Shown piece after piece: positions 1 to 64,000 of a stretch of 64,000 bases of DNA. A model generated the notes under the pieces. The model saw only the letters and a list, made by a program, of their open reading frames with translations, made no database searches and was not told the origin of the DNA. Source of the stretch: Altibacter sp. HG106 (lineage in GTDB: Bacteria; Bacteroidota; Bacteroidia; Flavobacteriales; Flavobacteriaceae); the NCBI RefSeq assembly GCF_028561755.1, contig NZ_JAQQTD010000004.1, positions 62,001-126,000 on the forward strand, in the 5' to 3' direction. Each line of letters begins with the position of its first letter. The first letter of the stretch is position 1. Made by a program: the position numbers and the translations under genes.

Positions 1-1149
1 ACAAAGGGCTAATAAGTGGTATATGAAGGTCTTGGTTTCTCCATAGACCAGTCCTACATCCTTCGCAAAAACACCGGTTAATAACATCCCTACCATACCT
101 CCTACTCCATGACTCGGAAATACGTCTAGCGTATCGTCAATTTCGGTCCGTTCATGCCATCGAATGGCCAGATTACTCACCACCGCTGCGACAAATCCTA
201 TAAAAACACTCTGACCTATGGTCACAAACCCAGCGGCGGGTGTAATGGCCACCAAACCAACAATAGCGCCAATACAAGCGCCTAGTGCCGACATCTTCCG
301 GTGTTGCATTCTGTCAAAAAAGATCCAGGTAATCATGCTCGCGGCAGACGCCAAATTGGTGTTAGCAAAAGCAATTACTGCATCCGTATTTGCACCTAAA
401 GCAGAACCCGCATTAAATCCGAACCATCCAAACCAAAGCAAGCCAGTTCCCAAAATAACAAAGGGAATGTTTGCGGGACGCTCTATGGGTTCCTTCCGCT
501 TTCCTAAATAGATCGCTCCGGCCAAGGCGGCGATTCCAGCCGACATGTGTACAACCGTGCCTCCGGCAAAATCGAGCACGCCTAATTTCCGAAGGAGTCC
601 GTCTGGATGCCAGGTCATGTGCGCAAGTGGAGAATAAATAAACAAGGAAAACAGCACCATAAATAAGATATAGCTCCGGAAGCGTATGCGCTCGGCAAAA
701 CTACCGGTGATTAGCGCTGGTGTGATGATGGCGAATTTAAGTTGAAACAAGGCAAAAATGAGAAAAGGGATAGTTTCTGAAAATGCCGGATTAGGGGAAA
801 CGGTGACATTATTAAAATTGAAGTACGTAAATGGGTTTCCGATGATCCCATACACACTATCCCCAAACGCCAGGCTGAAGCCTACGACAACCCAAAGTAC
901 ACTTATTACACCTAAGGCAACAAAGCTCTGTAACATGGTTGAAATGACACTTTTTTTAGTAACCATTCCTCCGTAGAAGAAAGCCAGACCCGGTGTCATC
1001 AATAATACAAAAGCACTAGCCACGATCATCCAGGCGGTATCGCCTGAATCGATACCCTGAGCGGTTTCAAGATATTGATATTCGGTGCCCAGCAAGAGGC
1101 AAACCAAGACTAGTCCTGTTAGTACAATAAAATTAATTTTTCGTCCCAT
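1..1149 (-). CDS. amt: Ammonium transporter Amt (3' end outside window)
   Basis: Inner-membrane ammonium/ammonia channel of the Amt/MEP/Rh family. The 383 codons present start at an ATG (minus strand) and stay open to the window edge, so roughly the last tenth, including the cytoplasmic C-terminal tail, is missing. The conserved Amt signatures are visible: an Asp-Phe-Ala-Gly-Gly segment with D193, the pore twin histidines at H201 and H347 (in FPSHGVGG), and GWFGFNAGSA. Alternating hydrophobic segments match the 11-TM fold. A short N-terminal hydrophobic stretch may act as a signal peptide. No glnK is visible; it could lie beyond the left edge. The family and motif reading is strong. Confidence 0.95.
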   Translation of the reverse strand, partial: MGRKINFIVLTGLVLVCLLLGTEYQYLETAQGIDSGDTAWMIVASAFVLLMTPGLAFFYGGMVTKKSVISTMLQSFVALGVISVLWVVVGFSLAFGDSVYGIIGNPFTYFNFNNVTVSPNPAFSETIPFLIFALFQLKFAIITPALITGSFAERIRFRSYILFMVLFSLFIYSPLAHMTWHPDGLLRKLGVLDFAGGTVVHMSAGIAALAGAIYLGKRKEPIERPANIPFVILGTGLLWFGWFGFNAGSALGANTDAVIAFANTNLASAASMITWIFFDRMQHRKMSALGACIGAIVGLVAITPAAGFVTIGQSVFIGFVAAVVSNLAIRWHERTEIDDTLDVFPSHGVGGMVGMLLTGVFAKDVGLVYGETKTFIYHLLALC

Positions 1150-1203
1150 ACCCCCTACTATTTATAGTTTGATGAACTAAAAATATTATTTTATTGATTA
1201 ATC

Positions 1204-1222
1204 ACCCCAATTTTAATGGGGT
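1204..1222. other. Short stem-loop in the amt leader
   Basis: ACCCCA and TGGGGT form a perfect 6-bp stem around a 7-nt AT loop. It lies between the end of the ElaA-like gene and the amt start, both on the minus strand. No U-run follows in either direction, so it is not a classical terminator. It could be a leader element of amt or chance. Confidence 0.3.
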
Positions 1223-1248
1223 TATTATTCAATTTTTTAAGATTATTA

Positions 1249-1274
1249 GAATTCTAAAGGAATTTTAGGAATTC
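1249..1274 (-). terminator. AT-rich stem-loop after the ElaA-like gene
   Basis: Two GAATTC hexamers face each other and extend into a stem of about 10 bp with one bulged G and a tetraloop. It lies just 3' of the acetyltransferase stop on the minus strand. It may end the rpiB-CDF-acetyltransferase transcript. The following sequence is AT-rich but lacks a clean T-run, so the terminator call is weak. Confidence 0.35.
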
Positions 1275-1280
1275 AATAAT

Positions 1281-1721
1281 TTAAACTAAAATCATTGCAA
1301 TATGTGGAATTCCATCTTCGAGGTATTCGGTTCCTACAGTTTCAAAACCTAAGGAAGTATAGAACGCTAATAAATAGGTTTGCGCAGAAAGCTTGATGGG
1401 CTGGTTTGGAAACTTTTTCTGAAGTGTTTTAATAGAACTTCGCATGATCTGCCGACCCAGATTGTGTTTTCTATGAGAGGCGGCCACTACTACCCTTCCG
1501 ATGGCAGCCTCCTCGAAATAGATTCCCGGGGCGAAACAGCGTGTATAAGCAACGATGGTACCTTGTTCTTTACCAATAATATGAAGAGCTTGCTGATCTT
1601 TATTGTCCATATCTTGATACACGCAATCTTGCTCTACCACAAATATTTCGCTGCGTAGCCGCAGTATCTGATAGAGCTCTTCTAGTGTTAACGCCTCAAA
1701 AGATTTGGAAAATACATGCAT
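1281..1721 (-). CDS. GNAT acetyltransferase, ElaA-like
   Basis: Cytosolic GNAT-fold N-acetyltransferase of 146 aa, the usual length for the ElaA family. The N-terminal part (LYQILRLRSEIFVVEQ followed by VYQDMDNKD) is the ElaA hallmark. The acetyl-CoA-binding region (IGRVVVAASHRKHNLGRQIM) fits GNAT motif A, with the R/Q-x-x-G-x-G/A pattern relaxed to RKHNLG. The substrate of ElaA proteins is not established. It is the last gene of a tight leftward group with the CDF transporter (3 nt away) and rpiB, so it is probably co-transcribed with them. Confidence 0.85.
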   Translation of the reverse strand: MHVFSKSFEALTLEELYQILRLRSEIFVVEQDCVYQDMDNKDQQALHIIGKEQGTIVAYTRCFAPGIYFEEAAIGRVVVAASHRKHNLGRQIMRSSIKTLQKKFPNQPIKLSAQTYLLAFYTSLGFETVGTEYLEDGIPHIAMILV

Positions 1722-1724
1722 AGA

Positions 1725-2630
1725 TTAATCTTGAACAATGATGTCTTTTGCGTCGTCTTTTTGATATTCTGGTTGAATATTGACGTGATTTATACCGTAT
1801 TCCTCTTTCAAAATAAACTCCATGCTGTCAAGAATCCGATCAAATTGAGAAAGTGAAAGATCCTCATAAAAATCGACATGTGCTTCTAGATGAATTTCTT
1901 GTTCATTCAGTTGCCAAATATGGACATGATGCACATTTTTTATGGCAGCATCTTCTGAAATGCGTGCGCGTAATTCTTTGAGATTAATATCGTCTGGGGT
2001 GAATAACATGAGTACTTTGAACGAGCTTTTTAATAGATCGTATCCCATGTAAATAAGGTAGAGGGCGATAAGAACCGTAAGCGTACTGTCTACCCAGTAC
2101 CAACCAAAATAGCGCATCAAAAGGCCGCCTATTAATACCGCCACGGAAGCCGACATATCCGTAAATAGATGAAGATATGCAGACCTCATGTTCATATTGT
2201 CTTTGGCATTTTTCCGAAGCAACAACACGCTAAAACCATTGGCGGCTATGGCAATAAGAGCGAGCCAAATAACGAGTCCGCTTTCAATCGTCTGCGGATT
2301 GAAAAATCGCTCTACCGCTTCCACGATCAGATAGATTGCAATTACAAGTAAACTGGCGGCATTGACGAAGGCCGCGATGATTTCGGCTCTTTTGTATCCA
2401 AAGGTTTTATTAAAAGAAGCTTCTCGCTTTGAATAGGAATCGGCTATATAACTAATGATGAGCGACACTACATCACTAAAATTGTGAAGCGCGTCACTGA
2501 GTAGTGACAGGCTCCCGGAGATAATTCCTCCAATCACCTGGGCCACTGTGATGATTATGTTTAACACAATAGCAATCATTAGGTTTCTACCTTTCATTGC
2601 TAGGTGATGATGTTCATGCGAATGCCCCAT
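1725..2630 (-). CDS. Cation diffusion facilitator (Zn/Co/Cd exporter)
   Basis: Inner-membrane divalent metal/proton antiporter of the CDF family, CzcD/ZitB-like, 301 aa. It starts with a His-rich tail (GHSHEHHH), then has six predicted TM helices over about residues 15-205 and a cytoplasmic domain at about 210-290. The transport-site HxxxD pairs are visible in TM2 (SDALHNFSD) and TM5 (HLFTDMSAS). HVHIWQL and HLEAHVDF in the C-terminal domain match the metal-sensing dimer region. The gene lies 8 nt downstream of rpiB and is probably in the same transcript. Zn2+ is the likeliest substrate, but the sequence does not fix it. Confidence 0.92.
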   Translation of the reverse strand: MGHSHEHHHLAMKGRNLMIAIVLNIIITVAQVIGGIISGSLSLLSDALHNFSDVVSLIISYIADSYSKREASFNKTFGYKRAEIIAAFVNAASLLVIAIYLIVEAVERFFNPQTIESGLVIWLALIAIAANGFSVLLLRKNAKDNMNMRSAYLHLFTDMSASVAVLIGGLLMRYFGWYWVDSTLTVLIALYLIYMGYDLLKSSFKVLMLFTPDDINLKELRARISEDAAIKNVHHVHIWQLNEQEIHLEAHVDFYEDLSLSQFDRILDSMEFILKEEYGINHVNIQPEYQKDDAKDIIVQD

Positions 2631-2638
2631 GATATTCT

Positions 2639-3070
2639 TTATGAACAGGCGATCTTTTCAACTCTTCTTAGGTGTCGCCCGCCTTCAAAATCGGTGTTTA
2701 AAAAGACTTTAACCATATCTAATGCCTGTGGTTCACTGGTAAAACGAGCAGGAATACTTAACACATTAGCATCGTTATGTTCCCGAGCTAAAATGGCAAT
2801 TTCTTTGGTCCAACACAAGGCCGAACGTACCTTTTGATGTTTATTGGCCGTCATGGAAGCTCCGTTACCGCTTCCGCAGATAATAATTCCAAAATCAACC
2901 GAATTTTTTGCTACCGCTTCGGCTACCGGATGTACGAAATCAGGATAATCAACACTGTCATTAGCGTTGGTCCCTACATTGGTTACCTCGTGGCCTTCCC
3001 CTTCCAAATAATCGACAATAGTGTTTTTGTAATCCGTCCCGGCATGATCATTTCCGATGGCTATTTTCAT
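2639..3070 (-). CDS. rpiB: Ribose-5-phosphate isomerase B
   Basis: Interconverts ribose-5-phosphate and ribulose-5-phosphate in the pentose phosphate pathway. At 143 aa it has the normal RpiB length. The N-terminus KIAIGNDHAGTDYK and the central ICGSGNGASMTANK carry the active-site Cys and the phosphate-binding loop, and NVLSIPARF is the usual C-terminal signature. It is first in a leftward three-gene group, with a TAnnTTTG-type -7 box shortly upstream. RpiB and LacA-type isomerases are related, but without lac genes RpiB is the sensible call. Confidence 0.93.
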   Translation of the reverse strand: MKIAIGNDHAGTDYKNTIVDYLEGEGHEVTNVGTNANDSVDYPDFVHPVAEAVAKNSVDFGIIICGSGNGASMTANKHQKVRSALCWTKEIAILAREHNDANVLSIPARFTSEPQALDMVKVFLNTDFEGGRHLRRVEKIACS

Positions 3071-3086
3071 AATGATTTGTTTTCTA

Positions 3087-3094
3087 CAAATATA
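3087..3094 (-). promoter_or_regulatory. -7 box for rpiB
   Basis: On the minus strand this reads TATATTTG, a perfect match to the Bacteroidota TAnnTTTG -7 element, 17 nt before the rpiB start. No clear TTG at -33 was found. Confidence 0.55.
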
Positions 3095-3099
3095 CGGGA

Positions 3100-3615
3100 A
3101 GGGGGCCTTCTGTAGAAATTTCCTCTTAACTTTTACCCTGTACGACAGTCTTTCTAAAAAAGTAGCGAGTTAACAATGATCTAAACTTTAGTTAACAAAA
3201 GAAAGGTTTGCTGTTAGCAACTTTACCAAAACATTATTTGGAGATTACCATAGTATTTATCATATGATGAAATCTTAATGGTATCCAAAATTAAAGTCGC
3301 TGAATTCTACATCATTTTTCAACTTCCAAAATTCAGTTTCCAACAAAAAAAGAAACTAAAATTTTCAAAAATATCCGTGAAAAAATGGTTTTCAACAGTT
3401 GTTGATAGCAATTTTAAATCCCTTGGAATTCAAGGGGAGAGATTCTTAAATATATGTTAATTACCTGTTGCTAAAATCCTCTTTTTGAAAATAAAAATAA
3501 TACGTAAAAAAAGTTATACCGCTTATTAACATCTCATCATAAGCATCATTTTTTATTTAAAATTTTAAAAAGAAAAAGAAGTATTATACTATTTGTTGAT
3601 AACTGGAAATTCTCG
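3100..3615. other. Gene-free AT-rich region, candidate oriC
   Basis: This gene-free stretch holds several 9-mers close to the DnaA box (TTATCCACA and variants): TTTTCAACA at 3389-3397, TGTTGATAG at 3400-3408 (these two form an inverted pair), and TGTTGATAA at 3594-3602. Weaker copies occur near 3317 (TTTTCAACT) and 3336 (TTTCCAACA). A block of nearly pure A/T at about 3548-3590 could be an unwinding element. Transcription diverges around it: leftward genes to the left and mainly rightward genes to the right. That AT-rich strings also occur by chance is the main caveat; the DnaA box used by this lineage is not known to me with certainty. Confidence 0.45.
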
Positions 3616-3855
3616 TTACACGATACGAAGATGATCGCTCTGATCGAGCCCTTCAATGATGGAAGTAGCTTTGGAAACGTCGCTTTCGTGGACTTTCAGG
3701 CGAATGCCGCCGACGGCGTTACTGTGAAAAGGCAGGACGCCTATCATGGTTTCATTTTGAAAGACATGTGGAATTTCCTCCTGTTCTAAGAGCAACCGGA
3801 GGACAGCGTATTCGCTGGGATAGGTAAAGGTGGCTATCGTGACAAACTGTTCCAA
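3616..3855 (-). CDS. DUF2007 family protein
   Basis: Small cytosolic protein of 79 aa matching the DUF2007 (putative signal-transducing) family. It has the typical opening FVTIATFTYPSEYAVLRLLLEQEEIP, a central GIRLKV strand, and an ending IIEG. The fold is a ferredoxin-like GlnB-type domain; the function is unknown. It is transcribed away from rnr and ends at the candidate oriC. No signal peptide or TM segment. Confidence 0.82.
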   Translation of the reverse strand: MEQFVTIATFTYPSEYAVLRLLLEQEEIPHVFQNETMIGVLPFHSNAVGGIRLKVHESDVSKATSIIEGLDQSDHLRIV

Positions 3856-3952
3856 AGTAAGCTAACTAGCATATTACGAATGTATTAAATCTTTACAAAA
3901 TAAGAAGAGTGATTGCCTTATAAAACGTATTTTTACCGCTTAACCATACTAT

Positions 3953-6163
3953 ATGCCGAAACGAAAAAAGAGAAGAGGAAAACAAAAACAGAATCAAGCC
4001 CTTACAGAACAATTACTTACCGTCTTACGTAACCATGAAAACAATCCCCTTAATTACAAGCAGATTGCTGCACAACTAGGTGTCAATGATCCCAGTGCTC
4101 GTAATCATATCACAAAGAAGCTTAAGAAACTTAAGGAAAAAGGGACCATCAACGAAGTAAGCCGCGGAAAGTACCTGTGGGTACCGTCCAAAGATTACCA
4201 TACCGGAGTGGTAGATATGACCAGCCGCGGGCAGGCCTACATTGTCGTAGATGGCCTAGAACAAGATATCTTTGTCAATCAAAAGAATACTAATCGAGCC
4301 TTGCATGGCGACGTGGTGGAAGTCTATATTTTCAAACGTAGAAAACAGGGCAAGCTCGAAGGAGAAATTACCAAGGTGCTAGAACGGAAACGCACTGAGT
4401 TTGTAGGTACTATCGAAATTTCTGAACGTTTTGCTTTTGTGCAATGTAATGGTTACAACATGCCTACCGATATTTTTGTTCCAAAGAGTCAGATAGGAAA
4501 TGCCAATAACGGTGATAAGGTACTTGTAAAAATGGAAGGCTGGGAGGCGCATTCCGATTCTCCTGTGGGCAGCATTATCAAAGTCCTGGGAAAACCTGGA
4601 GAACACCATACCGAAATTCATGCGATTTTAGCGCAATACGGACTCCCATACGAATTTCCGAAAGAGGTAGAAGATTTTGCTAATAATCTCGATACCAGAA
4701 TTCACGAAAAAGAAATCAAGAAGCGTCGAGATATGCGAGAGGTTCTTACCTTCACTATCGATCCAAAAGATGCAAAGGATTTTGACGATGCGCTTTCTTT
4801 TGAAACCTTGGAGAACGGAAATTATGAAATAGGAATTCATATTGCTGATGTATCTCACTACCTACAGCCCGGAAATGTGTTAGATGATGAAGCCTTTGAG
4901 CGGGCCACGTCGGTATATTTGGTAGATCGAGTAGTACCGATGCTTCCGGAAATTTTATCGAATAATGCGTGTTCGCTTCGCCCCAATGAAGAAAAATATA
5001 CGTTCTCTGCTGTTTTTGAAATGAACAAAAAAGCGGAAGTGGTGAATCAATGGTTCGGAAGAACGGTCACGTATAGCGACGCTCGCTTTGCCTACGAAGA
5101 AGCTCAGGCTGTCATAGAACACGGTAGTGCTGAAAATGCAATAGTTCCGAAGGATATTGCCTTAAACGGAAAGGAGTATACCGTGCAAACCCCAATTGCT
5201 GAAGCGATTCTTACCTTAGATGAACTAGCCAAAAAATTGCGCACCAAGCGTATGCGTCAAGGGGCCATTTCATTTGATAAAGTAGAAGTGAAGTTCATTC
5301 TTGATGAACACAACGAACCGGAAGGTGTGTACTTCAAGGAAAGCAAGGATGCTAATAAGCTCATTGAAGAGTTTATGCTACTAGCCAATAGAAGTGTTGC
5401 CGAATTTATCGGAAAACAAAGTCCGAAGAAAACCTTTGTCTACCGCGTACACGACGAGCCGGATGATGAAAAGATTGCGTCGCTTGAAAAGTTTGTGAAG
5501 CGATTTGGATACTCTATGAATACGCGCGACCGTAAGTCGACTGCGGCTTCCTTGAACAAGTTGTTAAGCGATGTGGTCGGAAAAAAAGAACAAAATTTGG
5601 TAGATACGCTTGCCATCCGAAGCATGAGCAAGGCCGTATACACAACACATAACATTGGGCATTACGGACTCTCATTCGATTATTACACCCACTTTACATC
5701 ACCTATTCGACGGTATCCCGATGTGATGGTGCATCGCTTACTACAGCATTATTTAGACGGAAAGGATTCAGTAAAAGAAGATCCAATAGAAGACAAATGT
5801 GGCCACAGCAGCGAAATGGAAAACCTTGCCGCTAATGCAGAGCGGGATAGTATCAAGTACATGCAGGTGAAATATATGCAGGACCACCAAGATCAGGAAT
5901 TTCTTGGGGTGATTTCTGGAGTGACCGAATGGGGAATCTATGTGGAGATCATTTCGAACAAATGCGAAGGCATGGTGCGACTCCAAGATTTGAAAGATGA
6001 TCACTATGTATTTGATAAAGAGGAATATGCCGTGATCGGGCAACGAACCCATCATCGCTATACCTTGGGCGACGAGGTCTATGTAAAAGTAAAACAAGCC
6101 GATTTAGTGAGGAAGCATTTGGACTTTTTGATGTTAGGACATCGAAAAGACCTCGAAGACTAA
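3953..6163 (+). CDS. rnr: Ribonuclease R
   Basis: Processive 3'-5' exoribonuclease of the RNB family that degrades structured RNA and acts in rRNA and mRNA quality control. The 736 residues hold a basic N-terminus, a winged-helix region (about 15-70), cold-shock-type domains (about 75-230), the RNB catalytic domain from about 262 and an S1 domain (about 645-730). The catalytic aspartates are in IDPKDAKDFDDA near residues 269-280, and the conserved HFTSPIRRYPDVMVHRLL is present. It is the first gene of the rightward half of the window and sits about 100 bp from the divergent DUF2007 gene. Confidence 0.97.
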   Translation: MPKRKKRRGKQKQNQALTEQLLTVLRNHENNPLNYKQIAAQLGVNDPSARNHITKKLKKLKEKGTINEVSRGKYLWVPSKDYHTGVVDMTSRGQAYIVVDGLEQDIFVNQKNTNRALHGDVVEVYIFKRRKQGKLEGEITKVLERKRTEFVGTIEISERFAFVQCNGYNMPTDIFVPKSQIGNANNGDKVLVKMEGWEAHSDSPVGSIIKVLGKPGEHHTEIHAILAQYGLPYEFPKEVEDFANNLDTRIHEKEIKKRRDMREVLTFTIDPKDAKDFDDALSFETLENGNYEIGIHIADVSHYLQPGNVLDDEAFERATSVYLVDRVVPMLPEILSNNACSLRPNEEKYTFSAVFEMNKKAEVVNQWFGRTVTYSDARFAYEEAQAVIEHGSAENAIVPKDIALNGKEYTVQTPIAEAILTLDELAKKLRTKRMRQGAISFDKVEVKFILDEHNEPEGVYFKESKDANKLIEEFMLLANRSVAEFIGKQSPKKTFVYRVHDEPDDEKIASLEKFVKRFGYSMNTRDRKSTAASLNKLLSDVVGKKEQNLVDTLAIRSMSKAVYTTHNIGHYGLSFDYYTHFTSPIRRYPDVMVHRLLQHYLDGKDSVKEDPIEDKCGHSSEMENLAANAERDSIKYMQVKYMQDHQDQEFLGVISGVTEWGIYVEIISNKCEGMVRLQDLKDDHYVFDKEEYAVIGQRTHHRYTLGDEVYVKVKQADLVRKHLDFLMLGHRKDLED

Positions 6164-6189
6164 GCTAGATATTTGTACTTTTACATTTC

Positions 6190-6906
6190 ATGTTTGACGG
6201 TATCGGATATGCGGCCTTTTATGGATTCTTGCTGGCATTTGCAGTAGGGCCCGTCTTTTTTACCCTTATTGAAACCAGTATTACTAAAGGCTTTAAAGCC
6301 GGACTCTTCTTTGATCTGGGCGCTATTTTCGCAGATATTCTGTTCATTTTAGTGGCGTATTACAGTACCAGTCAGATTCTTACGAAAGTAAATGACGATC
6401 CCGGGTTGCTCATTTTTGGAGGTGTGGTGCTCATTGCTTACGGTGTGATTTCCTACATTCGTACCAATCGATCGTTCTTCAAAATTGTGCGAGAACATTA
6501 CTCTCTGAAAGTAAAAAAGAAATTAGGGAATCTTTTTCTGAAAGGATTTTTACTGAATTTTGTAAATTTTGGGGTTCTTGCTGGTTGGATCGGTACCATC
6601 ATCATGGCGAATGCCTTGACCACTTCTGAAAACGGTGTGCTGTTATTTCTAGCAACGGTTCTCATTGTCTTCTTCTGTACCGATTTACTAAAAATTGCGC
6701 TGGCAAAACGCCTAAAAAGTAGAATGACCCCACGGTTTGTTATCAAAACCAAGAAGTGGGTGAGTATTATTATCGCGGGATTTGGTGTGCTGTTGTTGCT
6801 TGAGGGGATTTTTCCGAAGCAAATACAGGCCGGACTAGAGCGCATTCCGGGAAAATCACATCCTTTAGAAAAACCCATTCCGCCCGTAGAAGAACCTATT
6901 GAATAA
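6190..6906 (+). CDS. LysE family translocator
   Basis: Inner-membrane exporter of the LysE/RhtB amino-acid efflux superfamily, 238 aa with about six hydrophobic segments. The N-terminus has the family signature (FLLAFAVGPVFFTLIETSITKGFKAGLFFDLGA cut short here to its key part: GPVFFTLIETS followed by KGFKAGL). The C-terminal tail is soluble and Pro/Glu-rich. It starts 26 nt after rnr and may be co-transcribed. The exported substrate cannot be read from the sequence. Confidence 0.85.
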   Translation: MFDGIGYAAFYGFLLAFAVGPVFFTLIETSITKGFKAGLFFDLGAIFADILFILVAYYSTSQILTKVNDDPGLLIFGGVVLIAYGVISYIRTNRSFFKIVREHYSLKVKKKLGNLFLKGFLLNFVNFGVLAGWIGTIIMANALTTSENGVLLFLATVLIVFFCTDLLKIALAKRLKSRMTPRFVIKTKKWVSIIIAGFGVLLLLEGIFPKQIQAGLERIPGKSHPLEKPIPPVEEPIE

Positions 6907-6936
6907 AAAAAAACCCTCAGGAGGTTCCTGAAGGTT
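6905..6936 (-). terminator. Intrinsic terminator of tRNA-Cys
   Basis: On the minus strand CCTTCAGGA-ACC-TCCTGAGGG forms a 9-bp stem (one G-T pair) followed by a run of T. It lies immediately after the tRNA-Cys 3' end. The run of T is on the minus strand only, so it serves the tRNA and not the LysE gene, whose stop codon it abuts. Confidence 0.85.
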
Positions 6937-6941
6937 TCTGG

Positions 6942-7012
6942 AGGCATCGAGCGGATTCGAACCGCTGTACAAGCTTTTGCAGAGCTCTGCCTAGCCACTC
7001 GGCCACGATGCC
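6942..7012 (-). tRNA. tRNA-Cys (GCA)
   Basis: The cloverleaf is complete on the minus strand, 71 nt. The acceptor pairs GGCATCG with CGATGCC, the D-stem is GCC/GGC, the anticodon stem is GAGCT/AGCTT with loop CTGCAAA (anticodon GCA), and the T-stem AGCGG/CCGCT encloses TTCGAAT. The discriminator base is U, as expected for cysteine. No CCA is encoded. It has its own -7 box upstream and a terminator downstream. Confidence 0.96.
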
Positions 7013-7023
7013 AATTGCGACCG

Positions 7024-7031
7024 CAAATATA
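7024..7031 (-). promoter_or_regulatory. -7 box for tRNA-Cys
   Basis: It reads TATATTTG on the minus strand, ending 12 nt before the mature tRNA 5' end, which is the right spacing for a short 5' leader. No clear -33 TTG was found. Confidence 0.55.
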
Positions 7032-7033
7032 AA

Positions 7034-7060
7034 AATAATACCAACAAAAAAGGTATTATT
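7034..7060 (-). terminator. Hairpin overlapping the folB stop
   Basis: AATAATACC and GGTATTATT form a perfect 9-bp stem with a 9-nt loop. On the minus strand it includes the folB stop codon and is followed by TTT. It may end folB transcription, and its 3' side overlaps the tRNA-Cys promoter. Confidence 0.5.
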
Positions 7061-7424
7061 TAGGGATTTCCCGTTGTCCGTGCATGCTAACACTTACCGC
7101 AGCAACATCTCCTCCAATAGGTGGATTTACCTTGGCCACCGATACGCGAACTTCAGAGACCACGGACAGTTCTTTAAAAATGCGATCGATGATTCGTTGA
7201 CCCACGTGTTCCAATAGTTTAGAGCGTTGTGCCATTTCAGTCTTTACAATGTGATTCAACTGTACGTAATCAACTGTGTCAACAAGGGCGTCGGTTTGTG
7301 CTGCCTTGGAAAGATCGGCCTTCACTTTCAGATTTACCAAATAGTCACTACCTATTTTTTCTTCTTCTGTCAAACAGCCGTGATGGGCGAAAATTCGAAT
7401 ATTTTTTAATCGAATGGAACTCAT
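7056..7424 (-). CDS. folB: Dihydroneopterin aldolase
   Basis: Cleaves 7,8-dihydroneopterin to 6-hydroxymethyl-dihydropterin and glycolaldehyde in folate synthesis. The 122-aa product has the FolB opening RLKNIRIFAHHGCLTEEEKIG with the substrate-binding Glu, a central TVDYVQL strand, and the C-terminal VRVSVAKVNPPIGG with the catalytic Lys. I chose the ATG giving MSSIRLKN, because the upstream Met would add a basic 14-residue tail not typical of FolB and would place the start across the glnS promoter region. The gene is divergent from glnS. Confidence 0.92.
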   Translation of the reverse strand: MSSIRLKNIRIFAHHGCLTEEEKIGSDYLVNLKVKADLSKAAQTDALVDTVDYVQLNHIVKTEMAQRSKLLEHVGQRIIDRIFKELSVVSEVRVSVAKVNPPIGGDVAAVSVSMHGQREIPK

Positions 7425-7454
7425 AGAGGGTGCTTTCCGCAAAGATACTTTTTT

Positions 7455-7462
7455 TACCTTTG
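7455..7462 (+). promoter_or_regulatory. -7 box for glnS
   Basis: TACCTTTG, a perfect TAnnTTTG match, 29 nt before the glnS start, within the folB-glnS divergent gap. The -33 element is not clear. Confidence 0.55.
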
Positions 7463-7491
7463 TCATTCGCTAGCAACCCTAATACAATCGC

Positions 7492-9174
7492 ATGGCAAAA
7501 GAAGACTCGCTCAATTTTATTGAGCATATTATTGAAGATGATTTAAAAGGAAGTTACACGCCAGCAAGCCTGCGTTTTCGATTTCCTCCGGAACCTAATG
7601 GATACCTGCATATTGGGCACGCCTCGTCTATTTGTTTGAATTTCGGACTCGGTGAAACATACAACGCCCCGGTGAATCTCCGTTTTGACGATACCAACCC
7701 GGCCAAAGAAGAGCAGGAATTTGTAGATGCCATCAAACGTGATATTTCCTGGTTAGGGTTCGAATGGGCTGAAGAACGGTATGCTTCCGATTACTTTCAG
7801 CAATTATACGACTGGGCCGTACAACTCATCAAAGACGATAAGGCCTATGTAGATTCACAATCTTCCATTTTAATTGCGGAACAAAAAGGCACTCCCAACG
7901 AACCCGGTGTTGAAAGTCCGTTTCGCAATCGTCCGGTGGAAGAATCGTTAGCGCTTTTCGAACAAATGAAGAATGGGGAGGTGGGTGAAGGCAGCCATGT
8001 GTTGCGCGCCAAGATCGATATGGCTTCTGGGAATATGCTTATGCGAGATCCTGTGATGTATCGGGTGCTTCATAAACCACACCACCGTACCGGAACCGAC
8101 TGGAAAATTTTTCCTATGTACGATTGGACCCATGGAGAAAGCGATTATATCGAACAGGTTTCCCATTCGCTGTGTACCCTGGAATTTTTACCCCACCGCG
8201 AACTGTACGATTGGTTTTTAGACCAGGTTTACGACCCTAAGAAACTGCGACCCAAACAGCGAGAATTCGCAAGAAGAAATTTAAGTCATACCGTAGTAAG
8301 CAAACGAAAATTATTGAAACTGGTGGAAGAAGGCGTCGTTTCCGGCTGGGATGATCCTCGTATGCCCACCATTTCTGGCTTGCGCCGAAGAGGGTATACG
8401 CCAGAATCCATTCGGAATTTTGCCGACAGCATTGGCGTAGGAAAACGCGAAAATCTAATTGATGTTTCACATTTGGAATTCAATGTACGTGAAGATCTAA
8501 ACAAACGTGCGCCACGTGTAATGACCGTTTTAGATCCGTTGAAGGTAGTCATCACCAATTATCCCGAAGACAAGGAAGAGTGGCTAACGGCAGAAAATAA
8601 CCCGGAAGATGAAGCGGCTGGGGATCGTGAGGTGCCTTTTTCAAGAGAAATTTATATTGAACAGGAAGATTTTCGTGAAGAAGCCAATCGGAAATTTTTC
8701 CGTCTGAAGCTGGGGAAGGAAGTCCGACTCAAAAATGCATATATCATTCAAGCCGACTCAGTAGAAAAAGACGCCGATGGAAATGTGACCACGGTGTATT
8801 GTACCTATGATGAAGAGAGTCGAAGCGGAAGCGGTACCGAAGCTTCTCAGCGAAAGGTAAAAGGAACCTTACATTGGGTTTCTGCCAAGCACGCGCTTCC
8901 GGTGGAGGTGCGTTTATATGATCGTTTGTTTACTGATCCCGCTCCGGATGCTCATAAGGAAAAAGACTTCATGGAGTTTATCAACCCAGATTCCTTGGAA
9001 GTGATCACCGCCTATGCGGAACCGAGTTTAGCCGACCTGAAAGTAGAGGATAAAGTGCAGTTTCAACGATTGGGATATTTCACCGTAGACCGGGATTCTT
9101 CCGAAGAAAAAAAGGTTTTTAATCGAACTGTACCATTACGAGATTCGTGGGCCAAACTAGACACCAATAGCTGA
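7492..9174 (+). CDS. glnS: Glutaminyl-tRNA synthetase
   Basis: Class I aminoacyl-tRNA synthetase charging tRNA-Gln, 560 aa. The HIGH motif is in PPEPNGYLHIGHASS near residue 36 and the KMSKS equivalent is VVSKRKLLKLV near 268. The Gln-specific DWTHGESDYIEQVSHSLCTLEF is present, and the C-terminal anticodon-binding beta-barrels span about 340-550. GlnRS in Bacteroidota is a known acquisition; with GltX also in this window, direct charging of tRNA-Gln is expected rather than a sole GatCAB route. It is preceded by its own promoter. Confidence 0.97.
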   Translation: MAKEDSLNFIEHIIEDDLKGSYTPASLRFRFPPEPNGYLHIGHASSICLNFGLGETYNAPVNLRFDDTNPAKEEQEFVDAIKRDISWLGFEWAEERYASDYFQQLYDWAVQLIKDDKAYVDSQSSILIAEQKGTPNEPGVESPFRNRPVEESLALFEQMKNGEVGEGSHVLRAKIDMASGNMLMRDPVMYRVLHKPHHRTGTDWKIFPMYDWTHGESDYIEQVSHSLCTLEFLPHRELYDWFLDQVYDPKKLRPKQREFARRNLSHTVVSKRKLLKLVEEGVVSGWDDPRMPTISGLRRRGYTPESIRNFADSIGVGKRENLIDVSHLEFNVREDLNKRAPRVMTVLDPLKVVITNYPEDKEEWLTAENNPEDEAAGDREVPFSREIYIEQEDFREEANRKFFRLKLGKEVRLKNAYIIQADSVEKDADGNVTTVYCTYDEESRSGSGTEASQRKVKGTLHWVSAKHALPVEVRLYDRLFTDPAPDAHKEKDFMEFINPDSLEVITAYAEPSLADLKVEDKVQFQRLGYFTVDRDSSEEKKVFNRTVPLRDSWAKLDTNS

Positions 9175-9276
9175 TTTTAAGAGTTTTTGGCAAAAAAAAT
9201 AGCGCTTTAAGAAATCTTTACAAGTTCTATTTTTACTATTAACCGGTTATTAACAGCGCTCCCGTGCCCTGCGGCG

Positions 9277-9284
9277 TATCTTTG
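9277..9284 (+). promoter_or_regulatory. -7 box for the YtxH cassette
   Basis: TATCTTTG, a TAnnTTTG match 27 nt before the YtxH-family start. No good TTG lies at -33. Confidence 0.5.
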
Positions 9285-9311
9285 TATCAAATAACTTAAA
9301 CAAAAACTATT

Positions 9312-9695
9312 ATGGCATCGAATACAGGACAAACCCTATTAGCATTATTGACCGGAGCCGCCATTGGTGCCGGAATCGGAATCTTATACGCACCTGATAA
9401 AGGCGAAAAGACCCGTAAAAAAATTAGTAAAGAAGCGAAAAAGGCGCAAAAACGAATCAACCAACAAGCGCAGGAGACGGCCTCCACCATCAGCGAAAAA
9501 GCACGTGTCGCTAAACTTAACTTTGAACAAAAACTGGAAGATACCTTATCCTCTGCTAGCTACAAGGCGGATGATATTTTGGTTGCTATGGAAGAAAAAT
9601 TAGAAGCGCTTCGAAAGCAGAACGCAAAACTTCAGAAAGAAGCGGCTGTTGAAAAAGCAAAAACAACAGCTAAGAAAGCAACGACCTCAGCATAA
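9312..9695 (+). CDS. YtxH domain-containing protein
   Basis: A 127-aa protein with an N-terminal glycine-rich hydrophobic segment (LLALLTGAAIGAGIGILYAPDKG, residues about 7-30), the defining YtxH motif, followed by a Lys/Glu/Ala-rich helical region likely to form a coiled coil. Members are associated with envelope stress in Firmicutes; in Bacteroidota the function is unknown. It is first of a three-gene cassette with a holin-like membrane protein 2 nt downstream and a small protein overlapping that one. Confidence 0.85.
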   Translation: MASNTGQTLLALLTGAAIGAGIGILYAPDKGEKTRKKISKEAKKAQKRINQQAQETASTISEKARVAKLNFEQKLEDTLSSASYKADDILVAMEEKLEALRKQNAKLQKEAAVEKAKTTAKKATTSA

Positions 9696-9697
9696 GT

Positions 9698-10132
9698 ATG
9701 CCCTTAGATTCCATTACAAAGAAGTTAGAGCAAAACGCTACTAAAACGCAAGAATACGTAACCAATACAGCGGAGTACTACAAACTCCGCTTATTTAAAT
9801 CGTCTATGCAGTTTACCACGCGATTGGTAAATTTTTTAGTATTGGGAAGCGTTGGACTTTTTGTTCTATTCTTTTTTTCCATTGGAATCGCCTTGTGGAT
9901 GGGAAGCTTTTTTGAGGAGCGCTATACGGGATACTTTATTCTAGCAGGATTTTATGCAATCGTATTCGTACTTCTCTTAATTTTTGCGAGGAAGCCGCTG
10001 GAACGTGCCTTGATACGCAAGTTTTCAGACCTTATCGTAGATGACGATGGCTTTACGCCGAAAGAACGCGTGGAGAATAGAGAAATTAAAGAATCACAAA
10101 TGCAAAACCCCCACGAGGATGAAACAGTATAA
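9698..10132 (+). CDS. Phage-holin-like membrane protein (DUF1469 type)
   Basis: A 144-aa protein with two strong TM helices (about residues 45-70 and 82-103) separated by a short loop, an amphipathic N-terminus, and an acidic C-terminus. This layout matches the Phage_holin_3_6/DUF1469 family found widely in non-phage loci. No phage genes are near, so it is a resident envelope protein and not part of a prophage. It sits between the YtxH protein and the 78-aa protein and is surely co-transcribed. The molecular role is unknown. Confidence 0.7.
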   Translation: MPLDSITKKLEQNATKTQEYVTNTAEYYKLRLFKSSMQFTTRLVNFLVLGSVGLFVLFFFSIGIALWMGSFFEERYTGYFILAGFYAIVFVLLLIFARKPLERALIRKFSDLIVDDDGFTPKERVENREIKESQMQNPHEDETV

Positions 10133-10355
10133 TTCGTTTGATGAAATCGACAAGGATCTTCATTGGTTGCGGCTCCAATCGGAAATTGATAAGGAGGAGC
10201 TAAAATTGTCGATGCACGAAACCAAGGAAAGTTTCTCACTGCCTAGCATGACCACTACCATTATTGGAAGCGCTGCAACAGCAGGACTTTTAATGCGGGT
10301 GTTGGCGCCTGTATTAGGCTACGGAATTAAGAAAATAGTAAAAAAGTATAGCTAA
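10119..10355 (+). CDS. Small conserved-type hypothetical protein
   Basis: A 78-aa product starting at the ATG that overlaps the preceding gene by 14 nt; an upstream in-frame ATG would overlap much further and is less likely. The N-terminal half is charged (FDEIDKDLHWLRLQSEIDKEELK). The C-terminal half has a small hydrophobic segment (IIGSAATAGLLMRVLAPVLGYGI) and a basic tail. It looks like a membrane-anchored partner of the YtxH and holin-like proteins. I do not recognise a named family. Confidence 0.7.
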   Translation: MKQYNSFDEIDKDLHWLRLQSEIDKEELKLSMHETKESFSLPSMTTTIIGSAATAGLLMRVLAPVLGYGIKKIVKKYS

Positions 10356-10385
10356 TCTCCCTATAAAACTAGTATTAGTAGACTG

Positions 10386-10413
10386 AAAAGGGCCGGAAAT
10401 TCCGGCTCTTTTC
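10386..10413. terminator. Bidirectional intrinsic terminator
   Basis: GCCGGAA-A-TTCCGGC forms a near-perfect GC-rich stem flanked by AAAAGG on the left and CTCTTTTC on the right. It lies between the convergent YtxH cassette and the SPFH gene and can serve both. Confidence 0.85.
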
Positions 10414-11394
10414 TTATTCGTCATCGTATCCACTACTAGGGGGTTTCCGCTTGGTAGCTTTCGGTGTAATTCCTCTGGCTTCGTTTTGCTTTTTCATTTC
10501 TTCTCCAATCTTATTACTAGCGACGAAGGAGGCGATCATATCATTCAACATATTACTGCCTGCTTGCGGAGAGTTTGGCAATAAAATAAGGTTGGTATTG
10601 GTTTCTTCTCCAATCGATTGTAAGGTGTCGTAGTGTTGTGTTACCACAATAAGTGCCGAAGCTTCCTGAGAGTTGATCCCCACATTGTTCAACACATCTA
10701 CACTTTCTTCAAGTCCGCGCGCAATCTCTCGACGCTGATCGGCAATACCTTGTCCTTGCAGGCGCTTGCTCTCCGCTTCGGCACGAGCCTTGGCGACGAT
10801 CTTGATACGCTCTGCCTCTGCCTCGTATTCGGCGGCTACTTTTTCCCGTTCAGCCGCATTAATACGGTTCATCGCTGCTTTTACCTGTACGTCCGGGTCG
10901 ATATCGGTTACCAGAGTTTTAATAATGTCGTATCCATAATCGATCATCGCATCATTGAGTTCGGTTTTTACCGCAATAGCAATGTCGTCTTTCCGTTCAA
11001 AAACGTCATCCAATTTCATCTTCGGAACCTCTGCGCGAACTACGTCAAAGACGTAAGACGTAATTTGATCGTGCGGATTCTGAAGTTTGTAGAAGGCGTC
11101 ATATACCTTATCGCGAATTACTTGAAATTGTACGGAAATCTTTAATCGAACAAACACGTCATCTTTGGTCTTGGTTTCTACGATCACATCCAGTTGCTGA
11201 ATTTTTAGATTGATGCGCCCCGCAATACGATCGAAAACAGGGATTTTAAACTGCAAGCCCGAGTTGCGTATGCTTTGAAACCTTCCGAAGCGTTCAATCA
11301 CCGCAGCGGTCTGTTGTTTAACAATGAAGATCCCCGAAAGAAGGATCAGAAACCCGATGACAATCAAAGGAATAAGAAAGACAAAACCGCCCAT
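10414..11394 (-). CDS. SPFH/Band 7 domain protein (stomatin/QmcA-like)
   Basis: A 326-aa membrane-anchored protein with one N-terminal TM helix (residues about 4-24), a Band 7/SPFH domain (about 25-200; FIVKQQTAAVIERFGRF, LDVIVETKTKDDVFVRL), then an Ala/Glu-rich coiled coil with AEAERIKIVAKARAEAES typical of stomatin and QmcA proteins. Homologues form oligomeric membrane microdomains, sometimes with FtsH or NfeD partners. No nfeD neighbour is present here. The basic, Pro-rich C-terminus (TPKATKRKPPSSG) is of unknown use. Confidence 0.9.
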   Translation of the reverse strand: MGGFVFLIPLIVIGFLILLSGIFIVKQQTAAVIERFGRFQSIRNSGLQFKIPVFDRIAGRINLKIQQLDVIVETKTKDDVFVRLKISVQFQVIRDKVYDAFYKLQNPHDQITSYVFDVVRAEVPKMKLDDVFERKDDIAIAVKTELNDAMIDYGYDIIKTLVTDIDPDVQVKAAMNRINAAEREKVAAEYEAEAERIKIVAKARAEAESKRLQGQGIADQRREIARGLEESVDVLNNVGINSQEASALIVVTQHYDTLQSIGEETNTNLILLPNSPQAGSNMLNDMIASFVASNKIGEEMKKQNEARGITPKATKRKPPSSGYDDE

Positions 11395-11418
11395 AATACT
11401 GAATTTAAGTTTTAAACG

Positions 11419-11448
11419 TTTGAATATACGAAATTAAGGGTAGCTTTG
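11419..11448 (+). promoter_or_regulatory. Promoter for the outer-membrane barrel gene
   Basis: TTTG, an 18-nt spacer, then TAGCTTTG. Both elements and their spacing agree with the Bacteroidota promoter pattern. The -7 box ends 19 nt before the ATG. Confidence 0.7.
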
Positions 11449-11467
11449 CCCTTATAATTTTTCAACT

Positions 11468-12127
11468 ATGAGTCTTCAAAGAGTAGTTTTTGTTACGGTT
11501 CTTATGATCGTAACCACCACGGTTTTCAGCCAACGGCGATTCGAGGAATACAATCGGCTAGGTCTTACCGGAGGGGTTAATTTATTTGATATTCAAACGG
11601 ACCAATTTTTGACCTCACAAGGTACTGGGGTGACAGCCGAGTTTACAACCCGGGGCTCTTTTTACAATAATTTCGACTTGATCTACGGAATAGGATTCTA
11701 TCAACAGAACGTAGACATTTCAACCTATGTGTTTTTCAGTGAACCCGAAATGACCCCTTACACCATCTCGGGTGTACAGGTGAAGTTGTTAGGAAGCTAC
11801 AATATTATTCAACATCATCTAAGTCTAGAGTTTGGTCCCATACTGCATATCAACGGCAAAATGAAACTCAAGAACAGTGAAGATGAAGAACGCCTAGTGA
11901 CGGGTTATAATGGTATCCTTTCTCAAGATCTAGAGGATATCACCAAGGTCAATTTTCGAGTTATGGGCGGTATTACTGCCGGACTCAAAAGTTTTCGCTT
12001 GAGCGCGCACTATCAATACGGCGTAACCAATATGTTAAATAAACTCAACGAGCAAAATTTTGCCGAAGAGCGTGATTTTGAAGGAAAAAGCAGCACCATT
12101 GTGCTCACCGGCACCTTCTACTTTTAA
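11468..12127 (+). CDS. Outer-membrane beta-barrel protein
   Basis: A 219-aa secreted protein with a Sec signal peptide (about residues 1-21, ending VFS-Q). Alternating hydrophobic/aromatic strands follow (LGLTGGVNLFDI, FDLIYGIGFYQQNVDIS, LSLEFGPILHING, FRVMGGITAGLKSFRLSAHYQYG). The last residue is an aromatic Phe in STIVLTGTFYF, as in outer-membrane barrels. The pattern resembles the PorT/small barrel group of Bacteroidota. The function is unknown. Its stop codon interlocks with that of the convergent gltX in the palindrome TTAA. Confidence 0.75.
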   Translation: MSLQRVVFVTVLMIVTTTVFSQRRFEEYNRLGLTGGVNLFDIQTDQFLTSQGTGVTAEFTTRGSFYNNFDLIYGIGFYQQNVDISTYVFFSEPEMTPYTISGVQVKLLGSYNIIQHHLSLEFGPILHINGKMKLKNSEDEERLVTGYNGILSQDLEDITKVNFRVMGGITAGLKSFRLSAHYQYGVTNMLNKLNEQNFAEERDFEGKSSTIVLTGTFYF

Positions 12128-13638
12128 GCTTGTGATGCAATAAAACGGCGCATTCGCGCGGTCGTTTCTCCTTTTCCGAGGAGCGAAACGATTTCAAACA
12201 CATCAGGGCCTTGCATGGCTCCCACCAGAGAAAGGCGTAATGGCATCATCACCTTGCCAAAACCAATCTCATTGTCAACAATCCACCCTTTTATAGCATC
12301 GGACACAGAAGCGGCGGTAAAGGGAGTGGTTCCCTCAACAAGGGTAATGACCTTTTCTAAAAGAGAAGCGGTATCTTCTTTCCAGGCCTTTTTTAAGGCC
12401 TTTTCGTCATAGGTGTCAGGGGCCAGAAAAAAGAAATATCCTTGCTCCCAAAAATCGGCAACAAAGGTTGCGCGTTCTTTTAATAGCGCTACTATATGGT
12501 GTAGGTCATCGTCGTAGCGGATGTTTTTTTCATCCTGAAGAAAGCTTCGGAATTGAGCTGTCAACAATCCCTCATCCATCTGCTGTAGGTAATGATGTTG
12601 AAACCACTTGGTTTTTTCAGGATCGAATTTGGCACCCGATTTATTCACCCGACTTAAATCGAACGCCTCCACCAATTCATTCAGCGTAAATAACTCTTGT
12701 TCAGATCCGGGATTCCAGCCCAAAAGCGCCAGCATATTGATCACCGCTTCTGGAAGATATCCCTCTTCTCGATATCCGGCAGAAACGCTCCCGTCTGCAG
12801 CTTTCCATTCTAACGGAAATACCGGAAAGCCTAATTTTTCACCATCTCGCTTACTTAGTTTTCCTTTGCCTACAGGTTTCATAATGAGGGGTAAATGCGC
12901 AAATTCTGGGGCCTCCCAGCCAAAAGCGCGGTAGAGCAATAGGTGCAAGGGAAGCGAGGGCAACCATTCTTCCCCACGAATAACATGCGTAATTTCCATC
13001 AAGTGATCATCCACAATATTAGCCATGTGGTAGGTTGGCATTCCATCACTTTTAAACAGCACCTTATCATCCATGGTAGCGGTGTTGACTTCCATCGCAC
13101 CGCGAATACGATCTGAAAAGGCCAGTGTTTCGTTTTCCGGAGTCTTAAAGCGTACGACGAAGGGTGCTGCAGCGTCAATTCTTTGTTGTGTCTCTTCTGC
13201 TGAAAGTGTTAACGAATTCTCCAGCGTGTTTCTGGTGCGTGCATCATAGCTAAAAGCCCCTCCGCTCGCCTCGGCTCCTTTCCGAAGCGCTTCCAACGAT
13301 TCAGAAGAATCAAAAGCATAGTATGCGTGCCCGGATTCGATGAGTTGGTCTACGTAGGTTTTGTACAGGTTTTTACGTTCGCTTTGTCGGTAAGGACCAA
13401 ACTCACCACGCTTATTGGGGCCTTCGTCTGGAGCAATGTTTAACCATTTCAAGGCCTCTAAAATGTACGTTTCGGCTCCCGGAACATAACGCGTTTGGTC
13501 GGTGTCCTCAATTCTCAACACAAAAGTGCCCTGATGCTTTTTGGCAAATAAATAATTAAAAAGGGCGGTGCGAACGCCACCTATGTGGAGGGGTCCGGTG
13601 GGGCTGGGTGCAAAACGTACACGTACTTTATTAGACAT
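12124..13638 (-). CDS. gltX: Glutamyl-tRNA synthetase
   Basis: Class I synthetase charging tRNA-Glu, 504 aa. The HIGH motif is in RFAPSPTGPLHIGGVRTALFN at the N-terminus and the KMSKS equivalent is GKGKLSKRDGEKLGFPVFPL. The C-terminal third is the helical anticodon-binding domain. The start chosen is the ATG giving MSNKVRVRF. A farther upstream in-frame ATG would lie 5' of the -7 box found on this strand and so cannot be the start if that promoter is used. Confidence 0.96.
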   Translation of the reverse strand: MSNKVRVRFAPSPTGPLHIGGVRTALFNYLFAKKHQGTFVLRIEDTDQTRYVPGAETYILEALKWLNIAPDEGPNKRGEFGPYRQSERKNLYKTYVDQLIESGHAYYAFDSSESLEALRKGAEASGGAFSYDARTRNTLENSLTLSAEETQQRIDAAAPFVVRFKTPENETLAFSDRIRGAMEVNTATMDDKVLFKSDGMPTYHMANIVDDHLMEITHVIRGEEWLPSLPLHLLLYRAFGWEAPEFAHLPLIMKPVGKGKLSKRDGEKLGFPVFPLEWKAADGSVSAGYREEGYLPEAVINMLALLGWNPGSEQELFTLNELVEAFDLSRVNKSGAKFDPEKTKWFQHHYLQQMDEGLLTAQFRSFLQDEKNIRYDDDLHHIVALLKERATFVADFWEQGYFFFLAPDTYDEKALKKAWKEDTASLLEKVITLVEGTTPFTAASVSDAIKGWIVDNEIGFGKVMMPLRLSLVGAMQGPDVFEIVSLLGKGETTARMRRFIASQA

Positions 13639-13654
13639 AGTCAACATTTGCGGA

Positions 13655-13662
13655 CAAAGGTA
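13655..13662 (-). promoter_or_regulatory. -7 box for gltX
   Basis: Minus-strand TACCTTTG, 16 nt upstream of the chosen gltX start. It supports the shorter gltX start over the upstream ATG. Confidence 0.55.
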
Positions 13663-13840
13663 GCCATTCAACAGCATATTTTCATGCGAGAAGACGGGAT
13701 TTCATTGCGATGGAAGCGATATAGGTCTTGCCGTATATGATTTTTGTGAAATGTTCGTTTTCCTAACAGCAGTGATTAGCAATAATTCATGGGTTAGGTA
13801 TAATTTTTGTTACATTTAATACCTGTAATAACAACAAGTA

Positions 13841-16800
13841 GTGAGCACCTTTTCTCTTATTCAGAAAAAACTGGAAAGCTTTATCAGGAAGTATTATACC
13901 AACGAACTGATTAAAGGGGTGCTGTTATTCCTCGCAATAGGCCTTTTATATTTATTACTAACCTTATTGGTGGAATACTTTTTATGGCTTAATTCTGCGG
14001 GACGACGCCTGTTGTTTTGGCTCGTAATCGCTGTGGAAGGGGTGTTGTTTGTCCGTTTTATAGCGTTTCCGCTGCTGAAACTATTCAAACTACAACACGG
14101 GATCGGCCATGTAGAGGCTTCCAAAATTATCGGAAATCACTTTCCGGAGGTCAGTGACCGTTTGTTGAATGTCATTCAGTTAAATCAAAATCAAAGACAA
14201 AGTGAGTTATTAGCAGCGAGTATCGACCAAAAAGCGTCCGAGCTGCAACCCATACCGTTCCAGCGGGCGGTAAACTTCAAGACAAATGCAAAATACCTGA
14301 AGTATTTAGCCATCCCAGTGGTGGTATTCATCATTTTTAGTCTATGGGGCGATGGGGATCTTTTCCGAAGCAGTTACGAACGTGTGGTTAATTATGACAC
14401 CGCCTACGAACCGCCGGCACCTTTTGTGTTTACTGTAACCAACGACCGCTTGACAGCCATTGAGAACAAGCCCTTTACGCTTACCGTTCAAACCGAAGGA
14501 GAAGTGGTTCCAGAACAGGTGAGCATTCAATTTGAGCAGGAGCGCTACTATCTGCAGCCGGTAGCACCTGGCGTATTTGAATATACCTTTTTACAGCCAG
14601 AGGACGAGGTGTCTTTTCAGTTGAACGCTAATGGTGTGACCTCGGTTCCGTATACTCTAACAGTTATTAAAACACCGTCGCTAGTAGGGTTTGAACTTTG
14701 GTTAGACTATCCGTCACATACCGGAATTCGTGACGAAGCATTGGCAAACACCGGAAATGCAACCATCCCGGAAGGAACGATGGTTACCTGGCAAGTGACA
14801 GCTAATAATACCGAAACAGTGCATATCAAAACGGCTGATTCTGCCTATGCAATGACGGGAGAGGAGTCCGACTTTCGTTTTGATAAACGTATTTACCGTA
14901 ATTTGGATTATTCCATCACAACATCCAACCAGGACCTACAGGACTACGAAAATTTGGCCTTTACCTTGGGCGTCATTAAAGATCAATATCCGGACATCGA
15001 TCTTTCTTCTAAAATTGATAGCCTGGATGCGACGACAACCTATTTCTTAGGAGAGGTGAGTGATGACTACGGACTCACAAAGCTTCAGCTGGTGTATTAC
15101 CCGATAGAGAATCCCGAGGTGAAAGAACGCCTACCGCTGCCCGTCAACACCACCACAGTCGATCAATTTGTGTGCGCCTTCCCTTCAGAACTAAAACTAT
15201 CGGAAGGAACATCGTATGAATATTATTTTGAAGTCTTCGACAATGATGCTATTCACGGCAATAAGTCAAGCAAGTCAGGAGTGTACACCTATCGGAAACT
15301 GACGAAAGAAGAGGAAGAGCAACAACAATTAGAGAATCAGGAAGAGTCTATTGAAGGGATGGACAATACGCTTCAGAAGATGAAGGATCAGGAGAATGCG
15401 CTACGAGAGCTGTCAAACCTTCAGAAGGAGAAAAAGGAACTTAATTGGAACGACAAAAAGAAATTAGAGAACTTTATCAAACGACAGCAACAACAAGAAG
15501 GGATGATGAAGAAATTCTCTAAAGAGCTTCAGAAAAACTTAGAGCAATTTCAGCCGGAAGAAGAAAAGGATCCTTTTAAAGAGCAATTAGAGGAGCGATT
15601 GAAGGAAAACGAAGAACAGTTAGAGGAGAATGAAAAGCTGTTAGAAGAACTACAACGGCTTCAGGAAAAAATACAAAAAGAAGAACTTACCGAGAAGCTG
15701 GAAAATCTCGCTAAGCAGAATAAAAACCAAGAACGAAATCTGGAACAGTTGCTGGAACTTACCAAACGATACTACGTAACCAAGAAAGCCGAAAAGCTTG
15801 CTGAGGAAATGTATAAGCTGGGGGAGGAGCAAGAGGCGCTTTCCGAAAAGGAGGAGTCTGAAAACACCAAAGAAGCCCAGGAAAGATTAAACGAGAAATT
15901 CGACACGCTGAAGGAAGAAATGAAATCGCTTCAAAAGGAGAATAAAGCCCTTAAAGAGCCCATGAAATTACCAGATAATGCAGAAAAGCAACAGGAAGTG
16001 AGCGACGAACAACGGCAGGCCACTCAGAAGTTAGATCAAAAAGACAGCAAGGGAGCTCAAAAGAACCAAAAGAAGGCGGGGCAAAAAATGAAGCAGATGG
16101 GGCAACAAATGCAGTCGAGCATGTCGGCCGGGCAAATGGAAACCATTCAGGAGGATGTGGAAATGTTGCGTCAGATTTTAGATAATTTGGTGGTCTTTTC
16201 GTTGGAACAGGAGGCGCTCATGGATACGTTTAAGGAGATTGATTATGGAAGCGCTACCTTTGGCAGCAAGCTGAATGTTCAGAACGATCTTAAGTTAAAT
16301 TTCCAGCATATTGATGATAGTCTGTTTGCCTTATCTCTCCGGCAACCGATGATAAGTACCACCATCAATGAATCCCTTACGGAAACGCAGTATAATTTGG
16401 ATAAATCGTTAGAACGGTTGGCAGAAAATCAACTGCGGCAAGGGTTAGCAAATCAACAGTATGTGATCACTGGATCGAATGAATTGGCGGTAATCCTTAG
16501 CGATTTACTAGGAAATATGCAGAACCAAATGATGCAGGCTGCTGGAATGGGCTCTGGACAAGGGCAGGGACAGGGACAAGGATTCCAACTTCCGGATATC
16601 ATTCAGCAGCAACAAAGTCTTTCTGAAAAAATGAAAGAAGGCATGGGGCAAAAAAGCGGAAAACAAGGTCAGGGTCAGGAGGGCGAAGGTGAAGGCCAAG
16701 GTCAAGGAGAGGGCCAAGGCAATGGTCAAGGAGAAGGACAGGGCCAGGGAAACAACGGCAAGGGCTCCCAAGGAAATGAAGGAAACGGGGGTAATGATGG

Positions 16801-17248
16801 ACAAGGACAGGAGGGGTCGGAAGACAGCAATGAGGACCTCAATGGAAAGCTATATGAGATTTATAAAGAACAACAGCAACTGCGACAGCAGTTAGAAGAC
16901 AAGCTAAGCCGAGAGGGGTTGAAGGGAACAGGAGGCGATATTCTGAGAAAAATGGAGCAGGTGGAAGATCAGTTGTTGGATAAGGGTTTTAATAACAGAA
17001 CCCTAGAACAAATGCTGAACTTACAATATGAGTTGTTAAAATTAGATACTGCTGATTTCGAACAAGGACAAGAGAGTAGGCGGGAATCCAATACAAACCG
17101 GCGTACCTACAACAATACATTACGAATGCAACCTGATGAAATCAAAAAATATTTTAATTCTACTGAAATTCTAAATAGAGAAGCACTCCCGCTACGCCCG
17201 GTGTTTAAACAAAGAGTTCAATCCTATTTCAGAAGAAATAATGATTGA
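13841..17248 (+). CDS. DUF4175 family membrane protein
   Basis: A very large protein (1135 aa) with a GTG start. Two TM helices are near residues 25-50 and 55-85, a third is near 150-167, then a long periplasmic/extracytoplasmic-looking beta-rich region to about 485. Residues about 490-790 are an extreme Glu/Gln/Lys coiled coil. About 903-991 is a low-complexity Gly-Gln/Gly-Glu tract. The C-terminus is helical and again charged. This matches the DUF4175 family of Bacteroidota, of unknown function. It overlaps ybeY by 8 nt and probably drives co-translation. Confidence 0.85.
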   Translation: MSTFSLIQKKLESFIRKYYTNELIKGVLLFLAIGLLYLLLTLLVEYFLWLNSAGRRLLFWLVIAVEGVLFVRFIAFPLLKLFKLQHGIGHVEASKIIGNHFPEVSDRLLNVIQLNQNQRQSELLAASIDQKASELQPIPFQRAVNFKTNAKYLKYLAIPVVVFIIFSLWGDGDLFRSSYERVVNYDTAYEPPAPFVFTVTNDRLTAIENKPFTLTVQTEGEVVPEQVSIQFEQERYYLQPVAPGVFEYTFLQPEDEVSFQLNANGVTSVPYTLTVIKTPSLVGFELWLDYPSHTGIRDEALANTGNATIPEGTMVTWQVTANNTETVHIKTADSAYAMTGEESDFRFDKRIYRNLDYSITTSNQDLQDYENLAFTLGVIKDQYPDIDLSSKIDSLDATTTYFLGEVSDDYGLTKLQLVYYPIENPEVKERLPLPVNTTTVDQFVCAFPSELKLSEGTSYEYYFEVFDNDAIHGNKSSKSGVYTYRKLTKEEEEQQQLENQEESIEGMDNTLQKMKDQENALRELSNLQKEKKELNWNDKKKLENFIKRQQQQEGMMKKFSKELQKNLEQFQPEEEKDPFKEQLEERLKENEEQLEENEKLLEELQRLQEKIQKEELTEKLENLAKQNKNQERNLEQLLELTKRYYVTKKAEKLAEEMYKLGEEQEALSEKEESENTKEAQERLNEKFDTLKEEMKSLQKENKALKEPMKLPDNAEKQQEVSDEQRQATQKLDQKDSKGAQKNQKKAGQKMKQMGQQMQSSMSAGQMETIQEDVEMLRQILDNLVVFSLEQEALMDTFKEIDYGSATFGSKLNVQNDLKLNFQHIDDSLFALSLRQPMISTTINESLTETQYNLDKSLERLAENQLRQGLANQQYVITGSNELAVILSDLLGNMQNQMMQAAGMGSGQGQGQGQGFQLPDIIQQQQSLSEKMKEGMGQKSGKQGQGQEGEGEGQGQGEGQGNGQGEGQGQGNNGKGSQGNEGNGGNDGQGQEGSEDSNEDLNGKLYEIYKEQQQLRQQLEDKLSREGLKGTGGDILRKMEQVEDQLLDKGFNNRTLEQMLNLQYELLKLDTADFEQGQESRRESNTNRRTYNNTLRMQPDEIKKYFNSTEILNREALPLRPVFKQRVQSYFRRNND
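16551..16815 (+). repeat. Gly-Gln/Gly-Glu low-complexity coding tract
   Basis: Imperfect repeats of a GGNCAR hexanucleotide type encode runs such as GQGQGQGQG and GEGEGQGQGEGQG inside the DUF4175 gene. The tract is purine-rich on the coding strand and likely to vary in length between strains. Confidence 0.75.
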
Positions 17249-17663
17249 GTTCATTAGCGATATTGGTTTCGAGCTCACGAACCAACAAGAGGTGTCAAAG
17301 TGGATTGAAGATGTAATACAAAGGCGTGGGTACGAGCTTGGAGAGGTACTCTATACTTTTTGCGATGACCAACAGTTGCTGAAGATGAATCGGGAGTTTC
17401 TTAATCACGACACCTACACAGACATTATAAGCTTTGACTATACTCTGGGGAAACAAATCCATGGTGAGATATTCATCTCCGTAGACCGCGTTAGGGAAAA
17501 TGCTGAAAAATTTAAAGCGACATTTGATGACGAATTACATCGGGTCATTATTCACGGAATACTACATTACTGTGGTTTAAAGGATAAAACAAAGAAAGAA
17601 CAAGAGGCAATGCGAGAAGCTGAAAACAAAGCCTTATCCGCTAGGGGTTTTGTTAAGCGCTGA
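17241..17663 (+). CDS. ybeY: Endoribonuclease YbeY
   Basis: Metal-dependent RNase in 16S rRNA 3' maturation and ribosome quality control, 140 aa. The family pattern is seen in TYTDIISFDYTLGKQIHGEIFISVDRVRENA and the metal motif HGILHYCGLKDKT. The usual HGxLHLxGxDH has its third His replaced by Asp (and the preceding Asp by Lys), a change I believe is typical of Bacteroidota YbeY. The start overlaps the preceding gene by 8 nt. Confidence 0.92.
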   Translation: MIEFISDIGFELTNQQEVSKWIEDVIQRRGYELGEVLYTFCDDQQLLKMNREFLNHDTYTDIISFDYTLGKQIHGEIFISVDRVRENAEKFKATFDDELHRVIIHGILHYCGLKDKTKKEQEAMREAENKALSARGFVKR

Positions 17664-17687
17664 TATCCAAGTAAATACGGTTTTAAC

Positions 17688-17717
17688 TTGCTGAGAATTA
17701 GTTATTTACTACCTTTG
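17688..17717 (+). promoter_or_regulatory. Promoter for mnmG
   Basis: TTG, a 19-nt spacer, then TACCTTTG: both elements and spacing fit the Bacteroidota consensus. The parS palindrome lies 22 nt downstream, inside the mnmG 5' leader. Confidence 0.75.
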
Positions 17718-17739
17718 CGCACGAATTTATATTACCATA

Positions 17740-17755
17740 TGTTCCACGTGGAACA
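17740..17755. other. parS site (ParB/Spo0J binding), left copy
   Basis: TGTTCCACGTGGAACA is a perfect 16-bp palindrome. The general bacterial parS is TGTTTCACGTGAAACA, and the C/G variant seen here is a known form in several phyla. It lies 12 nt before the mnmG start. A second near-identical site follows the gene. Confidence 0.85.
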
Positions 17756-17767
17756 AATTTACGAAGT

Positions 17768-19639
17768 ATGTTTGAGAAAGAGTATGATGTAATTGTAGTG
17801 GGGGCGGGTCATGCGGGCTCAGAAGCGGCCGCAGCTGCAGCCAATTTGGGCTCTAAAACCCTATTGATTACGATGAACCTTCAAAACATAGCACAAATGT
17901 CTTGCAATCCTGCCATGGGAGGAATTGCCAAGGGACAAATTGTGCGTGAAATTGATGCGTTGGGTGGATATAGCGGGATTGTTTCAGACAAATCCGCGAT
18001 ACAATTCAAGATGCTTAATAAATCTAAAGGACCTGCCATGTGGAGTCCGAGGGTTCAGAGTGATCGAATGCGCTTCGCAGAAACCTGGCGTGAAATGTTA
18101 GAACAAACCCCAAACCTCGATTTTTATCAAGAGATGGTTTCAGGCTTATTGATTGAAGGCGACCGTGTGGTGGGGGTAAAAACCTCCTTGGGGTTGTCAG
18201 TGCGTTCGAAAGCGGTGGTGTTAACAAATGGTACTTTTTTAAACGGACTCATTCATATTGGTGAAAAACAATTCGGCGGGGGTCGTGCGGGTGAACGTGC
18301 CGCCACAGGTATCACCAAAGAATTAGAGGCGTTGGGGTTTGATTCTGGACGGATGAAAACAGGTACGCCGCCAAGAGTAGATGGGCGGTCGTTGGATTTT
18401 AGCAAGATGACAATCCAACCAGGAGATGAGGAGCCTCAGAAGTTTTCATATTTAGAAAGTACAAAACCATTAACCCATCAACGGGCTTGTCATATGTCCT
18501 ATACAAGTTTGCAGGTGCATGAGCTATTACGAGAAGGTTTTGATCGCTCGCCAATGTTTAATGGCGCTATTCAAAGTGTCGGGCCGAGATATTGCCCTTC
18601 CATCGAGGATAAGATACACCGTTTTGCAGATAAGGACAGACATCAATTATTCGTAGAACCCGAAGGTTGGAATACAGTAGAGTATTACATCAACGGATTT
18701 TCAACCTCGCTACCGGAAGATGTCCAGTTTCGTGCCCTAAAAGAATGTGATGGTTTTCAGAATGTAAAGTTTTTTCGGCCCGGGTATGCGATCGAATATG
18801 ATTATTTTCCGCCCACGCAATTAGCGCATACGCTAGAAACAAAATTAGTCAGTGGCCTATATTTCGCTGGGCAGATCAACGGTACCACTGGATACGAAGA
18901 AGCCGCCTCTCAAGGATTGATGGCGGGTATAAGCGCGCATTTAAAGATTAGAGGTAAAGACCCATTTACGCTGCAACGGAATGAAGCCTATATTGGCGTG
19001 TTAATTGACGACTTAATCACAAAAGGAACGGAAGAGCCCTATAGAATGTTTACCTCGAGAGCAGAATACCGAACCTTACTTCGACAGGACAATGCTGATT
19101 TTCGATTGACGCCTAAATCGTTTGACATCGGATTGGCGTCAGAAAACCGACTCCATCAAATGGAGCAGAAAAAGGAGCAGTCGGATAAATTAGTGGCGTT
19201 CTTCAAAAACACGAGCTATCAAGTTGCCGAAGCAAATGCTATTTTAGAGGCCAATAATTCGGCTGCGGTTCAGCAGAATGATAAGATGTTCAAACTATTC
19301 TCTCGGCCCGAGATAGACATGGATGATATGTTACAGTTGGAGCAGGTGAAGCGCTTTGTGGAAAAAGAAAAGTTCAGCACCGAGGAACTTCAGCAGGCAG
19401 AAATACAAATTAAGTATGCCGGATATATTGAAAAGGAAAAGAGCAACGCCGACAAGTTAAATCGTTTAGAAGGAATTCGAATTCCGGATAATTTTGACTA
19501 CAATAAGCTCAAGTCTCTCTCTTTTGAAGCACGTGAAAAACTGAAGGAAATTCGCCCTACAAGCATTTCTCAAGCCAGTAGGATTAGCGGGGTCTCTCCC
19601 AATGACATTTCCGTCATGCTGGTATATATGGGCCGTTAG
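17768..19639 (+). CDS. mnmG: tRNA uridine-5-carboxymethylaminomethyl modification enzyme MnmG
   Basis: FAD-dependent enzyme that with MnmE modifies U34 of certain tRNAs, 623 aa, normal length (also called GidA). The FAD-binding GAGHAGSEAAAAAANLG is at the N-terminus, followed by the signature CNPAMGGIAKGQIVREIDALGG. GQINGTTGYEEAASQGLMAG is near residue 368-387, and the C-terminal helical domain ends in ISVMLVYMGR. It sits between two parS sites, a placement common near origins. No mnmE or rsmG adjoins. It has a strong promoter match. Confidence 0.97.
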   Translation: MFEKEYDVIVVGAGHAGSEAAAAAANLGSKTLLITMNLQNIAQMSCNPAMGGIAKGQIVREIDALGGYSGIVSDKSAIQFKMLNKSKGPAMWSPRVQSDRMRFAETWREMLEQTPNLDFYQEMVSGLLIEGDRVVGVKTSLGLSVRSKAVVLTNGTFLNGLIHIGEKQFGGGRAGERAATGITKELEALGFDSGRMKTGTPPRVDGRSLDFSKMTIQPGDEEPQKFSYLESTKPLTHQRACHMSYTSLQVHELLREGFDRSPMFNGAIQSVGPRYCPSIEDKIHRFADKDRHQLFVEPEGWNTVEYYINGFSTSLPEDVQFRALKECDGFQNVKFFRPGYAIEYDYFPPTQLAHTLETKLVSGLYFAGQINGTTGYEEAASQGLMAGISAHLKIRGKDPFTLQRNEAYIGVLIDDLITKGTEEPYRMFTSRAEYRTLLRQDNADFRLTPKSFDIGLASENRLHQMEQKKEQSDKLVAFFKNTSYQVAEANAILEANNSAAVQQNDKMFKLFSRPEIDMDDMLQLEQVKRFVEKEKFSTEELQQAEIQIKYAGYIEKEKSNADKLNRLEGIRIPDNFDYNKLKSLSFEAREKLKEIRPTSISQASRISGVSPNDISVMLVYMGR

Positions 19640-19644
19640 GAGGC

Positions 19645-19660
19645 TGTTTCACGTGGAACA
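19645..19660. other. parS site (ParB/Spo0J binding), right copy
   Basis: TGTTTCACGTGGAACA differs from the left copy by one base and from the general consensus by one base. It starts 5 nt after the mnmG stop codon, so the gene is bracketed by ParB sites 1.9 kb apart. Confidence 0.85.
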
Positions 19661-19699
19661 TGTCTATTGAGGAATATCAAAACAATCTGATTACATAGT

Positions 19700-20515
19700 A
19701 TGCTAAGCCCAAAAGATTTTATGGTAAGCGAGGAAACCTTTGAACTTAGGAAACATCCAAAGTACAATATCTTAGTGACGCATCCGGTTCCCGAAAATTT
19801 GGAACGATATTATGATTCGGATGCCTACATCTCCCATACCGATGCCAGGCAAGGGTGGTTTGCAAAAATGTATCAAATCGTTAAGGGATACTCCCTTCAG
19901 AAAAAAGCGACCCTTATTGAAAAGCTTCACAAAGGCAAGGGAAGTCTATTGGATGTTGGAGCGGGTACTGGAGATTTCTTGCAACGGGCAAAAGCCTCGG
20001 GGTGGTCGGTAAGCGGTGTTGAAGTTTCAAGCAAGGCGCGAATCAAAGCTGCCGAAAAGAATATTCAGCTCTTAGAGTCACTAGACCAGGTTTCAGAAAA
20101 ATCTTTTGATGTGATTACGTTGTGGCATGTATTGGAACATATGTCCAATTTGAATGAAACCATTCAATGGCTCTATGACAAACTTGACAAAGACGGACGC
20201 CTAGTTATTGCGGTGCCTAATTTCAAATGTTATGATGCGTGTTACTACAAAGAATATTGGGCCGCTTATGATGTGCCACGTCATTTGTTTCATTTTTCAA
20301 AAGAAGGACTAACGGATCTTTTGGCCTCAAAGTTTACATTGGTCAGAACCAAACCGATGTGGTTTGACGCGTTTTATGTTTGTCTTCTTTCCGAAAAGTA
20401 CCGATCTAAAAAATCCTTTTCAATAAAAGCATTGCTCATTGCAATGTATTCTAATATAAGCGCCATTTTTACAAAAGAACCCTCATCACGGATTTATTGT
20501 TTCAAAAAGGCGTGA
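19700..20515 (+). CDS. Class I SAM-dependent methyltransferase
   Basis: A 271-aa cytosolic methyltransferase of the Methyltransf_23/UbiE-like type. Motif I is LLDVGAGTGDFLQRAKASG near residues 77-95, the acidic motif is GVEVSS, and the post-I segment is FDVITLWHVLEHMSN. The N-terminal extension (residues 1-55) begins with a segment typical of proteins acting on surface-sugar precursors. It follows mnmG by 60 nt and may read through from it. The substrate is unknown. Confidence 0.85.
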   Translation: MLSPKDFMVSEETFELRKHPKYNILVTHPVPENLERYYDSDAYISHTDARQGWFAKMYQIVKGYSLQKKATLIEKLHKGKGSLLDVGAGTGDFLQRAKASGWSVSGVEVSSKARIKAAEKNIQLLESLDQVSEKSFDVITLWHVLEHMSNLNETIQWLYDKLDKDGRLVIAVPNFKCYDACYYKEYWAAYDVPRHLFHFSKEGLTDLLASKFTLVRTKPMWFDAFYVCLLSEKYRSKKSFSIKALLIAMYSNISAIFTKEPSSRIYCFKKA

Positions 20516-20601
20516 AACGCATCGATTAAGGCTTTAGAAGCGATTTTATGCAATATTACGGCCCAAGTATAGCAAGGCTTATGAAACGCCGGTAGCGCGC
20601 T

Positions 20602-20622
20602 TTAAAACAGACTGTTTTTAAT
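20602..20622 (+). terminator. AT-rich terminator-like hairpin
   Basis: TTAAAACAG-A-CTGTTTTTAA forms a stem of 8-9 bp between the convergent methyltransferase and holB genes. It has no GC core, so the assignment is weak. The rest of this gap shows no gene or motif. Confidence 0.35.
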
Positions 20623-20668
20623 AGATAAAGGTTATTGATGTGGGCTTTCCGAATAAGCTATACAAATA

Positions 20669-21817
20669 CTAGGGTTTGCGGTGAATAAATCGAGTAAGTT
20701 GTATCGATAAATCGCTGAAAATAATTTTTCCGTTTCCATTTCGGCTCACATGGTAAATGGCGTGATTAAGCGCTTCTGAAATGTCGAAAATATTGTTTTG
20801 ATGTACAAATGGGGCGAATTTCGCGAGTGAAAATGGTTCAGAGATGGGTTCAAAATACACGAGCTCATTAACTGAATAATTTTCCAACAGGGCTTGACGG
20901 AATAACTCAAGGCAATAAGATAAAAATTTTTTTTGCGTTTCCCTTCCTAAGCCAGCCATTTGATCGCTCCAGTGCAATAGTTCATTGATGGCCTTTTTGT
21001 TGCCCTTGGCTTTAAAGGCGGTACGTACCCAAGCCACAAACCACTGTTCAAAATGTGCGTCTTCTCCAGCTTCGTCCAAAAGACGGAGGGCATTGTGATA
21101 ATTCCCTTGCGCACGATGGGCAATTTTTTGAGCCAGGGCCGCCTCGAGTCGTACCTTCTCCTGCAAAGCAAGTTGCAAGTCGGCTTCGGCTAAGAGAGGA
21201 AACGTTATTTTCTGACACCGCGAATAGATCGTCGGTAAAATGTCTTCTTCGTTTTCAGTAATTAGAATTAAAACAGTTTTATCAGGTGGCTCCTCAATCA
21301 ATTTGAGCGTTTTGTTGGCACTTTCGAGATTCATCTTATCCGCCATCCAGATAATCATTACCTTGACACCGCCTTCATACGACTTGAGCGACAGTTTCTT
21401 CATCATTTCAGCCGCTTCATCAACATTGATAATACCTTGTTTATTCTCGATCCCCAACATTTGAAGCCATTCAAAAAGCGACCCATAGGGATGTTGCATA
21501 ACAAAATCACGCCATTCCTCTAAAAAATGACTGGACAGCCAATGCTTTTTGACCTTTTCGTTCTTATTGATAGGATACACAAAGTGTAGGTCGGGATGGC
21601 TTAATTTTTCTACCTTCTCGGCGCATTTTTGATGTGCTACACTGCCTTGTGAATGATGGGCACAGAGCAATTCTTTGGCGTAGGCCATCGCCATGGGCAA
21701 AACACCCACCCCCGATGCGCCTACGAACAACTGAGCATGAGGAATACGGCCATGGGCAATGCTCGTTTGAAGATGACTTTTAATGTGATGTTGCCCTATG
21801 ACAGCCGAATAATCCAT
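20669..21817 (-). CDS. holB: DNA polymerase III subunit delta'
   Basis: Clamp-loader subunit, AAA+ fold, 382 aa. The opening VIGQHHIKSHL and LFVGASGVGVLPMAMAYAKELLC match delta', and the sensor-type segment TVLILITENEEDILPTIYSRCQKITFP (key part: YSRCQ) is typical. The P-loop lacks the catalytic Lys (GASGVGVLP), as expected for a subunit that does not hydrolyse ATP. The zinc-module cysteines are reduced to two clear ones. I chose the ATG giving MDYSAVIGQ over a TTG two codons upstream. Confidence 0.92.
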   Translation of the reverse strand: MDYSAVIGQHHIKSHLQTSIAHGRIPHAQLFVGASGVGVLPMAMAYAKELLCAHHSQGSVAHQKCAEKVEKLSHPDLHFVYPINKNEKVKKHWLSSHFLEEWRDFVMQHPYGSLFEWLQMLGIENKQGIINVDEAAEMMKKLSLKSYEGGVKVMIIWMADKMNLESANKTLKLIEEPPDKTVLILITENEEDILPTIYSRCQKITFPLLAEADLQLALQEKVRLEAALAQKIAHRAQGNYHNALRLLDEAGEDAHFEQWFVAWVRTAFKAKGNKKAINELLHWSDQMAGLGRETQKKFLSYCLELFRQALLENYSVNELVYFEPISEPFSLAKFAPFVHQNNIFDISEALNHAIYHVSRNGNGKIIFSDLSIQLTRFIHRKP

Positions 21818-21866
21818 ACGCAAAACTACACTTTTTTTACCCTATTAAAGTAACCGTAGAATACTA

Positions 21867-21874
21867 TATATTTG
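21867..21874 (+). promoter_or_regulatory. -7 box for pgk
   Basis: TATATTTG, a perfect TAnnTTTG match 18 nt before the pgk ATG. No clear -33 element. Confidence 0.55.
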
Positions 21875-21892
21875 TGATTATAACTAGAGCCC

Positions 21893-23080
21893 ATGAAAAC
21901 TGTAGAAGATTTTAATTTCAAAGGAAAAAAAGCCCTCATTCGAGTCGATTTCAATGTTCCGTTAAACGATCAATTAGAGGTCACTGATACCACGCGAATA
22001 GAGGCGGCAAAACCTACGATCATTAAAGTCTTAGAAGACGGCGGCAGCTGTATCCTAATGTCTCATTTAGGGCGGCCGAAGGCGAAGGAAAATGAGTTTT
22101 CCCTACGCCATATCCTATCAAAAACAGCTGAAATACTGGGAGTTACCGTAAAATTTGCGGAAGATTGTATTGGTTCGGCAGCCGAAGAAGCGGCCCAGGC
22201 CTTACAGCCAGGAGAGATCCTACTCCTAGAGAATCTTCGATACCACGATCAAGAGCAACAGGGCGACTCGAACTTTGCGGAACAGCTTGCCACATTGGGC
22301 GATGTCTATGTAAATGATGCGTTTGGAACCGCCCATCGTGCCCATGCTTCGACGGCCATTATTGCTAAATTCTTTCCCGAAAACAAGTGTTTTGGCTTAT
22401 TATTAGCTTCTGAAATTAAAAATGTTCGAAAGGTGCTGGAAGAAGGAAAATCTCCGGTGACCGCGATTATTGGAGGCGCCAAGGTGTCTTCCAAGATCAC
22501 AGTCATTGAAAATATTCTTGCAAAAATAGATCACCTCATTGTGGGTGGAGGCATGGCGTTTACATTTATTAAAGCACAAGGCGGAAACATTGGAAGCTCC
22601 CTCGTAGAAGAAGACAAACAAGAGCTGGCGTTAGAAATACTGGAAAAGGCAAAAGCAAAGAACGTACGCGTTCATTTACCGATAGATGTAATAACAGCTG
22701 ATAGCTTTTCAGAATTCGCCACAACCGACAGTGAGCCGGCAGACGCCATTCCTGCGGGCTGGATGGGCCTTGACGCGGGGGAGAAAACCCGTCAACAATT
22801 TGCGGATATCATTGCAGAGTCCAAAACGATTCTGTGGAATGGTCCCGTAGGTGTGTTTGAGATGGAACCGTTCGCACAAGGTACCATTGCCATTGGGAAT
22901 GCTATTGCTAAAGCTACTGAAAACGGCGCCTTTTCGCTCGTCGGGGGCGGAGATTCGGTCGCGGCGGTCAAGCAGTTCGGGTTTGAGAATAACGTAAGTT
23001 ATGTTTCCACCGGAGGTGGCGCCATGTTGGAAATGCTAGAGGGAAAAACCTTACCAGGCATTCAGGCCATTCTGGAATAG
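21893..23080 (+). CDS. pgk: Phosphoglycerate kinase
   Basis: Glycolytic enzyme converting 1,3-bisphosphoglycerate and ADP to 3-phosphoglycerate and ATP, 395 aa, normal bacterial length. Signatures: KKALIRVDFNVPL near residue 11, SHLGRPK near 58-64, FGTAHRAHAS near 141, the KVSSKI segment, GGGMAFTF, and the C-terminal nucleotide loop VGGGDSVAAVKQFG. It is transcribed divergently from holB with its own -7 box. Confidence 0.97.
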   Translation: MKTVEDFNFKGKKALIRVDFNVPLNDQLEVTDTTRIEAAKPTIIKVLEDGGSCILMSHLGRPKAKENEFSLRHILSKTAEILGVTVKFAEDCIGSAAEEAAQALQPGEILLLENLRYHDQEQQGDSNFAEQLATLGDVYVNDAFGTAHRAHASTAIIAKFFPENKCFGLLLASEIKNVRKVLEEGKSPVTAIIGGAKVSSKITVIENILAKIDHLIVGGGMAFTFIKAQGGNIGSSLVEEDKQELALEILEKAKAKNVRVHLPIDVITADSFSEFATTDSEPADAIPAGWMGLDAGEKTRQQFADIIAESKTILWNGPVGVFEMEPFAQGTIAIGNAIAKATENGAFSLVGGGDSVAAVKQFGFENNVSYVSTGGGAMLEMLEGKTLPGIQAILE

Positions 23081-23146
23081 TTTGGCATTGCCTTTGTTAA
23101 ATAGGAATCGATACATAAAACAATAAAATAAAAGTTGCTAAGTTAG

Positions 23147-24721
23147 ATGAAGAGCGGTATGAAAACGAAGACATTTATTGTGATAGGGTTACTATGTAGC
23201 TGTATGGCAATGGTAGCACAAGAAAAAAAAGCCAAAGATTCGCTTCAGAAGAAGAAAATTCAGGTGGTTGACTCCATTGTGGGCACCCAGATTTCTGGCG
23301 ACTTTCCTAAAGTTGTGGTAGCGACCAATGTGAAGGATACGGTGGTGTATTCACTAGATGACATCATAGAAGCGCGCACCATTGATAGTTTGTGGTTGAA
23401 CGAACTAAAGCGTACCGGTCGATTTGAAGAAATGTATGGGGCCATGCTTGCTGAAACCTATGAGCCAGTACCCTATGAAGAGCTTTCCACCGAAGTTTTA
23501 AAAGAACGACTGGCAGCACTCAATGCCAAAACCCCTTTTAACGTAGAATACAACCCGGCCCTGGAAAGCGTCATCAAAGGGTATTTGAAAAATCGACGCC
23601 GTACAATGGCACGGCTTATGGCCTTAAGCGACTATTACTTTCCCTTGTTTGAGGAAACCTTAGACAAACACAATCTTCCATTAGAATTAAAATATTTGGC
23701 CATTGTAGAATCGGCCTTAGACCCACGCGCCCAATCTCCGGTGGGTGCCAAAGGTCTTTGGCAATTTATGTTTGCCACCGGAAAGATTTTTGGGCTTGAT
23801 GTGAATTCGTATGTGGACGAAAGAAACGATCCCATTATGGCAACGGAAGCCGCAAGTGCCTATTTGAAAAGTCTGTATACCAGTTTACAGGACTGGGATT
23901 TGGCCTTAGCTGCGTACAACTCCGGTCCGGGTAATGTAGCGAAAGCTCTGCGTAGGGCAGGAGGATACACCAATTACTGGAATATCAGACATCACTTGCC
24001 GCGCGAGACCGCGGGATATCTCCCGGCCTTTTTAGCCACCATGTATATCTTTGAATATGCCGAAGAGCACGGTTTTAAGAGTGAAGGCCCTATGTACCCT
24101 TACATCGCCACCGACACGGTGCATGTAAAAAAAATGATCACGCTAGAACAGGTTTCCAAAGTAACCCAAGTAGATTTGGGAGAACTCGAATTTCTCAATC
24201 CTTCTTACAAATTGGGGATCATTCCTGTGATTAAAGACGAAACATATGTGCTGCGATTGCCGGTGGAAGCCCTGGGTAAATTTGTGGCCAATGAAGACGC
24301 CATATATTCCTTCGCAGAAGAGGAGTTTAATGAGCGTGAAAAGCCATTGCCAAAATTCTTCGAAAGCTCAGACCGTATCCGATATCGCGTGCGGAGTGGA
24401 GATTTCCTCGGAAAAATAGCCAATAAATATGGGGTTTCAGTAAGTAAGATCAAACGATGGAACAACTTGCGAAGCGACCGATTGCGGGTCGGGCAGCGCC
24501 TCACCATTTACCCCAGAAAGCCTGCGGCCTCAACGACAACCCAAACTAATTCGGTGGCAGATTCGAATGCGAAAAAGACGTATACGGTCAAAAGCGGGGA
24601 CTCTTTGTGGAGTATCGCCCAGAAATTTCCCGGGGTGAGTGTCGATAAAATTAAAAAATGGAACGATATTAGTGGGAACAATCTCAAACCGGGGATGAAG
24701 CTAAAGATTCACAAAGGCTAG
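23147..24721 (+). CDS. LysM-containing lytic transglycosylase (MltD-like)
   Basis: Exported peptidoglycan lytic transglycosylase, 524 aa. A signal peptide spans about residues 5-25. The SLT domain at about 165-310 has the catalytic Glu E188 in AIVESALDP, then SPVGAKGLWQFM and LAAYNSGPGNVAKALRRAGG. Two LysM domains follow at about 408-452 (YRVRSGDFLGKIANKYGV) and 477-522 (YTVKSGDSLWSIAQKF). A Met five codons in (MKTKTFIVIG) is a possible alternative start with a better signal peptide. It acts on the cell wall in the periplasm. Confidence 0.93.
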   Translation: MKSGMKTKTFIVIGLLCSCMAMVAQEKKAKDSLQKKKIQVVDSIVGTQISGDFPKVVVATNVKDTVVYSLDDIIEARTIDSLWLNELKRTGRFEEMYGAMLAETYEPVPYEELSTEVLKERLAALNAKTPFNVEYNPALESVIKGYLKNRRRTMARLMALSDYYFPLFEETLDKHNLPLELKYLAIVESALDPRAQSPVGAKGLWQFMFATGKIFGLDVNSYVDERNDPIMATEAASAYLKSLYTSLQDWDLALAAYNSGPGNVAKALRRAGGYTNYWNIRHHLPRETAGYLPAFLATMYIFEYAEEHGFKSEGPMYPYIATDTVHVKKMITLEQVSKVTQVDLGELEFLNPSYKLGIIPVIKDETYVLRLPVEALGKFVANEDAIYSFAEEEFNEREKPLPKFFESSDRIRYRVRSGDFLGKIANKYGVSVSKIKRWNNLRSDRLRVGQRLTIYPRKPAASTTTQTNSVADSNAKKTYTVKSGDSLWSIAQKFPGVSVDKIKKWNDISGNNLKPGMKLKIHKG

Positions 24722-24739
24722 CCCCAAAAACTACAGTAC

Positions 24740-25717
24740 ATGCGATTTATAGTTACGCTTTTGATAGGTCTCTTTCTGATATCATGCAATGATTCTGACG
24801 GAAAAAGAGAGACCAGATATTTACCGAAGTCGGTTGGAAACATCAATTCCATTCAAATCATCATGGAAAATGACCTTTGGAACGGTAGTGTGGGTGAAAC
24901 ACTTCGGAAACACTTTGCCGCTCCTACCGACGGACTCCCACAGCAGGAGCCTCTGTTTTCAATGAACCAAATGGCACCGGCCAATTTTTCAGATTTTACC
25001 CGGTCCTATCGCGGCTTTGTGTATGTAAAGCTTGGGGATAAGGACTCAGTGAGTCTAAAGGAAAACTCCTATGCGCGTCCGCAAACGGGAGCCTTTATTA
25101 CCGGAACCTCCCGCGAAAGCTTGGTGCAGTTGATCGAATCGAATCACGAGCGTATTATTGCCGCTCTCAAGCAAGCAGAATTAAAAGAAAAACAACGCCG
25201 CATTAAGGTCTCGACGCTAAAAATTGATTCGCTACAAGAGCGTTTGGGCGTTTCTCTGACCATTTCGTCGGCGTACCGGGTTGCACTAGCTAAAGACGAT
25301 TTTTATTGGCTCAGAAAGGATTTAAAGTCAGGAAGCACCAATGTTATTATTTACGAGGTGCCGCTTAGTACTATTGGACAAGACAGTACGGTAATTGGAG
25401 ATATCATTGCCATGCGCGATAGCATTTCCGGAGACAAGATGCCCGTGGAAGAAGGAGGGCGATTTATTACGGAAGAAGCCTTCGCTCCGTTGTTATTTAC
25501 CACCGAAATCGACGGCAAATTTGCGTATGAAACCAAAGGTACTTGGGAAGTAAAAGACCAATGGATGGCAGGACCTTTCATAAACTACGCCATTCGCGAT
25601 GAGGCCAACAATCGCTATTTGATCTTAGAAGGGTTTACTTATGCACCCTCAGTAGAAAAACGGAATCATCAATTTGAGCTGGAAGCCATTTTAAAATCGG
25701 CAAAGCTTAGTAAGTAA
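24740..25717 (+). CDS. DUF4837 family lipoprotein
   Basis: A 325-aa predicted lipoprotein. The signal peptide ends in the lipobox LIS-C with Cys16. The mature part matches DUF4837 (VGNINSIQIIMENDLWNG, followed by the conserved FTRSYRGF and LEGFTYAPSVEKRNHQFELEAIL). Function unknown, restricted to Bacteroidota as far as I know. It lies 18 nt after the lytic transglycosylase and is likely co-transcribed. A strong terminator follows. Confidence 0.85.
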   Translation: MRFIVTLLIGLFLISCNDSDGKRETRYLPKSVGNINSIQIIMENDLWNGSVGETLRKHFAAPTDGLPQQEPLFSMNQMAPANFSDFTRSYRGFVYVKLGDKDSVSLKENSYARPQTGAFITGTSRESLVQLIESNHERIIAALKQAELKEKQRRIKVSTLKIDSLQERLGVSLTISSAYRVALAKDDFYWLRKDLKSGSTNVIIYEVPLSTIGQDSTVIGDIIAMRDSISGDKMPVEEGGRFITEEAFAPLLFTTEIDGKFAYETKGTWEVKDQWMAGPFINYAIRDEANNRYLILEGFTYAPSVEKRNHQFELEAILKSAKLSK

Positions 25718-25720
25718 CAT

Positions 25721-25752
25721 AAAAAAAGCGCTGTGAAAACAGCGCTTTTTTT
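25721..25752. terminator. Bidirectional intrinsic terminator
   Basis: Seven A, stem AGCGCTGT / ACAGCGCT with loop GAAA, then seven T. It is symmetric and can end both the DUF4837 transcript and the convergent tatA transcript. Confidence 0.95.
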
Positions 25753-25769
25753 AGAGCATTCGGCTCCAT

Positions 25770-25967
25770 TTACTTTTTATCTTCAATTTTACCGCCGTCG
25801 GTAGCAGGTTCGTCTTCTTTAGAGGCATCCTTAAACTCCTTGATACCACTTCCTAATCCGCGCATTAGTTCCGGAATTTTTCGCCCGCCAAATAGCAACA
25901 AGACGATGAGTACGATTAATACAATTTGCCAAGGGCCAATGGCTAAGGGGATCATTACTGCTTCCAT
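25770..25967 (-). CDS. tatA: Sec-independent translocase TatA/E
   Basis: Membrane subunit of the twin-arginine protein export system, 65 aa. It has the single N-terminal TM helix ([18 protein letters not shown]), the G-R-K-I-P-E-L hinge, the amphipathic [14 protein letters not shown] helix and an acidic tail. A second Met ([10 protein letters not shown]) four codons downstream could be the true start. No tatC or tatB adjoins. A -7 box lies upstream. Confidence 0.93.
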
Positions 25968-25989
25968 AATTCACAATTTTTAAGAATAA

Positions 25990-25997
25990 CAAATGTA
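25990..25997 (-). promoter_or_regulatory. -7 box for tatA
   Basis: Minus-strand TACATTTG, 22 nt before the longest tatA start. The -33 region is not clear. Confidence 0.5.
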
Positions 25998-26060
25998 ATA
26001 AGAAATCTTCAGAAATTACGTTTGTTAGCTAGATAATAAAAGAAGCCCGTGGGTTTGTTT

Positions 26061-26068
26061 TATATTTG
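26061..26068 (+). promoter_or_regulatory. -7 box for the M23 peptidase gene
   Basis: TATATTTG, 19 nt before the chosen ATG of the M23 gene. A possible farther-upstream GTG start would precede this box, which argues for the ATG. Confidence 0.5.
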
Positions 26069-26087
26069 TACAGCAAGAGCGAAGGCT

Positions 26088-26954
26088 ATGGCGAAACCCG
26101 AAAAGAGAACGAAAAAAATCAAAAAAAAGCTGCTACACAAGTATCGCTTGGTGGTGCTGAATGAAGATACTTTTGAAGAGCGTTTTTCCTTTAAGTTGAA
26201 TCGCCTGAACGTCTTTGTCTTTAGCACGATCTTCGCCGTTATTTTAATCGCGGGAACGACGCTATTAATTGCCTTTACACCGCTTCGGGAGTATATACCA
26301 GGCTATTCTTCCACCCGCTTGAAGAAGCGTGCAACCGACTTGACGTACAGAACCGATTCGTTAGAACAAGAACTCGCCGTGATCGAAAAGTATATCGCCT
26401 CTATCCGAAAGGTGCTCACAGGAGATGTTTCGACCGTCGACTTCAATAAAGATTCGATTATCGAAGCGGCTCAGGTGGATGCTTCCGCCGTAGACTTAAG
26501 CATTTCTGAGGAAGATTCACTGCTACGGGAGAAAGTGGCTCAGGAAGACAAATACAACCCTCTTACCACTCCTTCCGAAGTACGCCTTACCTTATTCCCT
26601 CCGGTAAAAGGAACGATCTCTTCCGAATATGACCTGAAAAGCAAGCACTACGCGGTCGACATTGTGACCGTTAAAGACGCACCCGTAAAAGCGGTAGCAG
26701 ACGGTACAGTGATCTTTGCGGAATGGACGGCAGAAACTGGCTATGTGATGATCTTGGAGCACCCTAACAACCTGCTTTCCGTATATAAACATAACGCTTC
26801 CCTCAACAAAGAGCAGGGAGAGCGGGTAAAAGCCGGAGAGGTAATAAGTACCGCGGGAAATACGGGAGCATTGTCTACAGGACCGCATCTGCACTTTGAA
26901 TTATGGAGTGATGGATACCCTATAAACCCAACAAATTTCATCGATTTTGAATAG
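26088..26954 (+). CDS. M23 family metallopeptidase
   Basis: Envelope peptidoglycan endopeptidase of the LytM/M23 type, 288 aa. It has a very basic cytoplasmic N-terminus (KPEKRTKKIKKKLLHKYR), one TM helix (about residues 42-66) and a short coiled coil. The C-terminal peptidase has the zinc ligands in SKHYAVDIV and GPHLHFELW. The start chosen is the ATG giving MAKPEKR; an upstream GTG would add a non-homologous tail and precede the -7 box. It ends 2 nt before the GH3 gene and is co-transcribed. Confidence 0.92.
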   Translation: MAKPEKRTKKIKKKLLHKYRLVVLNEDTFEERFSFKLNRLNVFVFSTIFAVILIAGTTLLIAFTPLREYIPGYSSTRLKKRATDLTYRTDSLEQELAVIEKYIASIRKVLTGDVSTVDFNKDSIIEAAQVDASAVDLSISEEDSLLREKVAQEDKYNPLTTPSEVRLTLFPPVKGTISSEYDLKSKHYAVDIVTVKDAPVKAVADGTVIFAEWTAETGYVMILEHPNNLLSVYKHNASLNKEQGERVKAGEVISTAGNTGALSTGPHLHFELWSDGYPINPTNFIDFE

Positions 26955-26956
26955 GT

Positions 26957-28456
26957 ATGATTTCTGTTAAATCGATTGTCGCAAAAATCTACGCCAAATT
27001 GGTCGTCAACCGTATTCGACGGTGGTCTTCTAGGCCCGAAGAAACCCAACGGAAGGTGTTCAATACGTTGATTGCTACTGCTGCAGATACAGCCTTCGGA
27101 AGGGATCATGGATTCCAACACATCAAAGAATACTCAGATTTTACTGAACGCGTACCAATTCGGGACTATGAAGAAAGCAAATCGTATATAGATAGAGTGG
27201 TGGCAGGGGAATCAAACATATTGTGGCCGGGTAAGCCGCTTTATTTTGCAAAAACATCAGGAACCACCTCGGGCGCCAAATATATCCCGCTTACCAAGGC
27301 TTCAATGCCAGCGCATATTAACGCTGCACGAAATGCAATTCTTTGTTATATCGCTGAAACAGGGAAAGCGTCTTTTGTGAATGGGAAGATGATCTTCTTA
27401 CAGGGAAGTCCCGAAATGACCGAAAAAAACGGTGTAAAACTCGGACGGCTTTCAGGGATTGTAGCGCATTATGTTCCCAAATACCTGCAAAAAAATCGGC
27501 TACCTAGCTGGGAGACGAATTGTATCTCCGATTGGGAAAACAAAGTCGACGCCATCGTAGCGGAAACCGAAACGAAAAACATGACGCTTATCAGCGGCAT
27601 TCCTTCCTGGGTTCAAATGTATTTTGAACGGCTCAAGGTCAAGACAGGAAAACCCATTGGGGAACTATTTCCCAACTTCGAACTATTTATTTACGGAGGG
27701 GTGAATTATGAACCCTATCGCGCTAAGTTTGAACAGCTTATTGGCAGAAAAATTCCTAGCATTGAATTGTATCCGGCTTCGGAAGGGTTTTTTGCCTTTC
27801 AGGATCGGCAAGATGAAGAGGGGATGCTGTTGCAGTTAAACTCAGGTATTTTCTATGAATTTGTAGAAGCCTCCGGTTTTTTCGACGAGAACCCTAAACG
27901 GCTCACCATTGGTTCGGTGAAGACGGGAGTCAACTATGTGATGATTGTTTCTAGCAATGCCGGTCTCTGGGCGTACAACGTTGGAGATACCGTACAGTTT
28001 ACCTCATTACACCCACCGCGGGTGATGGTTTCCGGCCGTATTAAACACTTTATTTCAGCCTTTGGAGAACATGTCATCGGGAAAGAAGTAGAAGAAGCCA
28101 TGAAACAGGCGGTGGCGGCACATGGGTTTTCTATTTCAGAATTTACCGTGGCCCCACAAACCGAACCTGAAGAAGGCGCCCTTCCGTATCATGAATGGCT
28201 CATTGAATTCGACACCCCTCCAATATCGCTATTGGAAGTTGCCAGGACGCTAGACCAAGCGATGCAACAGCAAAACTCATACTATTTTGACCTCATTGAA
28301 GGCGCCATTTTGCAGCCCTTACGAATAACCTCCTTACCGCAGCACAGTTTTTCTAGGTACATGAAATCTCAAGGGAAATTGGGCGGCCAAAACAAGGTTC
28401 CAAGACTTTCCAACGACCGCAAGATCGCAAACGAACTACACACTTTTAAAGCGTAA
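26957..28456 (+). CDS. GH3 auxin-responsive promoter family protein
   Basis: Adenylate-forming enzyme of the ANL-like GH3 family, 499 aa. In plants GH3 enzymes conjugate amino acids to jasmonate or auxin through an acyl-AMP. The ATP motif FAKTSGTTSGAKYIPLT is near residues 96-112. The second motif (ELYPASEGFFAFQ) is near 270 and VNYVMIVSSNAGLWAYNVGDTVQF near 318-341. The bacterial substrate is unknown. It begins 2 nt after the M23 peptidase stop, so the two form an operon. Confidence 0.85.
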   Translation: MISVKSIVAKIYAKLVVNRIRRWSSRPEETQRKVFNTLIATAADTAFGRDHGFQHIKEYSDFTERVPIRDYEESKSYIDRVVAGESNILWPGKPLYFAKTSGTTSGAKYIPLTKASMPAHINAARNAILCYIAETGKASFVNGKMIFLQGSPEMTEKNGVKLGRLSGIVAHYVPKYLQKNRLPSWETNCISDWENKVDAIVAETETKNMTLISGIPSWVQMYFERLKVKTGKPIGELFPNFELFIYGGVNYEPYRAKFEQLIGRKIPSIELYPASEGFFAFQDRQDEEGMLLQLNSGIFYEFVEASGFFDENPKRLTIGSVKTGVNYVMIVSSNAGLWAYNVGDTVQFTSLHPPRVMVSGRIKHFISAFGEHVIGKEVEEAMKQAVAAHGFSISEFTVAPQTEPEEGALPYHEWLIEFDTPPISLLEVARTLDQAMQQQNSYYFDLIEGAILQPLRITSLPQHSFSRYMKSQGKLGGQNKVPRLSNDRKIANELHTFKA

Positions 28457-28465
28457 ATTAAATAC

Positions 28466-28473
28466 TATCTTTG
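28466..28473 (+). promoter_or_regulatory. -7 box for the DUF6909-like/rfb operon
   Basis: TATCTTTG, 7 nt before the ATG of the DUF6909-like gene. The very short leader would make the transcript nearly leaderless. No clear -33 TTG. Confidence 0.5.
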
Positions 28474-28480
28474 CGCCTAG

Positions 28481-30163
28481 ATGCAACCATTGAAATCCCA
28501 TAAAAGAACAAGAGCGCAAGAGAGTTCAGGAGCGATCGAACGCCTGTACATTACCATGCGCCATCTGTTTAATCGCGGCTTCTACAAACCGATGGGTATT
28601 TCAGGGGAAACCCTGCGCGAATCCCTACTAATTCTGCGGCCTGAGATATATGGTAGCATTGCAGAAGAGAAGATAGAGCTGCAAGGATTATTGTATGTTA
28701 TCGATCGATTACCCACCGGAATAGAAGCGTGTAGATACGTTAACCTTACCAGCGACGAAGGCTACAAAAACTCACATTTTGTCCCTATTATTCCGAAGAA
28801 AAGACGCCGAAACTGCTATCGTATTGATAGCGAACAAATGAATATCGAAATTACACGAGGGCGTAGCGAAATTTATGATATTCTTACTCACCTGACCTTT
28901 CTGTATATCGAATCTCATAAAATCATGAAGCAGGTGATGATTAACGAAGAAGGCTCGTTAATCCGCGATTGGAGAAAGCTGGAAGAAATGGTCTTGAAAA
29001 ATGGAACATTGAGTCAGCAAGACAAAGAGATCGCCCTTACTCATACGGCTAGCTTCTTGGGGCGTACCTTCGAGGAGGTCTCTGCCATCTATCCTTCCTT
29101 TGCAGGTCCCGATAATGAGCACCGCTTTCTTCATATTATCTATTTCCTCGGAAAACTGGCGATTGATGAGGTTGTGAATGACAACAAGCGACTCATCACC
29201 TTTAGTCCCGTGCTTCGGGAACGCTTAGGGCATCACATTCACGGAGAGCGCTGGGCTCTTCATATTAAAAAAACACTGAGCGACCACAACTTGCTAGGGC
29301 GACCCTTGCACGTCATTAGTTCAAACATGCACAGTGTTATGAATACCTTGTACGCTCCGACGGCTCTGGCAAGCGAATTCAAAAAGAAAACACCCTTGCA
29401 GGTGTATGAGATGTTAAGCGACTCGGCCAATGAGAAACTGCGTCAAAAAGTAAAGAAAACGGCCCTAGACAATGGAATGCTCTCGCTTCCTGATACCAGC
29501 GGAACAAATATTGACGTTCAGATTATTGACACCGCGCAACTGCCCGGCTACGAGCCCGTTTCGGAAGTAGGTGAAGCACCCGTGATTATTGTTATGGATT
29601 ACGCATTTGGTGAGCAGGCCTATGAAACGATGGACGAATTGCTAAAACCCTATAAGACCCCTGAGAAACGTCACTTTCTCAACGTAGCTTCTATTTCGGT
29701 GATGGGCAAGGCAGGTATTCTTTCCGGAGGAAAAGGCGACATCATGATTCCATCAGCCCATGTTTTTGAAGGTACGGCAGACAATTATCCGTTTAAAAAC
29801 CGTTTAAAGAAAGCGCTCTTTGCGGAAAGTGGTATAAAGGTCTGTAGTGGAACCATGATCACCGTCTTGGGAACATCCCTTCAGAATCGCGACATACTGA
29901 AATTTTTTCATGAATCCACCTGGAATGTGATCGGATTGGAGATGGAGGGCGCACATTATCAAAAGGCCATACAAGCGGCGAGCAAAATAAGAGGAAGTAT
30001 TAGCACAAAGGTGAAGGTGCAGTATGCGTATTACGCTTCAGATAATCCGTTGGAAACAGGGAGTACCCTAGCCAGTGGCGGATTGGGTACAACAGGTGTG
30101 AAACCTACCTATTTGATCACCGAGAACATGTTAAAATTGATTTTAGAACCCCCTAAAAAATAG
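28481..30163 (+). CDS. DUF6909-like protein with phosphorylase-like C-terminus
   Basis: A 560-aa soluble protein. The N-terminal half is helical and has no motif I can name (conserved-looking IERLYITMRHLFNRGFYKP). The C-terminal half, from about residue 365, has a nucleoside-phosphorylase look: PVIIVMDYAFGEQAYETMDELL, ISVMGKAGILSGGKGDIMIPSAH, and the GLEMEG signature near residues 485-491, like the EME ligand motif of the PNP/UDP phosphorylase superfamily. I match it tentatively to DUF6909. It precedes rfbB by 2 nt, so it heads the polysaccharide operon. Confidence 0.65.
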   Translation: MQPLKSHKRTRAQESSGAIERLYITMRHLFNRGFYKPMGISGETLRESLLILRPEIYGSIAEEKIELQGLLYVIDRLPTGIEACRYVNLTSDEGYKNSHFVPIIPKKRRRNCYRIDSEQMNIEITRGRSEIYDILTHLTFLYIESHKIMKQVMINEEGSLIRDWRKLEEMVLKNGTLSQQDKEIALTHTASFLGRTFEEVSAIYPSFAGPDNEHRFLHIIYFLGKLAIDEVVNDNKRLITFSPVLRERLGHHIHGERWALHIKKTLSDHNLLGRPLHVISSNMHSVMNTLYAPTALASEFKKKTPLQVYEMLSDSANEKLRQKVKKTALDNGMLSLPDTSGTNIDVQIIDTAQLPGYEPVSEVGEAPVIIVMDYAFGEQAYETMDELLKPYKTPEKRHFLNVASISVMGKAGILSGGKGDIMIPSAHVFEGTADNYPFKNRLKKALFAESGIKVCSGTMITVLGTSLQNRDILKFFHESTWNVIGLEMEGAHYQKAIQAASKIRGSISTKVKVQYAYYASDNPLETGSTLASGGLGTTGVKPTYLITENMLKLILEPPKK

Positions 30164-30165
30164 TT

Positions 30166-31185
30166 TTGAATACCAACAACGTCTTAGTTACCGGGGGAGC
30201 CGGCTTTATCGGCTCCAATTATGTTTCATTTTTGATGCAAACAACAGATGCAAAGATTTTTGTTCTGGATAGCCTTACCTATGCCGGGGATGTAAAGAAT
30301 TTAGAAGCCGTTTCAGACGAAAACCGGTTCACGTTCATCAAGGCGGATATTCGCGATGCCGACGTATTGAAAGAAGTTTTTGAGACGCATGAGATAGATA
30401 CCGTGGTGCATTTTGCTGCCGAATCGCATGTAGACAACTCCATTTCGGGTCCGGCAGCCTTTATTGAAACGAATATCGTGGGAACGTTCCAGTTGTTGCA
30501 AGCCGCGTATCAGTATTGGATGGAAGGCCCCAATCAATTGCGTTCAGCGTTTGTAAATGCCCGATTTTTGCATGTTTCTACCGATGAGGTCTACGGAAGC
30601 TTGGGCGCTTCAGGTCTTTTTACGGAAGCAACTCCTTATGCGCCCAATAGTCCGTATAGCGCGAGCAAAGCGTCCTCCGATTTTCTTGTAAGAAGCTATT
30701 ATCACACGTACGGACTTCCCGTGGTAACCACGAATTGTTCTAATAATTACGGTCCGCACCAGCATAAAGAAAAACTGATTCCTACGATCATTCGGAAAGG
30801 ATTAAGCGGCGACGCCATTCCTATATACGGGGACGGAAAGAACGTGCGCGACTGGTTGTATGTGAAAGACCACTGCTCGGGCATTCAGTTGGCGCTGGAA
30901 AAAGGAAGCTTAGGCGAAACCTATAATATTGGTGGGCGCAACGAGCGTGAAAACTTGTATATTGCACACACCATCTGCGATTTACTCGATCGCATGAAGC
31001 CAAAAAAATCGGGCTCCTATCACGATCAGATTTCCTTTGTGACCGATCGTCCGGGACACGATTTCCGCTACGCCATTGATGCCTCTAAGATTGAGAATGA
31101 ACTGGGATGGAAGGCTGAAGAAAATTTTGAATCCGGAATCGAAAAAACCGTGGCCTGGTATCTGGAAAATACGGACAGACTATGA
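30166..31185 (+). CDS. rfbB: dTDP-glucose 4,6-dehydratase
   Basis: Second step of dTDP-L-rhamnose synthesis, extended SDR, 339 aa. NAD motif GGAGFIGSN at the N-terminus, [14 protein letters not shown], the active-site SPYSASKAS (YxxxK), and [17 protein letters not shown]. The TTG start lies 2 nt after the preceding stop; an ATG start would remove the NAD motif. The stop overlaps rfbA in ATGA. It acts in the cytosol on dTDP-glucose from RfbA. Confidence 0.96.
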
Positions 31186-32036
31186 AAGGTATTATCTTAG
31201 CAGGAGGCTCAGGAACCCGATTGCACCCACTTACTTTAGCGGTGAGCAAACAGCTCATGCCGGTGTACGATAAACCCATGATCTACTACCCGCTATCTAC
31301 GCTTATGTATGCGGGAATTCAGGATATCTTGATCATTTCTACGCCACAAGACCTTCCCTTATTTGAAAAACTACTGGGTGACGGTTCGCAGTTAGGGTGT
31401 CGATTTGAATACGCCGTGCAGGAAACACCGAAGGGGTTGGCCGAGGCCTTTATCATCGGAAAGGATTTTATTGGTTCCGAAAAGGTAGCCCTGATCTTAG
31501 GAGACAATATTTTTTATGGTTCCGGACTGAAAGAACTACTGCAAGCCAATAATGACCCTGAAGGCGGTATTATTTACGCCTATCACGTCCACGACCCCGA
31601 ACGTTACGGGGTGGTCGCGTTTGACGAGGAAGGGAAAGCCCTTTCCATCGAAGAGAAGCCTAAAAACCCGAAGTCTAATTACGCCGTTCCGGGAATTTAT
31701 TTCTACGACAATCACGTGGTTGAGATCGCTCAGAACATACAGCCCAGCGCGCGCGGGGAGCTTGAAATTACCGACGTCAATAACGCCTACCTACAACAAG
31801 GCAACTTAAGCGTGAGTATTCTGGATAAAGGCACGGCCTGGCTAGACACCGGCACTTTTGCTTCGTTGATGCAAGCCTCCCAATTCGTGGAGGTGATCGA
31901 AGAGCGTCAGGGACTTAAAATAGGCGCTATTGAAGAGGCCGCCTATGAAATGAAGTATATAAACAAGGAGCAATTACACAATCTGGCTGAGCCCTTACTT
32001 AAGAGTGGCTACGGAAAACACCTGTTACAATTATAG
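31182..32036 (+). CDS. rfbA: Glucose-1-phosphate thymidylyltransferase
   Basis: First step of dTDP-L-rhamnose synthesis, making dTDP-glucose, 284 aa. The nucleotidyltransferase loop [11 protein letters not shown] is at residues 7-17; [22 protein letters not shown] and GRAWLDTG-type (GTAWLDTG) motifs follow. The ATGA overlap with rfbB indicates translational coupling. Single-nucleotide gap before rfbC. Confidence 0.97.
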
Positions 32037-32037
32037 T

Positions 32038-32586
32038 ATGCTACACATCGAAAAGACTCCGCTCCTAGATTGCTTTGTTCTGATTCCGCCGGCGTTTCCG
32101 GATGCCCGGGGTCAATTTTCAGAAACCTACAACAAAAGAGCCTTTCAGGCAGCAACCGGCTTAGACATTAATTTTGTACAAGACAATCAGTCTATTTCAA
32201 AGAAAGGCGTGTTACGCGGACTCCATTTTCAGACGGGACCCTTGGCGCAAGCCAAATTAGTGCGTGTGATTGATGGAAGCGTTCTTGACATCGTAGTCGA
32301 TCTTCGGAAAGAGTCGGCTAGCTTTGGGCAGCATTTTTCCGTGCTCCTTACTGGAGAAAACCGAAAACAGTTGTTCGTGCCAAAAGGATTTGCCCACGGA
32401 TTTGTCACCCTTTCGGAACGGTCTATTTTCGCATACAAATGCGATCAATTCTACGATAAGGCTTCCGAAGGAGGAATTATCTATAACGACGCAACCCTTG
32501 CCTTAGATTGGCATCTTCCCAAGGAAGCATTAATCATTTCAGAAAAGGATCTCGCCCTTCCCAGTTTTCAGGAGGTAATTTCATGA
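32038..32586 (+). CDS. rfbC: dTDP-4-dehydrorhamnose 3,5-epimerase
   Basis: Third step of the rhamnose pathway, a cupin-fold epimerase of 182 aa. Seen: GVLRGLHFQ with the catalytic His, LVRVIDGSVLDIVVDLRK, and VPKGFAHGFVTLSE. The start is the ATG right after the rfbA stop; an upstream in-frame start would lie within rfbA. The stop overlaps rfbD in ATGA. Confidence 0.96.
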   Translation: MLHIEKTPLLDCFVLIPPAFPDARGQFSETYNKRAFQAATGLDINFVQDNQSISKKGVLRGLHFQTGPLAQAKLVRVIDGSVLDIVVDLRKESASFGQHFSVLLTGENRKQLFVPKGFAHGFVTLSERSIFAYKCDQFYDKASEGGIIYNDATLALDWHLPKEALIISEKDLALPSFQEVIS

Positions 32587-33440
32587 TACACATACTCGTT
32601 ACAGGAGCAACCGGACAACTCGCAAGGTGTCTGGCCGATTACGCCCCTACTTTTGGCACCCTTCACTGTACATTCCAATCAAAACAGGAGTTGGACATTA
32701 CAGACAAAAAAGCCTTGCAGCAGTATTTTGACAGGAATACAGTGGATTACTGTATCAATACCGCGGCGTATACGAAGGTAGACCAAGCCGAAAAGGAGCC
32801 GGAAAAAGCCAATGCCATCAATGCGGAGGGAGCACGGCTCCTGGCGGAGGTATGCCAAGAGCATCACGCATGTCTTCTACATGTTTCCACCGATTATGTG
32901 TTTAACGGGGAAAAGCGTAGTCCGTATGTTGAAGTAGACGCCACCCATCCTTTGGGAGTGTACGGTGCCACCAAACGCCTTGGAGAACAAAGGGTAGCCG
33001 AAACGCTTCCCGAGCATTTTATCGTTCGCACGTCGTGGTTGTATTCGCAATACGGGCCCAACTTTCTCACCGCGATGTTAAAATTTGCTTCCGAAGGAAA
33101 GGACCTTGCGATCACTACCGATCAGCTGGGAACCCCTACCAATGCTAATGATCTGGCGAAGGCGTTGTTGGAGATTGTAGCGAAGCAGTCTACGGCCTAC
33201 GGCCTGTATCATTATTCAAACGGAGGCAGCGCTACCTGGTATGATTTTGCCAAAGCTATTTTTGAGGAATCCGGAAAAATTGAAACGGTAAACCTTGCCC
33301 AAACCGACCATTACCCTACCTTTGCCGAGCGACCGAAGTATAGTGTTTTGGACAACTCAAAGTTTTGTAACACTTTTGCAATGCAAACAGTGCCTTGGCG
33401 TTACAGTTTACAGCAACTATTATCTAATATGAATTACTAA
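32583..33440 (+). CDS. rfbD: dTDP-4-dehydrorhamnose reductase
   Basis: Last step to dTDP-L-rhamnose, SDR of 285 aa. The NAD(P) loop VTGATGQLARCL is at the N-terminus, INTAAYTKVDQAE, VSTDYVFNG and the active-site VYGATKRLGE follow, with QLGTPTNANDLA near the end. The start is the ATG overlapping the rfbC stop; the longer in-frame start lies inside rfbC. Confidence 0.96.
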   Translation: MIHILVTGATGQLARCLADYAPTFGTLHCTFQSKQELDITDKKALQQYFDRNTVDYCINTAAYTKVDQAEKEPEKANAINAEGARLLAEVCQEHHACLLHVSTDYVFNGEKRSPYVEVDATHPLGVYGATKRLGEQRVAETLPEHFIVRTSWLYSQYGPNFLTAMLKFASEGKDLAITTDQLGTPTNANDLAKALLEIVAKQSTAYGLYHYSNGGSATWYDFAKAIFEESGKIETVNLAQTDHYPTFAERPKYSVLDNSKFCNTFAMQTVPWRYSLQQLLSNMNY

Positions 33441-33450
33441 TTTCGAAACT

Positions 33451-34452
33451 ATGAGTACGAAAGATACCCATGAGCGAGATATGGATCTAGCCGATCTGTT
33501 CGACCTAGTTGGTCAATGGTTTTACCGAGTCATGAAGCATGTCTTTAGAGCGATTGCATTTCTCTTCAAGTTCTGGTGGGTCATCGCACTGCTCATCATT
33601 GGCGGAGTGTTATTGGGAATTTTAGCGGGTGGTGCCGAAAATCACAAATCAGTACTTGTTGTAAAAACGAACTTTGAGAGTCAGCCGTACGTCTATAATG
33701 CCATCGAGCAATTTAATGCCAACCTGGAAGAAGATGACACTTTATTCTTACGATCGGTTGGGCTTCAACCCGAAGAACCGGCCATCCGCGCGGTAGAAAT
33801 CTCTCCGGTGGTTGATGTTGTCAAGCTTCTTGAAAAGATTGAAAGCAGCGACCGCACCTTTGAAACAATTGTTTCTGAGCTAGAAGTGAAAGAAGACGAT
33901 GGAGGGGTTTTTGCTTCGGAAAAATTCTATTCTAATTACGATTATCACAAATTGATCTTGAGTTTTCATTCCGAAGACGGTCTGAAAAAACTACCTTCCT
34001 TACTAAATTACGTAAACGAACAACCCTATATCAAAGAATTGGTACAGGAAGCCCGAAAGAACTATCAGGAGCGAATCGATCAGAATGAACGTTCGATAGC
34101 GCAGATGAATAAGGTGATTGATGTCTATACCGACGCCTCTGCTATGGTAAACCAGACCTCCAGCAGTTTGTCTTTTTACAACAATGCGTCTTCTATCAGT
34201 CTAAGAGAGATTTTCTTATACAAATCAGAATTGACGGAAGAGAACGAAATTCTTAAGAACAATATGGTAGGCCTTGAAGATGCCTTGGTGGTGGTAAGCA
34301 GCGCCCAAACGGCAAGAGATGTGGGAATTACCGATAAAAAACATATTGTATATCCGTTTATGCTTGTGTTTTTCTTCCTATTGTTCGCGTTTCTTCGATA
34401 CACCTACCTTACTATTAAACGAAAACTAGAATCACGAGACACGCGCTCGTAA
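33451..34452 (+). CDS. Polysaccharide chain-length determinant-like protein (PCP)
   Basis: A 333-aa inner-membrane protein with two TM helices (about residues 40-60 and 303-320) and a mainly helical periplasmic part between them containing coiled-coil segments. This is the Wzz/PCP layout. The C-terminal stretch is short and basic, with no Walker motifs or Tyr cluster, so there is no fused BY-kinase. It lies 10 nt after rfbD. The likely role is to set chain length with the Wzy-like protein. Low primary similarity makes the call moderate. Confidence 0.7.
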   Translation: MSTKDTHERDMDLADLFDLVGQWFYRVMKHVFRAIAFLFKFWWVIALLIIGGVLLGILAGGAENHKSVLVVKTNFESQPYVYNAIEQFNANLEEDDTLFLRSVGLQPEEPAIRAVEISPVVDVVKLLEKIESSDRTFETIVSELEVKEDDGGVFASEKFYSNYDYHKLILSFHSEDGLKKLPSLLNYVNEQPYIKELVQEARKNYQERIDQNERSIAQMNKVIDVYTDASAMVNQTSSSLSFYNNASSISLREIFLYKSELTEENEILKNNMVGLEDALVVVSSAQTARDVGITDKKHIVYPFMLVFFFLLFAFLRYTYLTIKRKLESRDTRS

Positions 34453-34473
34453 CGGTTTCCATAACAACGATTC

Positions 34474-35592
34474 ATGAAAAATAAAGTAGCACTTATTACC
34501 GGCGTGACAGGACAAGACGGAGCGTATTTGAGCGAGTTTCTGTTGAAGAAAGGCTATGTTGTCCACGGTATCAAACGTCGCTCGTCTCTGTTCAATACCG
34601 ATAGAATCGACCACCTCTATCAGGATCCTCACGAGGAAAACGCGAAATTTTTTCTTCACTACGGAGATCTTACAGATAGCACCAATTTACTGCGAATCAT
34701 TCAGGAAGTGCAACCCGATGAGATCTACAATCTGGGCGCTATGAGCCATGTTCAGGTGTCGTTTGAAATGCCCGAATACACCGCCAATACAGATGGTTTA
34801 GGGGCGTTACGCTTACTGGAAGCGATCCGCGCCTTGGGAATGGAAAAAAAGGTGCGCATCTATCAGGCGTCCACCTCAGAACTGTATGGAAAAGTACAAG
34901 AAGTACCGCAAACGGAAGAGACGCCGTTCTATCCTCGCAGTCCGTATGCCGTAGCTAAATTATACGCCTATTGGGCCACGGTAAATTATCGGGAAGCGTA
35001 CAACATGTTTGCCTGCAATGGAATTCTGTTCAATCACGAATCTCCAATACGAGGTGAAACCTTTGTAACCAGAAAAATTACGAGGGCTGCCGCGCGAATT
35101 GCGCTCGGCTTGCAAGAAAAAATGTATTTGGGAAATCTTGACGCGAAGCGTGACTGGGGCCATGCCAAAGACTACGTAAAAATGATGTGGATGATCCTAC
35201 AGGCCGAGGAAGCCGAAGATTGGGTGATCGCCACAGGAGAAACCACGCCCGTTCGTGATTTCGTAAAAATGGCCTTTGAACAGGTGGGCGTTACGCTGAA
35301 ATTTGAAGGCACGGGCATCGAAGAAAAAGGAATAGTGGTTTCAGCAACCAATCCTGAATATCCGGTGAAAGAAGGCCAAGTTGTAATCGCAGTCGATGAG
35401 AAATATTTCCGCCCTACCGAAGTAGACTTGCTCATTGGCGATGCCTCCAAGGCACACCGAAAGCTCGGCTGGAAGCCCGAACACAGCCTTAGCGACCTGG
35501 TGTCTGATATGATGGAAAGTGATCTCAAACTGATGAAAAAAGACAGTTATTTGCAACAGGGTGGCTACAACACCCTTAATTACTACGAATAA
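34474..35592 (+). CDS. gmd: GDP-mannose 4,6-dehydratase
   Basis: First step from GDP-mannose to GDP-L-fucose, extended SDR of 372 aa. Visible are [55 protein letters not shown] (YxxxK) and the Gmd signature [17 protein letters not shown]. The tail is normal. It lies 5 nt before fcl, so the pair is co-translated. Confidence 0.97.
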
Positions 35593-35597
35593 ACGGC

Positions 35598-36653
35598 ATG
35601 AAGAAAGACGCAAAGATTTACATTGCGGGACATCGGGGACTGGTAGGAAGCGCGATTCAGAAAACGTTGGAAGCCCAGGGGTATTCTAAGCTCTTGACCC
35701 GTACTCATGCCGAACTTGATCTTACGGATAGCAGTGCGGTTGCCTCCTTTTTTGCTTCGGAAAAACCAGAATACGTGTTTTTAGCGGCTGCCAAAGTAGG
35801 CGGAATTGTTGCTAACAACACCTACCGGGCAGATTTCATTTATGAAAACCTGATGATTCAGAATAATGTGATTCATCAAAGCTATGTCCACGGGGTAACG
35901 AAGCTTTTGTTCTTGGGAAGCACGTGTATTTACCCGAAGGAAGCACCGCAACCCATGCCGGAAGATGCGCTGCTTACGGGCCCCTTGGAATATACTAACG
36001 AGCCTTATGCGATCGCTAAGATTGCCGGGATAAAGATGTGTGAGAGCTACAACCTTCAGTACGGGACTAATTTTCTTTCGGTCATGCCTACAAACCTTTA
36101 CGGATATAATGATAATTTCGATCTGGAGAAATCGCATGTACTACCTGCGTTGATCCGTAAAATGCACCTTGCTAAACTCCTTTCAGAAGGTGACCATGAG
36201 GCGATTAAAGCCAATTTAGGGGTGGCTTCGGAAGCAGAAGTGAATACCGTGTTGGAACGTTTTGGTGTGAGCGACAGCTCCGTTGAAATTTGGGGAACAG
36301 GACGGCCGCGCCGTGAGTTTTTATGGAGTCAGGATATGGCCGATGCCTGCGTGTTCTTAATGCAGCATCGCGACTTTAGCGATGTAACGTCATCCGATTC
36401 CGAAGAAGTTCGGAATACCCACATCAATATTGGAACAGGCGTCGATATTTCCATTGAAGAACTCGCCCTTCAAATCAAAAAAACCGTTGGCTTTAAAGGC
36501 GACCTTGTTTTTAATGCCGAAAAGCCCGATGGCACCTTCAAAAAGCTTACAGACGTTAGCAAACTCAATGCGTTGGGTTGGAAACATACGGTTTCCCTGG
36601 ATGAAGGAATAGAGAAACTATACCATTGGTATCTTCAAAATAACAGTTTATGA
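35598..36653 (+). CDS. fcl: GDP-L-fucose synthase
   Basis: Epimerase/reductase completing GDP-L-fucose, 351 aa. Motifs: [57 protein letters not shown] (YxxxK) and [11 protein letters not shown]. It is slightly longer than E. coli Fcl (about 320 aa) due to an insertion near residues 195-225. Its stop overlaps the next start in ATGA. Confidence 0.96.
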
Positions 36654-37270
36654 TCAAAAAGCACTGGAGCCCAAAATACGTGTACAACCGACTTCAAAAC
36701 TATCTTTTTGAAAAGAAGCATCCAGAGCTGCCTTGGGTAAACCCTACTGCGATCACCTTATTAGATAGTTTGTTAAGTCCAACCGATGTTGGCGTTGAAA
36801 TGGGCTCAGGCCGTAGCACCGTTTGGTACGCCCAACGCTGTGCTCAATTAACCAGTATTGAAGATCATAAAGAATGGTTCGATCGTATCCAGGGGCAGCT
36901 AAAAGCCAAGAAATGTGAGAATGTTACCTATTTATTTAAAACAGCTGAAGGCCGTTCGCCTGAGGCTACGCCCTACGTCCAGTTTGTGAACGAATTACCT
37001 GACGCCTCTATCGACTTTATCATTGTTGACGGAAAACACCGGGACGCTATCGCGAATACGGCTATAGACAAGCTAAAAATGGGAGGGATACTCCTATTAG
37101 ACGACTCCCACAGATATTTACCGTACAGCACTACCTCGCCCCACGCTCTGGGTCCGAACCCCGATAACATGGAGCCTTCTTGGTCACATTTCTATGAAAC
37201 TGTAAAGAACTGGCGCTCCATATGGACCACCAATGGGGTGACCGACACGACTTTCTTTATCAAAAAGTAA
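36650..37270 (+). CDS. Methyltransferase-like protein of the polysaccharide locus
   Basis: A 206-aa soluble protein with a Rossmann-type SAM-binding pattern: [17 protein letters not shown] near residues 45-61, [28 protein letters not shown] and [12 protein letters not shown]. It fits class I methyltransferases of the Methyltransf_24 type. The substrate is probably the sugar or a precursor, by context. It is translationally coupled to fcl. Confidence 0.75.
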
Positions 37271-37274
37271 CGCC

Positions 37275-38525
37275 ATGTTCAAAGCCGTATGGAAAAGTAA
37301 AAGCGGGCGCACCATCATAGAAAACTATACGGCCCTGCTCTTCATTCAGGGAGCCAATTTTTTATTGCCTTTAATCAGCTTGCCTTACTTAGTGAGAACA
37401 CTAGGCCCCGAAAAATACGGATTGGTCATGATCGCTCAAGCGGTTGGGGTCTTTCTTACCGTGATCGTCGATTTTGGTTTCAATATTAGCGCTACCCGAG
37501 AGGTGTCGTTGTTACGAGAAGACAAGAAGAAACTTTCTCAGTTCTTTTGGAATGTGTTTTTGGTAAAAGGGGCGCTACTGGTAGTCGCCTTTGGGATCGT
37601 TGCTCTTTTGGTAAGTGCCGTTCCCAGATTTCAGGCAGATCCCTGGGTGTATCTATTAAGCTTTATCATGGTTATAGGTCATGCGATATTTCCTACCTGG
37701 TTCTTTCAGGGAATTGAGAAAATGCGGGTTATTACCATAATCAATGTGCTGGCAAAAGGTATTTTCACGGCCTCCATTTTTTTGGTGGTATTAAATCCTC
37801 AAGATTATCTTTGGGTACCTATTTGCTACGGCGGTGGTTTTGTGCTGGCCGGGGTCATCGGACTCCTCTATAGCTTGAAGTACATTCACTGGGTTCGCCC
37901 AAAAGTACGGGCCTCAAAGGCATTGGTGGTAGAATCGTCCAGCCTGTTCGTGTCTAATTTCTCCACGAGTTTGTACGCCTCAAGCAATACTTTTATTCTG
38001 GGTATGATTGGCGGAGAGGCCATTGCCGGAGTGTATGCGAGTATGGAAAAATTGATCTTGGCGATTAAAAATGTGTACGTTCCCTTGTATCAGGCGATTT
38101 TCCCATGGTTGGCGAAGAAAAAATTGGCTGAGGTTCGAGCGTTTGTACGAAAACTGAGAGTGCCTGTACTGTTGTCAAGTCTATTTCTCGCTGGACTCAT
38201 CTACTGGTTGGCTTCCGATCTTCTCCATTTTGTATACGATGATACCTTCATTGAAAGTTATAGCGGCGTGCTACAATTACTAGGGCTTATTGCGGTTTTC
38301 TCCTCACTTAATATGTTGTTTTTAGGCCTGTACTTTCCGGCGATCAAGAACTATAAACAACGTATGTTTATCATGATGTTGGCCGGAGGAGTTAATCTTG
38401 TGTTGGCGATTATTGGCGGATTGTACTTCGGAATTTATGGAGTCGCCACCTCAGCCGTGGTGACTGAAGCGGTGATGCTTGTGGTGGCCTACCTGCGGTT
38501 CAGAAAAGACAAAAAAGCGGTATGA
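37275..38525 (+). CDS. Oligosaccharide flippase (Wzx-like)
   Basis: Inner-membrane flippase of the MATE/MVF-type polysaccharide exporter family, 416 aa with about 12 TM helices. The N-terminal LLFIQGANFLLPLISLPYLVRTLGPEKYGL is the typical opening of Wzx (key part: LPYLVRTLGPEKYG). It moves undecaprenyl-linked repeat units to the periplasm. It overlaps the next gene in ATGA. Confidence 0.93.
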   Translation: MFKAVWKSKSGRTIIENYTALLFIQGANFLLPLISLPYLVRTLGPEKYGLVMIAQAVGVFLTVIVDFGFNISATREVSLLREDKKKLSQFFWNVFLVKGALLVVAFGIVALLVSAVPRFQADPWVYLLSFIMVIGHAIFPTWFFQGIEKMRVITIINVLAKGIFTASIFLVVLNPQDYLWVPICYGGGFVLAGVIGLLYSLKYIHWVRPKVRASKALVVESSSLFVSNFSTSLYASSNTFILGMIGGEAIAGVYASMEKLILAIKNVYVPLYQAIFPWLAKKKLAEVRAFVRKLRVPVLLSSLFLAGLIYWLASDLLHFVYDDTFIESYSGVLQLLGLIAVFSSLNMLFLGLYFPAIKNYKQRMFIMMLAGGVNLVLAIIGGLYFGIYGVATSAVVTEAVMLVVAYLRFRKDKKAV

Positions 38526-39607
38526 AAGAGCGATTAGTGATCATACAAACAACCACACCGCACTATCGAAGTGCCTTCTTCCAACAACTGCAAAAAGTAC
38601 TGGGAGATCGCTTTACGCTCTATGCTGGGGACCGCTATTTTGAGTCGTCTATTACCTCCGATTTTGAGTCGATTAACGCAAAGCGCTTGAAGAACTATTT
38701 CCTTCTGAAGAAGAAACTGTTATTTCAAACAGGGCATTGGCATCTGCTATTTTCGAAGGCCGTACTCGTCTTAGAATTAAACCCCAGGATTGTTTCCAAC
38801 TGGATGTTTGCGGTAATTCGTGCGGTATTCCGAAGAAAAACAGTCTTTTGGGGGCATGCCTGGCCAAGAGCCGGAAAAGAAGCCGGGACCGATACCCTGC
38901 GTCATGCTATGCGAAAAATGGCCTCTGCCATCATTGTATATACACACAAGCAACGCCAAGAGTTACAAGAAAAGATGCCTAACAAACAAGTTTTTGCGGC
39001 GCCTAACGCCTTGTATCGAAAAGATCAAATGGAAGCGCAAGCAACGAGTACACACCCACGACATCTAATCTATGTGGGCCGACTTACCTCAGAGAAAAAA
39101 CCGTTTTTTATGGTGAAAGCCTTTGCCAAAGCGGCTGAGACGCTGCCGGATGATGTGCAGCTCTGGGTGGTGGGCGCCGGAGAGCAAAGCGAACAAATTG
39201 AAAACTGGTGTCATGCCCACCCCATGCGCGATCGTATTCGGTTGTTTGGAGAAATATCTAACTATGAAGAACTTAGAACGTTGTATACACAGTCACTTTT
39301 TAGTATTTCACCGGGCTATGTGGGTCTTTCGATTACACAGAGTTTAGGGTTTGGGGTGCCGATGCTGGTTTCAAGAGAGGAGAATCATTCTCCTGAAATA
39401 GAAGCGCTTCAGGAAGGCGAAAACGCGGTGTTTTTTGACACCGATAGTGAAATGGATTTTACAGAACAACTGCAACGTATTTATCGGCAGCAGGACGAAT
39501 GGATCGCAAAGCGAAAGGAGATTTCAAAGCGGTGTGCCAACGCCTATTCTGTTGAAGAAATGGCTGCCCCGTTTATTTCATTAATTGAACCCGCCGATGA
39601 AAGCTAA
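38522..39607 (+). CDS. Glycosyltransferase family 4-type
   Basis: A 361-aa GT-B glycosyltransferase. The C-terminal donor domain carries LIYVGRLTSEKKPFFMVKAFA near residues 179-199, LWVVGAGEQSE, IRLFGEISNYEELRTLYTQS and the E-x7-E-like stretch SPGYVGLSITQSLGFGVPML. The N-terminal acceptor domain is variable. Sugar and linkage cannot be read. It overlaps the flippase and the polymerase genes. Confidence 0.88.
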   Translation: MKERLVIIQTTTPHYRSAFFQQLQKVLGDRFTLYAGDRYFESSITSDFESINAKRLKNYFLLKKKLLFQTGHWHLLFSKAVLVLELNPRIVSNWMFAVIRAVFRRKTVFWGHAWPRAGKEAGTDTLRHAMRKMASAIIVYTHKQRQELQEKMPNKQVFAAPNALYRKDQMEAQATSTHPRHLIYVGRLTSEKKPFFMVKAFAKAAETLPDDVQLWVVGAGEQSEQIENWCHAHPMRDRIRLFGEISNYEELRTLYTQSLFSISPGYVGLSITQSLGFGVPMLVSREENHSPEIEALQEGENAVFFDTDSEMDFTEQLQRIYRQQDEWIAKRKEISKRCANAYSVEEMAAPFISLIEPADES

Positions 39608-41027
39608 AGCGTTATTTCTAGTGATATACCTCGGGATAAGCCTGATGCTCTTCTCGTTGTTTGATGCGAACATTGGGGTATGGTTCTCTTTTCTAGGCAG
39701 TCAGTTGCTACTCACCATTATTCTGTGCCTTCATTTATTTGTAGATAAAGAGTTCTCCCCCTTCTTGTCGGCCTACATCGTATTCTTCTTCCTCTTTTTT
39801 ACGGTGGCGCCAATCGTACAGATCAATTCATTGGAACCCAACGCGAAATTCATGACGAATTTCCCCTACCGGCCCGACTTGGTGATCTACACCAACATTA
39901 TGACCTGCTTGTTTCATACGGTATTCATCGTTAGCTATTTTTTCTTTAAAAAAGTTCCTTCGTTGCGAAAAATTCCGAAGATATCAGAGCGTCTTAAAGG
40001 CGTTCTTCCCGTGTGGATCTTGATATTGTTTGGGATCTCCTTGGGTGTTTTTGTCATTAGTATTGGCTTTGTATTGAATGAAATCAGCCGTCCCTCATGG
40101 ATGGCCTCTCCGTATTCTACCGCGCTGCTGTTGATTTATAAAAAAGTATTATTTCTCTTACCCTTTGCCGGGGTGTTGCTGTGCGTTCAGTACCTGGTAA
40201 AAGACAAGAAAAAAGCCTTAAATTTTGTGGTGGCTATTGCCCTGATGCTAGGTTTTCTAGTGTTATTACTTTGGTTCAAAAACCCGTTGACCGAAAAGCG
40301 GAACGCGCTAGGCCCCATCTACATCTCTCTGATTTTTTTATTTCTTCCGAAACTATTGAATACCAATTTCAAGACCCTCTTCTTCCTGTTCTTTACCATG
40401 GTGATTCTGTTTCCCCTGTCGGCCATCTTTACGCATAGCGATGCCACCTTTGAGGAGATCTATAAAGATCCGATGATCTTTTTTGAACAAATGAAGGGAG
40501 GGGGCATTACCTCGGCGTTCAACACGCTTAATTACGATGCTTTTGCCAACTTTATGACGACCATCGACTATGTGCAACAAGAAGGACTTACCTGGGGGCA
40601 CCAATTGCTGAGCGGTCTCTTTTTCTTTGTGCCCAGAGGTATTTGGGAGAGCAAGCCCGATACCACAGGAATTTTTATTGGAGACTATTTAATTTCAGAT
40701 TATCGCTTCGGGTACAATAACCTCTCGAATCCTTTCCCCAGTGAAGGCTATATTAACTTTGGAATAGTGGGCGTCATCCTTATGGCGATCCTGTTGGCGT
40801 TGGTAATTGTGAAGTTACTGTCCTGGCTCAAGAGCACCGATTACATCAAAAAAATCATGGCATTCTATTTTGCCATTCACCTTATCTTTTTACTTCGAGG
40901 CGATTTTGCCAATGCGTACTCGTACTATATTGGTATCTTGGCAGGAGTTTGGGTACTTCCGAAATTGATCGGTAAAACCTTGGAGTGGTTTAGTAGTAAA
41001 AGCAGTCATGGAAAAAAACCTGAGTAA
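39597..41027 (+). CDS. Wzy-like polysaccharide polymerase
   Basis: A 476-aa inner-membrane protein with about 12 hydrophobic helices and a large periplasmic loop around residues 290-375 (with HQLLSGLFFFVPRGIWESKPD), as in O-antigen polymerases. It likely joins repeat units at the periplasmic face. The start is the ATG overlapping the glycosyltransferase stop by 11 nt; an upstream in-frame TTG lies farther inside that gene. It overlaps the next gene by 20 nt. Confidence 0.82.
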   Translation: MKAKALFLVIYLGISLMLFSLFDANIGVWFSFLGSQLLLTIILCLHLFVDKEFSPFLSAYIVFFFLFFTVAPIVQINSLEPNAKFMTNFPYRPDLVIYTNIMTCLFHTVFIVSYFFFKKVPSLRKIPKISERLKGVLPVWILILFGISLGVFVISIGFVLNEISRPSWMASPYSTALLLIYKKVLFLLPFAGVLLCVQYLVKDKKKALNFVVAIALMLGFLVLLLWFKNPLTEKRNALGPIYISLIFLFLPKLLNTNFKTLFFLFFTMVILFPLSAIFTHSDATFEEIYKDPMIFFEQMKGGGITSAFNTLNYDAFANFMTTIDYVQQEGLTWGHQLLSGLFFFVPRGIWESKPDTTGIFIGDYLISDYRFGYNNLSNPFPSEGYINFGIVGVILMAILLALVIVKLLSWLKSTDYIKKIMAFYFAIHLIFLLRGDFANAYSYYIGILAGVWVLPKLIGKTLEWFSSKSSHGKKPE

Positions 41028-42240
41028 TAATCCTATAAACACCCTGTTTATCATCGCGTTGGGCTTGCTCTTCGCGCTGCCGGTGTTTCCTTCGAACCTC
41101 AAAGCGTTAGTTATCCTATTCTTTGCCGTCGCGACAATCGTAGCCAGCGTGAAACAGGGATGGACGTTTCATAAAAGCTTTTTTTTAACCAACAGCCTGC
41201 CGTATTTAGTAATGATCCCTACCCTTTTGTATGTGGAAAATATGGAGTACGGCTTTGCCAAGCTGCAAACCATGGCCTCCTTAGTAGTGTTCCCCCTGCT
41301 GTTTGCCATGTTTAAGCCAACCACCTTCGCTTTTGTAAAGCCGCATCTAAAAAAGTTGTTGTTGGTCTATATCCTGGCGGTGTTCCTACTTAATGTGGTA
41401 CCATTCTTCTATTTTTACTTATCGAACCCTAATTACGATCTTCAAGGTATTCTAAAACATTTTCCAACGGCGATGGTAGTCGATACGGGCAAATATGAGA
41501 TCCATCCTATTTATCTCTCCATGCATTGCAGTATTGCCAGCATGTTTATTCTGTATGTGTTCTCAAAATTTCAGCAGAAAGGAATAAAAATCCTTTTAGG
41601 TCTCATCGCGGTGGTATTAGTACTTTTCTTGATCCTCTACGCTAAAAAAGGACCGCTACTGGCGCTGATGGCCGTGTCTTTTCTGTATATCGTATTTCAG
41701 CGGAAGCACAAATTATTTCGGCCCTATGTAATCGGACTCATCTTGTTGATCGGACTCTTAGCCGTTATTCCGAAGACCCGCAATAATTTTATTGAGCTGC
41801 TCACCATCGAAACTATTGAAGAAGGTGCGGTAACTTCTACTAATGTACGTTATACCATTTATGAGACTGCTGCTGAAAAGATCAAAGCAGCCTTCTTTAC
41901 CGGCTACGGAATAGGTGATCACAACGATGCCTTGTATGAAGGCTATAAAGACCGCGGCAACGACTATCTCTACAACAAAGAACTCAATGCCCATAATCAG
42001 TATTTTAGTCTGTTGTTGATTGGCGGAATTGTTCTGTTGTTGGCCTTCCTGTATTTCTTAGGGATCAATATGGTGTACGCGATACGCTTCAACAATCAAT
42101 TGCTCATCTTGGTGCTGATCTTCTACGGAATTGTGATGTTCACGGAAAACATCCTTGAGCGCGAAGACGGGGTTATTTACTTTGCCTTGTTTCTGAACTT
42201 TTTTAGCTGGTTCAGCAGAGAAAACGAAAGCGCTCAATAA
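41008..42240 (+). CDS. O-antigen ligase family protein (Wzy_C)
   Basis: A 410-aa membrane protein with about 11 TM helices. The Wzy_C-type periplasmic loop is around residues 270-335 with VRYTIYETAAEKIKAAFFTGYGIGD followed by LNAHNQYFSLLLIGG, where the conserved H-N-Q is a hallmark of WaaL/Wzy_C ligases. It is either the ligase moving the finished chain to its lipid carrier or a second polymerase. Overlapping start with the polymerase. Confidence 0.85.
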   Translation: MEKNLSNNPINTLFIIALGLLFALPVFPSNLKALVILFFAVATIVASVKQGWTFHKSFFLTNSLPYLVMIPTLLYVENMEYGFAKLQTMASLVVFPLLFAMFKPTTFAFVKPHLKKLLLVYILAVFLLNVVPFFYFYLSNPNYDLQGILKHFPTAMVVDTGKYEIHPIYLSMHCSIASMFILYVFSKFQQKGIKILLGLIAVVLVLFLILYAKKGPLLALMAVSFLYIVFQRKHKLFRPYVIGLILLIGLLAVIPKTRNNFIELLTIETIEEGAVTSTNVRYTIYETAAEKIKAAFFTGYGIGDHNDALYEGYKDRGNDYLYNKELNAHNQYFSLLLIGGIVLLLAFLYFLGINMVYAIRFNNQLLILVLIFYGIVMFTENILEREDGVIYFALFLNFFSWFSRENESAQ

Positions 42241-42243
42241 GTC

Positions 42244-43419
42244 ATGCATATTGCTCAAATTCATAACACATACCTTGATCGTGGCGGGGAAGATATCGTG
42301 GTGGCCAATGAAAAGAAATTGTTAGAAGGGGGCGGACACCAGGTATCGCAGTATTTCGTTCATAACAAAGAGATAAACACAACGGGGAAGAAGCTAAAAA
42401 CCGCCTTGAGCCTTCCCTACTCTTTCGAGCAAAAGCGCAAGGTCAAAACTTTTTTGAGACACCATAAGCCGGATATTGCGCATGTGCATAATTTTTTACC
42501 GGTACTCACCGCTGCTGTGTTTGATGCCTGTAAGGAACTCAACATTCCGGTGGTGCTTACGCTACACAACTATCGATTGTTATGTATCAACGGACTCCTA
42601 TACCGTGATCAGCAGTTGTGTGAAAAATGCCTTTCCAAAAAGTTTCCTACTCCGGGCATTCAACACGCGTGCTATCAAGAGTCAAGACTCGCTTCCTTTT
42701 TTCAAGCCACGGCGAACGCGGTTCATAATTATCGAAAAACCTGGCAACACAAGATTGACGCTATCATTTTTCTTACGCAATTTCAACAGTCGGTTTTTGA
42801 GCGCTCTCATCTTTCTTTTCCGAAGGAAAAGTGCTACATCAAACCCAACTTTGCCGAAGATCACGGTTTTTCACTAGATGCTGGGGACTATTATCTTTTT
42901 GTAGGTAGAATCGCGACAGAAAAAGGCATAGAATGTATTATTGAAGCCTTTAAAAAGAACGGAAAGCACCTGGTGGTGGTAGGAACGGGTCCTTTATTGG
43001 AGACCTTAAAGGCCGAAACCCAACAACACACCAACATTGTCTTTAAAGGAGAACAAAACCGCGAGCAAACACAAGCCTGGTTCAAAGGTGCCAAAGCTAC
43101 GGTATTTGCTTCCAGAATGTATGAAGGATTGAGTTTGGTAATTCTAGAATCCTATTCTTTTGGCACCCCTATTCTGGCTCCTGACTTTGGGAATGGTAAA
43201 TACCTTATTGAACACGGAAAAACGGGAAGACATTATAAAAAGGGCAGTGCTGAAAGTCTTGTGAAGCAGATCGAATTGTTTGAGCAGTCAGACCAAGGAT
43301 TGCTGCGCCGGCAGGCACGAAACAAATACGAACAAGAATTTACTCCAACGAAGAACTTGGAGGTACTGGAAGGTGTGTACCAAATGACCACCCAAAATAC
43401 CACTCAGCACACGTCCTAA
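42244..43419 (+). CDS. Glycosyltransferase family 4
   Basis: A 391-aa GT-B enzyme. The N-terminus shows IAQIHNTYLDRGGEDIVVANEKKLL and VHVHNFLP-type sequence (DIAHVHNFLPVLTAAVFD). A CX2C-containing segment (EKCLSKKFPTPGIQHACYQ) is typical of a GT4 subgroup. The donor domain has FVGRIATEKGIECIIEAFK and ASRMYEGLSLVILESYSFGTPIL (E-x7-E). It follows the ligase gene by 3 nt. Confidence 0.92.
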   Translation: MHIAQIHNTYLDRGGEDIVVANEKKLLEGGGHQVSQYFVHNKEINTTGKKLKTALSLPYSFEQKRKVKTFLRHHKPDIAHVHNFLPVLTAAVFDACKELNIPVVLTLHNYRLLCINGLLYRDQQLCEKCLSKKFPTPGIQHACYQESRLASFFQATANAVHNYRKTWQHKIDAIIFLTQFQQSVFERSHLSFPKEKCYIKPNFAEDHGFSLDAGDYYLFVGRIATEKGIECIIEAFKKNGKHLVVVGTGPLLETLKAETQQHTNIVFKGEQNREQTQAWFKGAKATVFASRMYEGLSLVILESYSFGTPILAPDFGNGKYLIEHGKTGRHYKKGSAESLVKQIELFEQSDQGLLRRQARNKYEQEFTPTKNLEVLEGVYQMTTQNTTQHTS

Positions 43420-43438
43420 ATTATTCATTTTTATCCTG

Positions 43439-43446
43439 TACTTTTG
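43439..43446 (+). promoter_or_regulatory. -7 box before the WcaI-like gene
   Basis: TACTTTTG, 10 nt before the next ATG. It marks a likely internal promoter in the polysaccharide locus. No good -33 element. Confidence 0.45.
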
Positions 43447-43456
43447 CGAGCTAACA

Positions 43457-44683
43457 ATGGATGCCTTGCCAAAAACTATCACTTTTATCGGTTTGAATTT
43501 CTTTCCGGAAGACTCGGCTATCGGGCTCTATTCTACTCAATGGGCCGAATATCTTTCGCAAGCAGGGTATGAAGTATCGATTGTCACCGCCTTTCCCTAT
43601 TATCCGCAATGGGAAATCGCCCCTGCCTATCAAGGCAAAAAATCGTTTCTGAAAGAGTCCTACAAAGGGATGACGGTATATCGATACAAACAGTACACGC
43701 CCAAACAGCCCACCTTTCTCAAGCGCGTCTGGCATATAATTGATTTTACTTTCGGAAGTTTTCGCAACTTGCGGAAGATTGATCAATGTGACCTTGTTAT
43801 TTCGATAATACCCTTTACTAGTTCGGCCTTTTTAGGAAACTGGCACCGCCGAAAACACCGCGCCAAGCATTGGGTTCATATTCAGGATTTTGAATTTGAT
43901 GCCGCGTTTCAATCGGGATTGGTTCAGCAAAAAAGCACGAAGAAAAGCCTTCCGCATCGCCTGCTGTCTCAACTCGAGCGAAGCATTTTAGATCGCGCCG
44001 ATCGCGTAAGCACCATCAGCCACACCATGGTGGCCAAACTGAAGCAAAAAACAGCAAGCGACACCTATTTGCTTCCCAATTGGATCGATGCTTCCGCTAT
44101 CGACCCAGAAACTAGCAAGCCGCACCCGTATGCTTCTGAAGAAAAATTCACCCTACTCTATTCCGGAAACATAGGCGACAAGCAAGACTGGGCATTTTTC
44201 GAACAGTTCATTTCTAAGGTGGATTGGTCGAAATATAACATGGTGCTCGTAGGGGACGGTGCCCGCAGAAAAGATGTTGAGGCGATGATAGCGCCCTATT
44301 CTGAAATCACATGGTATCCTCCGGTACCCTATGAAACCTTATCGGACTTGTTGTGTAGTGCCGACGCCCATTTTCTGTTTCAAAAGCCCGAGGTACGCGA
44401 TAGCGTGATGCCGTCGAAAATTCTGGGCATGATGGCCAGCGCAAAACCTTCCGTGATCACAGGCCATCCCGAGTCGGAAGTGAGAACCTCCATGAACGAT
44501 GCCAACGGCGGATTCTACATTTCAGAAAATGACATTACTGCTACGCTTCAAGCCTTTGATACGCTCTACAATGATTCAGAAAAAGCAACCCAAATGGGAG
44601 CGCAGGCCCGGCAGTATGTGATTCAACATTTCTCGAAAGAAGCCATTCTTCAGAAGGCAACCAAGGCCTTATTGGAATTATAG
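43457..44683 (+). CDS. WcaI-like glycosyltransferase
   Basis: A 408-aa GT-B enzyme resembling WcaI of colanic acid synthesis. The N-terminal ITFIGLNFFPEDSAIGLYSTQ and YEVSIVTAFPYYPQWEIAP are the family opening. The donor domain has LLYSGNIGDKQDW near residue 235 and LCSADAHFLFQKPEVRDSVMPSKILGMMASAKP (key part: VMPSKILGMMA). The transferred sugar is unknown. It has its own -7 box upstream. Confidence 0.88.
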   Translation: MDALPKTITFIGLNFFPEDSAIGLYSTQWAEYLSQAGYEVSIVTAFPYYPQWEIAPAYQGKKSFLKESYKGMTVYRYKQYTPKQPTFLKRVWHIIDFTFGSFRNLRKIDQCDLVISIIPFTSSAFLGNWHRRKHRAKHWVHIQDFEFDAAFQSGLVQQKSTKKSLPHRLLSQLERSILDRADRVSTISHTMVAKLKQKTASDTYLLPNWIDASAIDPETSKPHPYASEEKFTLLYSGNIGDKQDWAFFEQFISKVDWSKYNMVLVGDGARRKDVEAMIAPYSEITWYPPVPYETLSDLLCSADAHFLFQKPEVRDSVMPSKILGMMASAKPSVITGHPESEVRTSMNDANGGFYISENDITATLQAFDTLYNDSEKATQMGAQARQYVIQHFSKEAILQKATKALLEL

Positions 44684-44716
44684 CGCGCAAATTCCACCCG
44701 CTTAGAAATACTTCCT

Positions 44717-44724
44717 TATTTTTG
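44717..44724 (+). promoter_or_regulatory. -7 box before ugd
   Basis: TATTTTTG, 20 nt before the ATG of ugd. No good -33 element. Confidence 0.5.
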
Positions 44725-44744
44725 CGGGAGTTAAACCATTTTGC

Positions 44745-46052
44745 ATGAAAATTACAATTGTTGGAACGGGATACGTAGGCCTGGTCACCGGAACGTGTTT
44801 GGCGGAAACAGGGAATGACGTGATTTGTGTCGATATTGATGCCGATAAAGTGGCGCGTATGCGTCAAGGAGAGGTACCTATTTACGAACCGCACTTAGAC
44901 ATACTGTTCGATCGAAATATCAAGGCCGGTCGCTTGACGTTTACTACTTCCCTGGAAGAAGGCGTAGCGCATGGAGACATTATTTTTCTAGCCCTGCCTA
45001 CACCCGAAGATGAAGATGGTTCTGCCGACCTTTCCTATGTGTTGAATGTTTCCAAGGAGATAGGAAAACTCTTGACAGACTACCGGATTATCGTAGACAA
45101 AAGTACCGTGCCCGTGGGTACCGCAGAACGCGTTCATAAAACGATTGCTGCCGAAACGGAGGTAGCGTTCGATGTAGTTTCTAACCCTGAATTTTTACGC
45201 GAAGGCTTTGCGGTAGATGACTTCATGAAGCCAGAACGCATTATCGTGGGAAGTAGCAGCGATCGCGCTACCGAGCAAATGAAGCGACTGTACGCGCCTT
45301 TTGTACGTTCGGGCAACCCCATTATCATCATGGACGAGAAATCGGCGGAACTTACCAAATACGCGGCGAATTCGTTTTTAGCGACCAAGATCACTTTCAT
45401 GAACGAGATCGCGAACTACTGCGAAAAGGTGGGTGCCGATGTAGATAAGGTTCGTGTAGGCGTAGGAACCGATACCCGTATCGGGAAGCGGTTCTTGTTT
45501 CCGGGAATTGGCTACGGAGGCTCTTGTTTTCCGAAGGACGTAAAAGCCTTGCACAAAGCCGGAAAAGATCAGGATTATGACTTTAAATTACTAGCCTCCG
45601 TTATAGCAGTGAACAAACGCCAAAAGACGGTGTTGGTTCCAAAGATCACCAAACATTTTGGAGATGATTTGAGCGGAAAAACACTTGCCATTTGGGGATT
45701 GGCCTTCAAACCAGAAACCGATGATATTAGGGAAGCTCCCTCCATGGACATTATGGACGCCCTCCTAGAACGCGGCGCAACCCTTCAGGTGTTCGATCCG
45801 GAAGCGATGGAAAACATTAAAAAGAAATACGGCGACAAACTTCAGTATGCAGATAGCATGTACGATGCGCTGGAAAGTGCTGATGCACTGGTGATCTGTA
45901 CCGAATGGAGCATCTTTAGAACCCCAAATTATCAAAAATTAAAGCAACGATTGCGCACACCTGTCATCTTCGATGGTAGGAACTTATACCATGTAGAAGA
46001 TATGGAGGCCGAAGGGTTTACCTATGTCTCTATCGGTAGAAGAGAAGCGTAG
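44745..46052 (+). CDS. ugd: UDP-glucose 6-dehydrogenase
   Basis: Oxidises UDP-glucose to UDP-glucuronate, 435 aa. NAD loop GTGYVGLVTG at the N-terminus, VDKSTVPVGT, the central helix region EKSAELTKYAANSFLATKI (key part: AELTKYAANSFL), catalytic Cys261 in GYGGSCFPKD and the C-terminal WGLAFKPETDDIREAPS. It supplies the substrate for the decarboxylase 3 nt downstream. It could act on UDP-N-acetylsugars, but its pairing with uxs supports UDP-glucose. Confidence 0.96.
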   Translation: MKITIVGTGYVGLVTGTCLAETGNDVICVDIDADKVARMRQGEVPIYEPHLDILFDRNIKAGRLTFTTSLEEGVAHGDIIFLALPTPEDEDGSADLSYVLNVSKEIGKLLTDYRIIVDKSTVPVGTAERVHKTIAAETEVAFDVVSNPEFLREGFAVDDFMKPERIIVGSSSDRATEQMKRLYAPFVRSGNPIIIMDEKSAELTKYAANSFLATKITFMNEIANYCEKVGADVDKVRVGVGTDTRIGKRFLFPGIGYGGSCFPKDVKALHKAGKDQDYDFKLLASVIAVNKRQKTVLVPKITKHFGDDLSGKTLAIWGLAFKPETDDIREAPSMDIMDALLERGATLQVFDPEAMENIKKKYGDKLQYADSMYDALESADALVICTEWSIFRTPNYQKLKQRLRTPVIFDGRNLYHVEDMEAEGFTYVSIGRREA

Positions 46053-46055
46053 GCT

Positions 46056-47045
46056 ATGAAAAAGCGTGTACTTATTACCGGGGCAGCGGGATTTTTAGGA
46101 TCTCATTTGTGTGATAAATTCATTCAAGAGGGGTATGATGTGATCGGCATGGATAATCTCATCACGGGAGACCTAAAGAACATCAGCCACCTCTTCGAGA
46201 ATGAAGCCTTCAAGTTCTATCATCACGATGTCACTACCTTTGTGCACGTTCCGGGTACTATCGATTACATTCTTCATTTCGCCTCACCCGCGAGTCCGAT
46301 AGACTATTTGAAAATTCCGATTCAAACCCTGAAGGTAGGCTCTTTGGGAACACACAATCTCTTAGGATTGGCCAAAGAAAAGAAGGCGCGTATTTTGATC
46401 GCTTCTACTTCGGAAGTGTATGGCGACCCACTTGTACACCCCCAAAATGAATCGTATTACGGAAACGTCAATACCATTGGGCCGCGAGGCGTCTATGATG
46501 AGGCCAAACGGTTTCAGGAGTCGATGACCATGGCCTATCATCGTTTTCACGGACTAGAAACGCGGATCGCTAGAATTTTCAACACCTATGGGCCCCGCAT
46601 GCGACTGAATGACGGGCGGGTGATACCGGCCTTTATCGGGCAGGCACTCCGAGGCGAAGACCTCACCGTTTTTGGAGATGGATTGCAAACCCGATCCTTC
46701 TGCTATATTGACGATCAGATTGAGGGCTTGTATAAATTATTGTTGAGCGATTATTCGTTGCCGGTAAACATTGGGAACCCTGAAGAAATTACGATTTTGG
46801 ATTTTGCCAAGGAAGTGTTGAAACTAACCGATAGTGATCAAAAAATTGTTCATAAAGAGCTGCCAAAGGATGATCCGGCACAACGGCAGCCCGATATTAC
46901 GCTTGCGAAAGAACTCTTGGGTTGGGAGCCCAAGGTGTCGCGTGAGGTGGGAATGGAAAAAACCTATGCCTATTTTAGAGGGCTTACCAAAGAAGAGCTT
47001 TTTAAAAGCGAGCATAAGGATTTTTCAAAGCACATAAGAAGTTAA
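46056..47045 (+). CDS. uxs: UDP-glucuronate decarboxylase (UDP-xylose synthase)
   Basis: Extended SDR of 329 aa that makes UDP-xylose from UDP-glucuronate. NAD loop [34 protein letters not shown] (key part: ASPASP.DY), [13 protein letters not shown], the active-site VYDEAKR (YxxxK), and [22 protein letters not shown]-type signature (short part: NTYGPRM). These distinguish Uxs from GalE and RfbB. It follows ugd by 3 nt. Confidence 0.95.
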
Positions 47046-47047
47046 CA

Positions 47048-48403
47048 ATGCTCTTTAAGCGAGGACGATACTCAGGATTTATAAGGCCTATTTCTTACGG
47101 AATAGACCTACTGATTATTTATGCCTTTGCCTTTCCCTTCTTCAATTTTAGCAACACCTATCTATATTTTATAATCTACGTGACGGCGGGCTGGATTGTG
47201 CTTTCGCTCAAATCCAATTTTTACGAGATCTATCGCTTTACCCACGTCACTAAAATCATGTCCTTGATTGGAAAGCAAGGCGTGGTGTTTTTTCTGATCG
47301 TTTTTTCGTTTTTCGGCTTCTTTAATACGATCGAGAAAGATCCCTGGTCTATTTTCTGGTACAATATGTACGTGATGCTGGCCATTACGGTGGTGAAGTT
47401 TACCATCTATTTTCTGCTGAAAAAATATCGCTCCTTACTTCGTGGAAATACCCGAACGGTGGTGATTGTAGGGCTCAATCAAAAGACCGATCAGCTGCGG
47501 AAGTTTTTTACCGACAATCCGGAATATGGATACCGACTGCAAAGTATCTTCAACTTAAGAGGCCCTGATAAGAGTACCATCGAGGACGCGATTGACTACC
47601 TACTGGAGAATCCGGTAGATGAAATCTACGCGTCTGTTTCGGCCCTTACCAACGCGCAAATGATTCAGTTAATCGACTATGCCGATAACAATCTTAAGAT
47701 CCTCAAATTCTTGCCAGACAATAAGGAAATTTACTCCAAGCGACTTGATTTCGAATACTACGGCGTGTTGCCCATAGTGTCGCTTCGGAAAATTCCGATT
47801 GATGAACCGTTCAATCAATTTATCAAACGCACTTTCGACATTGTACTTTCTACATTTATCATTGTCGGCTTGCTCTCGTGGTTAACGCCTGTTTTAGCCA
47901 TTATTATCAAACTGGAATCCAGAGGACCGGTGTTTTTTAAGCAAAAGCGAAATGGTTTAGACTACCAGGAGTTCTATTGCTATAAGTTTCGGTCCATGCG
48001 ACCCAATCCGGAAGCAAACTTATATCAAGCTACCAAGGGAGACACCCGTGTAACCCGCGTGGGGCGAATTATTCGTAAAACGAGCGTCGATGAACTCCCG
48101 CAGTTTATCAATGTGCTCAAAGGTGACATGTCGGTGGTGGGACCACGCCCCCACATGGTTAGTCATACGCATATGTACGCAGAACGCATCGATAAATTTA
48201 TGGTGCGCCACTTCGTGAAACCAGGTATTACCGGCTTGGCACAGGTAAGTGGATATCGCGGAGAAGTAGAAACCGACAACGATATCATCAATCGGGTGAA
48301 GTACGATATTTTTTATCTTGAAAACTGGAGCTTACTACTGGATATCAAAATTGTTTTTCAGACGGTTTATAATGCGTTGAAAGGAGAAGAAAAAGCCTAT
48401 TGA
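47048..48403 (+). CDS. Undecaprenyl-phosphate sugar phosphotransferase (WcaJ-like)
   Basis: Membrane enzyme that starts repeat-unit synthesis by moving a sugar-1-phosphate (usually glucose) to undecaprenyl phosphate, 451 aa. Four to five N-terminal TM helices (about 10-130), a CoA-binding-like central domain (about 135-245), a re-entrant helix near 265-290, and the sugar-transferase domain with FKQKRNGLDYQEFYCYKFRSM, RKTSVDELPQFINVLKGDMSVVGPRP (key part: DELPQ and VGPRP). It has the PglC-like polyprenol phosphotransferase core. Sugar identity is inferred. Confidence 0.93.
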   Translation: MLFKRGRYSGFIRPISYGIDLLIIYAFAFPFFNFSNTYLYFIIYVTAGWIVLSLKSNFYEIYRFTHVTKIMSLIGKQGVVFFLIVFSFFGFFNTIEKDPWSIFWYNMYVMLAITVVKFTIYFLLKKYRSLLRGNTRTVVIVGLNQKTDQLRKFFTDNPEYGYRLQSIFNLRGPDKSTIEDAIDYLLENPVDEIYASVSALTNAQMIQLIDYADNNLKILKFLPDNKEIYSKRLDFEYYGVLPIVSLRKIPIDEPFNQFIKRTFDIVLSTFIIVGLLSWLTPVLAIIIKLESRGPVFFKQKRNGLDYQEFYCYKFRSMRPNPEANLYQATKGDTRVTRVGRIIRKTSVDELPQFINVLKGDMSVVGPRPHMVSHTHMYAERIDKFMVRHFVKPGITGLAQVSGYRGEVETDNDIINRVKYDIFYLENWSLLLDIKIVFQTVYNALKGEEKAY

Positions 48404-48404
48404 T

Positions 48405-49181
48405 ATGGCCTCAAAACCACTCATATCTGTTATTACTCCTTTATACAACTCAGCCCATACGATAGCTGAAACCCTTCAAAGTGTACAAGCGCAAACATAC
48501 GCTCACTGGGAGCATATTATCGTAGATGATGCTTCCACAGACGGTTCCGAAGCAATAGTACAAACCTTTACCGCGAATGATGAACGCGTTACCTTGATCT
48601 CACTCAATACCAACAGCGGCTCTGGATACTGTCGAAACCGGGGCACAGAAACCGCCAAGGGTGACTACATTGCCTTTCTGGATGCCGATGACCTTTGGCA
48701 CCCCGAGAAACTAGAACGACAGCTACACTTCATGAAAGATCATTCCTGCGCGGTGAGCTATACGAGCTATCTGCACATTGATCCTGCTGGACATCCCACG
48801 GGAACGAGGATAGTGGCGCGACCTACTCTGAGCTATTGTGAGCAACACAGCAACAATTATATTGGAAATCTTACAGGCATGTACGAGGTAGCGGCCTTAG
48901 GTAAGATTGAAGCACCCTTGCTTCGGAAACGCCAAGATTGGGCGTTGTGGCTGGAAGCCATACAGCGTAGCGGTGGTCCTGCGTTAGGACTACAGGAGGA
49001 TCTGGCGTATTACCGAACGGGCTCCAAATCGTTAAGCGCCAATAAATGGAAGCTGATCAAGTATAATTATTTGTTCTACAAGCAACATTTGGGGTATGGA
49101 ACGTTGAAGTCGGTGTACTACTTACTACGCTTTTTCTGGGAATACTTTCTGGTGCGTCCTCGTTACATTCAGAAGCTATAA
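48405..49181 (+). CDS. Glycosyltransferase family 2
   Basis: A 258-aa GT-A enzyme. ISVITPLYNSAHTIAETLQSVQAQ at the N-terminus, the acidic IIVDDASTDGS, GSGYCRNRGTETAKGDYIAFLDADDLW with the DxD metal site, and a WALWLEAIQR segment typical of rhamnosyl/galactosyl-type transferases of the WcaA/SpsA group. The donor is not determinable. It starts 1 nt after WcaJ-like and its stop overlaps the convergent CapK-like gene by 6 nt. Confidence 0.92.
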   Translation: MASKPLISVITPLYNSAHTIAETLQSVQAQTYAHWEHIIVDDASTDGSEAIVQTFTANDERVTLISLNTNSGSGYCRNRGTETAKGDYIAFLDADDLWHPEKLERQLHFMKDHSCAVSYTSYLHIDPAGHPTGTRIVARPTLSYCEQHSNNYIGNLTGMYEVAALGKIEAPLLRKRQDWALWLEAIQRSGGPALGLQEDLAYYRTGSKSLSANKWKLIKYNYLFYKQHLGYGTLKSVYYLLRFFWEYFLVRPRYIQKL

Positions 49182-50486
49182 TTCTGAAATAAACTGCTTG
49201 AGCTTCCCGCGAGCACTTCGTTCGAGTACTTCTTTGCGCTCAAAGCTGAGTTCCAAACGACTCCCAACATACCTCTCCAGAGCTTTTTGAATAGTGCTGA
49301 TTTCCTTTTTGTTGAGTGCTCGTTCCGAAACGTAGGTAATACGAAAGGCTTCAGCGCCCGTTTGTGCCACGACAAACTCGGTTACATTTCCATCGTCTTC
49401 AATAACGCTTTTGGTCACATAATAAAAGGTAAGCCCCGGAACTTGTTTTCCTCCGGGTAGCAGCGCCACATCGTTCGTTCTACCAACGAGTTTTTTTAAT
49501 ATCGGGGCTTTAGAAGTGCTGTCTTCCGAAAGGGCGCCCCAATCGCCTATGTCATATCGAATCATGGGGTGCGCCTTGTTGTACAATGATGTAATTACAA
49601 TGCGCCCGGTAGTACCGTTGGGCACAGGTATCCCTTGGGCATTGACGATTTCGACGAATAAGGTTTCGCTATTCACCACGAACCGGTCCTCGCGATTGGT
49701 AAATGCGATGAGATCCAGTTCGCTGGCGCCGTATTCATTTACCACGGGAACGTCAAAAACTGTTTCCATCAATCGTTTATCAGAATCGTACAACATTTCG
49801 CTGGTCACGACGCAATAGTTCAGACTGGGACATTCTTCCTTGAGCACCAGACCTTGCTTCTTCAAGAACTTCGCAAACAAGACAATAGCGCTGGTATACC
49901 CGTTGATGTAGGTAAATGGCTTTCTTCGGAAAACAGAGAGGAAGGCATGCATCTTTTCTTCGGAAAGATCAAAAATGGGAAACCGATAGCGCGCGCTCAA
50001 TCTATCTTTCAGTCGTTCCTTTTGATATCCCCAGCGGTCTAGGGGTATTCCGTAGAAGCGTGCCTGAAGCGAACGGTGGAAGTCGAGGTCATACCATCCA
50101 AAGCGATCCATGATTTCAGCCCAGGTAAGGGCATGACAAAATAGGTCCTTGGCAAACACAAACGGGTGCCCGCTGGAGCCACTGGTTTTATTCACGTACA
50201 CATTTTTAGGGGTGTATCCATGCGACAGTCGTTGTGCCAAGGGTTGTTGGAGATCTGCTTTTGTCATGATAGGAAGGGTCTCCCAAGAAGTAACAGGAAC
50301 TCCGGCGAGAAAATCCTGATAGAACGTATTATGCTCTTTATGATACTGAACGATAGCGTCTCGTTGTTCCTGAACGTAGTTGGGATACTTCGCTTCAGAA
50401 ATATCCTGAATCTGCTGCAAGGTCTCCTTGGCCTTCCTGATGGGAAAGCCTTTGAGTCGCAGCGTAAGTTCAAAGATATTTTGCAT
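49176..50486 (-). CDS. CapK/phenylacetate-CoA-ligase-like adenylate-forming enzyme
   Basis: A 436-aa ANL-superfamily protein of the PaaK/CapK type, which in capsule loci is thought to activate an acyl or amino acid moiety. The ATP loop is VNKTSGSSGHPFVFAKD near residues 101-117. VVNEYGASELDLIAF and the hinge/acidic YDIGDWG follow. The C-terminal domain is the usual AMP-binding_C_2-like lid. It is transcribed against the polysaccharide operon, and its start is coupled (TAATG) to the preceding methyltransferase stop. Confidence 0.85.
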   Translation of the reverse strand: MQNIFELTLRLKGFPIRKAKETLQQIQDISEAKYPNYVQEQRDAIVQYHKEHNTFYQDFLAGVPVTSWETLPIMTKADLQQPLAQRLSHGYTPKNVYVNKTSGSSGHPFVFAKDLFCHALTWAEIMDRFGWYDLDFHRSLQARFYGIPLDRWGYQKERLKDRLSARYRFPIFDLSEEKMHAFLSVFRRKPFTYINGYTSAIVLFAKFLKKQGLVLKEECPSLNYCVVTSEMLYDSDKRLMETVFDVPVVNEYGASELDLIAFTNREDRFVVNSETLFVEIVNAQGIPVPNGTTGRIVITSLYNKAHPMIRYDIGDWGALSEDSTSKAPILKKLVGRTNDVALLPGGKQVPGLTFYYVTKSVIEDDGNVTEFVVAQTGAEAFRITYVSERALNKKEISTIQKALERYVGSRLELSFERKEVLERSARGKLKQFISEL

Positions 50487-51355
50487 TAGGTTTTAAGTAA
50501 AACAACAATACTTCCGGCGGTGAGCTCTTCTTCTGTAAAATCTTTAAAGTCGTCATGAACGGTTACCGCTTTAAATTGTTGGTAGCGTTTCGACTCAGGG
50601 TCTGGGTTGTCGTGCGACACCGACAATACTTCTAGGGCACACCCCTTGAAGAGCGACAAATATTGCGGTAAGCGCAAGCGGTTGTGATAATCAAATTTCG
50701 TCTGAATTTTATTCCATTCGGCCTCACTATACTGCAAAAAATCCTGTAACGAAAGCGAGCGGTCGCTATGGGCGCGGTGGTCACTTGGCGAAATGAAATG
50801 AAGAATATGAGTTCCTGCAGGAAGCTCCTTCTTAAACTTTTGGTGCATCTCGCGAAGGTCTTCTGGCGTCACATGCTCTAATACAAACCTAGAAAACACC
50901 AAAGCGCTGTTTGGTAAGGCACTATGAATAAGGTTGGTCTTAGGGTGATAGGTCACGCCTTGTGCCAATCCATAATTGTTGGGTTGTATAGGAGGAAAGG
51001 ACTTCGGAAAACGTTCTTTAAACACCGCATTGAGTGCCGTGATTGCGTTGGTATTGTAATGTTGGTTGAAATCGTAAGTGTGTACTTCAGCTACCTTTGC
51101 TTCGGAAAGAAAAAAGTAAGGGATGCTAGGCAGCCACCCCGAACCAATCTCGATAATGGAGCTACTCTCTAGGTTGATTCCGTGTTGTTGAAGTATTGTC
51201 TGTGCGTTGCGAAAAGTGGCTTCCGCAGGCTGGATTTTTTGCGGAAGGGATTTCTTGTCCGCTAGCCGCTGTAAGGTGTGATAGAGTGCGAAACCGAAAC
51301 GCCGGGGAAGGAGGTCTAAAAAGTGGAATAGTTGGGTTTTTCTTTTGTGATTCAC
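50486..51355 (-). CDS. SAM-methyltransferase-like protein
   Basis: A 289-aa protein with a Rossmann SAM-binding pattern, IIEIGSGWLPSIPYFFL near residues 65-82, acidic end of strand 2 VHTYDFNQH, and LVFSRFVLEHVTPEDLREMHQ, typical for class I methyltransferases. The stop codon shares one base with the CapK-like start, so they form a two-gene unit. The target is unknown. A -7 box lies 13 nt upstream. Confidence 0.78.
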   Translation of the reverse strand: MNHKRKTQLFHFLDLLPRRFGFALYHTLQRLADKKSLPQKIQPAEATFRNAQTILQQHGINLESSSIIEIGSGWLPSIPYFFLSEAKVAEVHTYDFNQHYNTNAITALNAVFKERFPKSFPPIQPNNYGLAQGVTYHPKTNLIHSALPNSALVFSRFVLEHVTPEDLREMHQKFKKELPAGTHILHFISPSDHRAHSDRSLSLQDFLQYSEAEWNKIQTKFDYHNRLRLPQYLSLFKGCALEVLSVSHDNPDPESKRYQQFKAVTVHDDFKDFTEEELTAGSIVVLLKT

Positions 51356-51368
51356 GGCGTGATTTTTT

Positions 51369-51376
51369 CAAAAATA
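51369..51376 (-). promoter_or_regulatory. -7 box for the methyltransferase/CapK-like pair
   Basis: Minus-strand TATTTTTG, 13 nt before the methyltransferase ATG. A TTG on the same strand sits 22 nt upstream (51399-51401), which fits the -33 position. Confidence 0.6.
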
Positions 51377-51415
51377 AGAAATCCCCTTTGCTCCGAAACA
51401 ATTGGTGCCCAATTA

Positions 51416-51447
51416 TTGCTATTTGGGGGGAAAAGACTGTATTTTTG
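51416..51447 (+). promoter_or_regulatory. Promoter for purD
   Basis: TTG, a 21-nt spacer, then TATTTTTG, 19 nt before the purD ATG. It is divergent from the promoter of the methyltransferase pair. Confidence 0.6.
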
Positions 51448-51466
51448 AAGTAGAAAACAGGTCAGA

Positions 51467-52738
51467 ATGAATATCTTAATTTTAGGGTCAGGCGGAAGAG
51501 AACACGCTTTTGCCCACGCCATTTCAAAAAGTGAGCACTGTCAAGAACTATTCGTGGCTCCAGGCAATGCCGGAACTGCTACCATCGCGACGAATATCGA
51601 CGTGTCGGTAACCGACTTCGAAGCTGTGAAAAGTAGGGTGCTGAAACATCAGATAACCATGGTTGTGGTAGGTCCGGAAGATCCCCTGGTACAAGGAATT
51701 AGCGACTTTTTTAGAGACGATGAGACGCTCCAACACGTAATGCTCATTGGGCCCTCGAAGCGAGGCGCCCTTTTGGAAGGAAGTAAAGAGCGGGCAAAAG
51801 AATTTATGGCCCAACATAACATTCCGACGGCATCCTATGCCAGTTTTACGAAAGACTCGTTGGCGGCCGGAAAAACATTTTTGGAGACACTGGAGGCGCC
51901 TTACGTATTGAAGGCAGACGGACTTGCAGCCGGGAAGGGAGTGTTAATCCTCGATGACCTTGCAACCGCCAAGCAGGAACTGGAGAACATGTTATCGCAC
52001 AGCAAATTTGGTGCGGCCAGCGAGAAAGTGGTGATCGAAGAATTTTTGGAGGGTATTGAGTTGAGTGTTTTTGTGTTGACCGATGGAAAAAGCTATAAGA
52101 TCCTGCCAACCGCCAAAGACTACAAACGGATTGGAGAAGGCGATCAGGGGCTCAATACAGGAGGCATGGGTGCCGTGAGTCCGGTGCCTTTTGCAGATCA
52201 AGAATTTCTGAAGAAAATAGAAGAACGCATTGTAAAACCAACGGTACACGGACTTCAAGAAGAGGAGATCGATTATCGTGGATTTGTGTTCATCGGACTC
52301 ATCAAGGTGAATAACGATCCTTATGTGATCGAATACAATGTTCGTATGGGTGACCCGGAAACCGAAGTGGTATTACCTCGCATCCAAACCGATCTGGTGC
52401 GTTTGTTAGAAGCGACGTACCAGCAACGACTTTCAGAAATCGATCTGCAAATCGATGCGCAAGCGGCTACCACGGTGATGTTGGTTTCGGGAGGCTATCC
52501 GGAAGCCTATGAAAAAGGGAAGGAAATTTCGGGACTCGCAGAGGTAAAGAACAGTCTTGTTTTTCACGCGGGGACACGTCTGGAAGGAGCAAAGGCTGTG
52601 ACCAACGGCGGACGTGTGTTGGCCGTTACTTCCTTGGATTCAGATTTCAGAAAGGCACTAAAAAAATCCTATCAGAATATAGAATCACTACATTTTGACA
52701 GGATGTACTATCGAACCGATATCGGGTTTGACCTTTAA
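51467..52738 (+). CDS. purD: Phosphoribosylamine--glycine ligase
   Basis: Second step of purine synthesis, making GAR from PRA, glycine and ATP, 423 aa, normal length. N-terminal LILGSGGREHAFA, ATP-grasp with YVLKADGLAAGKGVLIL near residues 146-162, and the conserved GDPETEVVLPR segment (YNVRMGDPETEVVLPR). It has its own promoter. Confidence 0.97.
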   Translation: MNILILGSGGREHAFAHAISKSEHCQELFVAPGNAGTATIATNIDVSVTDFEAVKSRVLKHQITMVVVGPEDPLVQGISDFFRDDETLQHVMLIGPSKRGALLEGSKERAKEFMAQHNIPTASYASFTKDSLAAGKTFLETLEAPYVLKADGLAAGKGVLILDDLATAKQELENMLSHSKFGAASEKVVIEEFLEGIELSVFVLTDGKSYKILPTAKDYKRIGEGDQGLNTGGMGAVSPVPFADQEFLKKIEERIVKPTVHGLQEEEIDYRGFVFIGLIKVNNDPYVIEYNVRMGDPETEVVLPRIQTDLVRLLEATYQQRLSEIDLQIDAQAATTVMLVSGGYPEAYEKGKEISGLAEVKNSLVFHAGTRLEGAKAVTNGGRVLAVTSLDSDFRKALKKSYQNIESLHFDRMYYRTDIGFDL

Positions 52739-52746
52739 GGGAAGGT

Positions 52747-52983
52747 TTACCCCAAAAACGAATGCGACGTTTGAGAACGGTCTTCCTCGTTATTATCGTT
52801 GAAGGTTTTTAATTCTTTCATCCAATATAGGAACGCGACAAACCCAATGGCCATAAAAAGCCAAGACATAATGTTCGCTGCCCACCAGCTATCAAGCTCT
52901 AATGAACGAAGCGCATCGTAAGGCACAAACAGTACGTTAACGAACAGGTCTTCGATTGCGTAAAAAACATCTTTCCATTCCAT
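52747..52983 (-). CDS. DUF6341-like small membrane protein
   Basis: A 78-aa protein with one clear TM helix (about residues 38-55, ANIMSWLFMAIGFVAFLYW) and an N-terminal amphipathic segment (MEWKDVFYAIEDLFVNVLFVPYDALRSLEL). I chose this ATG because the longer in-frame reading frame would run backwards into the divergent DUF6427-like gene. The match to DUF6341 rests on memory of the purD-neighbour pattern in flavobacteria. The role is unknown. Confidence 0.65.
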   Translation of the reverse strand: MEWKDVFYAIEDLFVNVLFVPYDALRSLELDSWWAANIMSWLFMAIGFVAFLYWMKELKTFNDNNEEDRSQTSHSFLG

Positions 52984-53022
52984 ATCAGTATATTTAGACA
53001 GCAAAAATAGAAATAAACCCCA

Positions 53023-53946
53023 ATGCTTACAAGCTTTTTTGGAAATTCTAGACCCATCAATTACGTCGTGCTCACCGTAGTGCTCGTCGGCGTCTTGGGG
53101 GTATATCAATGGATGGTTATACCTCCTGAAATGACTCCCTCTCAACTTGCGGTCATGCTGCTGCAATGGTTGGTATTGGCGTTTACAGTCTTTTTGTTCG
53201 ATTTCTTACTTCGGAAAAATACGCTCACGAAGAGCAATACCTTCGCGGGACTCATCTTAGTTTCATTTTATATTTCGTTTCCAAACCTCATACGAGACAC
53301 CTCTATTCTCTGGGCTCAACTCTTCGTACTGCTGGCGATGCGACGCATTTTCAGCTTACAGTCTCCGCACCGAACCCGAAAAAAGATCGTAGACGCGGCG
53401 ATCTGGATCACCTTGGCGTCGCTCTTTTATTTTTGGGCCATACTCTTCTTGTTGGTGTTATACGTTGCCCTGGTGAAACGCGCCAATGTTCATTACAAAA
53501 TGCTTTTGATGCCTCCGGTAGGTGTCGCGGCAGTGTTGGTGATCACGACAGCGATACAGTATCTGGTTTACGATGTGCTGCCGTGGTTTATTGGGTGGAA
53601 TCCTGCAGTGGATAGTTCCTTGGCCGCTTACAACAACATCACCTGGGTGTTGCCGGCGGGAGTCTTGCTGGTCTTACTGATCTGGGCCCTCGGGTATCGA
53701 AGTATTCGCATGTCTAAAGTGTCTAAAAAGGAGCTTTCCAACTATCAATTGGTCCATCATTGGATGATCGTGGCCCTGGGAACCGTTATTCTCGCCGGAG
53801 CGCGTACCGGTACCGAAATGCTCTTGCTGGTTCCGCCAGTAGCCATCGGAATAACAACCTATATTGAACGAATTGATGAACGCTGGTTCCGGGAACTGTT
53901 GTTGGGGTTATTAGTGCTCCTTCCAATAGCACGCTATTTCTTCTAA
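53023..53946 (+). CDS. DUF6427-like polytopic membrane protein
   Basis: A 307-aa inner-membrane protein with about nine hydrophobic helices (for example ISFPNLIRDTSILWAQLFVLLAM and FYFWAILFLLVLYVAL). The N-terminus begins FGNSRPINYVVLTVVLVGVLGVYQW. It resembles DUF6427, known in flavobacteria beside the small DUF6341 protein. It is divergent from that gene with a 39-nt gap. The role is unknown. Confidence 0.65.
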   Translation: MLTSFFGNSRPINYVVLTVVLVGVLGVYQWMVIPPEMTPSQLAVMLLQWLVLAFTVFLFDFLLRKNTLTKSNTFAGLILVSFYISFPNLIRDTSILWAQLFVLLAMRRIFSLQSPHRTRKKIVDAAIWITLASLFYFWAILFLLVLYVALVKRANVHYKMLLMPPVGVAAVLVITTAIQYLVYDVLPWFIGWNPAVDSSLAAYNNITWVLPAGVLLVLLIWALGYRSIRMSKVSKKELSNYQLVHHWMIVALGTVILAGARTGTEMLLLVPPVAIGITTYIERIDERWFRELLLGLLVLLPIARYFF

Positions 53947-53992
53947 AGAGCTTCTTTCGAAACGAAGAAAGTGGTTACTCGGTAATTTATAA

Positions 53993-54000
53993 TACCTTTG
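53993..54000 (+). promoter_or_regulatory. -7 box for the DUF4254 gene
   Basis: TACCTTTG, 44 nt before the ATG of the DUF4254 gene. -33 is not clear. Confidence 0.55.
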
Positions 54001-54044
54001 TAGCACAATAATTCCTGTCTTTTATACAGCCAAAAGAGAACCCT

Positions 54045-54653
54045 ATGTTCAGCGACAAAGCCAATGCTATTTTTCAAGAAGTCATTACTACCTATCATAT
54101 CAAAGATGCGGTAGATCAACCCTTTGAAAACCCCTACGATAAGAACGATGCGCTGATCGAGCATTTGTTGTATCGAAAATGTTGGATCGATACGGTACAA
54201 TGGCATTACGAAGATATTATTCGAGACCCTCAGATCAACCCTGAAGATGCCTTGGTGCTCAAACGAAAGATCGATGCATCCAATCAAGATCGCACTGATA
54301 CGGTAGAATACATAGACAGTTACTTTCTCCAAAAATTTGAAGGTGTAGAAGTTCAGGATGGTGCGACCATCAATACCGAGAGTCCGGCCTGGGGCATCGA
54401 CCGCTTGTCTATTCTAGCGCTGAAAATTTACCATATGAATGAAGAGGCTACACGCGCCGATGCTTCTCAAGAACATCAGATGGCGTGCAAAGCTAAATTG
54501 GATGTCTTGTTGGAACAACGCGTTGATCTGAGTGCCGCTATCAATCAATTGTTAGACGATATCGCGCATGGCAGAAAGTACATGAAAGTCTATAAACAGA
54601 TGAAAATGTACAATGATGACGAACTAAATCCGGTGCTGCGAAATACCAAATAA
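54045..54653 (+). CDS. DUF4254 domain-containing protein
   Basis: A 202-aa soluble, mostly helical protein matching DUF4254. It has characteristic stretches DNPYDKNDALIEHLLYRKCWIDTVQWHYEDIIR (key part: HLLYRKCWIDTVQWHYED), RKIDASNQDRTDTVEYID and WGIDRLSILALKIYHM. Function unknown. It is followed by a family 9 glycosyltransferase 19 nt downstream, a pairing I recall from other Bacteroidota, so a role in lipooligosaccharide or related glycan assembly is possible. Confidence 0.82.
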   Translation: MFSDKANAIFQEVITTYHIKDAVDQPFENPYDKNDALIEHLLYRKCWIDTVQWHYEDIIRDPQINPEDALVLKRKIDASNQDRTDTVEYIDSYFLQKFEGVEVQDGATINTESPAWGIDRLSILALKIYHMNEEATRADASQEHQMACKAKLDVLLEQRVDLSAAINQLLDDIAHGRKYMKVYKQMKMYNDDELNPVLRNTK

Positions 54654-54672
54654 TTGCAACGTATTGAATCGC

Positions 54673-55707
54673 ATGGAAGCTCCTACGCACGTCTTATGTA
54701 TTCGATTATCGGCATTGGGCGATGTTGCCATGACCATTCCAGTATTTCGGGCATTGGCTGCTACGTATCCCAAGCTATCCATTACCGTAGTTTCTAAGAA
54801 ATTCTTTGCTCCACTGATCGATGAAATCCCAGGTGCCAGTTTTCTGGCGGCAGATGTGAAGGGTGCCCATAAAGGAGTACGCGGACTCATAACATTGGCT
54901 TCGGAAGCAAAATCGCTCCAGATCGATGCCGTTGCCGATTTGCACAATGTACTCCGCTCCAAAGTAGTAAGCGGAACGCTACAACTTCAAGGGATTCGTG
55001 TTTCAAGAATAGAGAAGGGGCGCGCAGAAAAACGCGCGATGTTGGAAGCGAATGGCAAGCCAATTAAACCGCTCACCTCCATGCACCAGCGATATGCGGA
55101 GGTCTTTGGAAACCTCGGATTGCCGGTTGACTTGAACGAGGTGAAACTTCCGAAGCCAAAAGCCCTAACGCCAGAACTGCACGAATTAATAGGAATTCAC
55201 ACCAAAAAATGTATTGGGATCGCACCCTTTGCTGCACATCGTGGAAAAATGTATCCGGAAGCGCAGATGGAAGCTGTAATCGCTACTCTATCGGAAAGGG
55301 ATCAATACCAGCTCTTTTTGTTTGGGGGAGGCGCAGCAGAAGAAAAAAAATTAAAGGCTTGGGCGGAGCGCTATTCAAACACCACCAACATGGCCGGGAG
55401 ACTTCTGTTTTCAGAAGAGTTGAAGCTGATCTCAAATCTCGATCTGATGGTTTCCATGGATAGTGGAAATGGACACCTTGCGGCCCTATACGGAGTTCCG
55501 GTGCTTACCTTGTGGGGCGTTACGCATCCGTATCTGGGCTTTCGACCCTTTGGGCAGCCCAATGCCCATCAATTGGTATCCAATCGGAAAAAATACCCAC
55601 GAATACCCACCTCGGTGTATGGCAATAAAGTTCCCCGGGGCTACGAAAACGTCATGGAAAGTATTGCTGTTGAATTAGTGGTTCAAAAAATTGCGGAACT
55701 CGCTTAG
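54673..55707 (+). CDS. Glycosyltransferase family 9 (heptosyltransferase-like)
   Basis: A 344-aa GT-B enzyme of the ADP-heptose:LPS heptosyltransferase type. Seen: VLCIRLSALGDVAMTIPVFRAL at the N-terminus, the central IGIAPFAAHRGKMYPE, LFLFGGGAAEEKKL, and MVSMDSGNGHLAALYGVPVLTLWGVTHP near the C-terminus (key part: DSGNGHLAA). An upstream in-frame TTG gives a possible 3-residue longer start. It probably adds a core sugar. Confidence 0.9.
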   Translation: MEAPTHVLCIRLSALGDVAMTIPVFRALAATYPKLSITVVSKKFFAPLIDEIPGASFLAADVKGAHKGVRGLITLASEAKSLQIDAVADLHNVLRSKVVSGTLQLQGIRVSRIEKGRAEKRAMLEANGKPIKPLTSMHQRYAEVFGNLGLPVDLNEVKLPKPKALTPELHELIGIHTKKCIGIAPFAAHRGKMYPEAQMEAVIATLSERDQYQLFLFGGGAAEEKKLKAWAERYSNTTNMAGRLLFSEELKLISNLDLMVSMDSGNGHLAALYGVPVLTLWGVTHPYLGFRPFGQPNAHQLVSNRKKYPRIPTSVYGNKVPRGYENVMESIAVELVVQKIAELA

Positions 55708-55718
55708 ATTCCTATGCG

Positions 55719-56768
55719 TTATATGTCATCATAATCCACCGTGATGGTTGGTGTGGTGGGGTGCGACTGGCAGGTTAGAATATACCCTTCCGCAAGCTCG
55801 TCATCGGTGAGAATTTGATTTTTTCGCATTTCTACCTTTCCTTCGGTGATGCGGGCTATACAAGTGCTGCAAATCCCTCCCTGACAACTGTAAGGTGGAT
55901 CCATCCCTGCGTCAATCGCCGCCTGTAGTACCGAATTCTCCTGTTCCATACGGAAGGTCTCTGTTACATCATCCAGGGTAAGGGTTACCTGTGTGGAGCC
56001 ATCATGTGTTTCGGTGAGGGCCCCTTCTTCTGAAGTGGTAAAAAGTTCAAACCGAATAAACTTCTCGTTCACTCCGTGTTCCTTCAGAGTAGAAGATACC
56101 TCATCGATCATGGGTTCGGGACCGCAGAGATAATAGGTGGAGAAGTCGAAATCCTCATACTTGTTCTTCAGAAAATAATTCACTCTAGAACGATCAATTC
56201 TTCCGAAGAGCGCATCATCGTCTTGCATTCTACTAAGCACATAGTGCAAATGAAATCGTTCTGGGAATCGCTCCTGAAGCGTATGCAATTCGTCTGCAAA
56301 CATAGCCTCCTGAAAGGTCTGATTTCCGTAGACCAACAACACTTTCGTCGCCTCAGAGGCTTCAAGTGCCGTAGTAACTATCGATAAGATAGGCGTGATC
56401 CCACTTCCGGCGGCAAAGGCGGCAATATTGCCTTCAGCATTTTTAGCGTCCAAGGTAAACGTTCCTTCCGGTGGCATCACCTCCAGGGTGTCTCCCGCTT
56501 TTAACTTCGTATTCGCAAAAATGGAAAAAGACCCGTCGGTAACCTTTTTCACACCCACACGAAGCACCTCACTGTCTGGGGTAGAGCAAATGGAATAAGC
56601 GCGGCGTAATTCAGTGCCGTCTGCCGTGCGATGTTTAATGGTTATATATTGCCCGGCCTCAAACTGAAACGCATGCCGCAAAGCGTCTGGAATCTTGAAG
56701 GTAAGACACACAGCATTTGGAGTTTCTTTGGTTACTTCAGAAAGTGTAAGAGAATGAAAACGGTTCAT
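55719..56768 (-). CDS. PaaE-like flavin/2Fe-2S oxidoreductase
   Basis: A 349-aa electron-transfer protein. The N-terminal ferredoxin-reductase FAD domain has RRAYSICSTPDSEVLRVGVKKV (RxYS motif) and an NAD(P) domain with FAAGSGITPILSIV. A plant-type 2Fe-2S domain has C-x4-C-x2-C in YSCQGGICSTC plus a distant Cys in YILTCQSHP. This matches PaaE. The other paa genes are absent here, so the electron acceptor is unknown. The start follows a -7 box and avoids an upstream in-frame ATG. Confidence 0.9.
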   Translation of the reverse strand: MNRFHSLTLSEVTKETPNAVCLTFKIPDALRHAFQFEAGQYITIKHRTADGTELRRAYSICSTPDSEVLRVGVKKVTDGSFSIFANTKLKAGDTLEVMPPEGTFTLDAKNAEGNIAAFAAGSGITPILSIVTTALEASEATKVLLVYGNQTFQEAMFADELHTLQERFPERFHLHYVLSRMQDDDALFGRIDRSRVNYFLKNKYEDFDFSTYYLCGPEPMIDEVSSTLKEHGVNEKFIRFELFTTSEEGALTETHDGSTQVTLTLDDVTETFRMEQENSVLQAAIDAGMDPPYSCQGGICSTCIARITEGKVEMRKNQILTDDELAEGYILTCQSHPTTPTITVDYDDI

Positions 56769-56782
56769 TTCGCAAGTTTCCG

Positions 56783-56790
56783 CAAAAATA
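56783..56790 (-). promoter_or_regulatory. -7 box for the PaaE-like gene
   Basis: Minus-strand TATTTTTG, 14 nt before the chosen ATG, which supports it over the upstream in-frame ATG. Confidence 0.5.
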
Positions 56791-56984
56791 AGAACCGAAA
56801 CACCATTGAGCGCCATCGGGACGCTAAAATTTTCAAAAATTTAAAGCGGGCAACGCGCCCCAATCCTTTAAAATTCCGAAGCGATCCCTTCCCTATCTCA
56901 AAAAGAACCGTATTTTTACACTCCCTTTGATGGGTTCACATACTAAATAAGAAGCTTTTAAGTTACAGTATCATAAACTATTCT

Positions 56985-59573
56985 ATGTTGAAAGGCTTAC
57001 ATCAATTTACCCTTCTTTTGCTCGCTGCACTCCTCCTGGTAGGCTGCTCTCGAAAGCGGAGCACGTTTCTGACGAGAAACTATCATGCGGTGACGGCAGA
57101 GTACAATACCCTCTATAACGGCCAGAATGCTTTGGATGACGGTATGGAACAACGCGCCTTGTCGTACCGTGATAATTATTGGGAAATTCTTCCAATTGAA
57201 CGGTTCAAGCAGGAAGAGATCCTGCGAAGAGGGAAGCCGGGAAATCAAAACAATGAGGACCCTAATTTCGATCGGGCCGAGGAAAAGGCAGCAAAGGCCA
57301 TTCAGAAGCACAGTATTTATGTGGACGGAAAAGAGCACAATCCACAGATCGACGAAGCGTATATGATGCTAGGGAAAGCGCGCTACTATGAAAAGCGCTT
57401 TGTGCCTGCCCTGGACGCGTTTAACTTCATCCTCAACCGATATCCTACGAGCAATAACATTACCCAGGCGAAGGTCTGGAAGGCCAAGTCGAATATTCGC
57501 CTCAATAATGAGGAGGTGGCGCTAGAGAATTTATTGGAAGCCCTGGAAGAGGTGGAAGATGGCGATATTGAAATGGAAGAAGATGATTTTGCCGATGTCA
57601 ATGCCATTGTAGCACAGGCGTACATAAACTTAGACACCCTGGAAGCTGCTTTGCCCTATATGAAGGTCGCTTCGGAAACCGTTAAGAACAATGAACTCAA
57701 GGGACGCTATGCGTTTATCAAGGGACAACTGTACAACCGCCTCGGCTTTAAGGACAGTGCTAACATCGCGTTTGATGAAGTCATCGAATTGAATCGGAAA
57801 TCCCCCAGGATTTATATGATCAATGCCTATATCGAAAAGGCACGAAATTTTGATTACGATGCGGGCGACCAAATGGCATTTTTAGAATTGCTTCGTGAGT
57901 TAGAGGAAAACCGCGAAAACAGACCGTTCCTGGATCGAATCTACAATCAAATGGGCGAGTACTATCGCAATACTGCCGATACTGATTCTGCCAAGATCTA
58001 TTACAATATGTCGATTCAAAAATTCAATGAGGATCGCATTCTTCAATCGGTAAACTACAGCACACTGGCGGAAATGAATTTTGACGCGGCCGAGTATAAA
58101 GCTGCGGGCGCTTATTACGACAGCACCTTAACGTTCTTAGAAGAAAATACCCGTCGTTGGCGTCGCATTACTAAAAAGCGCGAGAACCTCGATGATGTTA
58201 TTAAATACGAAGATATCGCTACGCTTAATGACTCGATCTTGAAGTTCGCAGCCATGAGCGAAGCCGAACAGCTGGCATATTTTACAGAGTATACAAACAA
58301 ATTGCGCGCGAAGGCGATTGAAGATTCTTTGGCACAGGCCAAAAAGGAGGCTGAAATTGCCAATAAGGAATTTTTTCAGAAGTCTTCTTCCAAAGGAGGC
58401 CCAAACAATGGAACCTTTTATTTCTACAGCTCCACAACGGTCGCTTACGGAAAGCAGGAATTTAAAACGCGCTGGGGGTCGCGAGAAAATGAAGACTGGT
58501 GGCGTTTAAGCAGCAAGGCGGCTGATGTTAAGGGCGATGTGGTAGAGGCCGAAAAGATAGAAGTGGCGACGCAGCAAGAGCTTTTCGATCCACAGTTTTA
58601 TATCGATCAAATTCCAACCGATCAAAAAGTAATCGACAGTCTTACCAAAGATCGCGATTTTGCGTATTACCAACTAGGCTCCATCTATCAGGTTAAGTTC
58701 AAAGAAAATCAATTGGCAGCAGACCGACTAGAAACCTTATTGAGCTACAATCCTGAAGAGCGTTTGGTACTTCCGTCCAAGTATAATTTGTACAAGATCT
58801 ATGTAGAATTGGAGAATGAAGCGCTGGCGGAAAAATACAAAAACGACATCATCGCGAATCACCCAGATTCGCGCTACGCGGAAATTTTGTTGAATCCCGA
58901 AACCTTATTGTCTACCGACGAATCGAGTCCGGAGTACCGCTACACCGAACTGTACAAAGAGTTTGAAGCGCAACAGTATCAAGAGGTAATCGACAAAAGT
59001 GACGACTATATTACACGTTTTAACGGGGATGCTATTGTGCCGAAGTTCGAATTGTTAAAAGCGACCGCGCTTGCGCGACAAAAGGGGTTCAAAGCGTATA
59101 AGGAAGGGCTAAATTACGTGGCGCTTACCTACCCCAATTCAGAAGCTGGAAAAGAAGCGCAGGACATTTACACTAATGTGCTGCCAACCCTAGAGAGCAG
59201 TGAGTTTGTACCCGAGGAAGCCGCTACAAAATGGAAAACCGTATATCCGTTTCCTGTAGAAGAGCGAGAAAAGGCAGAAGCATTGGCCACCAAGCTTAAA
59301 GAAGCGGTCGCGCAATACAACTATTACAACATGAATGTTTCGGTAGATTATTACACTCCAGAAACCGTATTCGTGGTGTTGCACGGCTTAAACACTAAAG
59401 GAGGCGCCCGCAATGTAGCGGATGGCTTTTCAGAGAATAAAACATTTAAAATCAAGGACGCACATTTTCAAATCGCGTCGGCCAATTATAAAATTGTTCA
59501 AATACACAAAAATCTTAACGACTACCTAAATAGTGACTCGACTTTAGAAAAGGAAACGAATCCCCAAAAATAA
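56985..59573 (+). CDS. sprE: TPR lipoprotein SprE/PorW (type IX secretion/gliding)
   Basis: An 862-aa lipoprotein: signal peptide ending LLVG-C with lipobox Cys21. The mature N-terminus (FLTRNYHAVTAEYNTLYNGQNALDDG) and DNYWEILPIERF match SprE/PorW. Many TPR-like helical repeats (for example IDEAYMMLGKARYYEKRFVPALDAFNFILNRYP) follow to about residue 660, then a C-terminal domain. It is periplasmic and links T9SS machinery components; it is needed for gliding and secretion in relatives. Other T9SS genes are not in this window. Confidence 0.85.
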   Translation: MLKGLHQFTLLLLAALLLVGCSRKRSTFLTRNYHAVTAEYNTLYNGQNALDDGMEQRALSYRDNYWEILPIERFKQEEILRRGKPGNQNNEDPNFDRAEEKAAKAIQKHSIYVDGKEHNPQIDEAYMMLGKARYYEKRFVPALDAFNFILNRYPTSNNITQAKVWKAKSNIRLNNEEVALENLLEALEEVEDGDIEMEEDDFADVNAIVAQAYINLDTLEAALPYMKVASETVKNNELKGRYAFIKGQLYNRLGFKDSANIAFDEVIELNRKSPRIYMINAYIEKARNFDYDAGDQMAFLELLRELEENRENRPFLDRIYNQMGEYYRNTADTDSAKIYYNMSIQKFNEDRILQSVNYSTLAEMNFDAAEYKAAGAYYDSTLTFLEENTRRWRRITKKRENLDDVIKYEDIATLNDSILKFAAMSEAEQLAYFTEYTNKLRAKAIEDSLAQAKKEAEIANKEFFQKSSSKGGPNNGTFYFYSSTTVAYGKQEFKTRWGSRENEDWWRLSSKAADVKGDVVEAEKIEVATQQELFDPQFYIDQIPTDQKVIDSLTKDRDFAYYQLGSIYQVKFKENQLAADRLETLLSYNPEERLVLPSKYNLYKIYVELENEALAEKYKNDIIANHPDSRYAEILLNPETLLSTDESSPEYRYTELYKEFEAQQYQEVIDKSDDYITRFNGDAIVPKFELLKATALARQKGFKAYKEGLNYVALTYPNSEAGKEAQDIYTNVLPTLESSEFVPEEAATKWKTVYPFPVEEREKAEALATKLKEAVAQYNYYNMNVSVDYYTPETVFVVLHGLNTKGGARNVADGFSENKTFKIKDAHFQIASANYKIVQIHKNLNDYLNSDSTLEKETNPQK

Positions 59574-59578
59574 GAAGC

Positions 59579-60046
59579 ATGTTTTCAGATAAAAAAGACA
59601 AAAACACTATGGAACCCACATCAGGTCAAAACAGAATTAATGAAGGAACTCATTTAAAAGGCGATGTACAATCGCAAGGGTTCTTCAGAATCGACGGATC
59701 CATCGAAGGCAATATTAGCACGCCCTCGAAGGTAGTTTTAGGAAAAAGTGGAAAAATTACCGGAACGCTCACCTGCAAGGATGCCGACATTGAAGGCGCT
59801 TTTGACGGTAATTTGGATGTTTCGGGAACCCTCTCCCTGAAGGCTACTGCAACTATCAAAGGCGAGGTTGTGGTTGGTAAATTGGCCGTAGAGCCAGGCG
59901 CTACATTTAACGCTACTTGCAGGATGAAAGGCTCAAAGTCTGATGCATCCAGCAACACTGAAGCGATTGAGAAAGAAGCTGCTAAGGGGAATCACCCATA
60001 CGACCGGCAACAACGCTTGAAGAAGTCGGCCGAACCCCTAAAATAA
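59579..60046 (+). CDS. Bactofilin-family polymer-forming protein
   Basis: A 155-aa protein of the bactofilin family: a beta-helical core with EGTHLKGDVQSQGFFRIDGSIEGNI, then ILLGKSGKI-type repeats (VVLGKSGKITGTLTCKDADIEGAFDGNLDVSGTLSLKATATIKGEV, shown here only in part), and a charged Lys-rich tail. It forms filaments at the membrane. It overlaps the atpZ-like start by one base. A second Met ten codons in is possible (MEPTSGQN). Confidence 0.88.
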   Translation: MFSDKKDKNTMEPTSGQNRINEGTHLKGDVQSQGFFRIDGSIEGNISTPSKVVLGKSGKITGTLTCKDADIEGAFDGNLDVSGTLSLKATATIKGEVVVGKLAVEPGATFNATCRMKGSKSDASSNTEAIEKEAAKGNHPYDRQQRLKKSAEPLK

Positions 60047-60264
60047 TGGCACCCAAAGGCAACAACGGATTAAAACGTTGGGCGGTACTTTCGGCCATAG
60101 CCATTGAAATGGGCGTCATCATCTATCTCTTTGTTCAGCTAGGCAAATGGTTGGACGCATCCTACAACGCCGGAGGCAAGCTTTTTTTAATCATTTGTAC
60201 GCTCGTTGGAGTAGGCATTTCCTTATTTCTTGTTGTCAAACAAACAACCAAGCTCAATTCGTAA
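60046..60264 (+). CDS. AtpZ/AtpI family protein
   Basis: A 72-aa membrane protein with two TM helices (about residues 10-30 and 40-62). LKRWAVLSAIAIEMGVIIYLFVQLGKWLD (key part: AIEMGVIIYLFVQLGKWLD) fits AtpZ. AtpZ/AtpI proteins help assemble the c-ring or carry Mg2+ in other bacteria. It shares its first base with the bactofilin stop and is adjacent to the next small gene, at the head of the atp group. Confidence 0.85.
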   Translation: MAPKGNNGLKRWAVLSAIAIEMGVIIYLFVQLGKWLDASYNAGGKLFLIICTLVGVGISLFLVVKQTTKLNS

Positions 60265-60681
60265 ATGGAAAGCAGCGTACGTTTTTTAGGGTTGATGGCG
60301 GCAGTTTTATTAGTCGTTTTTGGATTGCATCTAGCCATACTGTACGCAATGGATTTCCCGCTGTTTTCAGACGAAATTGTACTAAGTTATGTAGTGAACT
60401 ACGCGTTGGCCGCCCTGATTTTTTTAATCATTCAACGAACCCTTGGCTCCAAAGCCTCCTATGCCGGGTTTATTTTTATGTTGGGAAGCGGACTTAAATT
60501 TCTGTTGTTCTTCTTGGTTTTCTATCCGAAATATCAAGCTGATGAGGTGATGGAAACCTCCGAGTTTACGGCTTTTTTCGTGCCGTATGGAACGTGTTTG
60601 ATCCTAGAAGTTTACTATCTCGCAAAACAGCTTAATAATCAGTCTTCTGAAAGCGCCCAATCCCCCCAAAAAAAACAATAA
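60265..60681 (+). CDS. DUF6168-like small membrane protein
   Basis: A 138-aa membrane protein with four TM helices (about residues 8-30, 42-62, 70-92, 95-118) and a short polar tail. It fits the AtpI-like gene found between AtpZ and AtpB in flavobacteria (DUF6168). No gap to the preceding stop. Probably an ATP synthase assembly accessory; the family name is a tentative match. Confidence 0.7.
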   Translation: MESSVRFLGLMAAVLLVVFGLHLAILYAMDFPLFSDEIVLSYVVNYALAALIFLIIQRTLGSKASYAGFIFMLGSGLKFLLFFLVFYPKYQADEVMETSEFTAFFVPYGTCLILEVYYLAKQLNNQSSESAQSPQKKQ

Positions 60682-60690
60682 AATTTGTTT

Positions 60691-60719
60691 TTTGTTTCTA
60701 AGGAATAACCGTATTTTTG
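60691..60719 (+). promoter_or_regulatory. Promoter for atpB
   Basis: TTTG, a 17-nt spacer, then TATTTTTG. Both elements agree with the Bacteroidota promoter pattern and lie 36 nt before the preferred atpB ATG. Confidence 0.7.
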
Positions 60720-60754
60720 CACCGATTTTTAAGGGCACTATCATTATACTCGGT

Positions 60755-61894
60755 ATGCAAAAAAAAGGAATGAAAGGATTATTCGCACTATTGCTTCTTG
60801 CTTTGTCTGTTTCTAACACATTTGCAGGAGCCCCTTCTCAAGAAGGAAATAGCAAAGAAGATACCAAGGCAGAGATCAAAGAATACATTGATCATCACTT
60901 ACAAGATTCTCATGATTTTAATTTATATGCATACACCGGAGAAGACGGAGAAACGCACCATGTAGGATTTCCATTGCCGGTAATCTTATGGGATGATGGC
61001 ATTCAATTCTTTATGTCTTCAGCATTTCATCACGGAGAAGAAGTGGTGGAATCGAACGGAAATTACTACCGACTTTACCACAGCAAAATTTACAAAACGG
61101 ACGCGGAAGGTACCTTGACCTACGATGCCGATCATGGAGATCACCCTACGAATGTACGGCCGTTAGACCTCTCCATTACGAAAAGTGTGGTGATGATGCT
61201 GGTGACGGGAATTCTTTTGATTTTACTCTTCAGAGGATTGGCGAAAAGCTATCAAAAAAATGAAGGTATCGCACGTGGTATTGGTCGCTTTTTTGAGCCT
61301 ATCGTGATCTACATTCGCGACGATATTGCGATCGCAAACATCGGCGAGCAGAAGTATAAGCGCTACATGCCGTTTCTACTTACTACCTTTTTCTTTATTT
61401 GGTTCTTGAACATGTTTGGGTTGACCCCCCTTGGAGTAAACGTTACCGGAAACATTGCGGTGACTACGGCCTTAGCGGTATTGGTGTTCTTGCTAACGAA
61501 CTTTACCGGAACCAAAGATTACTGGAAACACATTTTCGATCCATTAGGCGACGGAATGCCTTGGATCGGTAAGATCTTTATTTATATCATCCTTGTTCCT
61601 ATTGAAATTTTAGGAATGTTTATCAAGCCTTTTGCGCTGCTTATTCGTTTGTACGCAAACATGACGGCGGGTCACGTAGTATTGATGAGCTTGATAGGAT
61701 TGATTTTTATTTTTAAAAGCTGGATCGGCGGACCTTTATCGTTCGGCCTTTCTTTCGCGATCTCACTTATTGAAGTGTTGGTGGCATTATTACAGGCGTA
61801 CATCTTTACGATGTTAGCCGCGTTGTATTTTGGATTTGCTAGCGAGACCCATGACCATGCTGAAGAGCACGACGGAGAAATACAGCATTTATAA
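60755..61894 (+). CDS. atpB: F-type ATP synthase subunit a
   Basis: The proton-channel subunit of F0, 379 aa by the chosen start. An unusual N-terminal signal peptide (MQKKGMKGLFALLLLALSVSNTFA) and a periplasmic region of about 100 residues (DHHLQDSHDFNLYAYTGEDGETHHVGFPL, key parts HHL and HVGFPLP) are followed by six TM helices. The channel Arg is in ALLIRLYANMTAGHVV. Such extended N-termini are known in Bacteroidota. The ATG five codons downstream (MKGLFA) is also possible; a longer in-frame start would lie in the promoter. Confidence 0.93.
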   Translation: MQKKGMKGLFALLLLALSVSNTFAGAPSQEGNSKEDTKAEIKEYIDHHLQDSHDFNLYAYTGEDGETHHVGFPLPVILWDDGIQFFMSSAFHHGEEVVESNGNYYRLYHSKIYKTDAEGTLTYDADHGDHPTNVRPLDLSITKSVVMMLVTGILLILLFRGLAKSYQKNEGIARGIGRFFEPIVIYIRDDIAIANIGEQKYKRYMPFLLTTFFFIWFLNMFGLTPLGVNVTGNIAVTTALAVLVFLLTNFTGTKDYWKHIFDPLGDGMPWIGKIFIYIILVPIEILGMFIKPFALLIRLYANMTAGHVVLMSLIGLIFIFKSWIGGPLSFGLSFAISLIEVLVALLQAYIFTMLAALYFGFASETHDHAEEHDGEIQHL

Positions 61895-62119
<225 letters not shown>

Positions 62120-62129
62120 CCTCCAACAC

Positions 62130-62168
62130 AAGCATGTCGCTGTAACGGTTGGTTACAGGGACATGCTT
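62130..62168 (+). other. Long hairpin between atpE and atpF
   Basis: AAGCATGTCGCTGTAAC and GTTACAGGGACATGCTT pair over 17 bp with a single G-G mismatch around a 5-nt loop. No T-run follows, so it is not a classical terminator. A stable 3' structure could protect or process the atpE message, which must be made in excess over atpF. Confidence 0.6.
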
Positions 62169-62223
62169 CTTAAAAGTTAAACACAAGTTTGTAGATAGGT
62201 GCGCAGCACCGAAATCATAAGAC

Positions 62224-62724
62224 ATGGAAAAATTAGTAAACGACTTTTCATTTGGCCTATTTATCTGGCAGATCATTTTGTTCTTGTTGTTGCTTTTCTT
62301 GCTTCGGAAGTTTGCATGGAAGCCCATCCTGAAAGCGGTTAATGATCGTGAAGAGGGCATAAAGAATGCCTTGGCTTCTGCGGAAGACGCGCGTCGTGAG
62401 ATGGAAAATCTCCAAGCCGATAATGAGAAGCTGTTGCAGGAAGCTCGGAACGAGCGTGACAGTATGTTGAAAGAAGCACGCGAGATCAAAGCGAAGATGA
62501 TCGCAGATGCCAAAGGAGAAGCACAGGAAGAAGCCAATAAGATGATCAAGCAGGCGCAAACCGCTATTGAAAGCGAAAAGAAGGCGGCTGTAGCCGACAT
62601 CAAAAAACAAGTGGCAGAGCTTTCCGTAGCAATCGCAGAAAAAGTAGTAGAAAAAGAGTTGGACTCCAAAGACAAGCAATTGAAATTGGTTGACAACATG
62701 TTGAATGACGCTACCTTAAACTAA
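62224..62724 (+). CDS. atpF: ATP synthase subunit b
   Basis: Stator subunit, 166 aa: a single N-terminal TM helix (about residues 11-28, IWQIILFLLLLFLLRKFAW), the WKPILKAVNDREEGI transition, then a long charged coiled coil (LQADNEKLLQEARNERD, EEANKMIKQAQTAIESEKKAA) and a C-terminal delta-binding helix. It fits b of the F-type enzyme. It precedes atpH by 4 nt. Confidence 0.95.
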   Translation: MEKLVNDFSFGLFIWQIILFLLLLFLLRKFAWKPILKAVNDREEGIKNALASAEDARREMENLQADNEKLLQEARNERDSMLKEAREIKAKMIADAKGEAQEEANKMIKQAQTAIESEKKAAVADIKKQVAELSVAIAEKVVEKELDSKDKQLKLVDNMLNDATLN

Positions 62725-62728
62725 TCCT

Positions 62729-63259
62729 ATGAGTAGAGCCGCCATACGTTACGCCAAAGCTGTCCTCCAGAAGGCCCAAGAATCACAACAAGAGAACTTG
62801 GTCTTTGGAGATATGCAGTCTATCGTTGGAACTTTGGAAAACAGCCGTGAGCTTAGAAATGTGTTACGAAGCCCAGTGATCAAAGCAGAAGATAAGAAAG
62901 AAGTCTTGCTTGCGATTTTTAAGGCTCAAAATGACACCAGCAAGCAATTGATCGAGCTGTTGGCAAAAAATCAACGGACTGATCTCTTAGGGAAAGTAGC
63001 GCAAAGCTACATCTCCTTGTACAATGAGTCTCAAGGCGTGAAAGTTGCTGAGGTGACCACAGCAATCCCTCTTTCCGAAGAAATGGAAACCAAGGTGCTG
63101 TCGAAAGTAAAGGAAATGACAGGAAGCGATCAGGTGACGCTTGAAAACACTATTGACGAGTCCATTATTGGAGGCTTCATCCTTCGGGTAGGAGACCTTC
63201 AGTACAATGCGAGCATTGCAAACAAATTGAATACAATTAAAAGAGAATTTATATCATAA
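62729..63259 (+). CDS. atpH: ATP synthase subunit delta
   Basis: Stator subunit linking b to the F1 head, 176 aa. It opens with AAIRYAKAVLQKAQESQQ and ends with the conserved ESIIGGFILRVGDLQYNASIANKLNTIKREF (key part: IIGGFILRVGD). It sits between atpF and atpA with a 65-nt gap before atpA that shows no further element. Confidence 0.95.
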   Translation: MSRAAIRYAKAVLQKAQESQQENLVFGDMQSIVGTLENSRELRNVLRSPVIKAEDKKEVLLAIFKAQNDTSKQLIELLAKNQRTDLLGKVAQSYISLYNESQGVKVAEVTTAIPLSEEMETKVLSKVKEMTGSDQVTLENTIDESIIGGFILRVGDLQYNASIANKLNTIKREFIS

Positions 63260-63324
63260 TGTAATTGTAAGAAGCTATAACTTCTTACTGAAAACCTTTG
63301 TAAAAAGGTATAAATTGAAATAAG

Positions 63325-64000
63325 ATGGCAGAAGTAAAACCCGCTGAAGTTTCAGCAATTTTAAAGGAACAACTTTCCGGATTGGAAGCTACGGCCTCCT
63401 TAACTGAAGTAGGAACTGTACTTACCGTTGGTGATGGTATTGCCCGTGTATACGGACTTTCAAACGCCCAGTATGGTGAATTGGTTGCCTTCGAAAACGG
63501 AATGGAAGGAATTGTACTTAACCTCGAAGAAGATAACGTAGGGGTAGTATTGTTAGGTCCCTCCAAAGAAATTACTGAAGGCGCTACGGTAAAACGTACC
63601 CAGCGAATCGCTTCTATTAAAGTTGGAGAAGGGATTGTAGGACGTGTGGTGAACACCCTTGGTCAGCCGATTGATGGAAAAGGTCCTATTGAAGGAAAGA
63701 CCTACGAAATGCCCTTGGAGCGTAAAGCGCCAGGAGTAATCTACCGTCAGCCGGTAAACGAACCGCTTCAAACAGGTATTAAGTCGATTGACGCCATGAT
63801 TCCCGTGGGAAGAGGACAACGGGAGTTGGTTATTGGTGACCGTCAAACAGGGAAGTCTACCGTGTGTATTGATACCATCTTGAACCAAAAAGAATTTTAC
63901 GATGCCGGAGAACCAGTATATTGTATCTATGTAGCGGTGGGACAGAAAGCGTCTACGGTTGCAAATATCGCGAAGGTATTGGAAGATGCTGGAGCCTTGG
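63325..64000 (+). CDS. atpA: ATP synthase subunit alpha (5' part, runs off the edge)
   Basis: Non-catalytic nucleotide-binding F1 subunit; the first 225 codons are present and the frame is open at the window end. It begins [16 protein letters not shown]; the beta-barrel has [20 protein letters not shown], then [10 protein letters not shown], and the Walker A is GDRQTGKST near residues 171-179. It starts after the weak leader TAAG and follows atpH in the same transcript. Confidence 0.97.

Follow-up and report, generated by a model that had tools for sequence, protein, structure and literature searches.

A conserved core between rpiB and rnr as the probable chromosomal replication origin of Altibacter sp. 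HG106 and its relatives

In the Bacteroidetes, the chromosomal replication origin (oriC) is commonly located far from the dnaA gene, as set out in the accessible part of PMC4755523. Origins have been predicted with Ori-Finder/DoriC for Prevotella intermedia (PMC4755523) and Elizabethkingia meningoseptica (PMC8994065). Two flavobacterial papers place oriC at or next to mnmG (PMC11278836, PMC12843772); these calls were made with Ori-Finder 2022 and are said, in the accessible parts of both papers, to match the GC skew, although in PMC11278836 the text and a figure legend are in conflict as to whether mnmG or leuB marks oriC. The closest described unwinding module is the basal unwinding system (BUS) of the oriC of Bacillus subtilis, which consists of DnaA-boxes, a spacer and DnaA-trios; the criteria with which such systems were sought include a middle adenine in each trio and a spacer no longer than 16 nt (PMC8287927). 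A word search of the main text of that survey, as accessible, returned no instance of “Bacteroid”. An origin linked to rpiB was not found in a search of the open-access literature, and DoriC may list one; among papers containing both rpiB and origin terms, none concerned Bacteroidota, judged by their listing. A literature search for the oriC of Cytophaga hutchinsonii was unproductive; in one of the papers listed, the term occurs in a plasmid table.

The DNA analysed here (the window) is a stretch of 64,000 nt from Altibacter sp. HG106 (NZ_JAQQTD010000004.1, positions 62,001–126,000, forward strand), and coordinates below refer to this window. A reading of the sequence alone (the sequence-only reading) had proposed a candidate oriC between rpiB and rnr, and this proposal is supported by an excess of box-like sites, by a conserved core and by the position of the GC-skew switch in relatives. 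The region 3389–3602, with its core at 3507–3602, is in all likelihood the chromosomal replication origin. It is very probably a further oriC of the DnaA type, i.e., an element of a known kind and an expected feature, with a similar core in many relatives.

The rpiB–rnr locus and its DnaA-box-like sites

The features of the locus, from left to right, are:

2639–3070, minus strand: rpiB (ribose-5-phosphate isomerase B; PF02502, E 4.4e-58), the left neighbour, reading away from the putative origin
3316–3345, plus strand: two weak outer box-like sites, TTTTCAACT (3316) and TTTCCAACA (3337), assigned by sequence
3389–3408, both orientations: outer inverted pair of DnaA-box-like 9-mers, TTTTCAACA / TGTTGATAG, assigned by sequence
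3466–3474, minus strand: outer weak box-like site TTAGCAACA, assigned by sequence and identical in the sister species
3514–3522, plus strand: distal 9-mer of the left tandem pair, TTATACCGC, weakly box-like (pattern TTAT.CC in the order-wide alignment)
3523–3531, plus strand: proximal DnaA-box-like 9-mer TTATTAACA, the left core box, directly abutting the distal 9-mer
3532–3535, plus strand: 4-nt spacer, rather G/C-rich in relatives
3536–3550, plus strand: five A-T-N triplets, ATC ATA AGC ATC ATT (complement 3'-TAN-5'), DnaA-trio-like
3551–3593, no strand: A/T-rich stretch, presumed DNA-unwinding element from its composition; A/T-rich in aligned relatives too
3594–3602, minus strand: right core DnaA box TTATCAACA (TGTTGATAA on the plus strand), assigned by sequence and conserved spacing
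3616–3855, minus strand: small DUF2007 open reading frame with a TTG start (PF09413, E 8.6e-8 for 3616–3858), between the core and rnr
3953–6163, plus strand: rnr (ribonuclease R; RNB domain, E 1.4e-112), the right neighbour, reading away from the putative origin

The start codon of rpiB lies at 3070 on the minus strand. The gap that follows had been described as 545 bp of gene-free DNA, which is correct for 3071–3615; the interval 3071–3952 to which the description was attached does span one gene, because the gap is followed by the small DUF2007 open reading frame. This frame starts at 3855, its stop codon ends at 3616, and it points at the core, such that its transcription would be head-on to the presumed rightward fork. 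On the rpiB side of the gap, upstream of that gene, a block of about 55 bases (3208–3270) is near-identical in the sister species, the surrounding spacer having diverged; this block is perhaps the rpiB promoter or a further part of the origin.

The three 9-mers named in the sequence-only reading, TTTTCAACA (3389–3397), TGTTGATAG (3400–3408) and TGTTGATAA (3594–3602), are all located exactly where it had put them, and the weaker copies that it saw near 3317 and 3336 were found as TTTTCAACT at 3316 and TTTCCAACA at 3337. In the sister species, the last base of the first of these two weak sites has changed and the second is identical, and the position of the outer pair is occupied by TTATTAACA / TGTTGATAG. 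The nearly pure A/T run reported at 3548–3590 contains four G/C in 43 bases; a content this low or lower occurs in 10 of the 63,957 windows of 43 bases scanned, seven of them in the region of 3548–3590 and three at 61886–61888, and the presumed unwinding element (3551–3593) overlaps the first of these two places, the most A/T-rich in the window at this length. Three parts of the core had been overlooked: TTATACCGC at 3514–3522, TTATTAACA at 3523–3531 and the triplet tract at 3536–3550.

The box-like sites were compared with 500 dinucleotide shuffles of 3071–3616. The excess of 9-mers that the sequence-only reading had called for is present at two mismatches or fewer from TTATCCACA (7 sites versus 2.14 in shuffles; 0.002 of 500). 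The motif TTWTCMACA, which was picked post hoc with the boxes already seen, has two exact matches (0.06 in shuffles) and ten at one mismatch or fewer (versus 1.59; 0 of 500). The boxes could in principle be chance matches in A/T-rich spacer DNA, a reading to which it lends some weight that just one 9-mer lies within one mismatch of TTATCCACA in 3071–3616 (1 versus 0.15 expected; 0.132 of 500 shuffles, not significant). Conservation of the sites across the family and the near-fixed spacing of the core boxes, both documented below, speak strongly against chance, which was rejected on the conservation and is left with a negligible probability.

Across the own genome, exact TTATCMACA is about as frequent as its reversed control (83 matches versus 77), and the rpiB–rnr spacer contains only one. 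Pairs of exact matches at most 300 bp apart occur at three other places, G000:C18:446437–446578, G000:C24:20852–20974 and G000:C19:415190–415483 (G000 being the own genome; start positions 446437/446570, 20852/20966 and 415190/415475, respectively), the rpiB–rnr element not being among them, which counts against it. These three places may serve DnaA titration or regulation, or may have arisen by chance.

Conservation of the core within and beyond the family

When the gap and its flanks were used to search 60 genomes (the own genome included), matches were obtained in 52, and in 17 of those 52 the noncoding patch at about 3490–3605 gave a separate match, with 69–82% identity. An iterated profile search then detected the core in 25 of 30 fetched loci, again with the own locus included. 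In the aligned family elements there is a DnaA box at the right end, which in several relatives reads TGTGGATAA where the window has TGTTGATAA. From 24 of these 25 loci (L027 was left out as weak), a profile based on sequence only and centred on 3507–3602 was built (R1; threshold E <= 0.01).

R1 has matches in 137 of the 149 family genomes sampled, of which the 24 training genomes match by construction; leaving these aside, it matches 113 of 125. For good assemblies the figure is 121 of 125, and of the 12 genomes out of 149 in which an R1 match was missing, four are good assemblies. The core is mostly found at one place per genome: 105 of the 137 genomes have a single match. In the remaining 32, with two or three matches each, many of the second matches listed correspond to the first place read on the opposite strand; some lie elsewhere with weak E-values, and the weakest of the R1 matches may be chance. 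The own genome, itself a training sequence, has one R1 place (E 2.5e-16), which is also matched on the reverse strand (7.6e-5), the next unrelated match being at 0.954.

A pattern scan of genomes yielded at least 118 loci with the core. The titles obtained for 80 of these are mostly of Flavobacteriaceae (Flavobacterium, Winogradskyella, Maribacter, Zobellia and others); of the rest, some are given only as Bacteroidia, Bacteroidetes, Bacteroidota or Flavobacteriales, one is a Chryseobacterium and one a Paludibacter. Among the matches listed, 86 of 118 loci have both rpiB and rnr as neighbours, 15 have rpiB only, 13 have rnr only and four have neither. In 21 of the 28 listed loci with a single neighbour, the sequence ends within about 0.75 kb on the side where the second gene would be expected; the other seven extend for more than 1.3 kb on that side and do not contain it. 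The neighbours have the same orientation throughout these listed loci: relative to the element, all 101 rpiB genes found lie on the minus strand and all 99 rnr genes on the plus strand.

The spacing of the two core boxes was determined for 112 loci among the matches listed, i.e., the 118 minus seven, plus the window. Excluded were L151, L195 and L218, which lack rpiB or rnr and were taken as chance matches; L186, L208 and L223, which are cut by contig ends; and, by eye, L200, in which no right box was seen and which counts against a fixed spacing. In 109 of these 112 listed loci, the right box faces the left module at a start-to-start distance of 70–72 from TATTAACA. The textbook box TGTGGATAA is found at the position of the right core box in 12 of the 112; in the sister species, this box is TGTTGAAAA.

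Outside the family, R1 has matches, mostly weak, in 32 genomes of a 119-genome sample of the order. Of 18 of these 32 stretches that were fetched, 12 have rpiB at 0.38–0.44 kb (families f3, f5, f7, f14 and f15), six have neither rpiB nor rnr, and rnr was matched in 0 of 18. A second profile (R2) was built from 13 of the 18 stretches, chosen by eye, with ten loci of the pattern scan and the window; the five stretches left out include L300, which has rpiB adjoining and a poor tract. At E <= 0.01, R2 has matches in 42 of 119 genomes of the order, 14 of which are training genomes and match by construction, and in 19 of 119 genomes of the class. Nine further genomes of the order were checked for rpiB, and six of them have it within 0.5 kb of the match.

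In 16 class genomes outside the order, a weak match lies within 0.5 kb of rpiB in three (G267, G281 and G301), adjacencies that are hardly due to chance. In the other 13 the match is not beside rpiB; these include one genome without an rpiB match as well as the two best scores, at G292:C7:102301–102377 and G327:C15:28528–28607, which are either moved origins or chance. From the neighbourhoods sampled, it looks as if the adjacency of rpiB and the core is older than the family and the adjacency of rnr is a feature of the family.

These neighbourhoods bear on the possibility that the core is a conserved promoter or operator of rpiB or rnr, at which DnaA acts as a transcription factor, and is no origin. 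The core does sit between divergent genes, and the second conserved block (about 3208–3270), nearer rpiB, looks regulatory. However, in one relative (G023) the core is separated from rpiB by 37 kb, rnr still having a match within 0.5 kb, and the other families of the order often have rpiB without rnr (12 and 0 of 18, respectively); thus, the core strictly follows neither gene. Moreover, it is close to the genome-wide skew switch. A purely transcriptional role is therefore considered extremely improbable, and an origin remains the preferred reading.

Which parts of the core are best kept can be seen when 24 elements from across the order are aligned. Six other families contribute 13 of these, which were picked by eye, and the column counts given here therefore lean towards the motif. 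The best-kept part is the left arm. In its distal 9-mer, the columns are T in 22, T in 24, A in 17 and T in 23 of the 24 sequences, followed by C in 19 and C in 15; in the left core box, the final bases A, C and A are kept in 24, 24 and 23. The counterparts of the left core box in relatives read, e.g., TTTTCAACA, CTATTCACA or TTATCAACA, hence its DnaA-box-like look. In the triplet tract, the first base is A in 24, 24, 24, 24 and 22 of 24 sequences for triplets one to five, and the second base is T in 24, 22, 7, 18 and 19. In family f7 (L290, L294, L298, L299 and L302), the core continues at its right end into ATGTTATTAAGA, perhaps a gene start, so that the region of the right box may overlap a start codon there.

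GC skew and the positions of dnaA and mnmG

GC skew was sampled in six single-contig relatives (the first six by handle of 22 single-contig genomes with an R1 match), each as 20 stretches of 20 kb that were denser near the element, and it therefore resolves tens of kb. A two-level fit placed the switch, relative to the element, as follows:

G014: -32 to -12 kb, R2 0.81
G021: -47 to -17 kb, R2 0.64
G023: +8 to +28 kb, R2 0.46 (noisy)
G025: -4 to +11 kb, R2 0.53
G032: +12 to +32 kb, R2 0.74
G063: -8 to +2 kb, R2 0.87

A skew minimum elsewhere would have told against the sequence-only reading. As far as this sampling can tell, the switch from minus to plus is at most 50 kb from the element in all six relatives, one of them noisy; the element falls inside the best-fit interval in two of the six and lies 8–17 kb outside its near edge in the other four. 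In the noisy case, G023, the skew is positive in the stretches at 26 and 47 kb on the left side of the core and slightly negative in the 13.6 kb to its right, the skew suiting the core at large scale and being noisy nearby. In G014, the 20 kb to the left of the core are slightly positive (+0.025).

The own genome is a draft of 25 contigs, in which 65 kb to the left of the element were sampled in four stretches and the right side in 18. To the left, the raw skew ranges from -0.049 to +0.021 and is negative in two of four stretches, and at fourfold sites it is negative in all four. Of the 18 stretches to the right, 17 have positive raw skew and 11 are positive at fourfold sites, where the first 85 kb are near zero. 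The skew of the own draft genome agrees only partly with an origin at the element.

The dnaA gene of the own genome (G000:C21:347347, E 3.8e-61) is on another contig, and in the six relatives it is 0.9–1.9 Mb from the element by the shorter way round, which bears out the statement that dnaA is not adjacent. An origin at dnaA was considered and rejected: the surrounding 15 kb contain one exact box of those tested, and the distance of 0.9–1.9 Mb in the six relatives separates dnaA from the skew switch as well as from the element.

A closer competitor is mnmG, which occupies 17768–19639 in the window, 14 kb from the core. The origin could be situated at this gene (about 17.8–19.6 kb), in which case the rpiB–rnr element would be a regulatory or titration site to which DnaA binds. 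In support of this, mnmG and the core are 14 kb apart in the own genome and 16–39 kb apart in five of the six relatives (the contig of G025 being taken as circular), and the two flavobacterial papers cited above place oriC at or next to it (PMC11278836, PMC12843772). The sign of the skew between the two candidate positions can help to distinguish them. Across seven genomes, ten stretches lie between the element and mnmG, one of them being the right part (13.6 kb) of the G023 stretch that straddles the core; the sign is that of an origin at the element in nine of ten by raw skew and in eight of ten at fourfold sites, the smallest raw agreement being -0.006 (G032). The sign of an mnmG origin is seen at fourfold sites in G014 (-0.064) and, in G023, over the 13.6 kb that adjoin the core on its right (raw -0.020, fourfold -0.061). 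In G023, however, mnmG is 285 kb from the core, and the two other sampled stretches between them are positive. Furthermore, of the tested boxes, just one (TTTTCCACA at 19357) is near mnmG in the window. An origin at mnmG was rejected on the sign of the skew between the two positions and is judged very improbable.

The nearness of mnmG to the core is perhaps the reason why prediction programs name mnmG as an origin marker. With the origin at the rpiB–rnr core, this suggests that published origin calls in the family that are based on mnmG may be off by tens of kb. R1, in comparison, is a short profile that points to a candidate oriC in 137 of the 149 sampled family genomes, drafts included, and needs neither skew plots nor a rule of thumb based on dnaA or mnmG. 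Possible uses are the estimation of growth rates from read depth, the rotation of assemblies and the construction of replicating plasmids.

A possible unwinding module and comparison with known origins

The oriC features present here are a box cluster above chance (at two mismatches), an A/T-rich region beside the boxes (by composition), a nearby skew switch (in the six relatives, at a resolution of tens of kb), mostly one place per genome with conservation in relatives, and a dnaA gene in the genome. We infer DnaA binding, melting, helicase loading and activity of the origin in Altibacter sp. HG106, which might proceed as follows. DnaA would bind the outer boxes as well as both core boxes, the latter pointing towards each other over the A/T-rich stretch. 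A filament of DnaA-ATP would extend from the left tandem boxes across the spacer onto the ATN triplets, where it would grip the complementary 3'-TAN-5' strand and melt 3551–3593. Helicases would be loaded at the melted stretch, and two forks would depart, the leftward one past rpiB and the rightward one past rnr.

A broader proposal, which we offer tentatively and hold to be possible rather than probable, is that one origin core defined by its sequence is shared across the Flavobacteriales and probably more of the Bacteroidia, often beside rpiB, and that it is a two-sided unwinding module with DnaA nucleating from both sides. In its parts, this reading has the tandem boxes and the ATN tract facing an opposite DnaA box at 70–72 bp (in Flavobacteriaceae) across a putative shared melting region. 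Nucleation from two sides is conceivable because the core is near-palindromic, the profile also matching its own reverse strand.

The left arm and the triplets appear to resemble a BUS. By the box criterion for a BUS, which allows two mismatches at most and a distance of up to 16 nt from the triplets, TTATTAACA counts as a box, with two mismatches and a spacer of 4. In the left tract of the window at this spacer, the middle bases are T, T, G, T and T, and the longest trio run at any spacer is three (at spacer 1); the right side of the window has a trio-like run of seven. Trio-like runs of three or more occur on the right in 61 and on the left in 52 of the 112 loci among the matches listed. In these 112 listed loci, the longest trio run at up to 16 nt from either box does not exceed that in shuffles (right 3.38 versus 3.20, left 3.09 versus 3.16), and a canonical DnaA-trio run as a statistical signal was rejected for both sides. 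The likeness to the BUS is kept as a resemblance, since it is the period-3 columns that are conserved and not the run counts. A period-3 tract beside tandem boxes would bring the idea of the DnaA-trio into the phylum Bacteroidota.

As far as the accessible parts of the papers describe them, the predicted origins of Prevotella and Elizabethkingia (PMC4755523, PMC8994065) and the rpiB–rnr element have in common a cluster of DnaA boxes, a position far from dnaA and a location at the skew switch, and for Elizabethkingia A/T-rich unwinding elements are stated (PMC8994065), like the one presumed at the rpiB–rnr core. These origins are predictions from single genomes, unlike the rpiB–rnr core. The origins published at mnmG, as given in the accessible parts of PMC11278836 and PMC12843772, are from the same family and from two genomes outside the set compared here; the core described here is at rpiB–rnr, with mnmG at 14–39 kb from it in six of the seven genomes analysed.

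The comparison with the BUS of B. subtilis, as laid out in the accessible text of PMC8287927, shows both likeness and difference. Both combine tandem boxes in head-to-tail order (separated by 0 nt in the window) with a short spacer, a tract with a period of three and then A/T-rich DNA, and the middle base of the core triplets is mostly T when read on the box strand and A on the complement. The core triplets are ATN (3'-TAN-5'), whereas the BUS consensus is 3'-GAT-5'; the third core triplet, unlike in the BUS, is often degenerate; and the core spacer is 4 nt, in contrast to a peak of 10–13 in the BUS survey. Finally, the flavobacterial core differs from the BUS in having a second box beyond the A/T-rich stretch, 70–72 bp away and oriented towards the module, so that the two-sided reading of this core, tentative as it is, contrasts with the one-sided type of B. 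subtilis.
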